IMG/VR virus record: IMGVR_UViG_3300050821_003650
Coordinates: 1 to 49,501 of that record
DNA: 49,501 nucleotides
DNA from: a virus
Strand: one strand, 5' to 3'
Position numbers and translations under genes: made by a program. Below are positions 1 to 49,501 of this stretch, piece after piece. Each line of letters begins with the position of its first letter. The stretch's first letter is position 1. Under the pieces are notes generated by a model. That model made no database searches and had not been told where the DNA came from. It saw only the letters and a program-made list of their open reading frames with translations.

Positions 1-81
1 TTCACCCCGGTGCGCGTCCTGAAGTCCGGGTGCGTGTACCGCGTCAAAGCGGCCGGCTACTACGCCACCATCGGAGCCTGA
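1..81 (+). CDS. C-terminal end of an unknown protein (partial)
   Basis: An open frame enters from the left edge and ends in TGA at 79-81. The last 26 residues contain VYRVKAAGYYATIGA and no domain can be recognised. The next gene starts 3 bases later, which fits the tightly packed early operon. Start and function are outside the window. Confidence 0.5.
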   Translation, partial: FTPVRVLKSGCVYRVKAAGYYATIGA

Positions 82-84
82 CAG

Positions 85-318
85 ATGGCCACTCTGAACG
101 ATGCCATCGCGGCCAACCGAGCCCGCGAAGCGGCTAAGCGAGACGTGACGCTGGCCAGCGGAAAGACAGTGACCCACACGCGCCACCCGGACGGGGCGTG
201 GCTGGTCGACCAGGACTTGACCGCCGACGAATGGCTTCAGTACGTCGGCCTTGTGAAGGGCAGGATTTCCGACTTTGCCAATGATGCAGATCGCGAGGAT
301 TTCGATGCACGCCGTTAA
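85..318 (+). CDS. Hypothetical early protein, 77 aa
   Basis: A small soluble protein starting at ATG 85. The middle reads HPDGAWLVDQDLTADEWLQY and the C-terminus is acidic. No family is recognised. It overlaps the next gene by 14 bases. Codon use, with mostly G or C in third positions, matches neighbouring genes and supports real coding. It is the first complete gene of a run of small unknown phage genes. Confidence 0.6.
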   Translation: MATLNDAIAANRAREAAKRDVTLASGKTVTHTRHPDGAWLVDQDLTADEWLQYVGLVKGRISDFANDADREDFDARR

Positions 319-475
319 CGTTCTGGAAGCGATGTGGAACCTGGGAGCCTGGGTCGAAGCCGCGCGCGTGGCGCGCTGGCTGGCCGCGGGCGTGTCCGTC
401 TTCATGGCGGCGCACTACCTCGCATCGCTGGGCGTGCCGCTGGGCATGGCTCGCGCGATCCTGCTGGGAGCCTGA
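305..475 (+). CDS. Small membrane protein, 56 aa
   Basis: Starts at ATG 305 inside the end of the previous gene. The sequence is largely hydrophobic with a segment around residues 20-50 (VARWLAAGVSVFMAAHYL and following) that could form one or two membrane helices. There is no signal peptidase site or known family. The length and hydrophobicity are compatible with an inner-membrane early protein, but the function is unknown. Holin-like function is possible but nothing beyond hydrophobicity supports it. Confidence 0.5.
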   Translation: MHAVNVLEAMWNLGAWVEAARVARWLAAGVSVFMAAHYLASLGVPLGMARAILLGA

Positions 476-477
476 CC

Positions 478-939
478 GTGAATGATGCGATAACTGCGGC
501 ACTCGCCGCGCTGAAAGAGCTTGACCGTGCGATGTTGCCGATAGATACGTCTGATTTACCGGCCGAAGTGCCGGAAGCAATCATCGCTACTCGATCCGCA
601 ATCGCCGCAATCCACGCGACCATGGCAATTCCAACCCTCGAACAGACCATCGAGCGCATTAAGCGTGAGATTGTCGCGGATATCCTGAATCCGCCCGACG
701 GCTTCAAGGTGATCCCGCATACCGTCGCCAGCTTCGAGGAACTTCACAACTACCGCGACGCGAACTGTTACGGCGGGTTTTGTGATGACGACTTCGCCGA
801 TGTCCTGATTGCGCATTTCGGCGGCCGCGACGAACACGAGGGAATGCCGGACGCCATGCTGGACTACATGAACGCGGCGCACGCCGCGATCGACGCGTGG
901 ATGCGTTCCGGCGAACTTGCCACCCTTCTGAAAGCCTGA
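478..939 (+). CDS. Hypothetical early protein, 153 aa
   Basis: Starts at GTG 478, with GGGAG at the end of the previous gene as ribosome binding site. No in-frame ATG occurs before residue 18. The N-terminal half is helical (ITAALAALKELDRAML and a second helix around residues 55-75). The C-terminal half is acidic and carries NCYGGFCDDDFADVLIAHFG. The family is not recognised. Confidence 0.6.
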   Translation: MNDAITAALAALKELDRAMLPIDTSDLPAEVPEAIIATRSAIAAIHATMAIPTLEQTIERIKREIVADILNPPDGFKVIPHTVASFEELHNYRDANCYGGFCDDDFADVLIAHFGGRDEHEGMPDAMLDYMNAAHAAIDAWMRSGELATLLKA

Positions 940-943
940 ACCC

Positions 944-1150
944 ATGGCCGATGCCCAACGCTTCGAATACTGGGACACGCCCACGCTCGCCGAGTGCATA
1001 CGTCTAATGCGTGCCGAACTGCGCCGCCGCTCGCTGGACTGCTTCATCGAGCGCCGCAGCGGCCCGCGCCTGGGACCGGAGCACCGCCGCGGCTGGGACC
1101 GGCTGCCGGCGCCCACGGATCAATCCGTCATCATGGAAGGGGAAGCATGA
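944..1150 (+). CDS. Hypothetical basic protein, 68 aa
   Basis: ATG 944 follows the previous stop by 4 bases. The protein is Arg-rich in the middle (RLMRAELRRRSLDCFIERR), which suggests a helix that may bind nucleic acid. That is inference only. It overlaps the next gene by 4 bases (ATGA). Confidence 0.5.
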   Translation: MADAQRFEYWDTPTLAECIRLMRAELRRRSLDCFIERRSGPRLGPEHRRGWDRLPAPTDQSVIMEGEA

Positions 1151-1416
1151 AACAACCGACCAAGGCTGAGGCCCGCGCGATCGCCAAGCAGGGAAAGGCG
1201 CTCGAGCGTGAGCTGGCCGCTGAGGCAAAGGACATCGCCGAGGCTGAACAAATGGGTGTGACGGTGACGGTGTACGACAGTCACACCGAGGCGCGCAAGG
1301 GCTGGGTTCGCCACTTGAACAACCAGTTCCGGCCGGGATTGCAATCCGAAACCACCCTGCCCTGCTGGCTCAAAATCTTCGGCTTGCGCAAACGCAAGAA
1401 GGAAGTAGGCAAATGA
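1147..1416 (+). CDS. Hypothetical helical, charged protein, 89 aa
   Basis: ATG 1147 is preceded by GGAAGGGGAAG, a good ribosome binding site. Residues 5-35 (KAEARAIAKQGKALERELAA) form a strongly charged, probably coiled helix. The C-terminus is very basic (KIFGLRKRKKEVGK). No family is recognised. It overlaps both neighbours by 4 bases and is therefore probably translated with them. Confidence 0.6.
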   Translation: MKQPTKAEARAIAKQGKALERELAAEAKDIAEAEQMGVTVTVYDSHTEARKGWVRHLNNQFRPGLQSETTLPCWLKIFGLRKRKKEVGK

Positions 1417-1706
1417 AAACACAGACGCATACCCACCCCAGGTACCTGGGCCGCACGGTCGAGTGGGGCCATTGGGGCATCACGTTCATGGACAAGCAGC
1501 CCGACCCGATGATGAACTTTGGCGTCATCGTGGCCACGATTCCGTTCGGAGTCGGCGCCCGCGGCCCCGTCGACGGCACGGCGGGATCGGATCTTCGCAA
1601 GGCGTACGAAGCCATGTGCCACAACTGGGTCGACAACGGGATCCTGCCGGCCGGCTGCATGCTGTCCATGGACCTGGCCGCGCAAGCGGCTCTGGACAAC
1701 GTGTGA
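1413..1706 (+). CDS. Hypothetical early protein, 97 aa
   Basis: Starts at ATG 1413 in an ATGA overlap with the previous gene, after AAGGAAG. Contains RYLGRTVEWGHWGITFMDKQ and a Met-rich C-terminal half (CHNWVDNGILPAGCMLSM). No known domain. Its stop overlaps the next GTG start (GTGTGA). Confidence 0.55.
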   Translation: MKTQTHTHPRYLGRTVEWGHWGITFMDKQPDPMMNFGVIVATIPFGVGARGPVDGTAGSDLRKAYEAMCHNWVDNGILPAGCMLSMDLAAQAALDNV

Positions 1707-2215
1707 AGCCGCCGACCAAAGTCGAAAGGCGTCTCGACCTGCTGGCCGCCGCGCGCCTGAGCCCGGACCGGTTCAAGTTCGAGCCGGCCCGGTACCCGCC
1801 GGAGAAGATCGATTACCGCGCGTTCATGGCAGCGCCCTGGAACCTGTCCGAGCAGGACGCGCGCGACACCGCGGCGCGCATGGCCCGCGAATGGGTCCTT
1901 CGCAGCGACACCTACCAGGTCGCGATGATCGATTGGCCCTGCTTGCCGCTGGCCGTCACGCTCACGCACCTGTCGATCAAGCGGATCGATCGCGAACCGA
2001 TTCACGACTGGCGCGAATTCCAGATGATCAAAAACACGCTGTGCGGACCGGAGCGGGAAGCGGTCGAAATCTACCCGGCCGAGTCGCGCCTGGTCGACAC
2101 GGCGAACCAGTTTCATCTGTGGGTTCTACCCGAAGGTCGGCAGTGGCCCATGGGCTGGGACACGCGCCTCGTCACCGAAGACGAACCGGGACAGGTGAAA
2201 CAGCGGCCTTTTTGA
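1703..2215 (+). CDS. Conserved phage protein (DUF7694-like), 170 aa
   Basis: Starts at GTG 1703, overlapping the previous stop. The C-terminal half has the pattern WREFQMIKNTLCGPEREAVE followed by IYPAESRLVDTANQFHLWVL. This recalls a phage protein family in which a WxExQxIKN motif is followed by a conserved Glu-x-Tyr-Pro and a His-Leu-Trp-Val strand. The biochemical role is unknown. The region before residue 70 includes a proline-rich segment that may be flexible. The early operon ends with this gene and a new promoter follows. Confidence 0.55.
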   Translation: MKPPTKVERRLDLLAAARLSPDRFKFEPARYPPEKIDYRAFMAAPWNLSEQDARDTAARMAREWVLRSDTYQVAMIDWPCLPLAVTLTHLSIKRIDREPIHDWREFQMIKNTLCGPEREAVEIYPAESRLVDTANQFHLWVLPEGRQWPMGWDTRLVTEDEPGQVKQRPF

Positions 2216-2227
2216 TTGACTGAACGA

Positions 2228-2256
2228 TTGACATCACGCTTTACTTGTGGGATCAT
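2228..2256 (+). promoter_or_regulatory. Sigma70-type promoter, probably giving a leaderless mRNA
   Basis: A perfect -35 box TTGACA at 2228-2233 is followed after 17 bases by GATCAT (2251-2256), which matches four of six positions of TATAAT. The predicted transcription start, about 7 bases downstream, coincides with the ATG at 2263, and there is no Shine-Dalgarno sequence. See also the very similar arrangement at 13102. Confidence 0.5.
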
Positions 2257-2262
2257 GCGTGT

Positions 2263-2514
2263 ATGGAAACGAAAGCGATCAAGGCCGAAAAGTTCCTGGG
2301 TGAGTTCTACCACCATGGCGCATACGTCGGCAGCCTCTACAAAAGCGAAGGCGGCTACATCGTGCGCGAGGTCAAGCCCTTCGCCCGCAGAGTCGGACCG
2401 GTCCTTTTCGAAGGCAAGACGTTTGCCGCTTCCGAGCTGATGAAGATCGGGCAAACCAACCTGGGATACGGCGTGATCCGCCGCTATTCCTTCGCAACCC
2501 TGGGGACACAGTGA
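2263..2514 (+). CDS. Hypothetical early protein, 83 aa
   Basis: ATG 2263 is chosen over the upstream in-frame TTG at 2245 because the latter lies within the promoter spacer. The protein starts METKAIKAEKFLGEFYHHG and looks like a small mixed alpha/beta protein (YVGSLYKSEGGYIVREVKPF). No family is known. It is the first gene of an operon that runs to 3598. Translation probably starts from the 5' end of the transcript without a leader. Confidence 0.6.
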   Translation: METKAIKAEKFLGEFYHHGAYVGSLYKSEGGYIVREVKPFARRVGPVLFEGKTFAASELMKIGQTNLGYGVIRRYSFATLGTQ

Positions 2515-2702
2515 CCATGGAAACCGTGCTTTTCACCCAGACCAACGAAGAAACCGGCGTTCGCGCCTCGGTCTTCGCGTTCTGCCGCGGCGGATTCGGG
2601 GTCGAAATCTTCGACGTCGACGCTGAGCAGGCGCTTCCGTCGTTGCGCGTGTTCCCCAAGCAAGGCGACGCCGAAACCTTCGCCGCTCTGTGCTGCGCGT
2701 AA
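2511..2702 (+). CDS. Hypothetical protein, 63 aa
   Basis: GTG 2511 overlaps the previous stop (GTGA). ATG 2517 is an alternative start in the same frame. Contains VFAFCRGGFGVEIFDVDAEQ and a C-terminal pair of cysteines. The function is unknown. Confidence 0.5.
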   Translation: MTMETVLFTQTNEETGVRASVFAFCRGGFGVEIFDVDAEQALPSLRVFPKQGDAETFAALCCA

Positions 2703-2789
2703 ATGCTGCTCATCATCTTCGCCTTCTGCCTCGCAACCGGCTGGCTGATCAGCCGCCCGATCGTTCGAATTCTGGGAGTCGCCAGATGA
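2703..2789 (+). CDS. Very small membrane protein, 28 aa
   Basis: ATG 2703 directly follows the TAA of the previous gene. The 28 residues are one hydrophobic helix (MLLIIFAFCLATGWLISRP) with a short basic tail. The stop overlaps the ATG of the next gene. Position in the overlap chain and the codon pattern support it. The role is unknown. Confidence 0.45.
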   Translation: MLLIIFAFCLATGWLISRPIVRILGVAR

Positions 2790-2986
2790 GCGCCGTAAAG
2801 AAAGCCCGCCTGAGCCCCGAACAGCGCAAGGCGCTCGAGGCTTACAAGTTCGCGGAGCGCCAGGAAGATCGATACCTGGGTAGCGTGTTCGCCAACGCCC
2901 ACGGACAGGCGCAGTACGAAGCCAAGACGCGCGCCGCGTACGAACGCTGCAAGGCCCTCGGCATGGGCGTGGAACACGGCCTGTGA
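2786..2986 (+). CDS. Hypothetical charged protein, 66 aa
   Basis: ATG 2786 overlaps the previous stop (ATGA). The protein is helical and charged (LSPEQRKALEAYKFAERQED). No family is recognised. It is followed by a GTGA overlap with the next gene. Confidence 0.5.
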   Translation: MSAVKKARLSPEQRKALEAYKFAERQEDRYLGSVFANAHGQAQYEAKTRAAYERCKALGMGVEHGL

Positions 2987-3162
2987 CCGTCGCCGAAGCC
3001 AAGGCCTACCTGGGCTGGCACTACGTGCTGCACCCGGAATACGAGCTGGCCCGCAATCCCTGGCATTCCATGAAACACGGCGTCAACGTCCGCTACACCT
3101 GGGGGCGCGTGATCGCCCGCAACATCCAACAGCGCCGCACGGCGCTTCGAAAGGTGGCGTGA
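2983..3162 (+). CDS. Hypothetical protein, 59 aa
   Basis: GTG 2983 overlaps the previous stop. The product contains AKAYLGWHYVLHPEYELARN and a basic C-terminus. It fills what would otherwise be a 175-base gap, and its stop overlaps the next ATG (TGATG). The overlaps on both sides and normal codon use support it. Confidence 0.5.
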   Translation: MTVAEAKAYLGWHYVLHPEYELARNPWHSMKHGVNVRYTWGRVIARNIQQRRTALRKVA

Positions 3163-3467
3163 TGGGCATGGCCAGAGACCTGATTGACCGGCTTAAGGCG
3201 CAGTACCGCACCGACAAGGCGATCGAAAAGGCGCGGGGCGTGCGCACCATCATCATTCCGGCGCGCGAGCAACACGAGGGCTACTTGCTTCTGCACCTGA
3301 CTCTCCCGTGGAAGTGCCTGCACTGCGGCGGTCCGCGCGGGGAGCCCTTCGCGGCACTATCCTACGACGGCAGCCGGCGCCTGACGGTCGACAGCTGGAT
3401 CAACCCGTGCGGCCACGTCGAGACGTACAGCGAGATTCGCGCCGCGATCAGGGGCGACAAGCCGTGA
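3162..3467 (+). CDS. Hypothetical protein with CxxC pair, 101 aa
   Basis: ATG 3162. Residues 50-60 contain WKCLHCGGPRG and later there are Cys and His (INPCGHVETY), which together could form a zinc knuckle (C-x2-C ... C-x-H). The N-terminal helix is basic (DLIDRLKAQYRTDKAIEKAR). Binding of zinc is inferred. No function can be named. Confidence 0.55.
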   Translation: MGMARDLIDRLKAQYRTDKAIEKARGVRTIIIPAREQHEGYLLLHLTLPWKCLHCGGPRGEPFAALSYDGSRRLTVDSWINPCGHVETYSEIRAAIRGDKP

Positions 3468-3598
3468 AGGTCTGGCGCCAACCTCCCCTGTCCGACATGG
3501 AAATCAAGATGCGCTGTCACCTTTGGTGGTGGGTCAGCGCTGCCGTTTGGCTGGCCAGCGTCATCGTGCTGGCAGTCGGCTGGTTCATTGCCTTTTAA
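3464..3598 (+). CDS. Small membrane protein, 44 aa
   Basis: GTG 3464 overlaps the previous stop (GTGA). The C-terminal half is one clear transmembrane helix rich in Trp (WWWVSAAVWLASVIVLAVGW). The N-terminus is polar and probably cytoplasmic. It is the last gene before the partition cassette. Confidence 0.5.
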   Translation: MKVWRQPPLSDMEIKMRCHLWWWVSAAVWLASVIVLAVGWFIAF

Positions 3599-3617
3599 TA
3601 CTCTTACACCTTAGAAT
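3588..3617 (+). promoter_or_regulatory. Putative promoter of the partition cassette
   Basis: TTGCCT at 3588-3593 and TAGAAT at 3612-3617 are separated by 18 bases. The -10 box matches five of six consensus positions and the -35 box only three. It lies in an AT-richer stretch directly upstream of the ParA-type gene, where partition operons usually have an autoregulated promoter. An AATGC motif overlaps the -10 box (3615-3619). Confidence 0.4.
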
Positions 3618-3648
3618 GCACCCGTTTTAACGTCCCTGCGGGTGACAA

Positions 3649-4290
3649 ATGATATTAACGGTTGGCAATACGAAGGGCGGGGTCGGCAAGACCACGCTGG
3701 CGCTGCACATCGCGATCGCGCGGGCGCTGGCGGGCCGGGAAGTCTGGTTGATCGATGGCGATCGCCAGGGCACAGCGCAGACGGCGATTGGACTGCGGTC
3801 CGAAGCGGGCAGGGTGCCTGGCATTGCTTGCGCGTCCTATCCTGACGGCCCAGCGCTGCGCGGCCAGGTTCAGCAGCAGGCAGCTCGCTTCCAGGATGTG
3901 GTCATCGACGCAGGCGGCCGCGATTCGAGCGCTCTGCGGGCCGCCCTGGTGCTTTCCGATGTCATTCTGGTGCCGTTCCAACCCCGCTCCTATGATGTCT
4001 GGGCTCTGGACGCGATCGAGGCTCTGATCACCGAGGCGCGGTCGGTGCGCGACGGACTGCGCGCGCTGGGCGTGCTGAGCCTAGCTGACCCGGGCGAGGG
4101 CGCCGACAACCGGGAAGCAGCTGCGGCGCTGAACGGTCGCCAGATTGAACTGCTGGACACGCCGATCCGCAAGCGCAAGGCCTTTGCCAATGCGGCGGGC
4201 GCCGGCATTTCCGTGGTCGAACAAAAGCCCGTCGACGAAAAAGCGATCGCCGAAATGAATGCAATGATTTCCGCATTATTTTCCGATTAA
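3649..4290 (+). CDS. ParA/ParF-type partition ATPase
   Basis: A 213-aa P-loop ATPase of the ParA/MinD superfamily. The deviant Walker A motif KGGVGKTT spans residues 9-16, with the signature lysine K9. A Walker B-like strand VVIDAGGRD follows near residue 84. The length and the lack of an N-terminal DNA-binding domain match the small type Ib ParA proteins such as ParF of TP228. These ATPases segregate low-copy plasmids over the nucleoid together with a ribbon-helix-helix centromere-binding partner, and such a partner is encoded next (4326). In a phage this points to plasmid-like prophage maintenance. Start ATG 3649 follows GGGTGA. Confidence 0.85.
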   Translation: MILTVGNTKGGVGKTTLALHIAIARALAGREVWLIDGDRQGTAQTAIGLRSEAGRVPGIACASYPDGPALRGQVQQQAARFQDVVIDAGGRDSSALRAALVLSDVILVPFQPRSYDVWALDAIEALITEARSVRDGLRALGVLSLADPGEGADNREAAAALNGRQIELLDTPIRKRKAFANAAGAGISVVEQKPVDEKAIAEMNAMISALFSD

Positions 4291-4308
4291 TGCAACATTA
4301 CAATGCGG
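4258..4308. repeat. Cluster of AATGC/GCATT motifs, candidate partition site or operator
   Basis: AATGC occurs at 4258-4262, 4289-4293 and 4302-4306, and its reverse complement GCATT at 4273-4277. They form nested inverted repeats: CCGCATT (4271-4277) with AATGCGG (4302-4308), and GCATTA (4273-4278) with TAATGC (4288-4293). The stretch is clearly more AT-rich than its surroundings. It spans the end of the ParA gene and the gap before the ribbon-helix-helix gene. Another AATGC lies at the promoter upstream of the cassette (3615). A role as operator or centromere is inferred. Confidence 0.4.
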
Positions 4309-4325
4309 ACCTGAAAGGATATTAA

Positions 4326-4577
4326 ATGGCGATTACACGACCGACAGCGAAACCGCGCACCGTGGATGACTTCGTCGCCCGCGCGCCGGATGCTGGAGCA
4401 GCAACGCAAAAAGGAATTCTGGGCGGCGTTCGCAAGGGTAAGAAGCGCCAGATCAGCCTGACCATCACCGACCATCTGCTCGAGCGCGCCGATCGGCTGG
4501 CGACACATAAGAGTGTGAGCCGCGCGGGTGCAGTGGCGTGGGCGCTGGACGTAGGCCTCAAAGCGGAGGGATTCTAA
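4326..4577 (+). CDS. ParG-like ribbon-helix-helix partition protein
   Basis: 83 aa. The N-terminal 40 residues look flexible and basic. Residues 40-83 (RQISLTITDHLLERADRLA, then a second helix SRAGAVAWALDVGL) fit the strand-helix-helix pattern of a ribbon-helix-helix DNA-binding domain. ParG of TP228 has the same size and layout and is encoded directly downstream of ParF. By analogy this protein would bind the centromere, repress the operon and stimulate the ATPase. The ATG follows AAAGGATATTAA. Confidence 0.7.
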   Translation: MAITRPTAKPRTVDDFVARAPDAGAATQKGILGGVRKGKKRQISLTITDHLLERADRLATHKSVSRAGAVAWALDVGLKAEGF

Positions 4578-4580
4578 AAA

Positions 4581-4970
4581 ATGAGCGTCCTCTGGATCCA
4601 GCAAACCTTCCGATACAAATTCCCGACCGGCGAGCCGGATATCGTTTGGGACATCGGCGCGGCGCGCCAAGCTGTGACCAGAGGCTTAACCGCCCTACCG
4701 GAGCCGGTGAGGATCGAGCCGGCGATGATGCGCGACATTTCCGAAAGCAACGAGTGGGACCCGGAACACCTGGATGGCGTTGATCCGGATGAACCAGGGA
4801 TCGCCGCGCCGATCATCGACGAGGGCAGGGTGATCTACATCCTGATTGACGGCCAGCACCGCAACGCGCGCGCGCTGCGCGATGGGAAAGCCTTCAGCGC
4901 GTACATCCTGACCGACCAGGCGTCCCGGGCGTGCGTGCTCGAGCCGCGCTCGCATCCGAGGCTGCCATGA
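4581..4970 (+). CDS. ParB-fold protein next to the partition genes
   Basis: 129 aa. Residues 80-105 contain IYILIDGQHRNARALRDGK, which resembles the DGxHR core of ParB/sulfiredoxin-fold domains (often DGNHR or DGQHR). There is an acidic stretch before it (NEWDPEHLDGVDPDEPG). It starts 3 bases after the ribbon-helix-helix gene stop, so it is probably co-transcribed. A canonical ParB helix-turn-helix domain is absent. It may be a CTP-switch-like accessory or a phage DGQHR protein of another function. Confidence 0.55.
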   Translation: MSVLWIQQTFRYKFPTGEPDIVWDIGAARQAVTRGLTALPEPVRIEPAMMRDISESNEWDPEHLDGVDPDEPGIAAPIIDEGRVIYILIDGQHRNARALRDGKAFSAYILTDQASRACVLEPRSHPRLP

Positions 4971-5197
4971 CGACAGAGCGTGATGACGGAGGGCCAGCGT
5001 TTCCCAGTCTGGAACGCGTGGGCGAAATCGTGCAAGTGGCGCACGAAGGCATGAGCCTGCGAGCCTATTACTTGGGCAAGGTTGTTCCGGCGCTTATCGC
5101 ACACCTCGGTCCGCATCGTGTTGAAAAGGACGTGGAAGAGTTGCCGGACGTGGCCCTCAAGCTGGCCGATATGATGATCAAGGCGCTCAGGCGATGA
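4967..5197 (+). CDS. Hypothetical protein, 76 aa
   Basis: ATG 4967 overlaps the previous stop (ATGA) and is preferred to the upstream GTG at 4931. The product contains DGGPAFPSLERVGEIVQVAH and LRAYYLGKVVPALI, which recalls a common small phage protein family with the pattern DGGxAFP...GMSLRDYFA. Its function is unknown. It is translationally coupled to the regulator gene behind it. Confidence 0.55.
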   Translation: MTTERDDGGPAFPSLERVGEIVQVAHEGMSLRAYYLGKVVPALIAHLGPHRVEKDVEELPDVALKLADMMIKALRR

Positions 5198-5487
5198 GCT
5201 GGGCCCGGTCCTTCCGCATCCTGCGCGCCGCGGCCGGCCTTCAGCAGGCTGAGCTGGCCAAGCGGCTACTGATCACGCCCAGCCACCTGTCGCTGATCGA
5301 GGGCGGCAAACGCATGCCCAGTACGCAGCTAACGCACCGCCTGGCCAAGGCGCTGAAGACGTCCGACATTCTGGTCACGGCGATGGCCACCGGCCCGGAG
5401 TGGTATGACGATCCCAGGATCAGCGGCCAGGCCTGCGTCGGGTTGCTGCGGATGCTGCTGGCGATCGGGGACGGCAGGGAAGGGTGA
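5194..5487 (+). CDS. XRE-family (Cro/C1-type) transcriptional regulator
   Basis: 97 aa. Residues 5-55 form a standard helix-turn-helix: LRAAAGLQQAELAKRLLITP followed by SHLSLIEGGKRMPS, where helix 3 is the recognition helix. The rest is short, without a peptidase or dimerisation domain of lambda CI type. It is therefore a Cro-like or plasmid-type regulator. It lies in the same operon as the partition genes, which suggests control of maintenance or early genes. Operators are not identified with certainty. Confidence 0.8.
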   Translation: MSWARSFRILRAAAGLQQAELAKRLLITPSHLSLIEGGKRMPSTQLTHRLAKALKTSDILVTAMATGPEWYDDPRISGQACVGLLRMLLAIGDGREG

Positions 5488-5696
5488 TGATGAACCCTTG
5501 GAAAGATTTGGCGCTCGGGAACAGCGCCGCGACGCGCTATGAACTGCCCGTTAACCGAATGATCGTGTACGTGATGTTCCATGCCGGGTCCGACCAAGCG
5601 CGCGCTATTGCCCCCGACTCGAGACTGATCTATCCCTGTGCAGTGGACGGCTTATTCCGCTTGGATTGTCTGGACGCGTTGAGCGCGATGCTATGA
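5484..5696 (+). CDS. Hypothetical protein, 70 aa
   Basis: Starts at GTG 5484, or ATG 5487 or 5490, overlapping the regulator gene. Contains NPWKDLALGNSAATRYELPV and one short hydrophobic strand (MIVYVMF). No family is known. It overlaps the next start (ATGA). Confidence 0.5.
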   Translation: MMMNPWKDLALGNSAATRYELPVNRMIVYVMFHAGSDQARAIAPDSRLIYPCAVDGLFRLDCLDALSAML

Positions 5697-6220
5697 CCCG
5701 CCGCACCATGGAGCGTGAGGACTTCGAGATAGTGGCCCAGATGGTCTTCGAGGGCGCCACGGCCAACTTTGTCCGGCGGGGCCAAGTCGCCCCGCTCATT
5801 TTCGTTCTACGGATGGACGATCAGCATCGGATCGCCAGCGCCAAAATCATCTCGGTGCAAGACTTGTTCACCGAAGAAGTCGGCACTGGCGGTAAAGATA
5901 TGGCGGCCCGGATAATGGATCTGGCTCTGGCCAGCGGGGCCGACTTGGTGGCGCTGGTCGTCGAGGCATGGGTAGCCAGTGCAGAGCAGGGCGTAAGCCT
6001 GGAGGGCGAACTGCCGGACGGCGCGGCGTGCGTAGAAGAAGTTCCCGGCCGCACCGAGGCGGTCAGCGTGTTTTTTCGGTCGGCCGACTTCACGACGCTC
6101 GCCCTGTGGCCGATCGACCGGGCCGGCAAACGGCTTGTGCACAAACCGATCGACTGGAATCCTGGCAATCGCTTTTCGGGTCGGTTCGCCGGTGATCAGC
6201 AAGATCATCCCCGTCAGTAA
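5693..6220 (+). CDS. Hypothetical protein, 175 aa
   Basis: ATG 5693 is chosen because it forms an ATGA overlap with the previous stop. An upstream TTG at 5666 is in frame but lacks support. The protein has an N-terminal helix (EREDFEIVAQMVFEGATANF), beta-rich parts (VAPLIFVLRMDDQHRIASAK) and an alpha/beta C-terminus. No motif allows a function. About 130 bases without a gene follow it. Confidence 0.6.
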   Translation: MTRRTMEREDFEIVAQMVFEGATANFVRRGQVAPLIFVLRMDDQHRIASAKIISVQDLFTEEVGTGGKDMAARIMDLALASGADLVALVVEAWVASAEQGVSLEGELPDGAACVEEVPGRTEAVSVFFRSADFTTLALWPIDRAGKRLVHKPIDWNPGNRFSGRFAGDQQDHPRQ

Positions 6221-6349
6221 CCGGTTCAGGTTAGTGGCCGACCGGCCGTCGCCTGATCCCGTGACTTTACTGTTGATTTTTACCTTTACCTTGACTTTCC
6301 GGAGTACCGTAATCGAGCCGCACTCGAGCGGCCTTCGAGGGGAAGGACC

Positions 6350-7582
6350 ATGAATGGCAAATATGCAGCAGTAGTGGGGACAGTCGCCATGGCGCTTGTC
6401 GTGCTCGTTTTCATCGCTCAACACGGGGCAGGGGTTCCGATTATGGGCCTAGTGGTTGCTATGACGCTCTATAACATCGGTGGTTTGATCGGGGGACGCT
6501 ATTCGCTCACCAAGTCAATCAGGCAAAACTACGAGACGATCAAGGCGGGGGTGCCGATGCCTCGTCTGAGCTATCGCCTTCAATCGGCGGCGATGTGGAT
6601 CGCCATTGGATCTGCTCTGTACTACTTCGTGGGGACGGTGGGGAAACGGCTGCTGATGTTGGTTGTCGGCATGTCGTTTGCGTCCCTCGCCATCGCCGGC
6701 CCTCCGACGCATGCCTACGATGTCATTGGTCGCACTCCGGTAGAAATCGATGCACGGTTTTCGGTGAATATGGACCAGGCCATGCGTGATAGAGCTAATT
6801 TCCACGTTCACAATCTGAACGCCGAAGAGCTGGGCAGCTTGGCGTTGCTTTATCGGCATTCCAGGGGTAATACAGACGGGATATTGCGAATCATGGCTGC
6901 AAGTGTTGATGCCGAAGGACTCACGCGAGTGGCCGCGGCGTTTGGTCAAGAGGCCACGATCGCGGCAATTAAGAAGTATGCAAAGCCGTCCGTAGCATTG
7001 GAGTTTGCATCGCTGCCGATGAAGCCGGTGATAACTCCCTCGATCCTAAAGTCCATGCCCAGTCTTGGCCAGATATCAATGAGCAAGGGCATGTACGGCG
7101 GCCGTATGTTGCTGGTAGTCCCACCGAACACCGGCATGACCATCTACGAAATTTACCTGTCCTACCGTAGTGCGCAAATGGGAAGTCTCAGTGTGGGAGC
7201 GGCAATAACTGAAGCCGGAATCTTTGCTGCGGGCGACCTTATGCTTGCCAGCGCTGCCGGGGAGAGTGTTGGATGGTGCTTCAATGCATGGCTGAACAGC
7301 ACATTCCCTGACGTCACTCCGGCAATCGGTGATGCGATCGGCAATATCGTGGATCACCTTGCCAGTGCGTATGCGAATGGGATTTTGGCCCCCACGGTGC
7401 CTAATATGGGTTCGCTTTCATACGGTTTGAATCGTGAGATTTACCAACTGGCGGACGAGGGCTCTGGCATGCCTTGGCTCTCCTTGGGGGACTGGTCGAC
7501 TTATTCCGACGGGGCTTGGTACTACTTCGATATGACCTCTGGCACATGCGAAGGGACCGATTCCTGCATTCAACCGTACTGA
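6350..7582 (+). CDS. Unknown membrane protein, 410 aa, lone transcription unit
   Basis: ATG 6350 follows GGGGAAGGACC, a strong ribosome binding site. Three hydrophobic segments lie near residues 5-25 (VAMALVVLVFIAQHG), 28-48 and 82-115 (LMLVVGMSFASLAIAG), the last possibly cleavable. The remaining ~290 residues are polar with hydrophobic helices. The C-terminus is acidic and has two cysteines (GTCEGTDSCIQPY), which suggests an exported or periplasmic domain. No family is recognised. The gene is visibly less GC-rich than its neighbours and has its own terminator, so it looks like an acquired moron-type gene. Surface exclusion or host modification is only a guess. Confidence 0.65.
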   Translation: MNGKYAAVVGTVAMALVVLVFIAQHGAGVPIMGLVVAMTLYNIGGLIGGRYSLTKSIRQNYETIKAGVPMPRLSYRLQSAAMWIAIGSALYYFVGTVGKRLLMLVVGMSFASLAIAGPPTHAYDVIGRTPVEIDARFSVNMDQAMRDRANFHVHNLNAEELGSLALLYRHSRGNTDGILRIMAASVDAEGLTRVAAAFGQEATIAAIKKYAKPSVALEFASLPMKPVITPSILKSMPSLGQISMSKGMYGGRMLLVVPPNTGMTIYEIYLSYRSAQMGSLSVGAAITEAGIFAAGDLMLASAAGESVGWCFNAWLNSTFPDVTPAIGDAIGNIVDHLASAYANGILAPTVPNMGSLSYGLNREIYQLADEGSGMPWLSLGDWSTYSDGAWYYFDMTSGTCEGTDSCIQPY

Positions 7583-7603
7583 TATTTCGGTGAGCCTCCG
7601 TTT

Positions 7604-7627
7604 ACGGCGCTTTCGGGCGCCGTTTTT
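7604..7627 (+). terminator. Intrinsic terminator after the membrane protein gene
   Basis: ACGGCGC (7604-7610) pairs perfectly with GCGCCGT (7617-7623) around a 6-base loop and runs into TTTTT. It ends the transcript of the 410-aa gene and insulates it from the next promoter. Confidence 0.8.
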
Positions 7628-7688
7628 CTTGCCTATCGACCGTTCGTCGGTCCCTCGAAATAGATAGACATTTGCCTTTACTTTGCGC

Positions 7689-7717
7689 TTGACAGGCGGA
7701 CGCCATGCGCATATATT
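7689..7717 (+). promoter_or_regulatory. Strong sigma70-type promoter
   Basis: TTGACA (7689-7694), a 17-base spacer and TATATT (7712-7717) match the consensus at 6/6 and 5/6. It lies downstream of a terminator and in front of a nine-gene run. The predicted start near 7724 leaves a short leader with the AAAGGA ribosome binding site for ATG 7753. Confidence 0.75.
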
Positions 7718-7742
7718 CATATCTGAGCGATAGGGATATGAA
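7716..7742. promoter_or_regulatory. 8-bp inverted repeat over the promoter start, candidate operator
   Basis: TTCATATC (7716-7723) and GATATGAA (7735-7742) are perfect inverted copies with an 11-base spacer. The left arm overlaps the -10 box and the right arm lies in the leader. This is the usual place for a repressor dimer. The regulator encoded at 5194 is the obvious candidate protein. The dyad could instead act as a leader hairpin. Confidence 0.5.
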
Positions 7743-7752
7743 AGGAACTGCG

Positions 7753-8436
7753 ATGGGCTTCAAATTGGACCGAGCTTTCTTCCGACCCAAGGGCGCCGTT
7801 CCGGCGATCGATATGCCTGAACTGGGCGTCGAGGTCTTCTACCTCACCGAAAAGACGGCCGCGGGAGAGCGCTGCACCGTGAAGGCCTTCGCCGGCAAGC
7901 GCTCGAAGCCGGACATTTACTGCCGTTACCGCAGCGCCGAGCGCGCCGAGGCGGCGGTGGCCGAATGGATCGCCAGCCTGAAGGGCAGGGTGGCCGAAAA
8001 GGTCGCCGCGAAGAAGGTGGCGAAGGCCTGGGAACACGGCCTGAGCGCGGGCGACGTCTTCTACTGCTCCTGGGGCTACGACCAGACCAACATCAACTAC
8101 TACGAAATCGTGGCCGTCAAAGGCAAGTCGGTCGAAGTGCTCGAGCTGCAACAGCAGTCGGAAGCCACGGGCTACATGACCGGTAACTGCGTTCCGATCC
8201 CGGGCAAGTACCGCGAGTTCGCCGACTACGAAAGCGAAGCCAGCAAGGCGCACAAAGAGTCCCGCGGCTACTACCTGTCCAAGGTGCCGGCGCCCCGCAG
8301 GATGATCCCGCAGCGCGGCTACAACGGCGAGCCGACCCTTTCGGTCTACTCGTTCGCGAGCGCGCATCTGGTCAAGCCGGTGGAAGTCCAAGGCGTGAAG
8401 TGCTTCAGCCCGAAGGGCTGGACCGCTTACGCGTGA
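7753..8436 (+). CDS. Conserved phage/plasmid protein of unknown function, 227 aa
   Basis: ATG 7753 is chosen because AAAGGA stands 7 bases before it and the promoter start lies at about 7724. The in-frame ATG at 7705 is upstream of that start. Residues 1-70 include RYRSAERAEAAVAEWIASLK, and the second half has SAGDVFYCSWGYDQTNINYY followed by EIVAVKGKSVEVLEL. The latter is a beta-domain pattern seen in many phage and plasmid hypothetical proteins. It is the first gene of the operon, so probably the most expressed. No enzymatic motif is visible. Confidence 0.65.
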   Translation: MGFKLDRAFFRPKGAVPAIDMPELGVEVFYLTEKTAAGERCTVKAFAGKRSKPDIYCRYRSAERAEAAVAEWIASLKGRVAEKVAAKKVAKAWEHGLSAGDVFYCSWGYDQTNINYYEIVAVKGKSVEVLELQQQSEATGYMTGNCVPIPGKYREFADYESEASKAHKESRGYYLSKVPAPRRMIPQRGYNGEPTLSVYSFASAHLVKPVEVQGVKCFSPKGWTAYA

Positions 8437-8462
8437 CCCGAATCAATTCACAGGAACCGAAA

Positions 8463-8738
8463 ATGAAGACCTACGCATTTCGTTTTACCGCCCGTAAGGC
8501 CGACTTCTACAAGTCAGGCGGGGTCGGCATCGTCTTTGGTGCGGCCAACACGGTGTTCGCGGAGGAAGTCAAGGAATGCACGCTGGCAGAGGCCGTGGCG
8601 TACTTGCCTGTCTTTTCGGCCGCTTCCCCCGCTCCCCACGCGGCGTATTTCGCGATGGCCGACCGACATGTTCGCAAGCCGGCCGGGTATGACAAGGCGA
8701 CCAGCAAGAACGTGTACAAGCCGATGGCGGCAGCATGA
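8463..8738 (+). CDS. Hypothetical protein, 91 aa
   Basis: ATG 8463, preceded by CAGGAAC. Contains RFTARKADFYKSGGVGIVFG, and the C-terminus is basic. No family is recognised. The stop overlaps the next ATG. Confidence 0.55.
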   Translation: MKTYAFRFTARKADFYKSGGVGIVFGAANTVFAEEVKECTLAEAVAYLPVFSAASPAPHAAYFAMADRHVRKPAGYDKATSKNVYKPMAAA

Positions 8739-8980
8739 GCCAAGCACCCGACACCAAGCCCGGCTTCTACTACGTGAGCGTGGTCAAGGGCAGCGGCGAT
8801 TACCGCCTGCTGAAAGGCCCCTTCCAGAACGATCACGCCGGGGCGCTGGCGGCGGTCGACGCGGCGAAGGGCAGGGCGCTCGAACTGGATCCGCGCGCGA
8901 GCTGGTACGCCTACGGAACCTGCCGCACCGAGGAAGACATGGGGCCCGGGATTCTCGACAAGATGGAGGCAACGCAATGA
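8735..8980 (+). CDS. Hypothetical protein, 81 aa
   Basis: ATG 8735 (ATGA overlap). The N-terminus KPGFYYVSVVKGSGDYRLLK and following residues GPFQNDHAGALAAVDAAKG resemble small phage proteins with a YYVSV...GPY..H..AL pattern. Function unknown. Confidence 0.55.
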   Translation: MSQAPDTKPGFYYVSVVKGSGDYRLLKGPFQNDHAGALAAVDAAKGRALELDPRASWYAYGTCRTEEDMGPGILDKMEATQ

Positions 8981-9282
8981 GCGCGCGCACCGAAAAGCTA
9001 GACCGCACCCTCGCCCGATTGTCCGCGCAAAGCGCCATTGGCGGAACAGCATCGCACCCAAACACGTGGGCCGTGATCTTCGCCGATGTCTTCGATTCCG
9101 ACGGCATCAAGATTGGCCATTGCGCGACCAGCGGATACCACGATCATGCGTGGACCTTCTACCCACGCGATGAAAGCCGGCGCAAGTCAGACGGTTTCGG
9201 CAAAGATCCGGTGTGCTGCCTTCCGGTGTGGGCGAAACGTGCCGGTGCACATTGCGTAATCGACGGAAGCTACAACTCGTGA
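8977..9282 (+). CDS. Hypothetical protein, 101 aa
   Basis: ATG 8977 overlaps the previous stop. The central part reads HPNTWAVIFADVFDSDGIKI and GHCATSGYHDHAWTFYPRDE, with several His and Cys residues that could bind a metal. No known family. Confidence 0.5.
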   Translation: MSARTEKLDRTLARLSAQSAIGGTASHPNTWAVIFADVFDSDGIKIGHCATSGYHDHAWTFYPRDESRRKSDGFGKDPVCCLPVWAKRAGAHCVIDGSYNS

Positions 9283-9292
9283 GGGTGAAAGC

Positions 9293-9595
9293 ATGAAATC
9301 AGCAAATCTTTTCCGGATCAAGCAGCCCGACGGCTCGATCGTCGAACAGGAACCGGTCATCGGCGGCTGGTACGTCGGGTACGGCTGGACGCCGCCCGTG
9401 AGCCTTCAGGACGACGGCACGCTGGGCCCGCTGTCCGCAGTGCTCGCCGAACCGGACTCGACCCAGGACGGCGCGATCGCCCAGTACGTGGGCGACGGCG
9501 AGTTCTACGCAGAAGACTGGGGCGTGTCCCGCGACGAACCGACCCGGATGCAGGACTACGATCACATCGTTTTTTCGCATCAGGGAAGGCTGTGA
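9293..9595 (+). CDS. Hypothetical protein, 100 aa
   Basis: ATG 9293 has the ribosome binding site GAGGGTGA. The protein is acidic and beta-rich (GGWYVGYGWTPPVSLQDDGT). Function unknown. Confidence 0.55.
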   Translation: MKSANLFRIKQPDGSIVEQEPVIGGWYVGYGWTPPVSLQDDGTLGPLSAVLAEPDSTQDGAIAQYVGDGEFYAEDWGVSRDEPTRMQDYDHIVFSHQGRL

Positions 9596-9631
9596 ATCGA
9601 TGGCGGCCATTTCATTCACTAGGGTGAATTC

Positions 9632-9913
9632 ATGAAAACAGCAATTGCAGGTTTGGGATCCCAGATGAAATTCCTGGACGGAAGTCCGGTGCCAGACGAT
9701 TACTCCAAAGCGGTTGCGAAACTTGTGCGCGAAGCTGCCGATGGCGACCCCGGCGAGGAAAACGAGCCTGTCCGCGAAGACGAACCGACCGAACAGGATC
9801 GCTGCGCGCACCGCTGGGTCTACACCGGCACGCAATACGGTGGTGATGACGAGAGCTATCGCGGCGAAGGCCGCTGCTACTGCGAACTGTGCGGCGCCGA
9901 TGGGGACGCATGA
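9632..9913 (+). CDS. Hypothetical acidic protein with possible zinc site, 93 aa
   Basis: ATG 9632 follows AGGGTGA. The middle is very acidic (DGDPGEENEPVREDEPTEQD). The C-terminal third has Cys, His and a C-x-C-x2-C motif (GRCYCELCGADGDA) that could form a zinc ribbon. The function is unknown. Confidence 0.55.
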   Translation: MKTAIAGLGSQMKFLDGSPVPDDYSKAVAKLVREAADGDPGEENEPVREDEPTEQDRCAHRWVYTGTQYGGDDESYRGEGRCYCELCGADGDA

Positions 9914-10107
9914 TCTACTTCATCCGGCGCCACAGCGGCCGCAATCGCGACGTGTGGCGCACGATCCTGGTCAGGGGCGACGCGATCGCTGCTTACGGCC
10001 GCTATCTGCGCTTGGCGGCCGATTTGCGGGAGGGCAGTGTGCAATGGTGGCTGAACGGCGAGCTGAATCAGGGTGTGTACTCGGGGCGCAACCGAACAAG
10101 GTGGTGA
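9910..10107 (+). CDS. Hypothetical protein, 65 aa
   Basis: ATG 9910 overlaps the previous stop. Reads IYFIRRHSGRNRDVWRTILV then YGRYLRLAADLREGSVQWWL. Small, basic and tryptophan-containing. No family is known. Confidence 0.5.
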   Translation: MIYFIRRHSGRNRDVWRTILVRGDAIAAYGRYLRLAADLREGSVQWWLNGELNQGVYSGRNRTRW

Positions 10108-10108
10108 C

Positions 10109-10288
10109 ATGAAAAAACGCAAGAGCAGGGCAGGGCGCCCGACCGATCCGCCGATGGCAAGCCGCGGCCGCCCGGTGAACGTCTACTTGGACGAGCACTA
10201 TCGGAACCTGGCGCGGCGCGCCGGCCGGGGAGGCGGCATGTCCGCCGGCATCCGGCTCGCGCTCGATCGCCTCGGAAATAACCAGTAG
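10109..10288 (+). CDS. Small ribbon-helix-helix-like DNA-binding protein, 59 aa
   Basis: ATG 10109 follows AAGGTGG. After a very basic N-terminus (MKKRKSRAGRP), residues 20-59 (RPVNVYLDEHYRNLARRAG, then SAGIRLALDRL) show a beta strand followed by two helices, as in Arc/CopG proteins. It is the last gene before a structured RNA element and could regulate it or the promoter region. That link is inferred. Confidence 0.55.
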   Translation: MKKRKSRAGRPTDPPMASRGRPVNVYLDEHYRNLARRAGRGGGMSAGIRLALDRLGNNQ

Positions 10289-10324
10289 CTTTAGTAAGGT
10301 ACCAGGATATTCGGGGACTGACTT

Positions 10325-10501
10325 GCATTGAGGTCCCGTTTCGGGGCAGAATTACGCATTGAAGTCCGGGACACCGGCCGTAGGCAGCGGCGCGGATTCC
10401 ACGTCAAATCAGTACGCTCGAGAGAGGGCGGGTTCCGCGAAAGCGGACCCTGCCACTGATTCAGGGCTGCCGGCCCGTCCTCCCTCGAGCGGGGAGTTTT
10501 T
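10325..10501 (+). ncRNA. Structured RNA with two mutually exclusive folds before the replication genes
   Basis: No gene fits 10289-10570. Fold 1: GGCC(GTA)GGCAGC (10376-10388) pairs with 10466-10475; AATCAGT (10407-10413) pairs with ACTGATT (10455-10461); a GAAA-tetraloop hairpin spans 10430-10450. A terminator follows at 10480-10501. Fold 2: a 17-bp stem pairs 10416-10432 with 10474-10490 (15 Watson-Crick pairs, one G-U, one mismatch). It encloses two hairpins, 10434-10447 and 10448-10466 (CCCTG/CAGGG). The long stem uses the left arm of the terminator. Upstream, GCATTGAGGTCC and GCATTGAAGTCC (starting 10325 and 10356) form an imperfect direct repeat. It could be an attenuator, antiterminator RNA or small RNA. 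No known riboswitch class is recognised. Confidence 0.5.
10480..10501 (+). terminator. Intrinsic terminator of the structured RNA
   Basis: CTCCC (10480-10484) pairs with GGGAG (10492-10496) around a 7-base loop and is followed by TTTTT (10497-10501). The stem is only 5 bp. Its left arm is also used in the alternative 17-bp stem, so termination may be conditional. Confidence 0.5.
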
Positions 10502-10570
10502 GGAAAGTGAATCCCCGTAAGTGCCATACGCGGCGCCTCAACTACGCCGCTTTCGTTCGCCGGTGACGTC

Positions 10571-10825
10571 ATGGACCGGCACACGTTCGAAGCTTCGCTG
10601 GCCTACCTGGCAGCGACTTCGAGCCTGCCAGAGGCCCGCAGGATCGCCGTGAAGGCGATCGCGCTGCGCGACCGCACCGAAGACCCTGACCCGGATGCAA
10701 GAGCGCGCCTGAACGCGCTACAGGCGGCCGCACAGCTGCGCATCGCGGCCCTTTGCACCGTCATCGAATGGGCTGCCGATTACTTGGCGGCCGAAGCCAT
10801 GCTTTCCGCGGGAGGAAAAAAATGA
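10571..10825 (+). CDS. Hypothetical helical protein, 84 aa
   Basis: ATG 10571. Nearly all helical (FEASLAYLAATSSLPEARRI; LNALQAAAQLRIAALCTVIE). No family. It ends with GGAGGAAAAAA, which is the ribosome binding site of the replication initiator gene, and overlaps that gene by 4 bases. Confidence 0.55.
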   Translation: MDRHTFEASLAYLAATSSLPEARRIAVKAIALRDRTEDPDPDARARLNALQAAAQLRIAALCTVIEWAADYLAAEAMLSAGGKK

Positions 10826-11724
10826 GCTTTGCGTACATGAAGCTTTACACGGGCGATTACCTACGCGACACGCGCCACCTCACTCCGCAAAAGCATGGGA
10901 TCTACCTGCTGCTGCTGATGCACTGCTGGGATCAGAAGGGCCCGGTCCCGCTGGACGAACAGGAAATCGCCGGCATCGCGAACTGCCGGTCAGCGGACGA
11001 AATTGATGCGCTGCGGTACATCCTGAAGAAGTATTTTTCACGATTGGAAGATGGTTGGTACCAGAAGCGGATGCAAGAAGAAGTTGCGGCCGCAGAACAC
11101 TACGCGATGTGCCTGTCAGAAGCAGGAAAACGCAGCGGAAAAGTGCGAAAAGCGCGGTCCGTCGTTCGTGCCAAATCAAGGACTGGCGCGGCTTTCGAAC
11201 CAGGGTTGAACCTGGGTTCAACCGAGGTTGAACCTCGGTCGGTAACCCCAACCCCAACCCTATCCCTAAATCCAAAAGAAAAAGACACTACCTTGTCCGC
11301 TGCGCGGACGACTGAGTCCCCCAAACTGACGCTGACAGGGGAACCAGAAACCCGGCGCCAGGCGGCTAGGGTAGGGCCGTTGCCGGGCTTCGACCGGTTC
11401 TGGAAGGCTTACCCCCACTACACCGGCCGATCATCGCGTAAGGACGGCGCCAAGCTCTGGCTGGACCTGAAGCTCGAGCCCGTCGCGGACCTGGTGCTGG
11501 CGGTGCTCGACGAGGTCAAGCGGGCCGATGATTTCACCCGCGAGGGGGGCCGCTTCGTGCCGGCGGCCGAACGATGGCTGAAAAAGCAGCTGTGGGCCCA
11601 GGACACGCTGGGGACCACGTCGAGCGAGCACCGCGCGGCCGAGCTGGTCGAAATGGGCGAGCGCGTCCTGGCCGAAGAAAGGGAGAAGGCGGAGGCCAGG
11701 CGCAAGGTGAAGGCGGCCGCATGA
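10822..11724 (+). CDS. DUF1376-type replication initiator / replisome organiser
   Basis: 300 aa. ATG 10822 follows a near-perfect Shine-Dalgarno (GGAGGAAAAAA). Residues 1-85 (FAYMKLYTGDYLRDTRHLTP, then KHGIYLLLLMHCWDQKGPVP) are the winged-helix type DUF1376 domain typical of phage replication proteins. A low-complexity linker around residues 110-190 follows. The C-terminal part (FDRFWKAYPHYTGRSSRKDG) is a DnaD/primase-loader-like helical domain. These proteins bind the phage origin and recruit host helicase. The linker DNA contains iteron-like repeats (11194-11238), as in lambda O. The next gene overlaps by 4 bases and could be a helper. Confidence 0.8.
   Translation: MSFAYMKLYTGDYLRDTRHLTPQKHGIYLLLLMHCWDQKGPVPLDEQEIAGIANCRSADEIDALRYILKKYFSRLEDGWYQKRMQEEVAAAEHYAMCLSEAGKRSGKVRKARSVVRAKSRTGAAFEPGLNLGSTEVEPRSVTPTPTLSLNPKEKDTTLSAARTTESPKLTLTGEPETRRQAARVGPLPGFDRFWKAYPHYTGRSSRKDGAKLWLDLKLEPVADLVLAVLDEVKRADDFTREGGRFVPAAERWLKKQLWAQDTLGTTSSEHRAAELVEMGERVLAEEREKAEARRKVKAAA
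11194..11290. other. Candidate replication origin: four 11-bp iterons and an A-rich tract
   Basis: Inside the initiator gene, TTCGAACCAGGG (11194-11205), TTGAACCTGGG (11206-11216), TTCAACCGAGG (11217-11227) and TTGAACCTCGG (11228-11238) are head-to-tail repeats of consensus TTSAACCNNGG. The period is about one helical turn. From 11243 to 11277 the + strand has almost only A, C and T, ending in the A-rich tract 11268-11290, an unwinding-element-like feature. The arrangement of iterons plus A-rich DNA in the initiator gene is that of lambdoid origins. Function is inferred. Confidence 0.5.
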
Positions 11725-12161
11725 ACCCGTCCGACGTTTCCACGCTGGCCAAGGCGCTGGAGGAAATGGCCGACGCCCTGTGCGTCAAAGCCCCCGGCAA
11801 AGCAGGCCTGGGCGTGTGGCTGCGCGTCTTGCAGCACCAGCCGATCGGAAAGGTGATCGATGCGGTCGACGAGTGGGTCCGCACCAAACCCAAGATGCCG
11901 ACGCCAGCCGATATCCTGGGCGTCCTGAGCAACCGCGTGTCGAGCAAGATCGAAGCGCATTCGGCCACTCGGCAGGCGATCGCCCATTTCGAGCGCCCTG
12001 CGCCTGGCTCGATCGCGCACGCCACCTACCTCGCCAGTTTTCGTCGCATCAGCGATTGCTTGCCGGATCTGCGCCGGCCATCCCTTGCGCTGGATTCAGA
12101 AGCAGCGCGGGAAGCGCAGGCCGAGCGCGCGGCGATCGCCGCGCAGGACGAGCCGCTGTGA
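11721..12161 (+). CDS. Phage replication-associated protein, possible helicase loader, 146 aa
   Basis: ATG 11721 overlaps the initiator gene by 4 bases. The protein is helical, with KAGLGVWLRVLQHQPIGKVI and a motif RTKPKMPTPADILGVL. The K/W-x-PTPADI/LL signature is common in phage proteins encoded next to initiators that may load helicase. It lacks a P-loop, so it would not be a DnaC-type ATPase. The assignment rests mainly on the position. Confidence 0.45.
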   Translation: MNPSDVSTLAKALEEMADALCVKAPGKAGLGVWLRVLQHQPIGKVIDAVDEWVRTKPKMPTPADILGVLSNRVSSKIEAHSATRQAIAHFERPAPGSIAHATYLASFRRISDCLPDLRRPSLALDSEAAREAQAERAAIAAQDEPL

Positions 12162-12838
12162 TTCACTACCATGGCACACCGATCACGCCGCGGCACCAGC
12201 TGTACCGGATGGCTGGGCGCCACTTCTGCGTTTCCTTCGCGCGTCCGGATGACTTGGAGCCGTGTCTTTCAATCGGCCAGTCGGTGATGCTCGACAACGG
12301 CGCCTTTTCGGCCTTCACGCGGGGCGAGCCGTTCGACCTGGATGCCTACGTGAAATGGGTTGAACCGGTTCTGGCGCATCCGCACTGGGCCGTGATCCCG
12401 GACGTGATCGACGGCAGCGTGGCCGATCAGGACAGGATGATCGCGCAGTGGCCACGGTCGTACCGCGACCTGAGCATGCCGGTGTGGCACCTGGGGCTGC
12501 CGATTCAATACCTGCTCGAGCTTGCGCAGCGGTTCCCGCGGATCTGTTTCGGCTCGAGCGCCGCTTATTGGGACGTCGGATCGGACGCCTGGTGCGGTCG
12601 CATGGACGAGGCTTTCAACGCGCTCGCGCAGCGCCATCACGGTTTGCCTTGGGTGCACGGCCTGCGAATGCTGGGGATGGCTGGCTTGCGCTGGCCCCTC
12701 GCCTCTGCGGATTCGAGTAACGTCGCGCAAAACCACACCCGGACCGGATGCGCCGAATGCATGGCCGCGGTGCTGGATAGCACCCAATGCCGGACTGGCT
12801 GGAAGCAGATCGAAACGCAGCAAAGGATGTTTGCATGA
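12158..12838 (+). CDS. TGT/DpdA-like (queuine tRNA-ribosyltransferase-like) phage protein
   Basis: 226 aa starting at GTG 12158 in a GTGA overlap. Residues 40-75 carry SVMLDNGAFSAFTRGEPFDL and later WAVIPDVIDGSVADQDRMIA. The region PVWHLGLPIQYLLELAQRFP is followed by FGSSAAYW and WVHGLRMLGM, and the end of the barrel has ASADSSNVAQNH. This order (nucleophile-like Asp, barrel strands ending in D, VHG strand, DSS strand) is that of phage TIM-barrel proteins related to tRNA-guanine transglycosylase. Relatives exchange guanine for 7-deazaguanine in tRNA or in DNA (DpdA). No preQ0-synthesis gene is in the window and substrate is unknown. A tRNA-like element begins 5 bases after the stop. Confidence 0.6.
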   Translation: MIHYHGTPITPRHQLYRMAGRHFCVSFARPDDLEPCLSIGQSVMLDNGAFSAFTRGEPFDLDAYVKWVEPVLAHPHWAVIPDVIDGSVADQDRMIAQWPRSYRDLSMPVWHLGLPIQYLLELAQRFPRICFGSSAAYWDVGSDAWCGRMDEAFNALAQRHHGLPWVHGLRMLGMAGLRWPLASADSSNVAQNHTRTGCAECMAAVLDSTQCRTGWKQIETQQRMFA

Positions 12839-12843
12839 TTACC

Positions 12844-12911
12844 GGTCGCGTCAAGGCGAGGGCAGGGCTTTCAATCCCGGCGCCCCGCGGGTTCGACTCC
12901 CGCCGCGACCT
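12844..12911 (+). tRNA. tRNA-like element without D-arm (possible Glu-UUC-like anticodon)
   Basis: A perfect 7-bp acceptor stem pairs GGTCGCG (12844-12850) with CGCGACC (12904-12910). The T-arm is perfect: GCGGG (12887-12891), loop TTCGACT, CCCGC (12899-12903). The anticodon arm can be drawn with CAGGG (12863-12867), loop CTTTCAA, TCCCG (12875-12879), with one A-C mismatch and a G-U. This would give anticodon UUC. Only 12 bases remain for the D-arm, so it is missing. Discriminator T 12911 is not followed by CCA. Total 68 nt. It may be a degenerate tRNA, a tRNA mimic or part of an attachment site. Confidence 0.5.
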
Positions 12912-12929
12912 CACCGGCTGAACCACCCG

Positions 12930-13137
12930 TGCTGATGATGACTCCGTTTCGGTACCACAGTTTCCCCGCGAGGGTGACTCGGTGTGGCCACGACGGGCGA
13001 GTCTGGAAGGTTCTTCGCGCATGAGGCGGGCAAGTGCGCGGCCCCGTCGGGGGATGCTGCCGTGAAAGCCAACGGCAGGAACAGGCCGACGCCGATCAGG
13101 CTTGACACCCGGAGAGACGGGGAAATATCCTGACGCG
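12930..13137 (+). other. Intergenic stretch with a string of hairpins and possible micro-ORFs
   Basis: After the tRNA-like element no normal gene is seen up to 13138. Hairpins: CCG/CGG at 12934-12942; GACTCG (12976-12981) with CGAGTC (12998-13003); CGCGCA (13016-13021) with TGCGCG (13035-13040); CCCC/GGGG at 13042-13052; and CTGCCGT (13057-13063) with ACGGCAG (13072-13078). A 28-codon frame from ATG 12939-region (MTPFRYHSFPARVTR) to TGA near 13024 is also open. The stretch could be a non-coding RNA or a decayed small gene. I cannot decide. Confidence 0.3.
13102..13131 (+). promoter_or_regulatory. Sigma70-type promoter, probably leaderless
   Basis: TTGACA (13102-13107), 18 bases and TATCCT (13126-13131). 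The ATG at 13138 is 12 bases from the start of the -10 box, which is the same distance as at the 2228 promoter. The expected transcription start therefore falls on the start codon. There is no Shine-Dalgarno directly before the ATG. Confidence 0.55.
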
Positions 13138-13386
13138 ATGAAGGTCAGACTGCACAGCACCAAGATGATGGTCGAGCTGATGGTGAACGGCGTGCCGGTG
13201 CCCGCGCGCATCTGGGAAGGCCACACCGAATCGGGCACGCCCGTGCACGCGTTCATCACGCGCATCTGCCCCACAATCGAGCAGCCGCTTCCGGCGAGGA
13301 TCGAAGCGGAGTTCGCGCGCGAGCTGCAAGAGCAGGCGCCGCCCACGCCGATGGTGGCGACGATTCCGCTGAGGATGATCCTGTGA
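13138..13386 (+). CDS. Hypothetical protein, 82 aa
   Basis: ATG 13138 is chosen over the in-frame TTG at 13102, which is itself the -35 box. Sequence KVRLHSTKMMVELMVNGVPV then ARIWEGHTESGTPVHAFITR, a small beta-sheet type phage protein. No function. First gene of a short operon that is probably translated from a leaderless mRNA. Confidence 0.6.
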   Translation: MKVRLHSTKMMVELMVNGVPVPARIWEGHTESGTPVHAFITRICPTIEQPLPARIEAEFARELQEQAPPTPMVATIPLRMIL

Positions 13387-13901
13387 GCGAACTGACCTGG
13401 ATTGATCCGGACTGCGATCGCAGTGAGTGGCCCGCCGGTCCGTGGGACGGCGAACCCGACAAAGTGCAATGGGTCGACGATGCCACCGGTCTCGTTTGCC
13501 TGGCCAAGCGACAGCCGCTACTGGGCCATTGGTGCGGATACGTCGGCATCGATTCGGGTCATCCTTGGCACGGCAAGGATTACGAAATCGCCGACGTTTG
13601 TGGAGTGCACGGTGGCCTGACCTTCGCCGATGCGTGCCAGGAAGGACCGATTGCGTCGACCGTTTGCCATCTGCCAGAGCCCGGGCAATCTGACGGCCTG
13701 TGGTGGTTCGGCTTTGATTGCTCCCACCACCGTGACTTCAGCCCGAGCACGGCAATGCTTATGAAGCTCGTGCCATCTGCGGGATCGGCACTCGGAACGA
13801 TGTACCCAGCAGGCGCAGCGCAGTACCGGGATCTTGCCTACGTGCGCGGGGAGTGCGCCAAGCTGGCAATGCAGATAAACGCCGTAAAATCAACAAGTTA
13901 A
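13383..13901 (+). CDS. Conserved phage hypothetical protein, 172 aa
   Basis: GTG 13383 overlaps the previous stop. It has the pattern WPAGPWDGEPDKVQWVDDAT, CGYVGIDSGHPWHGKDYE, VHGGLTFADACQ, CHLPEPGQSDGLWWFGFDCS and a C-terminal YRDLAYVRGECAKLA. I recognise this as a widespread phage family of unknown function. Several conserved Asp, His and Cys residues look like a metal site. A protective or nucleotide-related role cannot be named. Confidence 0.65.
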   Translation: MSELTWIDPDCDRSEWPAGPWDGEPDKVQWVDDATGLVCLAKRQPLLGHWCGYVGIDSGHPWHGKDYEIADVCGVHGGLTFADACQEGPIASTVCHLPEPGQSDGLWWFGFDCSHHRDFSPSTAMLMKLVPSAGSALGTMYPAGAAQYRDLAYVRGECAKLAMQINAVKSTS

Positions 13902-13940
13902 CATAATGTACTTTATGCGAAGTGGTTTTTCTGCCAGCAA

Positions 13941-14093
13941 ATGACAGTCTGTCAAGGCTTCGCTTGGGCGCTGGCGACTGCCACGGTCGCCAACCTGACC
14001 ATCGATAGCCAGCATCGGCTGGTTTCGCGCGCGCTCACAGGCGCTGTCCTTTTCCTGTCCATAGCGGTGATAGCGACAATGAACCCGACCTGA
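13941..14093 (+). CDS. Small membrane protein, 50 aa
   Basis: ATG 13941. The C-terminal half (LTGAVLFLSIAVIATMN) is a transmembrane helix. A preceding micro-frame of 12 codons from ATG 13905 ends in an ATGA overlap with it. The start has no good Shine-Dalgarno. The remainder of the gap 13902-14173 contains nothing else that I can support. Confidence 0.4.
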   Translation: MTVCQGFAWALATATVANLTIDSQHRLVSRALTGAVLFLSIAVIATMNPT

Positions 14094-14173
14094 ATGCTGG
14101 CGCTGCCGTGGTCCGCCGGCAGATAGTGCAACGACCGTTTGCCTATCTGACATTTACCGGAAAGGACCCGAAA

Positions 14174-14533
14174 ATGTACGCTGCTGACCGCAAAACCATC
14201 CACGACCGGCGCGAAATGCTCCGGGTCAAAGTCAAGTCCCTGGCGGCCGAAGCCAGAATCATCCGGCACGAAGAGGCGCGCACGCGCGGGGCGATTCAGG
14301 CTGAGCTGCACCGGCACCGAACGGTCGACGTGCGGCTGGAGGCGCGCCTTTCGGTGCTCGCCTATGGCCTGATCCGCGGGCGAGCGCTTGACCGCATGGA
14401 ACCGAAGACTAGGCCCGAAAACGCCCTCTCAGCGGCCCAATGGGACCGTGTGCGCGCGATGGGAAAGAAGTTCGGCCCGGTGAGCGGCGTCGAGTTACCA
14501 GGCGAAGCCAAGGCGCTTTTGATGGCCGCGTAA
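14174..14533 (+). CDS. Hypothetical basic protein, 119 aa
   Basis: ATG 14174 follows GGAAAGGA. The N-terminal half is a long, charged helix (DRREMLRVKVKSLAAEARII, RHEEARTRGAIQAELHRHR), the C-terminal part carries ENALSAAQWDRVRAMGKKFG. It resembles short phage proteins of the early region in other phages and may bind nucleic acid. Last gene before the late control region. Confidence 0.55.
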   Translation: MYAADRKTIHDRREMLRVKVKSLAAEARIIRHEEARTRGAIQAELHRHRTVDVRLEARLSVLAYGLIRGRALDRMEPKTRPENALSAAQWDRVRAMGKKFGPVSGVELPGEAKALLMAA

Positions 14534-14593
14534 TGCTCTGACCACGGACGGAATCGATCTGAACCGGATCAAGCACGGAACTATTTCAGCCAT

Positions 14594-14623
14594 TTGACGC
14601 CGGTGGCGGTACTGGCGCATGAT
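14594..14623 (+). promoter_or_regulatory. Possible late promoter
   Basis: TTGACG (14594-14599), 18 bases and CATGAT (14618-14623) match the consensus at 5/6 and 4/6. It lies in the 190-base gap between early and late genes, within an imperfect dyad whose core is CTGGCGC (14612-14618) and GCGCCAG (14645-14651). A terminator follows about 45 bases after the predicted start, as in lambdoid late control regions. Confidence 0.35.
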
Positions 14624-14670
14624 TCCGGCACTTGGGGAACCCGCGCGCCAGCGGCCCCGCCAATCACTGT

Positions 14671-14699
14671 AAGCCCGTCCACTTCGGCGGGCTTTTTTT
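14671..14699 (+). terminator. Intrinsic terminator upstream of the late genes
   Basis: AAGCCCG (14671-14677) pairs with CGGGCTT (14688-14694) around a 10-base loop and is followed by a run of seven T (14693-14699). It closes the early region or, with the promoter-like site before it, acts as a late-gene control point. Confidence 0.75.
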
Positions 14700-14722
14700 C
14701 GCCTGTAGAGAGGGAAACCCAG

Positions 14723-14854
14723 ATGGCCAACGTGCTCACCGGGCTAGGAATGATCGCTCTGGTAGCTCTCATCTTCTGGGGCGGCATGATGTTTCAGAAG
14801 TGGCGCGCCGCGCGCAAGGCGCCGTCAGCACCACCCGCTAAGACCACGCCCTGA
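14723..14854 (+). CDS. Small membrane protein, 43 aa
   Basis: ATG 14723 follows GAGAGGGAAACCC. One transmembrane helix (LGMIALVALIFWGGMMF) is followed by a basic, proline-rich tail (KWRAARKAPSAPPAKTTP). It is the first gene behind the terminator. Its size would fit a holin-type or injection-related protein, but no lysis gene lies next to it. Confidence 0.55.
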   Translation: MANVLTGLGMIALVALIFWGGMMFQKWRAARKAPSAPPAKTTP

Positions 14855-14876
14855 CCTTCTGGGAGAACCCATCACC

Positions 14877-15647
14877 ATGAGCCTGAAAGTCGGCGAACAA
14901 GCCAATGCCCACGACGGCGCGAGCGCCACCGTGTCCAAACTCACAAGCCTGGCCGAGGCGATGCGCGCTGCCGGGCACTTCGAATTCAAATGCGTGGGCC
15001 CGCGCGAGGAAGATCGCGACCGGTACTGCGTGCTGCGCGACCACATCGCGGCGATCGAGGCGCGGGACCTCATCGCCCGCACTGCCGCGCGCTGGCTGTG
15101 GCTGGGTCGCTTGCGGAGTACGTTCGTCCACTTATTCGGGCTGGACTCGACGCTGGATCGGTTGCGCGCGGAATTCCTGGCGATCCCGCTCGAAGAAAAG
15201 TGGGCCGACGCCGTTGAAAACCTGGTCGTTACGGTCGGAAAGAACCTGGCGCTCGATACCATTCTGGCCGGCTCTTCCTACACCGTGGTGGGCCCGTACC
15301 TGGGCCTCACGGGCGCGACGCCCTCGCCCGCTTCCGGCGACACGATGGTGTCGCATGCGGGGTGGACCGAGGTCGGTGGTGGTAACGCCCCGACCTACAC
15401 GTCGCCGCGAAAGACCATCACGTTTTCATCGGCGGCGTCCGGCTCGAAGGCCTCCACCGGCACTTATACCTACGCGATCACCTCGTCCGGCACGGTGGGG
15501 GGGGGCTTCCTAGTATTCGGATCGGGCGCGGTGTCCACCATCGATTCGACCGCTGGCACGCTTCTGTCTTGCGGCGCGTTCACCCAGGGCAACAAGACGG
15601 TAGGCAACGGGGACGCAATAACTGCTACCTACACTTTAAGCATGTGA
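14877..15647 (+). CDS. Phage virion protein with beta-rich C-terminal domain, 256 aa
   Basis: ATG 14877 (after GGGAGAACCC). Residues 1-110 are helical and basic. From about residue 115 (AVENLVVTVGKNLALDTILA, then SSYTVVGPYLGLTG) a glycine/serine/threonine-rich beta domain follows, ending in GNGDAITATYTLSM. I recognise the C-terminal domain as one common in phage structural operons (VTxxGKNLxLDTxLAG ... GHxGW.E.G). It is probably a capsid decoration or fibre-type protein. The exact location on the particle is unknown. Confidence 0.55.
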   Translation: MSLKVGEQANAHDGASATVSKLTSLAEAMRAAGHFEFKCVGPREEDRDRYCVLRDHIAAIEARDLIARTAARWLWLGRLRSTFVHLFGLDSTLDRLRAEFLAIPLEEKWADAVENLVVTVGKNLALDTILAGSSYTVVGPYLGLTGATPSPASGDTMVSHAGWTEVGGGNAPTYTSPRKTITFSSAASGSKASTGTYTYAITSSGTVGGGFLVFGSGAVSTIDSTAGTLLSCGAFTQGNKTVGNGDAITATYTLSM

Positions 15648-15664
15648 TCGTGGGAGTGTGAACC

Positions 15665-15877
15665 ATGGCAACCAAATTCAAAGTGGGCCAGATCGTTCGG
15701 CAGATCATGCCGCCGCCGATCCAGGGCACGGTGAGCGCGTTCAAGTTCGACGAGGTCGGCGGCGACATTCACGTGCACGTAGCGGTGGCCGCCGAAGACG
15801 GCACGCTGCACGATCGCAGCTTTCGCGAAGACCAGCTCGAAATAATCGGCGACCAGGGCGAAGGACCGGCCGAGTAA
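15665..15877 (+). CDS. Hypothetical protein, 70 aa
   Basis: ATG 15665 after GTGGGAGTG. The sequence FKVGQIVRQIMPPPIQGTVS, then VAAEDGTLHDRSFREDQLEI, suggests a small SH3-like beta barrel of the type that often occurs as virion accessory or DNA-binding protein. This is a guess from the pattern. Confidence 0.5.
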   Translation: MATKFKVGQIVRQIMPPPIQGTVSAFKFDEVGGDIHVHVAVAAEDGTLHDRSFREDQLEIIGDQGEGPAE

Positions 15878-15887
15878 GGGTGAGCAA

Positions 15888-16820
15888 TTGGCCACGTTTT
15901 TAGTCGACATAGCCGAGGCCGGGTCGGCTGCGGATTCGGTCAGTGCAACCGTTGCGGATGTGGGGACCCTGGCCGAAGCCGGCACCGGTGCCGATGCGCT
16001 GGCCGTGACAGCCAGCGTTGTCGCAAACATCGCCGAGGCTGGCGCAAGTAGCGATACGGTGACCGAAAGTTACGCGGCAACCCTGTCCGAAGCTGGCAGC
16101 GGTGCCGATGTCGTAACCGCAAGCGTCGGCGGCAATGTGTCCGAAGCCGCATCGGGTGCGGATGCGCTGACCGTAACGAGCGTGGTCAACGTCGGCGAGA
16201 GCGGCACCCTGGCCGACTTACTTTCTGGCACGGCCCCCTACGCCGCGGATGTGGTCGAAGCGTTCTCTGGTTCGGACGATTTCGAAGTCGCCATCGGGGC
16301 CGATGTGGCCGAAGCCGGGTCGCTGGCTGACGCGGTAACCGGGCTCACGCTCGCGATGCGCACGCTGACCGAAGCTGGCGCGGCCGCGGATTCGGTGAGC
16401 GGCCTGAGCGTCGTGGTCGGCTCAGTGCTCGAGGCCGCGGGCCTAGCCGAAACGGTGAGCGGCAACCTTCTGATCGTGCCGGCTATCAGCGAGACATTCG
16501 CCGCGCTCGATACCGTCTCGCGCCAAGCCGCCTTTACCGGCTCGCTCGCGGAGGCTGGTTCGGCAGCCGACACCCTGTCGGCCATCAACCAGGCCGTCGG
16601 CACGATCAGCGAGGCTGGTGCGGCGCTCGACACCACCACGGCAACCATCGTGGTCGTAGCGAGCCTCACCGAGGCGATGAACGCGGTCGCCTCCCTCGGG
16701 GGCGGCTATTCGATCAATGTGACGGTTGCCGAGGCCGCGGCGGCGCTCGAGGCCGTCTTCGGCAGCGCCTTCACCAACCTGACCCTGGCCGAGGCCGGGG
16801 CCCTGGCCGACCAGGTCGGC
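15888..16820 (+). repeat. Degenerate tandem repeats, period 54-60 bp
   Basis: The coding region has about 16 tandem units of 18-20 codons. The most conserved bases are around gccGAgGCtGG...GCgGAt. Many copies start with GCCGAGGC or GCCGAAGC. They are diverged and show no recent expansion. Confidence 0.55.
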
Positions 16821-16904
16821 GGGGTTCTGGTGCACTTCGAGTACGGCAACAGTCGCGTCTGGACCCTGCCGGCACTGCGCCGCTTTTTCCTGGCCAAGCC
16901 ATGA
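15888..16904 (+). CDS. Repetitive virion-type protein with ~16 EAG repeats, 338 aa
   Basis: Starts at TTG 15888, which follows AAGGGTGAG. No ATG exists before residue ~165. The protein consists of about 16 imperfect repeats of 18-20 residues with core [AST]EAGxxADxV[ST] (for example AEAGSAADSVSATV), then ends with a different tail (WTLPALRRFFLAK). Such alanine/glycine repeats are typical of elongated phage structural proteins and may form a solenoid. Repeat copies differ at the DNA level, so the expansion is old. It overlaps the next gene by 4 bases. Confidence 0.6.
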   Translation: MATFLVDIAEAGSAADSVSATVADVGTLAEAGTGADALAVTASVVANIAEAGASSDTVTESYAATLSEAGSGADVVTASVGGNVSEAASGADALTVTSVVNVGESGTLADLLSGTAPYAADVVEAFSGSDDFEVAIGADVAEAGSLADAVTGLTLAMRTLTEAGAAADSVSGLSVVVGSVLEAAGLAETVSGNLLIVPAISETFAALDTVSRQAAFTGSLAEAGSAADTLSAINQAVGTISEAGAALDTTTATIVVVASLTEAMNAVASLGGGYSINVTVAEAAAALEAVFGSAFTNLTLAEAGALADQVGGVLVHFEYGNSRVWTLPALRRFFLAKP

Positions 16905-17260
16905 GCCAAATCGTCATCCTGGAAAAACGCACCTACGACGGTTGGCCGTACGACGTCGTCTGCACCGAATTGCTGATCCCGTCGACCACGATCGCTCAGG
17001 TCAACCAGGTGCTATGCGATCCGGCGTCCGCCGGCCTTGTTTTCGGCTCCCCGGTGGTGAACGTCGCCACCAACACCTACCCGGATGGCACCGTGGCCCC
17101 GCCCGGTACTGCGATTCAGGTCCATATCAGCGGTGGGGTGCTGCCGCCGCTGCTCACGGCGCTGATGGTGACCATCCGGGCCCAGTTCACCGACAGCCTG
17201 GGCAACCAAGCCGAGGCCACGGCGCTTTTGAATCTCACCAACGACGTACAGGCGGTGTGA
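16901..17260 (+). CDS. Hypothetical virion-associated protein, 119 aa
   Basis: ATG 16901 overlaps the repeat protein (ATGA). Beta-rich, with ILEKRTYDGWPYDVVCTELL and a C-terminal strand VTIRAQFTDSLGNQAEATAL. No family. Position suggests a structural accessory protein. Confidence 0.5.
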   Translation: MSQIVILEKRTYDGWPYDVVCTELLIPSTTIAQVNQVLCDPASAGLVFGSPVVNVATNTYPDGTVAPPGTAIQVHISGGVLPPLLTALMVTIRAQFTDSLGNQAEATALLNLTNDVQAV

Positions 17261-17262
17261 AG

Positions 17263-17574
17263 ATGTCCAACCTGTCTGAAATTCGCAAATTGCGCCAGGA
17301 AATCGCCCAATTGCGCGAAGAAGTGCGCCAGCTCGCCGCCCGTCCGGTCGGTGTTCAGGTGGTGCCCGTATGGGTGCCTACGTTGCCGCCCGTATGGCCA
17401 AGCCCTTACACGCCTTATGACCCGCTGCGCCCGTACTGCGCGCCACCGGCTGTCGCCTCGCCCCACATCGGCCCCGATGTGCTCAGTTCAGCTGGACCGC
17501 GGGCCCTGTTCTGGGACCGGTCGGCGCTGGCCGGCGGTTGCCAGCCTAGTTGCGGAACGTTCACCGTCCCTTAA
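17263..17574 (+). CDS. Hypothetical coiled-coil and Pro-rich protein, 103 aa
   Basis: ATG 17263, two bases after the previous stop. Residues 3-26 (LSEIRKLRQEIAQLREEVRQ) form a short coiled coil. The rest is rich in Pro and Tyr (PTLPPVWPSPYTPYDPLRPY). Frame and start are chosen because the longer upstream frame lies antiphase in the previous gene. Confidence 0.5.
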   Translation: MSNLSEIRKLRQEIAQLREEVRQLAARPVGVQVVPVWVPTLPPVWPSPYTPYDPLRPYCAPPAVASPHIGPDVLSSAGPRALFWDRSALAGGCQPSCGTFTVP

Positions 17575-17593
17575 AAACCTCTTCCCCTACCAG

Positions 17594-17812
17594 ATGCCAC
17601 TGCGCTGCGTTGGCTGTGGCCACTCCTTTGCGTCCGGCGAGGCCTTCGACCTTCACGCTACCGGGGTTCGGCGCGCTCCGCGCAATGCGCCAAAGCGCTG
17701 CCGCAGCACAGAAGAGATGCGCGACCTCGGCATGAACATGAGTTCGCAGCACACGTGGCGCTTGAAGGTACCGCGCAGCAGTCGCAACGAGCGAAGCATC
17801 CAGACGCCATGA
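17594..17812 (+). CDS. Small zinc-binding phage protein, 72 aa
   Basis: ATG 17594. The pattern LRCVGCGHSFASGEAFDLHA, then APRNAPKRCRSTEEMRDLGM is that of a widespread small phage protein (CxxC...F..H......C...EM...GM), which probably binds zinc through two Cys, one His and one Cys. It usually occurs near structural or packaging genes. Function is unknown. It overlaps the terminase small-subunit gene by 4 bases. Confidence 0.55.
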   Translation: MPLRCVGCGHSFASGEAFDLHATGVRRAPRNAPKRCRSTEEMRDLGMNMSSQHTWRLKVPRSSRNERSIQTP

Positions 17813-18507
17813 ACATGATGTCCGACCCCACTAACTCGCAGCTTGCCGGCGCTCTCGACGGCAACGGCGCTGCCCGTAAATCCATCGACTGGGAGCGCGT
17901 CGAAATCGATTTTCGCGCTGGTTTCAAGACCTTACGCGAGATTGCCGGTCAGCACGGCATCACCCACGCCGCGATTCAGAAGCGCGCCAAGCGTGACGGC
18001 TGGGACCGCGACCTTCAGGGGCGCATCCACGCCAAGGCCGCCGCGCTGGTAGCCAAACAGTCAGTAGCCAAGCCGGGTAGCCAAGTCAGCAAGGCTACCG
18101 AGCGCGAGGTTGTCAGCGCCGAAGCCGCCATCATCGCCCAGGTCCAGACCGGCCGGCGCGCCATGGTCGAACGCCTGCGCAGCGCCGCGACCAAGCTCGT
18201 TGCCGAAATGGAGGGCATGGATGCCAACGCGTCGACCGCCCTGCTGGGCCAGCTGCGCGACCTGGCCGAAAAGATCGAGGATCCGAACGCCCGCCGCGGT
18301 ACCTTGAACCAGATTTCCGACGTCGAAAACGCCGTGACGCTCGAGGCGCGAATCACCATGTTCAACAAGCTGATGTCCAGTGCCGGGGCCCTGCTACTCG
18401 CCGAGGCCGACGTTTACGGGTTGTCGAAGGATGCGCCGGCCGGGTCCGTGCCGGCGGGTCTGTCCCTCTTCTACCCGGAGCCGGAATCACCCGGCGCGCC
18501 ATCATGA
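17809..18507 (+). CDS. Terminase small subunit
   Basis: 232 aa, starting at ATG 17809 in an ATGA overlap. Residues 24-65 (DWERVEIDFRAGFKTLREIA, then HGITHAAIQKRAKRDGWDRD) form the helix-turn-helix typical of terminase small subunits with a KRAKRDGW end. A long helical oligomerisation region follows. It would recognise the packaging site and feed DNA to the large subunit encoded two genes downstream. Confidence 0.75.
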   Translation: MNMMSDPTNSQLAGALDGNGAARKSIDWERVEIDFRAGFKTLREIAGQHGITHAAIQKRAKRDGWDRDLQGRIHAKAAALVAKQSVAKPGSQVSKATEREVVSAEAAIIAQVQTGRRAMVERLRSAATKLVAEMEGMDANASTALLGQLRDLAEKIEDPNARRGTLNQISDVENAVTLEARITMFNKLMSSAGALLLAEADVYGLSKDAPAGSVPAGLSLFYPEPESPGAPS

Positions 18508-18812
18508 GAACGCTGAAGATCGTTTTCTGGGTCCAAGACGCCGAAACGGGGGCGCTTCTGCAAGACGGGCAGCGCGACGCCTTGTCGCCGCCGCGGCTGT
18601 ACTTCCCGCTGGAGTTGCCAGATCCGCCGGACCGCCGCGACTTGTGCGATCGAATCGAAGCCGTGTCCGTCTTGATACGCAAGGCGATCGAAATGAAACT
18701 GATCCGGGCACAGGTCATCACGCGCCTGGAGGATCATCTGAAGGCGGAAATTTCCGCCCGGTTCGGGAAAGATGCCGTTCGATCGGCGCCCGCGGCTCAA
18801 TCCCGTACTTAA
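18504..18812 (+). CDS. Hypothetical protein between terminase subunits, 102 aa
   Basis: ATG 18504 overlaps the previous gene by 4 bases, and its last 41 bases overlap the terminase large-subunit gene. Strand-rich N-terminus (LKIVFWVQDAETGALLQDGQ) followed by a helical part (AVSVLIRKAIEMKLIRAQVI). No known family. Both neighbours being terminase genes suggests a packaging-related role. Confidence 0.5.
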   Translation: MRTLKIVFWVQDAETGALLQDGQRDALSPPRLYFPLELPDPPDRRDLCDRIEAVSVLIRKAIEMKLIRAQVITRLEDHLKAEISARFGKDAVRSAPAAQSRT

Positions 18813-20214
18813 ACCGTTCTGGGACCAGAACACCGATCCGGCCACCGGCAAGCAGATTCGGATCCGGGTCCTGTACGGCGGCCGCGCCTCGAGCAAGACC
18901 TGGGACGCGTGCGGGCGCCTGATCTACATGGCCGACAACGCGCGCCTGCGGGTGTGCTGTTGCCGGCAGTTCCAGAACAAGCTCTCCGAGTCCGTTCAGC
19001 CGGTGCTGGTCGACACCATCGACCGGTTCGGCTTGGGGCGCCGGTTCATCGCGCACGAAGCCAAGATCGTCAACAAGGCCACCAAGTCGGAATTCCTCTT
19101 CTACGGCATCTGGCGCCAGATTCGGGAAATCAAGGGCCTCGAGGGCATTGACGTCTTCCTTATCGAGGAAGCCGAGGCGCTGACAGAGGAACAGTGGCTC
19201 GTGATCGAGGCCACCGCGCGCAAACGCGGCGCCCAGCTCTGGATCATCTTCAATCCGTACCTAGCGACCGATTTCGTCTACCAGCATTTCGTGCTGAACC
19301 CGCCCCCCCGAACGATCGTTCGGCTGATCAATTACGAGGAAAACCCGTTCCTGGCGCCGGACTTCCTCGAAACGATCATCGAACTGAAGGCGCGCGATTT
19401 CGAGGAATACCAGCACATTTACCTTGGCGTGCCGAAGACGGACGAAGAATCGTCCGTGATCAAGCGGTCCTGGCTGATGGCCGCGGTCGATGCGCACTTG
19501 GCGCTGAACGTAGAGCCGAAGGGAGCGCGCCGGATCGGGTTCGACGTAGCCGACGAAGGCAAGGATCTGAACGCCCAAGTCTTCGGGCATGGGCCGCTCG
19601 TTTCGTGGTCCGAGCAGTGGAAAGGCGGCGAAGACGAACTGCTGAAGTCCTGCACGCGCGTGTACCGCGAGGCTACGAACCGCGGTGCCCATATCGTGTA
19701 CGACTCGATCGGCGTGGGCGCCATGGCGGGCGCGAAATTCGGCGAGTTGAACTTGGCAAATCATTTGCACCCGCCAGCGCTCGAGCCGGACTATGCGAAA
19801 TTCATCACGTACTCGAAGTTCAACGCGGGTGCCGGGGTCTGGCGCCCGGATGCGAAATACGCCAGAACGACCACGCAGAACAAAGACCAGTTCGCGAATC
19901 TGAAGGCTCAGACCTGGTGGCTGGTCGCTGATCGCTGCCGCAACACGTACAACGCGGTGCGCAAGGCCGAAAAATTCAAGGAAGACGAAATCATTTCGTT
20001 CGCTTCCGATACTCCGAACCTGCAAAAACTGATCGCCGAACTATCTACGCCGAAGCGAGACTTCGATCAAAACGGACGAGTCAAGGTGGAATCAAAGAAG
20101 GATCTGCTGAAGCGCGAAGTGCCATCGCCGAATCTGGCGGACGCGTGCGTCAGCATCTTCGCCCCTGGCCTGGATCCGATGCGCATTTCCGCCGCGGCGA
20201 TCGCAGGCGCGTAA
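18772..20214 (+). CDS. Terminase large subunit
   Basis: 480 aa. Walker A-type YGGRASSKT at residues 35-43 and Walker B VFLIEEAE at 128-135, where the two glutamates include the catalytic one. The C-terminal nuclease domain starts with RIGFDVADEGKDLNA near residue 256, giving the first metal-binding Asp. The whole protein resembles the PBSX/XtmB-like group of terminases. It is the DNA-packaging motor ATPase and headful or site-specific nuclease. Starts inside the previous gene at ATG 18772, with GGGAAAG upstream. Confidence 0.9.
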   Translation: MPFDRRPRLNPVLKPFWDQNTDPATGKQIRIRVLYGGRASSKTWDACGRLIYMADNARLRVCCCRQFQNKLSESVQPVLVDTIDRFGLGRRFIAHEAKIVNKATKSEFLFYGIWRQIREIKGLEGIDVFLIEEAEALTEEQWLVIEATARKRGAQLWIIFNPYLATDFVYQHFVLNPPPRTIVRLINYEENPFLAPDFLETIIELKARDFEEYQHIYLGVPKTDEESSVIKRSWLMAAVDAHLALNVEPKGARRIGFDVADEGKDLNAQVFGHGPLVSWSEQWKGGEDELLKSCTRVYREATNRGAHIVYDSIGVGAMAGAKFGELNLANHLHPPALEPDYAKFITYSKFNAGAGVWRPDAKYARTTTQNKDQFANLKAQTWWLVADRCRNTYNAVRKAEKFKEDEIISFASDTPNLQKLIAELSTPKRDFDQNGRVKVESKKDLLKREVPSPNLADACVSIFAPGLDPMRISAAAIAGA

Positions 20215-23208
20215 ATGAACTGGCTCGCGAAGGTTGCCGCGCTGGCGCGTGGCTGGCACCTCTCTCCCCCCTCGAAAGGCCCTGCGCCAGCCTCGTCCGC
20301 ACTGGAAACGGTCGCCAGCGCGGCACCCCTCGGCACGCCGAACCGGCGTGCCCCGATGAGGATCAGCGACGAGGCCTTGGCCGCGGCTGGGCCGACTTCC
20401 GCCGGCACGAAATGGGAAACGGCTGACCCTCACCCGGGTGTGATTCCGAGCAAGCTAAAGCTCGCGATGGACTCGGACATGTCATCCACGTTCGACTGGA
20501 TGACGAACAGCCGCTTTAGCGAGGGGATGACCTTCTTCGGTTACCCGTACTTGGCCGAACTGACCCAGCGGGCCGAATACCGCCGTCCGTCGGAAATCAT
20601 CGCCAAGGCGATGACGATGAAATGGATCAAGTTCACCGCCACGGGAGAACAAAACAAAGACGACAAGATCGACGTGATCGAGGCCGAATTCAAGCGGCTC
20701 AAGGTGCAGGACCGGCTTTGCACGATGTCCGAGCATGACGGGTTTTTCGGCCGTGGGCAGCTGTTCCTAGACATGTTCGGGGTCGACGTGGAGGTCGACC
20801 GCACTGAACTGGCGATGCCGTTGCTCGATGTGAGGTCCAAGATCGGCAGAGGTATTCAGCAACTCGTTCCGGTCGAAGCGATGTGGACGTATCCGAATCG
20901 CTACAACAGCCAAAATCCGCTCAAACCGGACTTCTTCAAGGCGACCAGCTGGTATGTGATGGGCACGGAAGTGCACGCCAGCCGAATGCTGACGTTGGTA
21001 AGCCGGCCGGTGCCGGACATGCTCAAACCGGTGTACGGGTTCGGGGGCCTGTCGCTCACGCAGATCATGAAGCCGTACGTGGACAACTGGCTGCGCACGC
21101 GGCAGTCGGTGTCGGACCTGATCCACAATTTTTCCGTGATGGCGCTCAAGACGGACCTGACCGACATCATGAATGCGGGCGCCGGCACGCAGATGTTCAA
21201 TCGAGCAGACCTTTTCAATCGGGCGCGCGATAACCGCAGCTTGTTCATGCTCAATAAGGACACTGAAGAACTCGACAACATCAGTGTTCCGCTGGGTACT
21301 CTGGATGCATTGCAGGCGCAGTCACAGGAACACCAGGCTGCGGTGACCGGCATCCCGCTCATCATCATGTTCGGCATCACGCCCAAGGGCCTGAATGCGA
21401 CGGCTGAGCCGGAACTGAAGACGTTCGGGCGCAATGTCCTGAGCTGGCAGCAATCGCTGTATACGCCGCCGATCACGCGAATTCTGAACATCGTTCAGCT
21501 TGCGAAGTTCGGTGAAATCGATCCTGAAATCGGTTTCAAGTACGAACCGTTGACGGACGACGATATGAAGATCCTGGCCGAAACCCGCAAGGTGGAGGCC
21601 GACACCGACGAAGTGATGATCAATTCCGGCGTCATTTCGCCGGCTGAGGCGCGCAACCGGGTGGCCCAGCAGGAAGACTCGCCCTATTCCGGGCTGGACG
21701 TGAGCATGGTGCCCGAACCGCCTGGCGAGGAAGGGATGGGCCTGCCTGGCCTGGGTCCGGAGGGCGAGCCTGGACCCGAACAGCCGCCGAATCCGAACGC
21801 GGGCGCGGTGCCGCCCCCCAATGGAGCACGGCCGCCGGGCGCGCGCCCTAATGGCGCCGTGCCGGCCCACGATGAAAAGTGGATCACCGTACACGGCGGC
21901 AAAGAAGGCGGTGGCCAGCCGGTGCTGATCACCGAAGGCGGGGTGGTCAAGGGTGGCGCGGGCGGCAGCATGAACGGGATGGTGCTGCGCAAAGCCGGCA
22001 AGGAAGGCGCGGGCGAGGCGCCCAAGCCTGAGCATTCGGCCAAGCTCGAGGGGTTGCTGAAGTCTTTGCAGAACCGCAACCGCTCGAGCGCGGCGAGCAT
22101 CAACCAGATGTCCAAGATCGCGGCCAACCCGAACCCGCGCCTACTGATGGCAGCGCCCACGATGGCCGACGGCGCGCCCGTGGTGGCCGATCTTCACGGT
22201 CGCGGGATTGCCGTGGCCACCGGCCACCGGGACATCATCGTGACGCCAAAGCGCGAACTGGGCGTTCGTTACGCGGTGGTCGAAGCCGATCAGATATCCA
22301 CGTCCAACAGCGCTGACGGCGTGAAGAACGCCGACTACGCCAAAGACCCTGACAAGATGGTCGCGATCAATAACGGCCGCACGGCCGGCGTCATCGAGGC
22401 CTACAAGAAAGGCACCGCGGATGCCTACAAGGCGGCGATCGCCGCGGGCGCCAAGGTGCACGGGATCCCGGGCAAGACGATCCGCGCGATGAAATCGCCG
22501 GTACTGGTCCGGGTCATGGATGCAGACGACGTGTCCGAGGGCATAGCAGACGAGTCGAACACGACGCAGACCTTGACGCTGTCGGCGGTGGAGCAGGCCC
22601 GAAACGACGCGGATCGGTTCGATGCGTCCCAGATCGATTACGACGATGATGGGCAGCCGTCCGAGGCCTCAGTGCGCGGTTTCATACAGACGATGCCGGC
22701 CTCGGAACAGCAGTCGCTTGCGCCGAACGGGCGCCCTACCCGCCAGGCGATAGACCGGATGCACGCGGCGACCTTCCACGCTGCTTACGGCGATTCGGAA
22801 CTGGTCGGGCTGATGGCTCAGGCGACCGACCCGGAATCCAGAACCCTGATCGCCGGCATGAGCCGCGCGGCCGGCTCGATGGCCAAGCTGAAAGACGCGG
22901 GCGAACTGGACATCCGCGAACTGGTCACCGGTGCTGCCAAGCAAATCATCAACGCGGTGCGCTCCGGCGTGTCAGTGAAGAAGTTCCTGAAACAGGGCGA
23001 TCTACTCACGAACAGCGCCGAAGGCGCCATCGCCAGCATGATGGCGGAGAACATTCGCAGCGGTAAGGCGATCGGCGAACGCTTGGGATCGGCGGCCGAT
23101 TTCGCTTTCCAGGAATCTCAACGAGGCGGCATCGACATTTTCGGGGAGCAGATCCCGACCGCGAGCCGCGAAGACGTACTGAAGGGGATTGGTCATGCTG
23201 AGCCCTGA
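20215..23208 (+). CDS. Portal protein (DUF1073 type) fused to a DdrB-like ParB domain
   Basis: 997 aa, about twice the length of a plain portal. Residues ~75-510 are the portal domain (EGMTFFGYPYLAELTQRAEY, then AKAMTMKWIKFTATGEQNKD). A proline-rich linker lies at ~515-550. A short motif KWITVHGGKEGGGQPVLITE is at ~555-575. Residues ~675-800 match the DdrB-type ParB superfamily domain (VRYAVVEADQISTSNSADG; NNGRTAGVIEAYKKG; SAVEQARNDADRF). A helical C-terminal part follows to 997. The portal forms the 12-fold ring for DNA passage. DdrB-type ParB domains occur in P1 DarB-type antirestriction and other polyvalent proteins. Such a fusion could place a DNA-protective domain inside the capsid. Confidence 0.8.
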   Translation: MNWLAKVAALARGWHLSPPSKGPAPASSALETVASAAPLGTPNRRAPMRISDEALAAAGPTSAGTKWETADPHPGVIPSKLKLAMDSDMSSTFDWMTNSRFSEGMTFFGYPYLAELTQRAEYRRPSEIIAKAMTMKWIKFTATGEQNKDDKIDVIEAEFKRLKVQDRLCTMSEHDGFFGRGQLFLDMFGVDVEVDRTELAMPLLDVRSKIGRGIQQLVPVEAMWTYPNRYNSQNPLKPDFFKATSWYVMGTEVHASRMLTLVSRPVPDMLKPVYGFGGLSLTQIMKPYVDNWLRTRQSVSDLIHNFSVMALKTDLTDIMNAGAGTQMFNRADLFNRARDNRSLFMLNKDTEELDNISVPLGTLDALQAQSQEHQAAVTGIPLIIMFGITPKGLNATAEPELKTFGRNVLSWQQSLYTPPITRILNIVQLAKFGEIDPEIGFKYEPLTDDDMKILAETRKVEADTDEVMINSGVISPAEARNRVAQQEDSPYSGLDVSMVPEPPGEEGMGLPGLGPEGEPGPEQPPNPNAGAVPPPNGARPPGARPNGAVPAHDEKWITVHGGKEGGGQPVLITEGGVVKGGAGGSMNGMVLRKAGKEGAGEAPKPEHSAKLEGLLKSLQNRNRSSAASINQMSKIAANPNPRLLMAAPTMADGAPVVADLHGRGIAVATGHRDIIVTPKRELGVRYAVVEADQISTSNSADGVKNADYAKDPDKMVAINNGRTAGVIEAYKKGTADAYKAAIAAGAKVHGIPGKTIRAMKSPVLVRVMDADDVSEGIADESNTTQTLTLSAVEQARNDADRFDASQIDYDDDGQPSEASVRGFIQTMPASEQQSLAPNGRPTRQAIDRMHAATFHAAYGDSELVGLMAQATDPESRTLIAGMSRAAGSMAKLKDAGELDIRELVTGAAKQIINAVRSGVSVKKFLKQGDLLTNSAEGAIASMMAENIRSGKAIGERLGSAADFAFQESQRGGIDIFGEQIPTASREDVLKGIGHAEP

Positions 23209-23368
23209 TGCGAAAGCGATCTGGAAATCCCCGGCTGGCGGGAACTTGGTGCGCGCGATGCTGGGATTGAAACCGTGGGAGGAAGAGGATCGGCAGACGG
23301 CGCGCGAACTGGCCAAGCTAAGCATTCCGGAAGATGACGATGGCGAAGGCGGCGAAGACGACGATTAA
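23195..23368 (+). CDS. Hypothetical acidic protein, 57 aa
   Basis: ATG 23195 lies within the last bases of the portal gene. MLSPDAKAIWKSPAGGNLVR is followed by a strongly acidic C-terminus (IPEDDDGEGGEDDD). It fills the space between the portal and the head morphogenesis gene and overlaps the latter. A possible adaptor or scaffold-like peptide. Confidence 0.5.
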   Translation: MLSPDAKAIWKSPAGGNLVRAMLGLKPWEEEDRQTARELAKLSIPEDDDGEGGEDDD

Positions 23369-24215
23369 AGTCGCCGCGCCTATCCACCCCAACGTTGGCC
23401 TCGAGGTCGAATACCGGCGCCGGCTGCTATTGCTGATTGCCCAGATGCACAACAGCGTCGTGCACTGGCTCACCGCCGCGTATCGGGCGCACACGCCGCG
23501 CATGGCGCAGGACGACGCCCCATCGGTCATCCTGCGCCGGATCATCCGGGCTCTGGCCAAGCGCTGGCAGCAACGGTTCGATGAACTGGCCCCGGACCTA
23601 GCCGAGTATTTCGCGACCAAGGTTAGCGAGCGCACCGACGCGGCGCTGAAGGCGATTCTGGCAAAGCACGCTTTTTCTGTGCGGTTGCGCACAACGCCGC
23701 TCACCCGCGACGTCTGGCAAGCGACCACGGGCGAGAACGTGTCCCTGATCAAATCGATCCCGCAGCGCTACTTCACAGACATCGAAACCGAGGTCATGCG
23801 ATCGGCCGCGGTAGGGCGCGACCTTGCGGCGCTGACCGACTACCTGGGGCCGAAGGTGAACCTGGCGCGTATCGGCCTGGGTCGCAAGCCCGGCGAGTCT
23901 AACAAGTCACTCTCGGCACGCACCGAACGCCGGGCCGCTCTGATCGCACGGGACCAGAACAACAAGGCGACCGCGACGCGTATCCGCGTGCGGCAGCATG
24001 AACTGGGGATCACCGAAGCGATCTGGGTGCACAGCGGCGGCGGACGCGAGCCGCGCCCGGATCATGTCGCGTGGGGCGCAGCGCGAAAACGCTACAAGAT
24101 CAGTGAAGGCATGTGGTCCGAGAAGGAACAGCAGTACATCTTTCCGGGCGAGTTGATCAATTGCCGGTGTGTCAGCCGGTCCGTGATTCCGGGACTCGGT
24201 CGAATGGAGTCGTAA
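23340..24215 (+). CDS. Phage head morphogenesis protein (Mu gpF / SPP1 gp7-like)
   Basis: 291 aa. ATG 23340 has GGAAG upstream; ATG 23334 is an alternative. N-terminal half is helical (VILRRIIRALAKRWQQRFDE). The C-terminal part with ARTERRAALIARDQNNKATA, HSGGGREPRPDHVAWG and the final NCRCVSRSVIP is the classic minor head protein motif with H and C residues. It follows the portal, as in Mu and SPP1, and helps to form or stabilise the procapsid. Confidence 0.75.
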   Translation: MAKAAKTTIKVAAPIHPNVGLEVEYRRRLLLLIAQMHNSVVHWLTAAYRAHTPRMAQDDAPSVILRRIIRALAKRWQQRFDELAPDLAEYFATKVSERTDAALKAILAKHAFSVRLRTTPLTRDVWQATTGENVSLIKSIPQRYFTDIETEVMRSAAVGRDLAALTDYLGPKVNLARIGLGRKPGESNKSLSARTERRAALIARDQNNKATATRIRVRQHELGITEAIWVHSGGGREPRPDHVAWGAARKRYKISEGMWSEKEQQYIFPGELINCRCVSRSVIPGLGRMES

Positions 24216-24216
24216 A

Positions 24217-24438
24217 TTGGGAAAGCGCGAAATTAGTCCAGCTTTGATGATGATGTCCGCAATGGGAGCATTCGCGAATCTCGGTCAGCGCTCCATTCCA
24301 GCGCGCTCAGTGGCGCTTGATGACAAGCGCGGCCGATCCTATCCGCACCATGGCGAGCGTGAACGCGCCCGCCACCTTCGCCACATTGCTGCCGGTCGGA
24401 CTCAGCCTAGCCAAATTAGGGCTGCGGGCGATGGCTGA
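24217..24438 (+). CDS. Hypothetical small basic protein, 73 aa
   Basis: The frame is open from TTG 24217, one base after the previous stop; ATG 24247 is the first ATG. Contains PALMMMSAMGAFANLGQRSI and a basic end (SYPHHGERERARHLRHIAAG). From about 24320 the overlapping + frame (starting at ATG 24320) has the better third-position bias, so this gene may be shorter or wrong. The call is uncertain. Confidence 0.4.
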   Translation: MGKREISPALMMMSAMGAFANLGQRSIPARSVALDDKRGRSYPHHGERERARHLRHIAAGRTQPSQIRAAGDG

Positions 24439-24706
24439 GCGCGTTCGCCACTGGGGCCCGGATGATAATGGTGAGCAGGCGTGCACCCGCTGCCGCCAGC
24501 CGGTCCAGATAGTGGCTTTGCCGGGGCACGTGAACAGCTGGTGTGCCTGCACGCTGCGCACGTTCGTGCAACCGAAGGCGCCCCCGATCCTGATCCAGCT
24601 GCGCACCGTCCCGATCGCCAAGCTGATTGCAGCCGTGGCCATAAGACGTACCGTGCGGGATCCGCGCCAGTCGCCAGCCGACGCTCTGGATGCGCTCTGG
24701 AGGTGA
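24431..24706 (+). CDS. Hypothetical zinc-ribbon-type protein, 91 aa
   Basis: ATG 24431 is in an overlap with the previous stop; an in-frame ATG at 24320 would give 128 aa with MTSAADPIRTMAS as N-terminus. Codon bias favours this frame already from 24320. Residues 17-40 have C-x2-C and C-x-C (QACTRCRQPVQIV; VNSWCACTL) that could bind zinc. Unknown function within the head module. Confidence 0.5.
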   Translation: MAERVRHWGPDDNGEQACTRCRQPVQIVALPGHVNSWCACTLRTFVQPKAPPILIQLRTVPIAKLIAAVAIRRTVRDPRQSPADALDALWR

Positions 24707-24882
24707 GCGGGGCATACTTACCGCCGGTGAACCTTTTCTTGCGACTGCTGGGGTTCAGGAAGTGCCACGGATGCTCGAGGACCATCTGGTATGAGCGTTT
24801 GTGCCCGGAGTGCGATGCCGCGCTCATGAAGCGGGTGCGCAAACTCATCGAGGGTCAGCGATCAATGGAGCGGCAAAAATGA
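24703..24882 (+). CDS. Small zinc-ribbon-type protein, 59 aa
   Basis: GTG 24703 overlaps the previous stop (GTGA). Two C-x2-C motifs (KCHGCSRT and LCPECDA) 14 residues apart suggest a zinc ribbon. The C-terminus is basic. It overlaps the next start (ATGA). Confidence 0.5.
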   Translation: MSGAYLPPVNLFLRLLGFRKCHGCSRTIWYERLCPECDAALMKRVRKLIEGQRSMERQK

Positions 24883-25160
24883 TCAAGCCCACAGTCGGCC
24901 GACAAGTCTGGTTTTGGCCAGACGAAATGTTTCCGGGGTCCAGGCCCATTCCGGATCCAGGCGAGGGTCCGGTACCGCTGGCGGCCACGGTCGTGTTCGT
25001 GCATAGCCCGAACTTGGTGAACCTAGCCGTGTTCGACTGTTACGGGAACCTGTTCTCACAGGAGAAGGTTTACCTAGCGCAGGACGGGGCTGTGGCTCCG
25101 GTACCGTTTTGTACGTGGCCCGTGCGCGAAAGCGATCGCGACAGCGAGCGCACAGGCTGA
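24879..25160 (+). CDS. Hypothetical protein, 93 aa
   Basis: ATG 24879. MIKPTVGRQVWFWPDEMFPG, then LAATVVFVHSPNLVNLAVFD, a small beta-barrel-like phage protein with the pattern PTVGRxVWY.. known from many phage operons. Function unknown. It is followed by a terminator. Confidence 0.6.
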   Translation: MIKPTVGRQVWFWPDEMFPGSRPIPDPGEGPVPLAATVVFVHSPNLVNLAVFDCYGNLFSQEKVYLAQDGAVAPVPFCTWPVRESDRDSERTG

Positions 25161-25200
25161 CACAGCACACCGACGCGTAGGCCGCGATCGAGGCCAGGGG

Positions 25201-25227
25201 CGCCCTCTTCCAGAGGGCGTTTCTTTT
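25201..25227 (+). terminator. Intrinsic terminator within the head module
   Basis: CGCCCTCT (25201-25208) pairs perfectly with AGAGGGCG (25212-25219) around the 3-base loop TCC and is followed by TTTCTTTTTT. It would reduce transcription into the fibre and protease genes unless read through. Confidence 0.8.
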
Positions 25228-25262
25228 TTCCCGATACGTTCACTCACGGAGAGCTATCCAAA

Positions 25263-25601
25263 ATGGGAGCCCTGACCTCTGCCCTGTCCGCCCAGATGAT
25301 CCAGGCCATCGCGGCGGGCGACACGCAAACGCTTGCGCAAGTGCTGAACCAGCTGATGCGAGCGCCGCAGACCGGCCCGACCGTCGCCACGACCTATCCA
25401 GGCAACGGCATCCCCTACACGAATCCGGGCCCTTATCTGCAAACGGTCACCATCGACGGTGGCACCATCACCGTGATCACACTATCGCAGGGCGGCATCA
25501 CGGGCCTTACCTCGGGCCAGTTTTTGCTGCGGCCAGGCGACGCTGTGACATGCACGTCCAGCGTCAATCCGACCGTGTTCAACGTCACCAATATCCTCTG
25601 A
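25263..25601 (+). CDS. Hypothetical virion protein, 112 aa
   Basis: ATG 25263 follows GGAGAG. N-terminus is helical (LSAQMIQAIAAGDTQTLAQV), the rest is a beta-rich G/T domain (TVTIDGGTITVITLSQGGIT). No known family. Located directly upstream of the head fibre-like gene. Confidence 0.5.
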   Translation: MGALTSALSAQMIQAIAAGDTQTLAQVLNQLMRAPQTGPTVATTYPGNGIPYTNPGPYLQTVTIDGGTITVITLSQGGITGLTSGQFLLRPGDAVTCTSSVNPTVFNVTNIL

Positions 25602-25610
25602 GGTTATCCG

Positions 25611-26324
25611 ATGACATCCCTGACTCCAGCGCAAGCGCGCGCCATTGCCAGCGGGGATGCGCCCAGCACGGCCGCGGCCGTAGCGCAGGCAATCAGCGGC
25701 GGGGGCGGCGGCGGTATGACGAATCCGATGACCGCTTCCGGCGATCTGATCGACGGCGGCACAAGCGGCACGCCGGAGCGGATACCGATCGGATCTACTG
25801 GCCAAGTCCTGACGGTCGTTGCGGGCGAACCAGCGTGGGCAGCGGCCACCGGTCTTGCCAATCCGATGACCACGGCTGGCGACATCATCATCGGCGGGGT
25901 TTCCGGAGCAGCGGCAAGGCTTGGCATCGGCACCGCCAACTACGTTCTGACTTCGGTGGCGGGCGCTCCAGCATGGACTGCGCTTCCGGCCACTGGGAGT
26001 GCCCCACCGATTAACCCGCAAACCGGGACGAGTTATCACCCGGTTCTCGCCGATGCGCCACAGTCTTCGAATTACGAGGGCTGGGTCACCATGAACAACG
26101 CCTCGGCCAACAACGTGACGCTCGACCCGCACAGCACGACGGCCTGGGTCACGGGTACGCTCATTGTCGTGCCACAACTTGGCGCCGGACAGACGGCGTT
26201 CGTGGCAGGTGCCGGCGTGACCTTTGCGAACCCCAGTTCGCTCACGGCGCGCGCCCAAAACTCCACCATATGGGCCAAATATTTGGGCAGCGATACCTGG
26301 CTGATCGGTGGGGACCTGACGTGA
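25611..26324 (+). CDS. Head fibre-like protein, 237 aa
   Basis: ATG 25611. After a helical N-terminus (LTPAQARAIASGDAPSTAAA) there are two copies of a fibre repeat: NPMTASGDLIDGGTSGTPER then NPMTTAGDIIIGGVSGAAAR, each followed by IGSTGQVL or IGTANYVL and a VAG.P.W segment. Such repeats occur in phage head and tail fibres. The C-terminal part is a jelly-roll-like domain ending YLGSDTWLIGGDLT. Because it lies between portal and capsid genes, a head (capsid-surface) fibre is more likely than a tail fibre. Confidence 0.65.
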   Translation: MTSLTPAQARAIASGDAPSTAAAVAQAISGGGGGGMTNPMTASGDLIDGGTSGTPERIPIGSTGQVLTVVAGEPAWAAATGLANPMTTAGDIIIGGVSGAAARLGIGTANYVLTSVAGAPAWTALPATGSAPPINPQTGTSYHPVLADAPQSSNYEGWVTMNNASANNVTLDPHSTTAWVTGTLIVVPQLGAGQTAFVAGAGVTFANPSSLTARAQNSTIWAKYLGSDTWLIGGDLT

Positions 26325-26995
26325 CTGGCGCTTTAGCGACGCGCTATCGCAGCAGCATCATCGTCAGCACTGCGCTGCTGCACTTCGATGGCACGAATGG
26401 TTCGACCACCTTTACCGACGTTTACTCAAGTACGTGGTCGGGTAGTAGTGCGACGCTATCGACGGCACAGCAGAAGTTCGGCCCCAGTTCGCTGTTGCTT
26501 CCTGGCGGTGCTTTTATAAGCACGAGCAACGATATCTTCGCTGCGCTCCTTCAGGATTGGACCTATGAGGCTTTTGTCTACGCCATCAGCATTGGGGGAT
26601 CACAGGTTATCTTCGGTTCACAAGGTGCCGGATTTTCGGGAGTGCTTTTATTTCTAAACGGCGGCGTGATCACTTTGCTATGCGGCAGTGCTGACGGCGG
26701 TACCAATTGGAGTGTCGCGTTTACCTCGGGTGCAACTCTGTCAACGGGCACCTGGTATCACGTGGCAGGTGTCAGGCACGGAAATAATTTCAACACCTAC
26801 TTGAACGGTGTTTCACAAGGATCCGCTACGTATAGCGGTTCAATTATCAAAGGCATGACGGGCCAGGCGATCGGAGCGGCTAATGCTGGCGGCACTAGCA
26901 GCTGGAACGGATACGTTGACGAAGCACGCATTTCCATGGGAGTCGCGCGCTACACAGCGAATTTCACCCCGCCTGCGGCGCCCTTCACCTATTAA
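26321..26995 (+). CDS. LamG (concanavalin A-like) domain protein, 224 aa
   Basis: GTG 26321 overlaps the fibre gene stop. The protein is a single LamG/pentraxin-type jelly roll: TALLHFDGTNGSTTFTDVYS, then DWTYEAFVYA, GTWYHVAGVRHGNNFNTYLN and DEARISMGVARYTANFTPP. It is closely related in sequence to the two LamG domains in the baseplate plug protein at 42172. Probably binds glycans or other polymers on the capsid surface, together with the fibre protein. The region is less GC-rich than its neighbours. Confidence 0.7.
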   Translation: MTGALATRYRSSIIVSTALLHFDGTNGSTTFTDVYSSTWSGSSATLSTAQQKFGPSSLLLPGGAFISTSNDIFAALLQDWTYEAFVYAISIGGSQVIFGSQGAGFSGVLLFLNGGVITLLCGSADGGTNWSVAFTSGATLSTGTWYHVAGVRHGNNFNTYLNGVSQGSATYSGSIIKGMTGQAIGAANAGGTSSWNGYVDEARISMGVARYTANFTPPAAPFTY

Positions 26996-27004
26996 AACGA
27001 TGCC

Positions 27005-30000
27005 ATGCCATTCGATCCGGGCTACGCCGGCACTGCCGTTACCGAAGGCGCCGGCATTGCGTTCATCACCCCGGACGGCCTGTGCCTGTTCCTGAAGCGC
27101 TCGAGCCGCGGCGATCACGCGGGCGAATGGTGCCTGCCAGGTGGCACCGCGAAGGATGATGAAACACCGCTCGAGACGGCTCGGCGCGAGGCGATCGAGG
27201 AAATTGGTGACATCCCGGAAGGAAAGCTGCGCGAGCTGGCGCATCTGACACTGGATGGCGTCGAATTCGTCACCTTCGTGCAGCGCGTCAAAGATGACCT
27301 CTTCGCTCCGGAATTGAACTACGAACACACGGATCACATTTGGGCGCAGATCGACGATCCGCCCGAACCGCTGCACCCTGGCGTAGAACGCATCCTGCCG
27401 ATGCTTGCCGCGGCGCGCATGGGAATGGACGCTGAGTGGGACGAGTCCAAGCACCCGCGCGACGAGGGTGGACGGTTCGGTGAGGGCGGTGGCGCTGCGC
27501 CATTCAACCGGGAAGCCAATCGGGCTAAACAAAAGGATCTACTGCGGCAATCCAATGCGCTGCGGGCGAGCAACCCACAGGAAAGTCGCCGTCTGTATGA
27601 ACAGGCCAACGCGCTCCAGGAAGAAGACCTAGCCAACGAAAAGAAGGAAAAAACGGCCGCGAAACGTGCCGCAACCGTGCAGGCGAAAAAGAGCGCTGCA
27701 CAAGCTGAGCACATCGACGAGCACGGCTTCACGCGCGCCGCGGGCCTGAGCCCTGAGCACCGCGCGATCGAGCAGGGCTTCTACGACGCGATCCGCCACA
27801 ACCCGAAGGCGCTGATCGGTACCTATCGCAAGCGCTTCGGCAACGTGATCGATCCGGACAAGGTGAAACTCCTGTCCCGATCGTTCGTCGGCGATCGCAA
27901 GCTCGCGCCGGTGGTTCATGAGCCCTCTTCGCTGCTGTCGAAGATGATCTTCACGGCGGCACTGAAGGACAAGGCCGCGCGCGGCGATAAGAGCCCGACC
28001 TTGTTCACGGCCGGCGGCAGCGGGTCGGGCAAGTCCGAAGCGATGGACGTCGCGATCCAGGCGCTAGGGCTGCCTGACGATGGCTTGACCTTCGATTCGA
28101 CGCTGTCGAACACGAAGTCCGCGATCAAGAAAATCGACGAGGCGCTGAACACGGCCCCGGGCCCGGTCAGCATCGTTTACACGAACTCGCCCATCGAGAA
28201 GGCTTTCGCGTTCAACGCGATCCGCAAGCGGGCCGTACAAGGCGCAACGCTCGAGCACGCGCATCTGGGCGCCTCGAAAACGGTGCGCGAACTGGCGCAG
28301 CACTATGCGGGCAATCCCAGAGTCAAGATCAATATCCTGAACAATCAGGGCCACCTGGGCGATATCCACGTCGGATCGATCGATGATGTTCCGAGGTATG
28401 ATCCAGAGGTCATCAAGTCGTCTCTGAAACTCGTTGCCAAAAAGCTGCTCGACGATGGCCGAATCAAGCAAGACCGATACGAATATCTCACTGGATCCGG
28501 CCAAGGTGGCGGAAGCCGTGAAGAAGTTCGCGGCCAAACATCAGGGCAAGACCTTGGTGGATCTGGCGAACGAAGCGGACGACCAGGCGGACCAGGAAGC
28601 GCAAGCCTTCCTGAAGGATCATCCGGACGAGACAGTTCCGTAGACGATAGCGGGCGCCCTGCCCGCTTGGCTGGCGATGAGCTGGCCGAAGATCCCGAAC
28701 TGGCATTCGATCGCGCCACCGGCGAACGGCTGGCGTTCGATCGCGCGAGCGTGCGCAGCTACGACCAGGACGGCCGGCTGCACATCGAGGTCGCCAACAT
28801 CAGCAAGGCGACCGTCAACCCGTACTACGGTTTCGAGATTCCGGACGCCGAAGAACTCGGGCTCGAACCACGCAAGGTCTATTACCTGCTGCGCGATCCG
28901 CAGGAATTGGCCAAGGCGGTTCCGACCTTCAACAACATTCCGCTCCTGTCCGATCACCGGCCCACCACCGCTGATGACCTGGACAAGGAACTGGTGATCG
29001 GGTCGACCGGAACGGATGCAGCCTTCAATGCGCCGTACCTCACCAATTCGCTCGTGTTCTGGGACGGGGACGCGTGCGACCAGATCGAAACGAATCAGAC
29101 GCGTGAACTGTCGGCTTCGTACCGGTACGTGGCCGATATGACGCCGGGCGTATTCGAGGGGCGCCGTTACGACGGCGTGATGCGTGAAATCCGAGGCAAC
29201 CATGTCGCACTGGTGCGGGACGGTCGCGCGGGATCCGACGTAATCGTGGGAGATAGCCAACCAAAGGAGTCAGGTCAGATGGGAACCACCCAGCAAGTGC
29301 TGTCACGGAAGGCCATGCTGGCGAAGGGAGCCTTGCTCGCGGTCCTTCCGCCACTGCTGGCAAAAGACGCGCGCCCCGCGTTCGCAAAGGATCTGAACAA
29401 GATCCTGATCGGGTGCGCCTCGGATAACTGGAAGACGAAAAAGCCCGAAATCATCGCCGCCGTTCGCAAGCTGAAACTGCCGGCGACTGTCCTGGCCAAG
29501 GATGCGAGCGTTGCATCCCTGACGCAATTGCTTGACGGGCTCGAGGGCGAAGCCGGGGGCGAGCCGCCAGCTGGCGAGCCGGCGCCCGGCGGCGCCGAAC
29601 CGCTGGATTCCGATTATGGTGCAGCCGGTGATGCCCCGCCGGCCGAAGGCGAACCGCCAGCCGCGCCGGCCGCCGCAGCACCGGCGGCACCGGGCGCCAA
29701 GCCGGGGGAAGCCGATCCGGTGAACGAAATCCTGGAGGCTTTAAAGCCCCACCTGAAGCCTGAGCATCACGCTTGGCTGGGCGAAAAGCTCAAGGCGCTG
29801 CGCCCCGCCGGCCCGCATGCCGAAATTGCGCCAGCGGGCTCGCCCACTCCGGCAGAAACGAAGCCGGCCCAGGATGAACCGCCTGGCGGCGAAGGTCAGC
29901 CCAAACCCCCAGCAACCTCACCCGGCAAGGACCCCCTCAAGGACAAGGACGCAGCCATGACCCAAGCAGTCAGCAAGGCCGCCATGGACGCGGCGATCGC

Positions 30001-30322
30001 CGAGGCGACCAAGAACACGCGCAAGGAAACCATGGCGCAGATGCGCGCCCTGGCCGACGCCGAGGCCTTCGTGCAGCCGTGGGTCGGCAAGCTCACCCTC
30101 GCCTGCGATACGGCTGAGGGCGTCTTCAAGGCGGCGCTCGAAGCCTTGGAAATCGACTTAACCGACGTGCACCCGACCGCCTACAAGCACATTCTGGCCG
30201 CGCAGCCCAAGCGCCGGCCCGACGGTGAGCCGCCCCCGCGCATGGCGGCGGACTCCGCGGCGACGGTCGACAGCGTGATTGCCAGTCTGTCGCCAGCCGC
30301 GGCAGGCCTGCGCGTCGTGTAA
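27005..30322 (+). CDS. Polyvalent head protein: Nudix + zeta-type kinase + DUF2213 prohead protease + scaffold-like tail
   Basis: 1105 codons. Residues 10-135: Nudix hydrolase with a complete box G47-x5-E53-x7-R61-E62-x2-E65-E66-x-G68. Residues 147-160: [15 protein letters not shown] motif. Residues ~165-480: zeta toxin-type kinase with Walker A GGSGSGKS at 337-344 and VYTNSP strand. Residues ~565-760: DUF2213 prohead protease-like domain ([48 protein letters not shown]). Residues 770-1105: Ala/Pro-rich, charged scaffold-like region. The frame has no stop, but between about 28490 and 28640 another + frame has better coding character (see 28455-28643). It may thus be one fused protein or two genes (27005 to ~28500, and from TTG 28667). 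Confidence 0.7.
28455..28643 (+). CDS. Small out-of-frame gene inside the polyvalent gene, 62 aa
   Basis: ATG 28455 to TAG 28643, one base ahead of the frame of the large gene. Product [20 protein letters not shown], then [20 protein letters not shown] and [19 protein letters not shown] is an acidic, helical, normal-looking protein. Third codon positions are mostly G/C, while in the same stretch the large frame uses rare GGA, CGA and CCA codons and encodes a Gly/Ser/Arg/Pro-rich filler. It lies just behind the zeta-type kinase domain, where an antitoxin-like or accessory protein would be expected. The function is inferred. Confidence 0.5.
29957..30322 (+). other. Possible internal start for a separate scaffold protein, 121 aa
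   Basis: In frame with the large gene, ATG 29957 is preceded by AAGGACAAGGACGCAGCC. The product ([20 protein letters not shown] onward) is a helical, charged scaffold-like protein. Lambda C/Nu3 is the model of a scaffold nested in a protease gene. Evidence here is only the ribosome binding site-like sequence and composition. Confidence 0.3.
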
Positions 30323-30358
30323 GCGCCGGTTCCCTCTTACCCATTTCGGAGCCATCAC

Positions 30359-31534
30359 ATGTTCCCTGGACAAGTAAACACCGTACCCGGCGTAGGCGTG
30401 GCCGGCGACTTCGCAAGCACGAATATCCGCGCATCGGTGATCAACGGGCCGGGCGCGTTCGTGGCGGCCGCGGCCGGCATTGTCATCGGTGCCTTTGGCT
30501 GGGCCGATGCGAGCAACAGGTTCGTGAGCAACGCCGGGATCGGCGCGCCCACCGGCTTTGCCGGTCGGCACCCGGGCGCGGCCCTTATCACGCAATTCCT
30601 GGCCGACAACACCCAGATCATCCCGCAAGGCCTGGGCGTGACCCTGTACAGCGAGGGCGAATTCTGGGTACTGAACAGCGGCTCGAGCGCGTCGGCCATC
30701 AACAACAAGGCCTACGCGAATAACAGCACGGGCTTGGTGACGTTCGCCGCCACCGGCACCCCGCCGGCTGGCGCAACCAGCACGGCCTCGTCGATCGCGC
30801 TGAACAACACGACCGCTGGCCACCTGGACTTGCTGGCCGCCACCGGCTACGTCGTGCCGTACACCGGCGCGGGCGGCGGGGGCTTGCTGAATGTCACTGT
30901 CACGGGCGGTTCGATCGGGCCGGGAATGGTGCTGTCTGGCACCAACCTGGATCCGGCCACGACCGTCGTGAAACAGCTCACCGGCTCCACGGGATCGACC
31001 GGAACCTACCAGGTCAACATTTCGCAGACCGTGGGTTCGTCCGGCACGCCGATCACGCTTACGGCGCCGAACTGGTCGACCCTGACCATCGCGACCACTA
31101 TCACGGGCGCCTTCCTTCCGGGGCAAACCCTGACCGGTACCGGCGTTGCCGCGGGCTCCACGATCTACCAACAGCTCACGGGAGCCACGCCCTCGACCAA
31201 CGGGGCGACCTTCTCGGTCTTTTCTGCGATTGCCCAGACGGCGGCCACGTCGACCTCGATCACGGCTTCCGGCGGAACACTGACGGTCGGGGGCACGCTT
31301 ACCGGCACCTTCGCGGTCGGGGATCTGCTGACCGGCTCGGGCGTGAACGCGGGCACGTCCATCATCGCGCTGGGCACGGGCACGGGCGGGGCGGGCACGT
31401 ATTACCTGAACCAGGGCCAAACCCTGTCCTCGCAGGCGATCAACGCCAACTCCGGCACCGAAACCAAGTGGTACGCGCTGTCGGTCGGTCAACCCGGCGA
31501 ACTCGTCAAGATGAGCAGCTGGCCGCTCGGCTGA
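30359..31534 (+). CDS. Capsid decoration/cement protein with Ig-like repeats, 391 aa
   Basis: ATG 30359 after TTTCGGAGCC. The first ~125 residues (FPGQVNTVPGVGVAGDFAST, GAFGWADASNRFVSNAGIGA, ADNTQIIPQGLGVTLYSEGE) match the structural cement protein group that precedes capsid genes. Residues ~170-370 contain several units of the type LTGTGVAAGSTIYQQLTG, each with a TGxGVxxGTxI core. The same units occur in the tail sheath protein. It probably sits on the capsid surface and stabilises it. Confidence 0.65.
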   Translation: MFPGQVNTVPGVGVAGDFASTNIRASVINGPGAFVAAAAGIVIGAFGWADASNRFVSNAGIGAPTGFAGRHPGAALITQFLADNTQIIPQGLGVTLYSEGEFWVLNSGSSASAINNKAYANNSTGLVTFAATGTPPAGATSTASSIALNNTTAGHLDLLAATGYVVPYTGAGGGGLLNVTVTGGSIGPGMVLSGTNLDPATTVVKQLTGSTGSTGTYQVNISQTVGSSGTPITLTAPNWSTLTIATTITGAFLPGQTLTGTGVAAGSTIYQQLTGATPSTNGATFSVFSAIAQTAATSTSITASGGTLTVGGTLTGTFAVGDLLTGSGVNAGTSIIALGTGTGGAGTYYLNQGQTLSSQAINANSGTETKWYALSVGQPGELVKMSSWPLG

Positions 31535-31571
31535 TCGCCAAACCCTACCCCACCGAGAAGGATCACTGAAA

Positions 31572-32684
31572 ATGGACAGAATGCCCGACAGACTCGCATA
31601 CGACCTGTCGTTGCGCGAGCAGCGCGCGGTGCTCGATTTTTACCGCGAAACCTATGGCATCGCTTTTGACGGCGCTCAGGTGTTCGTCAAGCCTTCCTGG
31701 AAGCGCGACTTCAAGGGAGCCTACGACGCGCAGCCGCAGCTTGTTACCACCCCGCAGTCCGGCATTCCGGCCTTCCTGGTCACGTTCCTGGATCCGGAAG
31801 TGCTGCGGATCCTGACCGCGAAGAACGCCGCGGCTGAAATCTTCGGCGAAGTCCGCAAGGGCTCATTCGTCGACGTGACGGCCGTCTTCTCGGTCGTTGA
31901 ACACACGGGCGAGGTCTCGACCTACGGGGACTTTTCGCAGGCGGGCAAGTCCGGCGCCAACACGAACTTCCCACAGCGCGAAAACTACCTATACCAGACC
32001 ATCGCCGAGTACGGCGAACTGGAAATGGAGCGCATGGGCGCGGCCAAGATCGGCTGGGCCTCGGAACTGAAGCAGGCTTCGATCGTGAACCTGAACAAGT
32101 TCCAAAACCTGTCCTACTTCTTCGGCATCGCCGGCCTTCAGAACTACGGGTTGCTGAACGATCCGTCTCTTCCTGCGGCGATCGCGCCGGGACCAAAGGC
32201 GGCCGGGGGCCTGACCTGGTTCATCGGCAACAGCCCCAACGCGACGGGCCTGGAGGTCTACAACGACATCGTCGCCCTGGTCGTGCAGCTCATTGCGCAA
32301 TCGGGCGGCAACATCAACGCCGAATCCGACATGGTGCTGGGCATGTCGCCGCACTCGGCGGGCGCGCTCAATTTCACGAACACGTACAACGTGAACGTGA
32401 AAACGCTGCTTGGCACCAACTACCCGAACCTGAAGGTGGTTCCGGCCATCCAGTACGGGGCCCTGACCACTCAGAACGCGCAAGGGTCGGCGGCGGGCGA
32501 AATCGTGCAGCTGATCGCTACCAAGGTCGAAGGCCAGGAAACGGGCTACTGCGCGTTCAGCGAAAAACTGCGCGCCGGCCCGATCATCCGCGACCTTTCG
32601 AGCTACAAGCAAAAGATGACGCAAGGAACGTGGGGCGCAGTCATCCGCCAGCCATTCGCCATCGCGCAGATGATTGGGGTCTGA
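31572..32684 (+). CDS. Major capsid protein (DUF2184 type)
   Basis: 370 aa. ATG 31572; ATG 31581 is an alternative. Contains LAYDLSLREQRAVLDFYRET, AAEIFGEVRKGSFVDVTAVF and a C-terminal CAFSEKLRAGPIIRDLSSYK, fitting the DUF2184 family of HK97-fold capsid proteins. Gene order (protease/scaffold, decoration, capsid, terminator, DUF4054) agrees. It should be the most expressed structural gene and has its own terminator. Confidence 0.8.
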   Translation: MDRMPDRLAYDLSLREQRAVLDFYRETYGIAFDGAQVFVKPSWKRDFKGAYDAQPQLVTTPQSGIPAFLVTFLDPEVLRILTAKNAAAEIFGEVRKGSFVDVTAVFSVVEHTGEVSTYGDFSQAGKSGANTNFPQRENYLYQTIAEYGELEMERMGAAKIGWASELKQASIVNLNKFQNLSYFFGIAGLQNYGLLNDPSLPAAIAPGPKAAGGLTWFIGNSPNATGLEVYNDIVALVVQLIAQSGGNINAESDMVLGMSPHSAGALNFTNTYNVNVKTLLGTNYPNLKVVPAIQYGALTTQNAQGSAAGEIVQLIATKVEGQETGYCAFSEKLRAGPIIRDLSSYKQKMTQGTWGAVIRQPFAIAQMIGV

Positions 32685-32706
32685 TCGCGGTTCGAAGCTG
32701 AATGCG

Positions 32707-32726
32707 CCGCCTACGGGCGGTTTTTT
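32707..32726 (+). terminator. Intrinsic terminator after the major capsid gene
   Basis: CCGCC (32707-32711), loop TACG, GGCGG (32716-32720), then TTTTTT. Placed 22 bases after the capsid stop. Partial termination here would adjust capsid versus tail protein levels. Confidence 0.8.
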
Positions 32727-32792
32727 ATTGACGGCGCCGAAAGCCTAGGACAGTACCGGGCAGCCCACTGGTCCAGGTGAACCGCGCCGAAG

Positions 32793-32847
32793 TCCCGCGC
32801 TGCCGCGGGAGAAGCCCGCGCGGGGCATGCAATGTGTCCCGCGCGGG
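32793..32847. repeat. Three GC palindromes upstream of the next gene
   Basis: TCCCGCG-CTGC-CGCGGGA (32793-32810), CCCGCGCGGG (32815-32824) and CCCGCGCGGG (32838-32847). The last two are identical 10-bp palindromes and can pair with each other or with the first. The 204-base gap between capsid gene and 32889 holds only these and the terminator. A role as RNA processing, transcript stabilising or protein-binding site is open. Confidence 0.55.
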
Positions 32848-32888
32848 TTGCAGTTCGAAATTTTCCCTCATTTTGAAGGAATGCACAC

Positions 32889-33350
32889 ATGGCACCCACA
32901 GCACCGGCGACCAACTCGACGGAAACCGTGACGATCGCTTGCAAACTGCCGCACGGCCTGGTTCTTCGTGTCTTCGACATGGTCGAATTCGACGAACCGG
33001 TGCTGGGGGGCGGGTTTCGCAAGAGCAAGATTTCGCAGGAACGGCCGGAACGGTTCGTGATTAACGGCTTTTCCCATCCGCAGAACCGCGCGGCCGCTCA
33101 CCCGATCATCGAGGGGTTCGCGCTCACGCCAGGCGTGCCGAAGGAACTGTGGGAGAAGTGGCTGGACCAGAACCGCCGTTCCGACATGGTCAAAAACGGC
33201 CTCATCTTCGCGCAGCCAAGATCGGAAAGCGCAGAGGCCATGGCCAAGGAACGCAAAGCGACGAGGTCGGGCCTGGAGCGTTTGGACCCGAATGCGCTGC
33301 CCGGCGTGAGAATCGACGCCGAAGCCATGGCCGCGCGCCGGCCGGCTTGA
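32889..33350 (+). CDS. Hypothetical head protein, 153 aa
   Basis: ATG 32889 with GAAGGA 8 bases upstream. Contains VTIACKLPHGLVLRVFDMVE, FVINGFSHPQN and ALTPGVPKELWEKWLDQNR. Phage proteins with this pattern occur between capsid and neck genes in DUF2184-type clusters. Function unknown. Confidence 0.6.
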   Translation: MAPTAPATNSTETVTIACKLPHGLVLRVFDMVEFDEPVLGGGFRKSKISQERPERFVINGFSHPQNRAAAHPIIEGFALTPGVPKELWEKWLDQNRRSDMVKNGLIFAQPRSESAEAMAKERKATRSGLERLDPNALPGVRIDAEAMAARRPA

Positions 33351-33351
33351 A

Positions 33352-33852
33352 ATGACCACCCCGGCCGGATCGGTCGCGTTCGACTGGTCGTTTTTCTCGA
33401 CCCGTTACGCGGAACTGGCCTCGGCCGGCATAGCACTCGCGCAGCTCTACTTCAACGAAGCTTGCCTCTATTGCGATAACACGGCCGCGAGCCCGGTGAA
33501 AGATTCCAGCGTCGGCGGCCAGCGCTACCTATTCCTGCACATGATCACGGCGCACGTCGCGGCCCTGAACATGCCGGTGGCGACCGCTTCCGGCACCACT
33601 CCTTCTTCCCCGTTGGTTGGCCGGATCAGCAGCGCCACCGAGGGCAGCGTCACCGTGCAGGCTGAATTCAAGGTCCCGGAAGGCACTCCGCAGTTCTGGG
33701 CCCAGACCAAGTACGGCGTCGCGTTCTGGGTGGCCGCGCTCCCGTACCGGCAGTTCTTCTACATCGTCGGCCCGAAACGGCAGTTTGATCCGTATCCGTA
33801 CAGTCGGCCCGACTACTGGCAGGGCGATCCGGTCAACCCACAGGTGCGCTGA
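33352..33852 (+). CDS. DUF4054 head-tail connector protein
   Basis: 166 aa. SVAFDWSFFSTRYAELASAG, then AQLYFNEACLYCDNTAASPV and QRYLFLHMITAHVAALNM are the pattern of DUF4054, an adaptor-type protein downstream of phage capsid genes. It probably docks to the portal. ATG 33352 comes one base after the previous stop. Confidence 0.75.
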   Translation: MTTPAGSVAFDWSFFSTRYAELASAGIALAQLYFNEACLYCDNTAASPVKDSSVGGQRYLFLHMITAHVAALNMPVATASGTTPSSPLVGRISSATEGSVTVQAEFKVPEGTPQFWAQTKYGVAFWVAALPYRQFFYIVGPKRQFDPYPYSRPDYWQGDPVNPQVR

Positions 33853-34079
33853 TGGGACGAGAAGTGATCAAAGTCACCGTGGATGATGAATCGAGCTTGG
33901 TCCTGGTCCAGACGGACAGCCTGTGCTGCGTTAAGCACACCGGTGGCCTGATAGCTAGCGTGATCGATCAGTCCTGCCGGCAGCTGCATTGCACCCACGG
34001 CGATCTGATCGAGGCGGTTGCAACGTCTCTCGCGGAGAACTTCCGGGTTTTCCGCGAACGCGTTGCCCGGGACCACTGA
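33852..34079 (+). CDS. Hypothetical protein, 75 aa
   Basis: ATG 33852 overlaps the previous stop (TGATG). VIKVTVDDESSLVLVQTDSL and a helical C-terminus (ATSLAENFRVFRERVARDH). Unknown, in the neck gene cluster. Confidence 0.5.
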   Translation: MGREVIKVTVDDESSLVLVQTDSLCCVKHTGGLIASVIDQSCRQLHCTHGDLIEAVATSLAENFRVFRERVARDH

Positions 34080-34083
34080 CGCC

Positions 34084-34626
34084 ATGGCGGGACAGGCGCT
34101 CGAGGGCGGGGAAAAGCTCAAGGCCTATCTGGAAAAGCTGGGTCAGCAGATCACGAAGAAGGCGACGCTTAACGTCGGATTTCTGGCCGGGGCGACGTAT
34201 CCGACTGGCATGCCGGTGGCTGCGGTTGCGGCGATTCAAGAATTCGGGGCGCCTCGAGCCAGCATTCCGCCGCGCCCCTACTTCCGTACGATGGTGAAGG
34301 CCGAGAGCCCGCACTGGGGCCCGGACCTGGGGAAACTTCTGAAGGCGAACAAGTTCGATGCGTCGCGCGCGCTGGCCCTACTAGGCGAGCAGATCCGCGA
34401 CGAATTGCAGCAATCGATCGTCGACACCAACACACCGAGCCTGTCGCCGGTGACGCTGATGCTGCGCAAGATGAAATCCGACAACCAGGCCCTTGTCGTT
34501 ACAGGCCGCGTGGTGGGCGAGGCGGCCGCGCGCGTAGCGGCTGGCGAGAGTGCCGGGGGCGTGTCGACGAAACCGCTGGTCGATTCCGGCCATCTGCTCG
34601 ATTCGGTCGACTTCGAGGTCATTTGA
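34084..34626 (+). CDS. Neck/head completion protein (HK97 gp10-like)
   Basis: 180 aa. ATG 34084. Contains NVGFLAGATYPTGMPVAAVA, AIQEFGAPRASIPPRPYFRT and a C-terminal LVDSGHLLDSVDFEV. The order (VGFxxGxxYPxG, A..EFG...IPPRPFFR, L.DTG.L..S) is typical of phage virion morphogenesis / tail completion proteins. It links head and tail. Confidence 0.8.
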   Translation: MAGQALEGGEKLKAYLEKLGQQITKKATLNVGFLAGATYPTGMPVAAVAAIQEFGAPRASIPPRPYFRTMVKAESPHWGPDLGKLLKANKFDASRALALLGEQIRDELQQSIVDTNTPSLSPVTLMLRKMKSDNQALVVTGRVVGEAAARVAAGESAGGVSTKPLVDSGHLLDSVDFEVI

Positions 34627-34627
34627 A

Positions 34628-34813
34628 ATGGCAATGCCTTGCGGGTGCATGTTCTCTGACGCTTGGCGCTGCGCCGTGCAGCGCAGTTTGTCGACCGTGG
34701 CTTGCCATTGCCGTTGTCATCGCCGCGATAGCGAGCCAGCTAGCTTTTTCGAGCGCTTCGACGCTTGGCAGCGCGGTGAGGTTCGCGGCGATCAGCTCAA
34801 GCTATTCACATGA
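34628..34813 (+). CDS. Small Cys-rich protein, 61 aa
   Basis: ATG 34628, one base after the previous stop. The first 35 residues have six Cys and one His (MPCGCMFSDAWRCAVQR; VACHCRCHRRD), probably a zinc-binding module. It overlaps the next ATG (ATGA). A longer overlapping frame from 34623 has poorer composition and no coupling. Confidence 0.45.
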   Translation: MAMPCGCMFSDAWRCAVQRSLSTVACHCRCHRRDSEPASFFERFDAWQRGEVRGDQLKLFT

Positions 34814-35127
34814 TCATCACTCCCGTAATCGGTCGTCGCGTCTACCCGAAGGAAGACGGCTGGCTGCCAAACCTCGAGCCAGGCGATTACGGGCACATTG
34901 GCGAAGGGGTGGCCAAGACTCACCCGGGAGCGGCCGGCTGGATGGGCGTGACGCCCGATGGGCACCATTGCAACCTGCGCGGGCACAAGGTCGTTGAACA
35001 CGAAGACGGCACGATCACGGTGTCGCCCTCGATCCTGATCAGCATTCCGGCGCGGGCCGATCTTGGCCGGCCGAAACAGGAACTCTGGCACGGGTTTCTT
35101 GAGCGCGGCGTCTGGCGGGCCGTGTGA
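34810..35127 (+). CDS. Conserved phage protein (DUF6527-like), 105 aa
   Basis: ATG 34810. Central LRGHKVVEHEDGTITVSPSI and C-terminal ELWHGFLERGVWRAV are like a common phage family in which a SPSI strand is followed by WHG(F/Y)L..GVW. Sometimes called DUF6527 and earlier misnamed ammonia monooxygenase. The function is unknown. Confidence 0.5.
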   Translation: MIITPVIGRRVYPKEDGWLPNLEPGDYGHIGEGVAKTHPGAAGWMGVTPDGHHCNLRGHKVVEHEDGTITVSPSILISIPARADLGRPKQELWHGFLERGVWRAV

Positions 35128-35498
35128 GGCTCGTTCCCGATCTGGAAGCGCACTTCCTGCGGTATTTGCCTCCCGGCTGGGTTGCTGAAAACGGCGAGGT
35201 CTACCAGAACGGCGGCCAGAAATGGGTCGATACGCTGGCCGAAGCGGACGGGGTCTGGTTCCTGTGCCCGAAGTGCTTTGCGTCCAATGGCGGACGTCCT
35301 GGCACGCATGCCGTGGTCTGTTGGTTCGTCGGCAAAGTACCGGATGACGCGCGGCCTGGTCCAGGCCGCTGGGTGACGCAAGGGACTGGATTAGCGGATC
35401 TGACCTTCGTGCCGTCAGAGACTCGCAGCCGTAGCGTCGCCTTGACAGGCGGCGGTTGCGGATGGCACGGTTTCGTAACGAATGGGGACGCCGCTTGA
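35124..35498 (+). CDS. Conserved phage protein (DUF6527-like), 124 aa
   Basis: GTG 35124 overlaps the previous stop. Contains WFLCPKCFASNGGRPGTHAV and GGGCGWHGFVTNGDA, again the CxxC plus C-G-WHGFV..G pattern of DUF6527-like proteins. Two neighbouring genes of this type suggest an old duplication or a paired function. It overlaps the next start. Confidence 0.5.
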   Translation: MRLVPDLEAHFLRYLPPGWVAENGEVYQNGGQKWVDTLAEADGVWFLCPKCFASNGGRPGTHAVVCWFVGKVPDDARPGPGRWVTQGTGLADLTFVPSETRSRSVALTGGGCGWHGFVTNGDAA

Positions 35499-35875
35499 AC
35501 CTGCATCAGATCGCCGCGCCCTACGTATCCAAGGTAAATCCGTGGGTGATCGGCCAGTGGCAGCAATCGACCGGGTCCCAGCAGAACGCATCGGGTAAGC
35601 GTGCTCCGAATTACGCGGCGCCGGTGTCCGTTCAGATTCAGGCGCAAGCACTGTCCTGGAAAGACCTAGCCCAGATCCAAGGCCTGAACCTGCAAGGTGT
35701 GCGCCTAGCGATGTACATCAGCGGGAACATTCAGGGCGTCAGTCGCCCGGACGTAAAGGGCGGCGACCTCATCACTCTCCCGGACGGTACGGGGTGGCTT
35801 GTGGCGATCGTGCTCGAGAACTGGTCCGAAACCGCTGGCTGGACCAAGGTCGGAGTTACCCAGCAGAACGACTAG
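35495..35875 (+). CDS. Phage neck/tail-associated protein, 126 aa
   Basis: TTG 35495 forms a TTGA overlap with the previous stop and has GGGGA upstream; ATG 35462 would add 11 residues. NLHQIAAPYVSKVNPWVIGQ, then VRLAMYISGNIQGVSRPDVK and LITLPDGTGWLVAIVLENWS. Proteins with this pattern occur just before the tail terminator in related myovirus clusters. Probably a connector component. Confidence 0.6.
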   Translation: MNLHQIAAPYVSKVNPWVIGQWQQSTGSQQNASGKRAPNYAAPVSVQIQAQALSWKDLAQIQGLNLQGVRLAMYISGNIQGVSRPDVKGGDLITLPDGTGWLVAIVLENWSETAGWTKVGVTQQND

Positions 35876-35898
35876 ATATGGAGAAAGGAAAATCTCCC

Positions 35899-36051
35899 AT
35901 GATCACCGCAACCCTGATCCTGCAAGTGGCCGCGCTCGTTTTGCTGATCCTGGCTGCCGTGAACGTGGCGTCGGCGCGTGTGTCGCTGGGCTGGGCGGGC
36001 CTCGCCTGCTGGCTTCTAAGTGAGTTGGTCGGCCGTATTCATTGGAGCTAA
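35899..36051 (+). CDS. Small membrane protein, 50 aa
   Basis: ATG 35899 after GAAAGGAAAA. Two hydrophobic segments (ILQVAALVLLILAAVNVASA and LGWAGLACWLLSELVG). Role unknown. Holins of this size exist, but no endolysin is next to it. Confidence 0.5.
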   Translation: MITATLILQVAALVLLILAAVNVASARVSLGWAGLACWLLSELVGRIHWS

Positions 36052-36053
36052 AA

Positions 36054-36545
36054 ATGCCACTGACCTCGAAGGGCGAGGAAATCAAGAGCGCGATGCAGGA
36101 CCAGTACGGCAAGGAAAAAGGCGAACAGGTGCTCTACGCGAGCGCGAACAAAGGCACGATCAGCGGCATCGATGCCATGGACGCGGAGCAACAGCGTGAT
36201 GAGAGTGGCCGGTTTGGCTCTGGCGGTGGCAGTGCGTCGCCGCCTGCGGGTAAGGGACCGGAAGGCGGCGGCGGAAGCACAACCTCTAAATCATTAAAGT
36301 CGGTCTTGCAGATGGGAGAAGAAAGGTATCAGGCATCGTCACAACGCGCCACGCAAGAAGGATATCCGCGACCGTGGGCAAAGCGGGCTACAGAATCCAA
36401 AAGTCCTGACGGCGCGCAGGACGAACCGCCGCCGCAAAAGATGCTGCCAGATCAGCAGCAGCCGAACACGGTCCCCGGCAATGAGTCGCCGCAGGCGGCC
36501 ACCGCAATCAGCCCGAACATGATCTGGCCTGGCCGGCACGTCTAG
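36054..36545 (+). CDS. Head-module accessory protein with KGTI and DESGRF motifs, 163 aa
   Basis: ATG 36054. Residues 1-40 (MPLTSKGEEIKSAMQDQYGK, then GEQVLYASANKGTISG) are a small helical motif common in phage polyvalent and head proteins. Next come QRDESGRFGSGGG, like [14 protein letters not shown] in the large head protein at 27005, and a disordered Gln/Pro/Ser-rich tail. It could be a virion-internal or targeting protein. This is inferred. Confidence 0.55.
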   Translation: MPLTSKGEEIKSAMQDQYGKEKGEQVLYASANKGTISGIDAMDAEQQRDESGRFGSGGGSASPPAGKGPEGGGGSTTSKSLKSVLQMGEERYQASSQRATQEGYPRPWAKRATESKSPDGAQDEPPPQKMLPDQQQPNTVPGNESPQAATAISPNMIWPGRHV

Positions 36546-36568
36546 ATTTAAATACGAATTAAATCTAG
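36542..36568. promoter_or_regulatory. Perfect 10-bp AT-rich inverted repeat between head and tail genes
   Basis: CTAGATTTAA (36542-36551) and TTAAATCTAG (36559-36568) are perfect inverted copies with spacer ATACGAA. The stop codon of the previous gene lies inside, and the next ATG is 4 bases downstream, with no Shine-Dalgarno. In a GC-rich genome such an AT-rich dyad is unusual. It may bind a protein or fold in the mRNA to control translation of the tail terminator gene. Confidence 0.55.
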
Positions 36569-36571
36569 TAG

Positions 36572-37117
36572 ATGGGCGCCCCGACCGTCAGCCTGACCGA
36601 GGAACAGACACTCGCGGCGCTACGCAGCTTCCTGCTGGCCGTTCTACCCCCGGGCACACCGGTGGTCGCCGGCCAGGACAACCGCGTTCCCGAACCGGAA
36701 GCGGTCAATTTCGTCGAGATGACGTTCATGTTCGCCGAACGCATCGAGACGAACACCGACACGTACACCGACGGGTATCCGAGCGCGCCCAGCACGCTGT
36801 CGATCCGCGATCCGGCCATCGTGACGGTCCAGCTCGACGTGCACGGGCCCGCCAGCGGCGATAACACTCAGGCGATCGTGACGCTCTTTCGCAGCGATTG
36901 GGGCTGCCAGCAGTTCGCGACCAGCGGCTTTGACGTCACGCCGTTGCACACCGGCGAGCCGCCGCATCAGATTCCGTACACGAATGCGGAGCAACAGGTG
37001 GAAGAGCGCTGGGTGATCGCCTGCATCCTTCAGTGCAATCCGATCGTGACGGTCCCGCAGGACTTCACGACCGGCGTGAAGATCAACGTGGTTTCAGTCG
37101 AAGCAACGTACCACTAA
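36572..37117 (+). CDS. Tail terminator / neck protein, 181 aa
   Basis: ATG 36572. Contains TEEQTLAALRSFLLAVLPPG, VVAGQDNRVPEPEAVNFVEM and a C-terminal VTVPQDFTTGVKINVVSVEA. The pattern (short helix, QNRVPEP, FVxM, QV.VDF) is that of phage neck terminator proteins of the gp12/LIC-type family placed directly before the sheath. It would cap the tail. Confidence 0.7.
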   Translation: MGAPTVSLTEEQTLAALRSFLLAVLPPGTPVVAGQDNRVPEPEAVNFVEMTFMFAERIETNTDTYTDGYPSAPSTLSIRDPAIVTVQLDVHGPASGDNTQAIVTLFRSDWGCQQFATSGFDVTPLHTGEPPHQIPYTNAEQQVEERWVIACILQCNPIVTVPQDFTTGVKINVVSVEATYH

Positions 37118-37130
37118 ACGGAGTTACCTC

Positions 37131-39095
37131 ATGGGATCTTCCATCCCGGCATCGGCACTCGTTAACATCGTTCCGGGTGTGATCGGGGCGGGCGGCAATG
37201 CTTTGCAGCTCACCGGCCTTTGCCTGACCCAGAATTCCCGCGTGCCGATCGGCACGGTAGCCTCATATCCGTCGGCCCTGGCAGTCAGCGCGGCATTCGG
37301 CGGCAGCTCGAGCGAGGCGGCCGCGGCCGCGATCTACTTCGGCGGGTTCACCAATTCGACTGCCAAGCCGGGCGCGATGCTGTTTGTGCAGTATCCGTCC
37401 GTCGCGGTGCCAGCGTACTTGCGAGGGGCATCGGTCGCATCGATGACGCTCGCGCAGCTGCAAGCCCTGAGCGGATCGCTCACGGTCACGGTCGACGGCG
37501 AAGTGCAGACGGCTTCCTCGATCAGCCTGGCCGCGGCGACCAGTTTTTCGAACGCTGCGGCGCTCATCGCCACCGCGTTTGCGGCCTATGACGGCGTCAC
37601 GGCCAACACGACCACGATCGCCGTGGCCAGTTCCACGACCGGCACCGCTTCGATTACCGGCAACGTGATGAACGCCACCGCGGTCACGGGAACCTTGGTG
37701 GTCGGTGGCGTGATTTCCGGGACGGGCATCACTGCCGGCACCACCATCGTGTCCCAGCTCACCGGCATTGCGGGCGGCGTTGGCACTTACCAGGTATCGG
37801 TGATTCAGAACGTGGCTTCCACCGCGATCACGCAATCGGCTGGCCTGATGACCGTTTCCGGCAGCATGGCGAGCGGCTTCCTCGCGGTGGGGCAGACCAT
37901 CGTGGGCTCTGGTGTCGCGGTCGGGACCACGATCACGGCGCTGGGTAGCGGAACTGGCGCCGCGGGGACCTATTACACGTCCGGGGGTGCGCAGAGCGTA
38001 TCGGCAACCACCATCAGCGCCGGCCCCCTGCTGTGCACCTACGACAGCGTATCCGGCGCCTTTACGCTCACGGGCGGCACGCCAGGCGCGCCCGGCACGA
38101 TCGGCTTTGCCACTGGCTCGCTTTCGGCCTCGTTACTGCTGACAGCGGCCACCGGCGCCGTGACCTCGCAGGGCGCGGCCGCGGCTACGCCAGCGGCATT
38201 CATGAACGCGGCGGTGAACATCACCACCAATTGGGCGAGTTTTTTCACACTGTTCGATCCGGACGGCGGTTACGGCAACACGCAAAAGGTGGCCTTTGCC
38301 AAATGGGCGGGCGGGGCGGTCGCGGTCAATAACTTCGCTTACATCTGCTGGGACACGGACGTCTCGCCCACGCTGTCCAGCAGCGCTACCAGCAGCTTGG
38401 GCTATATCCTCGAATCTACCGAAGTCTCTGGCACCTGCCCGATTTACTCGGTCGACTACACGATCGCCGCATTCGTGTGCGGCGCGATCGCATCGATCGA
38501 TACGGCTCGCACCAACGGTCGCATCGCCTTCGCAAACAAGTCAAGTCCCAGCGGACTGACACCGACGGTCACCAACCTGACCGCGTCCGTCAACCTCGCG
38601 GCCAACGGCTACAACTATTACGGCGCATGGGCCACGGCCAACCAGCAATTCATCGGGCTCGCGCCGGGAACCGTGACGGGTCCTTTCGAATGGCTCGATT
38701 CGTTTGTCGACCAGATTTGGCTGAACAATTCGTTCCAGGCCGCGCTCGTGAATCTGCTCTTCAACGTGAACAGCATCCCGTACAACACGACCGGCTATGC
38801 ACTGATCCGCAACACGTGCCTTGGCACTCCGGATGCGCCCGGGCCGATTCTGGCGGGTCTTAACTTCGGCGCCTTCGCCGGGGGCGTGCCGCTGTCGTCA
38901 ACCCAGGTCGCGCAAGTGAACGCGGCCGCGGGAACGCGCATCGATGACGTGCTGTCGGCCAACGGCTGGTACTTGCAGATTCTTCCAGCGACGCCCACGG
39001 CGCGCGCGAATCGAACTACTCCCCCCTGTACGTTTTGGTATAACGACGCGGGATCGATTCAGCAGATCACGCTTGCTTCGATCGAGGTGGAATAA
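37131..39095 (+). CDS. Tail sheath protein (DUF3383)
   Basis: 654 aa. Start SSIPASALVNIVPGVIGAGG; then YFGGFTNSTAKPGAMLFVQY and TLAQLQALSGSLTVTVDGEV match DUF3383 contractile sheath proteins. Residues ~170-305 hold an insertion with two units of the VxGTGxxxGTxI type (VISGTGITAGTTIVSQLTG; GSGVAVGTTITALGSGTG), shared with the decoration protein at 30359. The C-terminus (IQQITLASIEVE) is typical. This gene defines the phage as a myovirus. Confidence 0.85.
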   Translation: MGSSIPASALVNIVPGVIGAGGNALQLTGLCLTQNSRVPIGTVASYPSALAVSAAFGGSSSEAAAAAIYFGGFTNSTAKPGAMLFVQYPSVAVPAYLRGASVASMTLAQLQALSGSLTVTVDGEVQTASSISLAAATSFSNAAALIATAFAAYDGVTANTTTIAVASSTTGTASITGNVMNATAVTGTLVVGGVISGTGITAGTTIVSQLTGIAGGVGTYQVSVIQNVASTAITQSAGLMTVSGSMASGFLAVGQTIVGSGVAVGTTITALGSGTGAAGTYYTSGGAQSVSATTISAGPLLCTYDSVSGAFTLTGGTPGAPGTIGFATGSLSASLLLTAATGAVTSQGAAAATPAAFMNAAVNITTNWASFFTLFDPDGGYGNTQKVAFAKWAGGAVAVNNFAYICWDTDVSPTLSSSATSSLGYILESTEVSGTCPIYSVDYTIAAFVCGAIASIDTARTNGRIAFANKSSPSGLTPTVTNLTASVNLAANGYNYYGAWATANQQFIGLAPGTVTGPFEWLDSFVDQIWLNNSFQAALVNLLFNVNSIPYNTTGYALIRNTCLGTPDAPGPILAGLNFGAFAGGVPLSSTQVAQVNAAAGTRIDDVLSANGWYLQILPATPTARANRTTPPCTFWYNDAGSIQQITLASIEVE

Positions 39096-39527
39096 ATGGC
39101 ATCCATCACTGGCGCGAATTCGGTCGTCATGCTGGCGATCGCGGCCCTTTACCCGGTGGCGCAACAGCTACAAGGTTTCGCCGCCGATGACGTCTTCGAT
39201 TCCGAAGGGATCGCGTCGGCAGAAATCCTCACGGGGGTCGACGGCAACATGTCGGCCGGCTGGGTTTACGTGCCGATCAAACAGGGCTACACGCTTCAGG
39301 CCGATAGCGCCAGCAACGCGCTCTTCGAAGCGTGGTACCAGGCGCAGCAGGCCATCCAGGAGCTTTACTTCGCGAGCGCGACCATTCATTTACCGGCCAC
39401 GTCGCGCTCCTATGTGATGACCAAGGGCGTTCTGACCTTGCACAAGCCGACTCCGGACGTGAAAAAGGTCCTTCAGCCTCGCAAGTACGAAATCACGTGG
39501 TCGAAGATTTTCGCCGGCCCGCTCTGA
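39096..39527 (+). CDS. Tail tube protein (DUF3277 type)
   Basis: 143 aa, starting directly after the sheath stop. ASITGANSVVMLAIAALYPV, FAADDVFDSEGIASAEILTG and a C-terminal YEITWSKIFAGPL agree with the small tail-tube family paired with DUF3383 sheaths. It polymerises around the tape measure to form the inner tube. Confidence 0.8.
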   Translation: MASITGANSVVMLAIAALYPVAQQLQGFAADDVFDSEGIASAEILTGVDGNMSAGWVYVPIKQGYTLQADSASNALFEAWYQAQQAIQELYFASATIHLPATSRSYVMTKGVLTLHKPTPDVKKVLQPRKYEITWSKIFAGPL

Positions 39528-39538
39528 TAGGTGACCCA

Positions 39539-40060
39539 ATGGCTCGAAGGGAAGCAGACGTTCTGATCGAAGAGGAAGGGCGCGACAAGGGCAAGCTCTT
39601 CCACCTGGTCGAATTGCCCGCCTCGCAGGCCGAGGACGTCGCGCTGCGCATCTTCCTGGCCCTGGCCAAGGGCGGTGTCGACATTCCGCAGGAAGTGCAG
39701 GACGCCGGTTTTGCGGGTTTAGTGGAATGGTTCTTTTCCGGGGTGGGCGTGTTTATGTCGCTGGGTCACGTTCCGTTTGCCGACGCGAAGGCGATCAAGG
39801 ATGAAGTGTTCACCTGTTGCGTCTCATACGTGCCGGACCGGGCCCAGCCCGCCGTCCGGCGCGGCGCGGGCGGCATTGCGCCGTTGGTGGAAAGCGACAT
39901 CGAGGAAGTGATGACGCGCGCGCAGCTCTACAAGAAAATCATCTGGCTGGAAACCGGTTTTTTTTCGGACGCCGTCCCCTCGAACTCGGCCACGGCCCCA
40001 GGTCCGACGGCAAATCGTACGCTTCGTACCAGAACGTCCCCCGGGCCATTGGCACAGTAA
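39539..40060 (+). CDS. Tail assembly chaperone, short (0-frame) product
   Basis: 173 aa. ATG 39539, after TAGGTGACCCA. Helical (LVELPASQAEDVALRIFLAL, then AQLYKKIIWLETGFFS). After the T-run at 39958 the 0-frame turns into low-complexity text (SNSATAPGPTANRTLR), whereas the -1 frame keeps protein-like sequence. It is the gpG-like chaperone that coats the tape measure protein during tail assembly. Confidence 0.75.
   Translation: MARREADVLIEEEGRDKGKLFHLVELPASQAEDVALRIFLALAKGGVDIPQEVQDAGFAGLVEWFFSGVGVFMSLGHVPFADAKAIKDEVFTCCVSYVPDRAQPAVRRGAGGIAPLVESDIEEVMTRAQLYKKIIWLETGFFSDAVPSNSATAPGPTANRTLRTRTSPGPLAQ
39955..39966 (+). promoter_or_regulatory. -1 ribosomal frameshift site (8-T slippery run)
   Basis: GGT TTT TTT T (T8 at 39958-39965) allows slippage of both tRNAs onto the -1 frame, producing the extended chaperone (gpGT-like). 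Position, direction and gene type match the conserved frameshift between tube and tape-measure genes in tailed phages. Confidence 0.65.
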
Positions 40061-40188
40061 TTTCGGCGCGTCTGGCCACCAAGCACGAACTGGACACCGT
40101 CCTGGGCGTGAAAGACCTGTACGACCTGGTCGAAATCATCGTGGTCGACCGGCATAACGAACAGGTCGCGTATGAACGCAAGGATTAA
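39964..40188 (+). CDS. -1 frame extension of the tail assembly chaperone
   Basis: From the slippery run the -1 frame reads FGRRPLELGHGPRSDGKSYA, VPRAIGTVISARLATKHELD and a C-terminal DLVEIIVVDRHNEQVAYERK and stops at 40186-40188. It lacks a convincing own start and would be made as a ~216-aa fusion with the upstream product. If the true run had nine T the gene would be a single frame, so a sequence error must be excluded. Confidence 0.65.
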   Translation, partial: FGRRPLELGHGPRSDGKSYASYQNVPRAIGTVISARLATKHELDTVLGVKDLYDLVEIIVVDRHNEQVAYERKD

Positions 40189-40191
40189 ACC

Positions 40192-41580
40192 GTGCCGACT
40201 GTCATCGATTCGCTCATCGTAAAACTGGGCCTGGATCCTTCGAACTACAAAAAAGGCCAGAAGGACACCGATGAGTCCCTGAAACGCGCGCGCGAGTCGT
40301 CAGAGAAGACTCGCAAGGCGTGGGAGGGCGACGCCAAGCGGGCCGCAGCCGCGTTTCGATCCTTTCGCAACGAAATCATCGCCATCGGTACGGCCTACCT
40401 GGGCCTTTCGGCGATCAAGTCGTTCACATCGAATCTGCTCCACGCTGGCGCCGCGGTCGGATATCTGGCGAGAAACGTCGGCGTGTCTACTGAAACGCTG
40501 TCGGCCTGGGAAGGCGCGGCGAACAAGATGGGCGCGACGGCTGGCGACGTCGACCAGGCGTTTCGAACCATGGCGCAGCAGATCGCCGATATTACGGTCG
40601 GCAAGGTGCCGGCCGACATGGAAAACTTGTCGAAGGCGTTCGCGCTGGCCGGCGAAGACCTCGGCAAGTTTCTCGTGGAAAAGAACCCGACTGAACGACT
40701 GCTGAAGTTAGCCGACGTGGTCAAGAAAATCGGCCCGGTTATGGCTCAGGGCCTTCTAGGCGGAATGGTGGGACCTGGCTTCATCACGATGGCTGAACAG
40801 GGCCGGGCGGCCCTCGAAGCGCGCGTGGCAGAGCAAAGGAAGCTTTTCGTCTTCAGCGACGCCGAAGCCAAGCATCAGCAGGAAATGCTGATCCTGTGGA
40901 ACAAGTTCATCGACCGGATCCGGACGGCTGGCGCCTCGATCGTCACGCAGCTGGAGGGCCCGATCCTGCGCGTGATGACGGAATTGGAAACCTGGCTGAT
41001 CGCGGGCGGAGGCTTTAACAAGCTGGTCGATGGCGCCAAGCGCTTCGCGGCATGGATCGATGGCATCGACTGGGCCAAAGTCGAAAACACGCTAGAAGGT
41101 ATCGGTCAGATCGTCGAGCGCATTGTCGGCCTGCTAGGCAATGTAAAAGAAGTCGGCGGCGAGCTGGCTGGAGCTTCCATCGGCGCGCGCGTCGGAACTC
41201 CATTCGGCATCCCGGGCCGAATCGGCGGCGCTTTGCTCGGTGGACTACTGGGGCGCGAAGTAGTCGACTTCAAGAAACAAGTGCTCGAAAGCGACTGGTA
41301 CAAGGATTTCGCGAAACGCCATAAAAACTTCGCCGGCAGTCCGTTTCAGCAGTTCATCGAGGGCGCGCCAGCTGCCGCCAGTGCAAATCCGGCCGTGCAG
41401 CCCTCTGCTGCGGCTGCGAGCGCGCAGCCGGCCGCGGCAGCGGGCGGGACCGTGAACTTCAACGCTCCCATCATCGTGAACACACAGGCGACCGACGCGC
41501 CTGGCGTTGCTCGAGGCCTGAAGACCGAGGTCACCAAGCAGTTCAGCACCACGACGCAGGCGAACGGGGGCGCCCGATGA
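40192..41580 (+). CDS. Tape measure protein (short)
   Basis: 462 aa, starting at GTG 40192. SLIVKLGLDPSNYKKGQKDT is the usual N-terminus; helical and coiled parts follow (SLKRARESSEKTRKAWEGDA). A hydrophobic Gly-rich stretch near residues 320-360 (GARVGTPFGIPGRIGGALLG) may be the membrane-interacting part. C-terminus is Ala-rich. Using the usual ~1.5 angstrom per residue, a tail of roughly 70 nm would be expected. Short for a myovirus. Confidence 0.8.
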   Translation: MPTVIDSLIVKLGLDPSNYKKGQKDTDESLKRARESSEKTRKAWEGDAKRAAAAFRSFRNEIIAIGTAYLGLSAIKSFTSNLLHAGAAVGYLARNVGVSTETLSAWEGAANKMGATAGDVDQAFRTMAQQIADITVGKVPADMENLSKAFALAGEDLGKFLVEKNPTERLLKLADVVKKIGPVMAQGLLGGMVGPGFITMAEQGRAALEARVAEQRKLFVFSDAEAKHQQEMLILWNKFIDRIRTAGASIVTQLEGPILRVMTELETWLIAGGGFNKLVDGAKRFAAWIDGIDWAKVENTLEGIGQIVERIVGLLGNVKEVGGELAGASIGARVGTPFGIPGRIGGALLGGLLGREVVDFKKQVLESDWYKDFAKRHKNFAGSPFQQFIEGAPAAASANPAVQPSAAAASAQPAAAAGGTVNFNAPIIVNTQATDAPGVARGLKTEVTKQFSTTTQANGGAR

Positions 41581-42167
41581 GCATCGCCGGCCTTCCCCCG
41601 CTGGTCGCGGCACCCGCCGGGCTGAGCAATCTTCTGAATACCACTGTCCTGCTTCAGGCCGACGCGGTGAGCCTGTTCGGTGCCTTGCAGGCGCCGTGGG
41701 GAATCTACCTAAACAACGAGCCGATCGCCCTGGCCGACTCGGTGGTGAGCCTGCGCTACCGGCAGGACTGGCGCATTGCCGACTACCCGCTCGAGCAGGG
41801 GGCGTTCGAATCCTACAACAAGGTCGAAATGCCCTTCGACGTCATGGTGAAGCTATCGAAGGGCGGTTCCCAGGCGGACCGGTACGCCTTCCTGGCAGCC
41901 ATCGACGCGGCCGCGCAGTCATTGGCGCTGTACGACGTACTCACGCCAGAACGGATCTTTTCGAGCGTGAACATCGCCCACGTCGAGTACGAACGCACCG
42001 CCGATCATGGCAAGACGCTCATCACCGTGGAAATCGGCCTCATCGAAATCCGGTCGACCGCAACGCAGGCCTTCGCGGACACCAAAGCACCCAGCGGCGC
42101 GGACCCACAGACCGTAGGACTGGTCCAGCCTGGTGCCAGCGTGCCAGTGCCAGCCGGGATCCAGTAA
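41577..42167 (+). CDS. Baseplate/tail hub-associated protein, 196 aa
   Basis: ATG 41577 overlaps the previous stop. WRIADYPLEQGAFESYNKVE, PFDVMVKLSKGGSQADRYAF and VEIGLIEIRSTATQAFADTK. The pattern of a beta-sandwich protein located after the tape measure fits a distal tail / hub adaptor (gp of the DUF-type seen in DUF3383 clusters). Exact homology is not certain. Confidence 0.6.
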   Translation: MSIAGLPPLVAAPAGLSNLLNTTVLLQADAVSLFGALQAPWGIYLNNEPIALADSVVSLRYRQDWRIADYPLEQGAFESYNKVEMPFDVMVKLSKGGSQADRYAFLAAIDAAAQSLALYDVLTPERIFSSVNIAHVEYERTADHGKTLITVEIGLIEIRSTATQAFADTKAPSGADPQTVGLVQPGASVPVPAGIQ

Positions 42168-42171
42168 GCCG

Positions 42172-45100
42172 ATGCAGATCGTTCCCGTGGTCGATGCGTT
42201 CTCGCAAAGCCTGGACGTCATTCTGGGTGGCCAGTCGTGCACGCTGAACATCTATCAGAAGTCCACCCGCAATCCGGCCATCGGCGCGCAGCAAAGTCCT
42301 TCCGCCAGCGGCGTCGCCTTGGGGCCCGCCGGCTCCGGCATATCTATCCAAGGCAACCTCGCCATCATGACGTCGGCTCCGACGACGTCCGGCCTTCCTC
42401 CCGGCAGCGGCTTGCGCGACGTGTTCGAGGTCGCCGTGTCGACCCCGACCTTTGCGACTTCCGGCACGCAAACCAACGCGGGCGCGCTCTGGCCCATCGT
42501 GACCGGTATCGATCCGACCGGGATACACATCACCGACGGGTGTAACTACGGGACCACATTCCCGCAGCTCAGAGGTGACGGCAACTCATACACCTACGAC
42601 ATCGCGACCGGTTCATATCACGGATCCGTGGCCGACTCTACCGTTCAGGCTGCGTGGGGATCGCGCAGTCAAAGCAGCGTCGGCCCCGTCGGTTCCGGCT
42701 TCGGGATCAGTAGAGCCGGCTACGGGGCGTTCGGGACTAGAGAGGGCAATAGCGTCTGTTTTGCGCCCGGCGTGTCCGCTGCTGCTTCCGTGGGTGGAGG
42801 AACACTCGCACTGTTGCATCTGGACGGCCCAAATGGATCCAGCACATTCACGGACGCGGCCGGCAATTCATGGTCGGCCGTAAATGGCGCGACGTTAACG
42901 ACGTCGCACTTCAAATTTGGAACGGCTTCGCTTGCGAGCACCACCAACCAACACATTACGACTCCGGATAATCCGACCTGGGAATTTACCGGCGATTTCA
43001 CGCTTGAGTGCTTTGTCTACTTCAATGCGCTCTCTTCGGGCGGCATCAACACTTCGTTTTTAGGCCAGACCGGAACGGTAGGCGGCTCTTCCTGGTTGCT
43101 ATTCCAAGATGATCTAAATGATCACATTCATTTCTACGCCAGCAACAGCCACGGCTCGTACGGATTCAACGTAACTGGCCCGCTTTTGTCCACCGGACAG
43201 TGGTATCACTGTGCGCTCGTTCGCAGCTCCGGGACTGTTACCGCATATTTGAACGGGACGTCCTTTGGCAGCGCGACGCTCACCGGCACCATTTCTACGA
43301 ACGGTCAGCCTATTGGGATAGGCGGGGATATCGCTAACATCGGCGAAATCTTCAACGGCTATATCGACGAGGTGCGGATCAGCAATATCGCCCTCTACAC
43401 GGCCAATTTCACGCCCCCAACAGCGCCCTTCCCATTCTCGAATGTGACCGCGCTATTGCACTTCGACGGGGCTAATGGTTCAACCACAATGGTTGATGAA
43501 TATCCCGGCACTTGGGTGCGTGACAACACGGCTCATCTGTCGACCGCGTGGGCCCAGTTCGGGCCATCGTCGTTACTTTTAAACGGCACCACCGATTGCA
43601 TCACGACAACGGACGATCTTTACAAGCCTGGCTCCGCAGATTTCACCTTCGAATGCTGGGGTAACGCGACGGACGTGACCGGATCGCGTGTTTTATTCGG
43701 GAGTCAAATCTTCGGCAGCCCGAACAACGGTATCGCGTTTTTCCTGAACATGGGTCAGCTCACGATGACGTGCGCAAACTCAACGTTCACCGGATTTATG
43801 GTAGCGATGACCGCTGGCGCGTTTGTCACTGCCAATGTTCCGCATCATTACGCCTTCGTCCGCCACGGCAACCAGTTCGATGCATATTTGGACGGCGTCA
43901 GCCAATGGACGGTGACTGCGAGCGGTTCGATCGGATCCACGCAATCAGGACTAGCGATAGGCGCGGCATTCCCAGCGCTAGGCGGCGGCAGTGTGTGGGC
44001 CGGCTATATCGACGAAGTGCGAATCTCGATGGGCGTGGCGCAGTACACGGGCAACTTCACGCCGCCAACCTCACCGTTTACGACACCGGCAGCGGCCTAC
44101 TCGAGCGATCCAGGCGGCGGCTACGTGGTCGTGACGTCAGGATACGCGACAGGAACGGCGGCCTACCAGTTCGATTGCTTACCCTGTCTGGCCGGCAACG
44201 CGAACGTTCCCTCTCAGATGTATGTGCAGGGAATTTATCCATGCGCAGACGGTGCGCATATCGTGATTCTGACGGCCAACGCGAGCGACGCGTCACCGCT
44301 GGAGTGGAACGTCGTCAATGTGACGGGAGGTTCGGCCTCTCTGGTAGCGTACGGCAGCATTTCCGGCACGTATTTCCCTTCTATTGCCGCACTGAGCGGC
44401 GACTTCAGCGATTCGTCGCCGAATAACACAACGCAGTTCAAAGGCTGCCTGGACGGCGATCTTCAAACGCTCTGGTTGTGGGAAGGTGGAAGTTCGGCCA
44501 ACGGCCTATCGATATTGCAGTTAAGCGGCGGCACCACGGCGTTGCTGTACTCGACCGCGAGCGTGTTTTCCAATTCCGCGCTCGCTGGTCCTGGCGCGAT
44601 GCTGGCGGCCAATGGATATGGTGCGTTCATTCGTTCGAACACACTGGCTTTGTGGACCATTCTGCCAGCGACCTCCGCGATGGTCATCGTGCAGACCGCC
44701 AGGACGTATGTCGGCGTCGCAACCGGCAGCTATTACTGGGAAGTGATCCCGACCTTCATCAATCCGACGGGCATTTACCGGATCGGGATCGCCACGGCCA
44801 CGTTCCCGCTCTCCGGCCCGGTGGGAATCGGCAGCGACACATCGGCTTCCTCGGTCGGATGGTCGTATTTGGGCGGGATCTTCTACAACGGTACGCAGAT
44901 CGTGGCCGACGGCACGTACCCATTCAACATGGGCGACGTGCTCGGGTTCGCCTTCAATGCTTCGACCGGCACGCTGTCGATGTACCGCAACGGCGTGTTC
45001 GTTTTCACGCTGAGCGGCATCGCATCGAACACGTGGTTTCCGGCCATGAGCGTGAGCGCGATCGGCAGCGCCACGGTCTTCAACCTGGGAGCCAACACCT

Positions 45101-45390
45101 TCACGTATTCCCCGCCGGCTGCTTACGCTTCATTGTTTGTCGACACGATCAGCAGCACCGACGGACCTGATGCGCTCTATCTGGACCTTTTCGTGAACGA
45201 CGTGCCCTTGGCGACCGGCGTCGCGTGCCAGAACTTGAACCGCTTGGTGCGGCTGGACTACCTGGGATTCATCGGCGATCTGATCTGGCAGGACACGCAC
45301 GGCACCAACGACCCGACCAGCCCCGGGCTCGGTACGCGATACCAGCTCTGCTACATCGAAAGTACCGATCCTGTGCCGGCGTTGCCCTGA
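42172..45390 (+). CDS. Baseplate plug protein split by a large insert with two LamG and one SPRY domain
   Basis: 1072 aa. ATG 42172. Residues 1-33 (MQIVPVVDAFSQSLDVILGG, then CTLNIYQKST) and 998-1072 (ALYLDLFVNDVPLATGVACQ; LVRLDYLGFIGDLIWQDTHG) are the two halves of a ~110-aa phage baseplate plug protein. Between them are: ~34-210, a Gly/Ser region; ~212-420, LamG 1 (LALLHLDGPNGSSTFTDAAG); ~422-640, LamG 2 (ALLHFDGANGSTTMVDEYPG); ~645-840, a beta-rich unknown part; ~844-965, a SPRY/B30.2-like domain (TYVGVATGSYYWEVIPTF, GDVLGFAFNASTGTLSMYRN). LamG and SPRY domains bind sugars or proteins, so it is likely a receptor-binding arm anchored in the baseplate. The insert region is less GC-rich. Confidence 0.75.
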   Translation: MQIVPVVDAFSQSLDVILGGQSCTLNIYQKSTRNPAIGAQQSPSASGVALGPAGSGISIQGNLAIMTSAPTTSGLPPGSGLRDVFEVAVSTPTFATSGTQTNAGALWPIVTGIDPTGIHITDGCNYGTTFPQLRGDGNSYTYDIATGSYHGSVADSTVQAAWGSRSQSSVGPVGSGFGISRAGYGAFGTREGNSVCFAPGVSAAASVGGGTLALLHLDGPNGSSTFTDAAGNSWSAVNGATLTTSHFKFGTASLASTTNQHITTPDNPTWEFTGDFTLECFVYFNALSSGGINTSFLGQTGTVGGSSWLLFQDDLNDHIHFYASNSHGSYGFNVTGPLLSTGQWYHCALVRSSGTVTAYLNGTSFGSATLTGTISTNGQPIGIGGDIANIGEIFNGYIDEVRISNIALYTANFTPPTAPFPFSNVTALLHFDGANGSTTMVDEYPGTWVRDNTAHLSTAWAQFGPSSLLLNGTTDCITTTDDLYKPGSADFTFECWGNATDVTGSRVLFGSQIFGSPNNGIAFFLNMGQLTMTCANSTFTGFMVAMTAGAFVTANVPHHYAFVRHGNQFDAYLDGVSQWTVTASGSIGSTQSGLAIGAAFPALGGGSVWAGYIDEVRISMGVAQYTGNFTPPTSPFTTPAAAYSSDPGGGYVVVTSGYATGTAAYQFDCLPCLAGNANVPSQMYVQGIYPCADGAHIVILTANASDASPLEWNVVNVTGGSASLVAYGSISGTYFPSIAALSGDFSDSSPNNTTQFKGCLDGDLQTLWLWEGGSSANGLSILQLSGGTTALLYSTASVFSNSALAGPGAMLAANGYGAFIRSNTLALWTILPATSAMVIVQTARTYVGVATGSYYWEVIPTFINPTGIYRIGIATATFPLSGPVGIGSDTSASSVGWSYLGGIFYNGTQIVADGTYPFNMGDVLGFAFNASTGTLSMYRNGVFVFTLSGIASNTWFPAMSVSAIGSATVFNLGANTFTYSPPAAYASLFVDTISSTDGPDALYLDLFVNDVPLATGVACQNLNRLVRLDYLGFIGDLIWQDTHGTNDPTSPGLGTRYQLCYIESTDPVPALP

Positions 45391-46322
45391 TGACCTACGT
45401 TCGCCGCGCGATCGATCTGACCTTCAGGCTGGGCAAAGGCACCTTCGGCCAGAGTAGCTTCGACCAGGTGACCGTCTCAGGCCTGCGCGTTCAGGTCAGC
45501 ATCCAGAATGCGGGCGGCCCTTCCATGGGCCAGGCCACGGTGAGGGTGCATGGCCTGACGCGCTCGATGATGAACGAACTGGCCCAAGTCATCCGGCTGG
45601 CCAACGGGTCCGTGACGATGCGCTTTAACCAGATCATCATCGCAGCGGGTGATTACGGCACCAACCTCACAAAAATCTTCCAAGGGCAGATCACCCTCGC
45701 CCCGATCCAGATGGCCGGCGCCCCGGACGCCGTTCTGGAACTGGCCGCGTATGCCGGCGCCTTCGAGCAAGTGCAGATGATCCCGCCTAGCAGTTATTCG
45801 GTGCCGGTCGACGCGGCGCAGGTGTTGGCGAACCTCGCCGCTCAGGCGAGCCCGCCCTATGCCTTCGAAAACAATGGCGCCTCGGCCATTCTGGACGCAC
45901 CGTATTTCAGCGGCTCATTGCGCGAACAGATGTACGCGTGCGTCCAGCAGGCGCACTTCGAGTGGAACAGCCTGGATGATGGGGTGCTGGCGATATGGCC
46001 GAAGGGCGGTTTTCGTTCTGGCAGCGCCGATATTCCGCAGATCGTTGTCACGGCTCCTGCCTTGGCCCCGCTCATTTCCCCGGCGACCGGCATGCGCGGC
46101 TATCCGACTAACTGGAATCTGGGCGTGGCGATCACGACGCTCTTCAATCCCAAGCTGCGCATCGGCAAGCTCTGCCAGGTGCAAAGCAGTCTGCCGTTTG
46201 CGAACGGGACCTTCGTGATGTTCGATATCTCGCACGAAATCGAAAGCGAAATGCCCGAAGGCCAGTGGTCGACCTCGTTTCACGGCGTTCCCACGTCCAG
46301 TGACCTGTATCCGGCGCCATGA
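45390..46322 (+). CDS. Baseplate hub protein (gp27/gpD-like), 310 aa
   Basis: ATG 45390 overlaps the previous stop. RAIDLTFRLGKGTFGQSSFD, LRVQVSIQNAGGPSMGQATV and VHGLTRSMMNELAQV are the beginning of a phage hub protein. Near the end VMFDISHEIESEMPEGQWST is typical. It builds the central hub that carries the spike encoded next. Confidence 0.75.
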   Translation: MTYVRRAIDLTFRLGKGTFGQSSFDQVTVSGLRVQVSIQNAGGPSMGQATVRVHGLTRSMMNELAQVIRLANGSVTMRFNQIIIAAGDYGTNLTKIFQGQITLAPIQMAGAPDAVLELAAYAGAFEQVQMIPPSSYSVPVDAAQVLANLAAQASPPYAFENNGASAILDAPYFSGSLREQMYACVQQAHFEWNSLDDGVLAIWPKGGFRSGSADIPQIVVTAPALAPLISPATGMRGYPTNWNLGVAITTLFNPKLRIGKLCQVQSSLPFANGTFVMFDISHEIESEMPEGQWSTSFHGVPTSSDLYPAP

Positions 46323-47068
46323 TCAACGCAGGCGAAGGCTATTCGGGCCTTCAGAGCCCGACTGATTTCTTAAATGAATTCAACGCCCAGAATTTCCTGA
46401 TCTGGTCGATCCTGTCGCGCATCGCCACCGCGACGCTGGTCCAGGTGCAAGAGGTCACGACCACCGGGGGAGTGGCGCCGGTCGGTTTCGTCAACATCCT
46501 GCCTCTGGTCAACCAGATGGACGGCTCAGGTAACACGACGCCGCACGGGATCATTTTCAATTGCCCGTACCTGCGGATGCAGGGGGGCGCGAACGCGATC
46601 ATCCTGGATCCGCAGGTGGGCGACATCGGGATCGCAGTCTTCGCCAGCCGTGACCTGTCCAGCGTGATCGCGAGCAAGGCCCAGGCCCCACCGGGCAGCC
46701 GGCGCCGGTATGACATGGCCGATGGCCTATACCTTGGCGGAGTGCTCAATGGCGTGCCGACGCAGTTCGTAGAATTTTCCGCGACCGGCATCCGGATCAG
46801 TTCGCCGCAGCAAGTAAAACTTGACGCGCCGGACGTGTTGCTTCAATCGGGCAGCACGCTGGAAATTGATGCCGCGACGCTCTCGTTTACGGCGCCCACG
46901 GTGAACCTTACCGCCTCGAGCGGACTCACCCTCACGACGCCCTTGCTCACGATCAACGGCAACATCGCGAGCACCGGCACGATCACCAACAACGGGCTCC
47001 CTGTCGATAGCACGCACGTGCACACGGGGGTCACCACCGGCAGTGGCAACACAGGGACACCGCTCTGA
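46319..47068 (+). CDS. Baseplate spike protein (Gp138-type), 249 aa
   Basis: ATG 46319. An OB-fold-like N-terminus (ATATLVQVQEVTTTGGVAPV, VNILPLVNQMDG) is followed by a beta-helix-like needle with repeating Thr and Asn (VNLTASSGLTLTTPLLTING) and a tip HVHTGVTTGSGNTGTPL, whose H-x-H may hold a metal ion. It pierces the outer membrane. Confidence 0.8.
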   Translation: MINAGEGYSGLQSPTDFLNEFNAQNFLIWSILSRIATATLVQVQEVTTTGGVAPVGFVNILPLVNQMDGSGNTTPHGIIFNCPYLRMQGGANAIILDPQVGDIGIAVFASRDLSSVIASKAQAPPGSRRRYDMADGLYLGGVLNGVPTQFVEFSATGIRISSPQQVKLDAPDVLLQSGSTLEIDAATLSFTAPTVNLTASSGLTLTTPLLTINGNIASTGTITNNGLPVDSTHVHTGVTTGSGNTGTPL

Positions 47069-47427
47069 TGAGTACGACGCTTTACCTGGATCCGTCCGCG
47101 TGGGACCTGGTCGTGGACGTGAACGGAAATCTCGCCGTCGCGACCGATCCCTATGGCTTGGCGCAGGATGCGGCGAGCGCGCTGCGCACCTTCCTGGGCG
47201 ACATCTACTACAACCAGGCGCAGGGCATCGACTACTTCGGCCTGTTGCTGGGAACGCCGGTGTCGCTCACGCTTTTGAAGTCGACGCTGGCAAGCGAGGC
47301 GCTGAAAGTTCCGGGAGTGGTGTCGGCACGGGTTTTCATCTCCGCCTTCGATCCTATCGTTCGACAGGTGAACGGCCAGGTCCAGATTACAGACGCAACC
47401 GGCACGATCGCCGCGGCGAGCTTCTAA
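47068..47427 (+). CDS. Baseplate wedge protein (gp25/gpW-like), 119 aa
   Basis: ATG 47068 (TGATG overlap). NLAVATDPYGLAQDAASALR and TFLGDIYYNQAQGIDYFGLL are the pattern of gp25/DUF2634-like wedge proteins, which link hub and baseplate J. It ends with DATGTIAAASF. Confidence 0.8.
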   Translation: MSTTLYLDPSAWDLVVDVNGNLAVATDPYGLAQDAASALRTFLGDIYYNQAQGIDYFGLLLGTPVSLTLLKSTLASEALKVPGVVSARVFISAFDPIVRQVNGQVQITDATGTIAAASF

Positions 47428-48636
47428 ATGCCCACCAACGTCCCAGCGCTCGCCTTCACGTCGACCGGATTCGTAGCACCGGCCGAATCGGCCATTTTGG
47501 CGGGCGTACAGCAGGATCAGATGGCCGCCTTGGGCGCCGGCCTCACCACGGGTCTTTCCACGCCGCAGGGACAACTGGCGCAGAGCCAGACGGCGATTAT
47601 CGGCAACTCTAACAACCAGCAGATCGCCCTTTTCAACGGCGTCGACCCCGCTTTTGCCAGCGGGCGGATGCAGGATGCGATCGGACGCATCTGGTACCTG
47701 AAGCGCCGGCCGGCGCAACCGACGGTCGTCAGTGCCACGTGCTACGGCCGTACGAATGCCATCATTCCGGTGAACGCCCAGGCGGTCGACCAGGCCGGCA
47801 ACATCTACTACTGCGCAACCAGCGGCACGATCCCGGTGGGCGGCTCGATCGTGCTGCCGTTCGCGTGCGCCATCGTAGGACCGACGGCCTGCCCGATCGG
47901 GTTCCTGAATCGCATCTACAAGGCGATCCCGGGCTGGGATTCGATCAACAACCTGGTGGCCGGCGTCGCCGGGACCCTCGTCGAATCCCGCTACGCCTTC
48001 GAAGAGCGCCGGCAGCAGTCGGTGGCCAACAATGCCCAAGGATCCACCCAGGCGATACAGGCCGCCGTCCTGGGGCTGCCGGGCGTGCTGGATGCCTACA
48101 CCATCGACAATCCGACCAGTTCGCCTGCATCCATCGGCGGGGTGACGATCGGGGCCAATGCGGTTTATTGCGCGGCCTACGGGGGCTCGAGCGCGGCGAT
48201 CGCCAAGGCGATATGGACCAAGAAAAGCCCGGGCGCTCCGACCACCGGCAACACGGCCGTTATCGTCTATGACGACGGTTCCGGCTACCAGGCGCCCCTT
48301 CCCTCCTACACGATCAATTTCCAGATCCCGACGCCCACGCCGGTCCTGTTCGCTGTGTCGATGCAGAACAACACCGGCGTTCCGCCCAACGCGACGGTGC
48401 TGATCCAGAGTGCCGTGATGTCCTCGTTTGCGGGAGCCGACGGCGGCCCGCGCGCGCGCATCGGGGCCTGGATACTGGCCAGCCGCTTCTACCAGAACAT
48501 CGCGGCGCTCGGACCTTGGGCCGTCGTGTATTCGGTGCAGATCGGCACGTCGGTGGCCAATCAGACCGCGATCCTGATGCAGATCAACCAGGTCCCGACC
48601 ATCACGGCCACCAACATCGCCGTGACCTACACATGA
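47428..48636 (+). CDS. Baseplate J-like protein, 402 aa
   Basis: ATG 47428 directly after the previous stop. DAIGRIWYLKRRPAQPTVVS, then VPVGGSIVLPFACAIVG-type strand and SRYAFEERRQQSVANNAQGS with QAAVLGLPGVLDAYTIDNPT fit Baseplate_J/gp47. It joins wedges to the periphery and to tail fibres encoded next. Confidence 0.8.
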   Translation: MPTNVPALAFTSTGFVAPAESAILAGVQQDQMAALGAGLTTGLSTPQGQLAQSQTAIIGNSNNQQIALFNGVDPAFASGRMQDAIGRIWYLKRRPAQPTVVSATCYGRTNAIIPVNAQAVDQAGNIYYCATSGTIPVGGSIVLPFACAIVGPTACPIGFLNRIYKAIPGWDSINNLVAGVAGTLVESRYAFEERRQQSVANNAQGSTQAIQAAVLGLPGVLDAYTIDNPTSSPASIGGVTIGANAVYCAAYGGSSAAIAKAIWTKKSPGAPTTGNTAVIVYDDGSGYQAPLPSYTINFQIPTPTPVLFAVSMQNNTGVPPNATVLIQSAVMSSFAGADGGPRARIGAWILASRFYQNIAALGPWAVVYSVQIGTSVANQTAILMQINQVPTITATNIAVTYT

Positions 48637-49501
48637 TCATTCCGGACGAGGACACCGGGGGCCAGTTTCAGTTCTACGTGACCCCTGGCCCGACGCTGCT
48701 GGGGGTGGGCGACGGGGGCACCAATCAGTTTTTAATCGGCGCGGTGGGCCAGGAAATGGTATCGGCCAACCTCTTTGGCCTGTGGCGCAACGACTGGCAG
48801 GGCAACCAGGCGCTTTACGCCACGCCGCGCACGAACAACTTGCTGCAATCGCAGGCCTTCGGCCAAACGCCGTGGGCCACTCTCGGAAGCGTCACGCTTG
48901 GCGCGACCGCCGGCACGGCGCCGGACGGTTCGAACACGGCCACGCTTGTCACCCAAACGGCCAACGCCAGTTCGGTCTACCAGGATGTGGCCTCGATCGG
49001 CACCCAGGCCTGGACAGCGTCCGCGTACGTGAAGGGTGCAACCAGCACCGACATATCGCTCACGATCTTCTGGTTCACGGGCGGAACTACGCAGTCAGTG
49101 AACGTGGCGATGAACCCTGCAACGGGGGGCCTGGTTGCCACCGGTTCGAACATCGCGACGCTCACCAACTATTCGATCACGGCACTTCCGAACGGCTGGT
49201 ATCGCATCTCGATTTCAGGTGTGGGCACCGATCCGAATAACACCAAGGTGCGCTTCCAAATCTACGACTTCACCGGCGCGAACGGCAGTTACTACCTGTG
49301 GGGCGCCCAACTCGAGGTTGGCAATAGGGCCACTTCCTACCTCGTCACGATCCTCACCACGATCACGCTGACTGACTACGTGTTCGATGCCCTTACGGGC
49401 CTCATCAAGTTCACTGTCACGCCGCTGCCCAATTCGCAGCTCACCTGGGTTGGCAATTTCATCTTTGAACTCGGCGAGCTACCGGCCTGGAAAGCCAGCA
49501 T
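48633..49501 (+). CDS. Tail fibre or tail protein, N-terminal part (partial)
   Basis: ATG 48633 overlaps the baseplate J stop and the frame is open to the window end (289 codons). GPTLLGVGDGGTNQFLIGAV starts the attachment domain. Residues ~70-230 form a carbohydrate-binding-like jelly roll (NNLLQSQAFGQTPWATLGSV, DGSNTATLVTQTANASSVYQ, YYLWGAQLEVGNRATSYL), which is common in phage fibre and sugar-binding proteins. Host receptor binding is likely. Confidence 0.7.
   Translation, partial: MIIPDEDTGGQFQFYVTPGPTLLGVGDGGTNQFLIGAVGQEMVSANLFGLWRNDWQGNQALYATPRTNNLLQSQAFGQTPWATLGSVTLGATAGTAPDGSNTATLVTQTANASSVYQDVASIGTQAWTASAYVKGATSTDISLTIFWFTGGTTQSVNVAMNPATGGLVATGSNIATLTNYSITALPNGWYRISISGVGTDPNNTKVRFQIYDFTGANGSYYLWGAQLEVGNRATSYLVTILTTITLTDYVFDALTGLIKFTVTPLPNSQLTWVGNFIFELGELPAWKAS

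Follow-up and report, generated by a model that had tools for sequence, protein, structure and literature searches.

The non-coding stretch ahead of the replication genes of this virus is, at about even confidence, the leader of a replication operon that forms a C4/CI-like RNA with a two-outcome switch. The window analyzed here comprises positions 1 to 49,501 of IMG/VR virus record IMGVR_UViG_3300050821_003650. By computation, the leader is free of coding sequence, has two mutually exclusive folds sharing one strand, carries a loop that complements both flanks, and stands before a replication gene. Its assignment to the attenuator class, which is read from the sequence, appears well supported.

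Leader region and gene context

The non-coding gap (window 10289-10570) is flanked by an ORF of 59 aa (10109-10288) and an ORF of 84 aa (10571-10825). The 84-aa ORF opens the downstream operon on the plus strand; it has no known relatives and its codon use is coding-like. It overlaps the DUF1376/primosomal-type replication gene (10822-11724, plus strand; PF07120, 6e-26; phrog_9327 primosomal protein, 4e-35), which is presumed to be the regulated gene. The first-pass annotation, too, had placed the element before replication genes.

Codon scores are below zero in all six frames of the gap and above zero in the surrounding genes. The same annotation had named a protein-coding explanation as what would count against its reading; given the negative scores, none fits. 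Neither an ATG nor a GTG start exists in 10290-10480. Two candidate ORFs are ruled out by codon score: a minus-strand ORF of 97 aa (10291-10584) and a leader ORF with a TTG start at 10328 (score -0.455). A ribosome-controlled leader-peptide attenuator is rejected, as no translated leader ORF overlaps the stem. No sigma-70-like promoter was found near the leader.

A ParA/MipZ-type gene and an XRE repressor are also encoded in the record, in which no match to an integrase is found. This combination fits an extrachromosomal prophage. Extrachromosomal prophages are the known setting of C4/CI RNAs (P1, P4, N15, phiKO2, and PY54).

Two mutually exclusive folds

The central stem had been described as 17 bp long (10416-10432 with 10474-10490). 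It is real: 16 of the 17 positions pair, with one A.C mismatch (10423/10483) and one G.U. The stem, denoted as P1, reaches 10415/10491, where 17 of 18 positions are paired (10415-10432 with 10474-10491). On the plus strand, the 5' strand of P1 (10415-10432) is the antiterminator arm, as indicated by pairing and duplex energy, and the 3' strand (10474-10491), supported by pairing, folds, and duplex energy, is common to P1 and the terminator. P1 encloses two plus-strand hairpins. P2 (10434-10447, TCCGC-GAAA-GCGGA) occurs in both folds. P3 (10448-10466, CCCTG-CCACTGATT-CAGGG) has an alternative form, GCC.CTG-ATT-CAG-GGC, and its loop contains the seqB-like sequence ACTGATTCA. In the minimum-energy P1 fold, P3 pairs part of seqB.

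A consensus scan places an intrinsic terminator at 10480-10501 on the plus strand (CTCCCT-CGAGC-GGGGAG-TTTTT). The fold compatible with it (the early fold) consists of a helix between 10407-10413 and 10455-10461 (AATCAGT/ACTGATT), CTC-GAGA-GAG, and an extended P2 (GGCGGG.TCCGC-GAAA-GCGGA.CCCTGCC). That P1 excludes both this fold and the terminator was the key claim of the first-pass annotation, and it is borne out by folding of the one sequence. As in a transcription attenuator, an intrinsic terminator is excluded by upstream pairing.

The folds of this RNA are predictions from a single sequence. The P1 fold has an energy of -53.6 kcal/mol vs -48.4 kcal/mol when the terminator (10480-10496 plus U5) is enforced, a gap of ~5 kcal/mol. 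In growing transcripts, the early fold is best up to about nucleotide 10484 and P1 from about 10487-10490; P1 therefore becomes best before the 3' arm of the terminator (10491-10496) is completed at 10496. The barrier on the direct path from the early fold to P1 is ~10.5-11.6 kcal/mol before this arm is complete and 16-17 kcal/mol afterwards. From this timing and these barriers, the choice between termination and readthrough may plausibly be set kinetically.

Loop complementarity to the flanks and a possible cis-only leader

The P3 loop complements sites on both sides of P1. The upstream, seqA-like site (AATCAGT, 10407-10413, plus strand) is also the 5' strand of the helix that closes the early fold. 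A complement of 7 nt within 30 nt upstream arises in 0.5% of shuffles. The downstream, seqC-like site (TGAATC, 10508-10513, plus strand) is weak (6 nt), and a complement of this length within 25 nt arises in 0.9% of shuffles. It lies about ten nt past the terminator hairpin and in no recognizable ribosome-binding site. Jointly, the two complements have a probability of 2-4e-4 when the flanks are shuffled, for sites that are short (7 and 6 nt).

A leader working in cis only is unlikely, yet it accounts for much of the above. Here the choice between P1 and the terminator would depend on how fast the RNA folds or is transcribed, on binding of a phage or host protein, or on a countertranscript, and no trans-acting C4-like RNA would be processed. 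All of the folding evidence fits such a leader equally, and the pairing of seqA with seqB is accounted for in cis within the early fold. Known plasmid leaders are comparable. In the rep leader of pT181, the choice between terminator and antiterminator is under antisense control. The replication gene of pIP501 is under antisense-induced attenuation (PMC4981023). Like the window, both have a terminator vs antiterminator choice ahead of a replication gene. Their regulator, however, is an antisense RNA countertranscribed from the opposite strand, and no promoter for a countertranscript is seen on the minus strand of the window. A cis-only leader also leaves unexplained the downstream complement, as well as the fact that P3 loops match flanks and ribosome-binding sites in DUF1376 leaders of unrelated sequence (see below).

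How unusual the structure is

It is improbable that the element is an ordinary intrinsic terminator separating two early operons, with a strong hairpin beside it and an incidental exclusive fold. A consensus terminator is indeed present between gene blocks on the same strand, and this GC-rich phage has strong structures at other sites too. In a scan of the whole window, the region 10408-10505 ranks about 12th, within the top ~15 of 3954 scan windows, which makes the structure notable rather than unique. Its fold z-score is -3.6, and none of 200 shuffles is as good. The P1 duplex with the upstream leader has an energy of -34.7 kcal/mol vs a shuffle mean of -21.5, and none of 2000 shuffles equals it; the arm in this test was picked after the fold had been seen, and the z-score and the window scan are the unbiased measures. 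A stem that complements the terminator arm is far outside shuffles. The combination of P1 and terminator is also rare. When 1.16 Mb were scanned for this grammar (P1 of at least 14 bp, E <= -42, and a terminator on the P1 3' strand with at least 5 U in 8), three sites passed, namely the element of the window, P4 CI, and a third one. Furthermore, formation of P1 would inactivate the terminator, an interference not expected around a plain terminator.

The structured part is shorter than the interval first annotated (10325-10501). Special structure is limited to ~10407-10501; the part from 10325 to ~10406 contributes little, and its folding is unremarkable (z = -1.3 for 10280-10410). Just 5' of the RNA is a 12-nt direct repeat, GCATTGA(G/A)GTCC (GCATTGARGTCC), with copies on the plus strand at 10325-10336 (GCATTGAGGTCC) and 10356-10367 (GCATTGAAGTCC), 31 nt apart from start to start. 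It is a possible operator or promoter element, and with two copies only it could be chance.

This repeat ahead of the structure, and the position just 5' of a replication gene, would also suit an element acting as DNA, i.e., a replication origin or initiator binding region with hairpins formed in single-stranded DNA. We consider this very improbable. There are two repeats only, no AT-rich stretch, and no GC-skew switch at the site, and the U-tract, the GNRA loop, and the terminator geometry are meaningful in RNA only. The least credible explanation is a new class of small-molecule riboswitch: exclusive folds with a terminator as expression platform agree with it, but no conserved aptamer core is demonstrable, no metabolic gene lies downstream, and Rfam gives no match. 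Among the functions first listed (attenuator, riboswitch, or antitermination RNA), the attenuator/antiterminator anatomy is upheld and the small-molecule riboswitch is not indicated.

Comparison with C4 RNA

Rfam searches at gathering and relaxed thresholds returned chance-level matches only, with no family and no riboswitch model. The Rfam C4 covariance model has no match at E <= 10, whether the search covers the entire record or the segment 10385-10525. The statement that no known class is recognizable is therefore correct for sequence families. It does not hold for architecture, since the arrangement is that of P4 CI and C4.

Phage P4 (NC_001609) served as the positive control. Its CI region, identified by Rfam as C4 (RF01695, 74.9 bits), has a 76-nt long stem with two hairpins in the same P1/P2/P3 layout. 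The second loop, TATCCTGTGAA, complements both an upstream site (TTCACAGG) and a downstream one (TTCACAGGA). The 3' strand of the stem pairs again downstream (GCTATCGCC...GGCGATAGC), followed by GTTATTT, a U-rich tail. Hairpins resembling this post-stem hairpin are visible in the sequences of phiKO2 and RCS47. In the P4 lysogen, CI RNA pairs with seqA and seqC, which leads to early termination of replication-gene transcription (PMC4825925).

The window RNA shares several properties with C4 RNAs (P4 CI, P1/P7 C4, N15, phiKO2, and PY54). In these RNAs a long P1 encloses two inner hairpins within 75-77 nt; the window has a long stem enclosing two hairpins at 10415-10491, which at 77 nt is within the C4 layout of about 75-87 nt. 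In C4 RNAs the second loop complements upstream seqA and downstream seqC targets, for which the window has short candidate sites. In both, the 3' strand of P1 is also used by the next hairpin before the regulated gene. Both RNAs are non-coding leaders of replication or immunity genes, and the gene content of the window fits the phage-plasmid context of C4 RNAs.

There are also differences. The target sites of the window are 7 and 6 nt long, and those of P4 are longer (8 and 9 nt). Canonical C4 has a second complementary pair (b' with b1/b2), for which the window offers a weak 6-nt candidate, read by eye (GGCAGC 10383-10388 with GCTGCC 10466-10471); no downstream b2 element was seen by eye. Unlike C4 systems, the window has a proper U5 intrinsic terminator, its upstream site abuts P1 and can pair in cis, and no icd, ash, or ant genes are recognized. 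The window RNA probably works like C4/CI, as a distant variant or a convergent form, one to which the C4 covariance model gives no match.

Leaders of other phages with the DUF1376 gene

Searches by DNA similarity in phages and plasmids and by exact patterns in IMG/VR yielded nothing related to the RNA. The nearest phage relative (G001; IMGVR_UViG_3300037235_000083) is 97-99% identical along long structural stretches and lacks ~4.7-17.5 kb of the window, including this region. It thus offers no covariation on the window RNA itself, and the leaders of the same gene were examined in other phages. As a separate observation, G001 has ~24 kb extra between the end and the start of the window. The ends of its contig correspond to 4.7 and 17.5 kb of the window, which suggests an opening within the replication region.

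Four other phage groups with a DUF1376 gene have leaders that are similar in layout and unrelated in sequence. Like the window, they combine the same downstream gene, the P1/P2/P3 arrangement, and a P3 loop that complements a flank or the ribosome-binding site. In L007, the terminator lies within the P1 3' strand (z = -4.98) and the P3 loop CTACAC matches upstream GTGTAG. In L025, ATTCGTAC matches GTACGAAT immediately 5' of P1. In L009, the P3 loop TCTCCCAA matches the DUF1376 gene's ribosome-binding site, TTGGGAGA. In the L016 group (L014-L022), loop TCCATC and its match GATGGAGG, the ribosome-binding site before the start codon, are both invariant. The helices of this group have two pairs changed on both sides, with 100% of cells paired, in a set of few sequences. 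Among these four, only L007 has an intrinsic terminator, as the window does, and the L009 and L016 leaders point to translational control.

Taken over all five groups, matches between P3 loops and flanks exceed those in shuffles (Fisher p = 0.008, which is optimistic since loci and loops were partly chosen after earlier looks; 0.97 for the P2 hairpin control). In most of the more distant DUF1376 phages and prophages, a coding gene takes the upstream position instead of a leader RNA. A GTDB scan with the DUF1376 alignment found none. A class-wide genome search gave 16 genomes; in the seven loci inspected, no comparable leader was present and the upstream sequence was mostly coding. Automatic detection of pseudoknotted three-way junctions lacked stringency, and most loci were not separable from shuffles. 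The repeats upstream in L001 fold no better than shuffles. Before another DUF1376 gene, L026 (~4700-4900) has tandem strong inverted repeats (CGAAAGGATGACG..CGTCATCCTTTCG; AAACCGAATTCGGTTT twice), perhaps operators or an origin.

Proposed mechanism

In the C4/CI-like reading, the leader would be transcribed as one unit, and 10415-10491 (~77 nt) would form a P1 hairpin with two inner hairpins whose P3 loop complements both flanks. If the early fold (seqA-seqB pairing and extended P2) persists, the terminator at 10480-10501 would form and the replication genes would remain unread. If P1 forms, the terminator arm would be occluded and transcription would go on. Processing may release the P1 hairpin as a stable small RNA, as happens in P4 and P1, and the loop of such an RNA would act in trans on the complementary sites of nascent transcripts. 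The outcome would be prophage immunity or replication control, with repression and activation both possible. Since the seqA-seqB pairing lies in the terminator-compatible fold, a trans RNA on seqA should favor P1 and readthrough, except where it binds the P1 arm as well or has its effect at seqC.

To our knowledge, few phages are known to confer prophage immunity through RNA, and most of them are enterobacterial (P4, P1/P7, N15, and kin). We suggest tentatively, as a generalization that may well not hold, that C4/CI-like antisense RNAs are a widespread replication control, unrecognizable by sequence, in non-enterobacterial DUF1376-type phages and phage-plasmids, acting by termination in some and by masking of the ribosome-binding site in others. 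The window RNA would be one member, and Rfam C4 would be the enterobacterial corner. If such leaders, with regulatory logic retained and sequence lost, precede initiator genes in environmental phages that are not related to one another, RNA immunity is much more frequent than family models indicate. The predicted loop-target pairs are directly testable through compensatory mutation.

Other features of the record

Downstream of the replication gene, the ORF at 11780-12835 matches phrog_887 (queuine tRNA-ribosyltransferase, 4e-49) and could be a DpdA-like DNA 7-deazaguanine modification gene. Between the genes for the small and large subunits of the terminase lie ~300 nt (18486-18784), vs ~43 nt in the close relatives L054, L055, and L056, indicating an insertion or deletion. 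A very strong isolated hairpin, GCCCGCGCGGGGCAU...GUGUCCCGCGCGGGU, is found at 32793-32850 in the gap before the ORF at 32889. The surrounding region (32741-32885) has a fold z-score of -3.5, and the hairpin is possibly a regulatory element of the structural operon.
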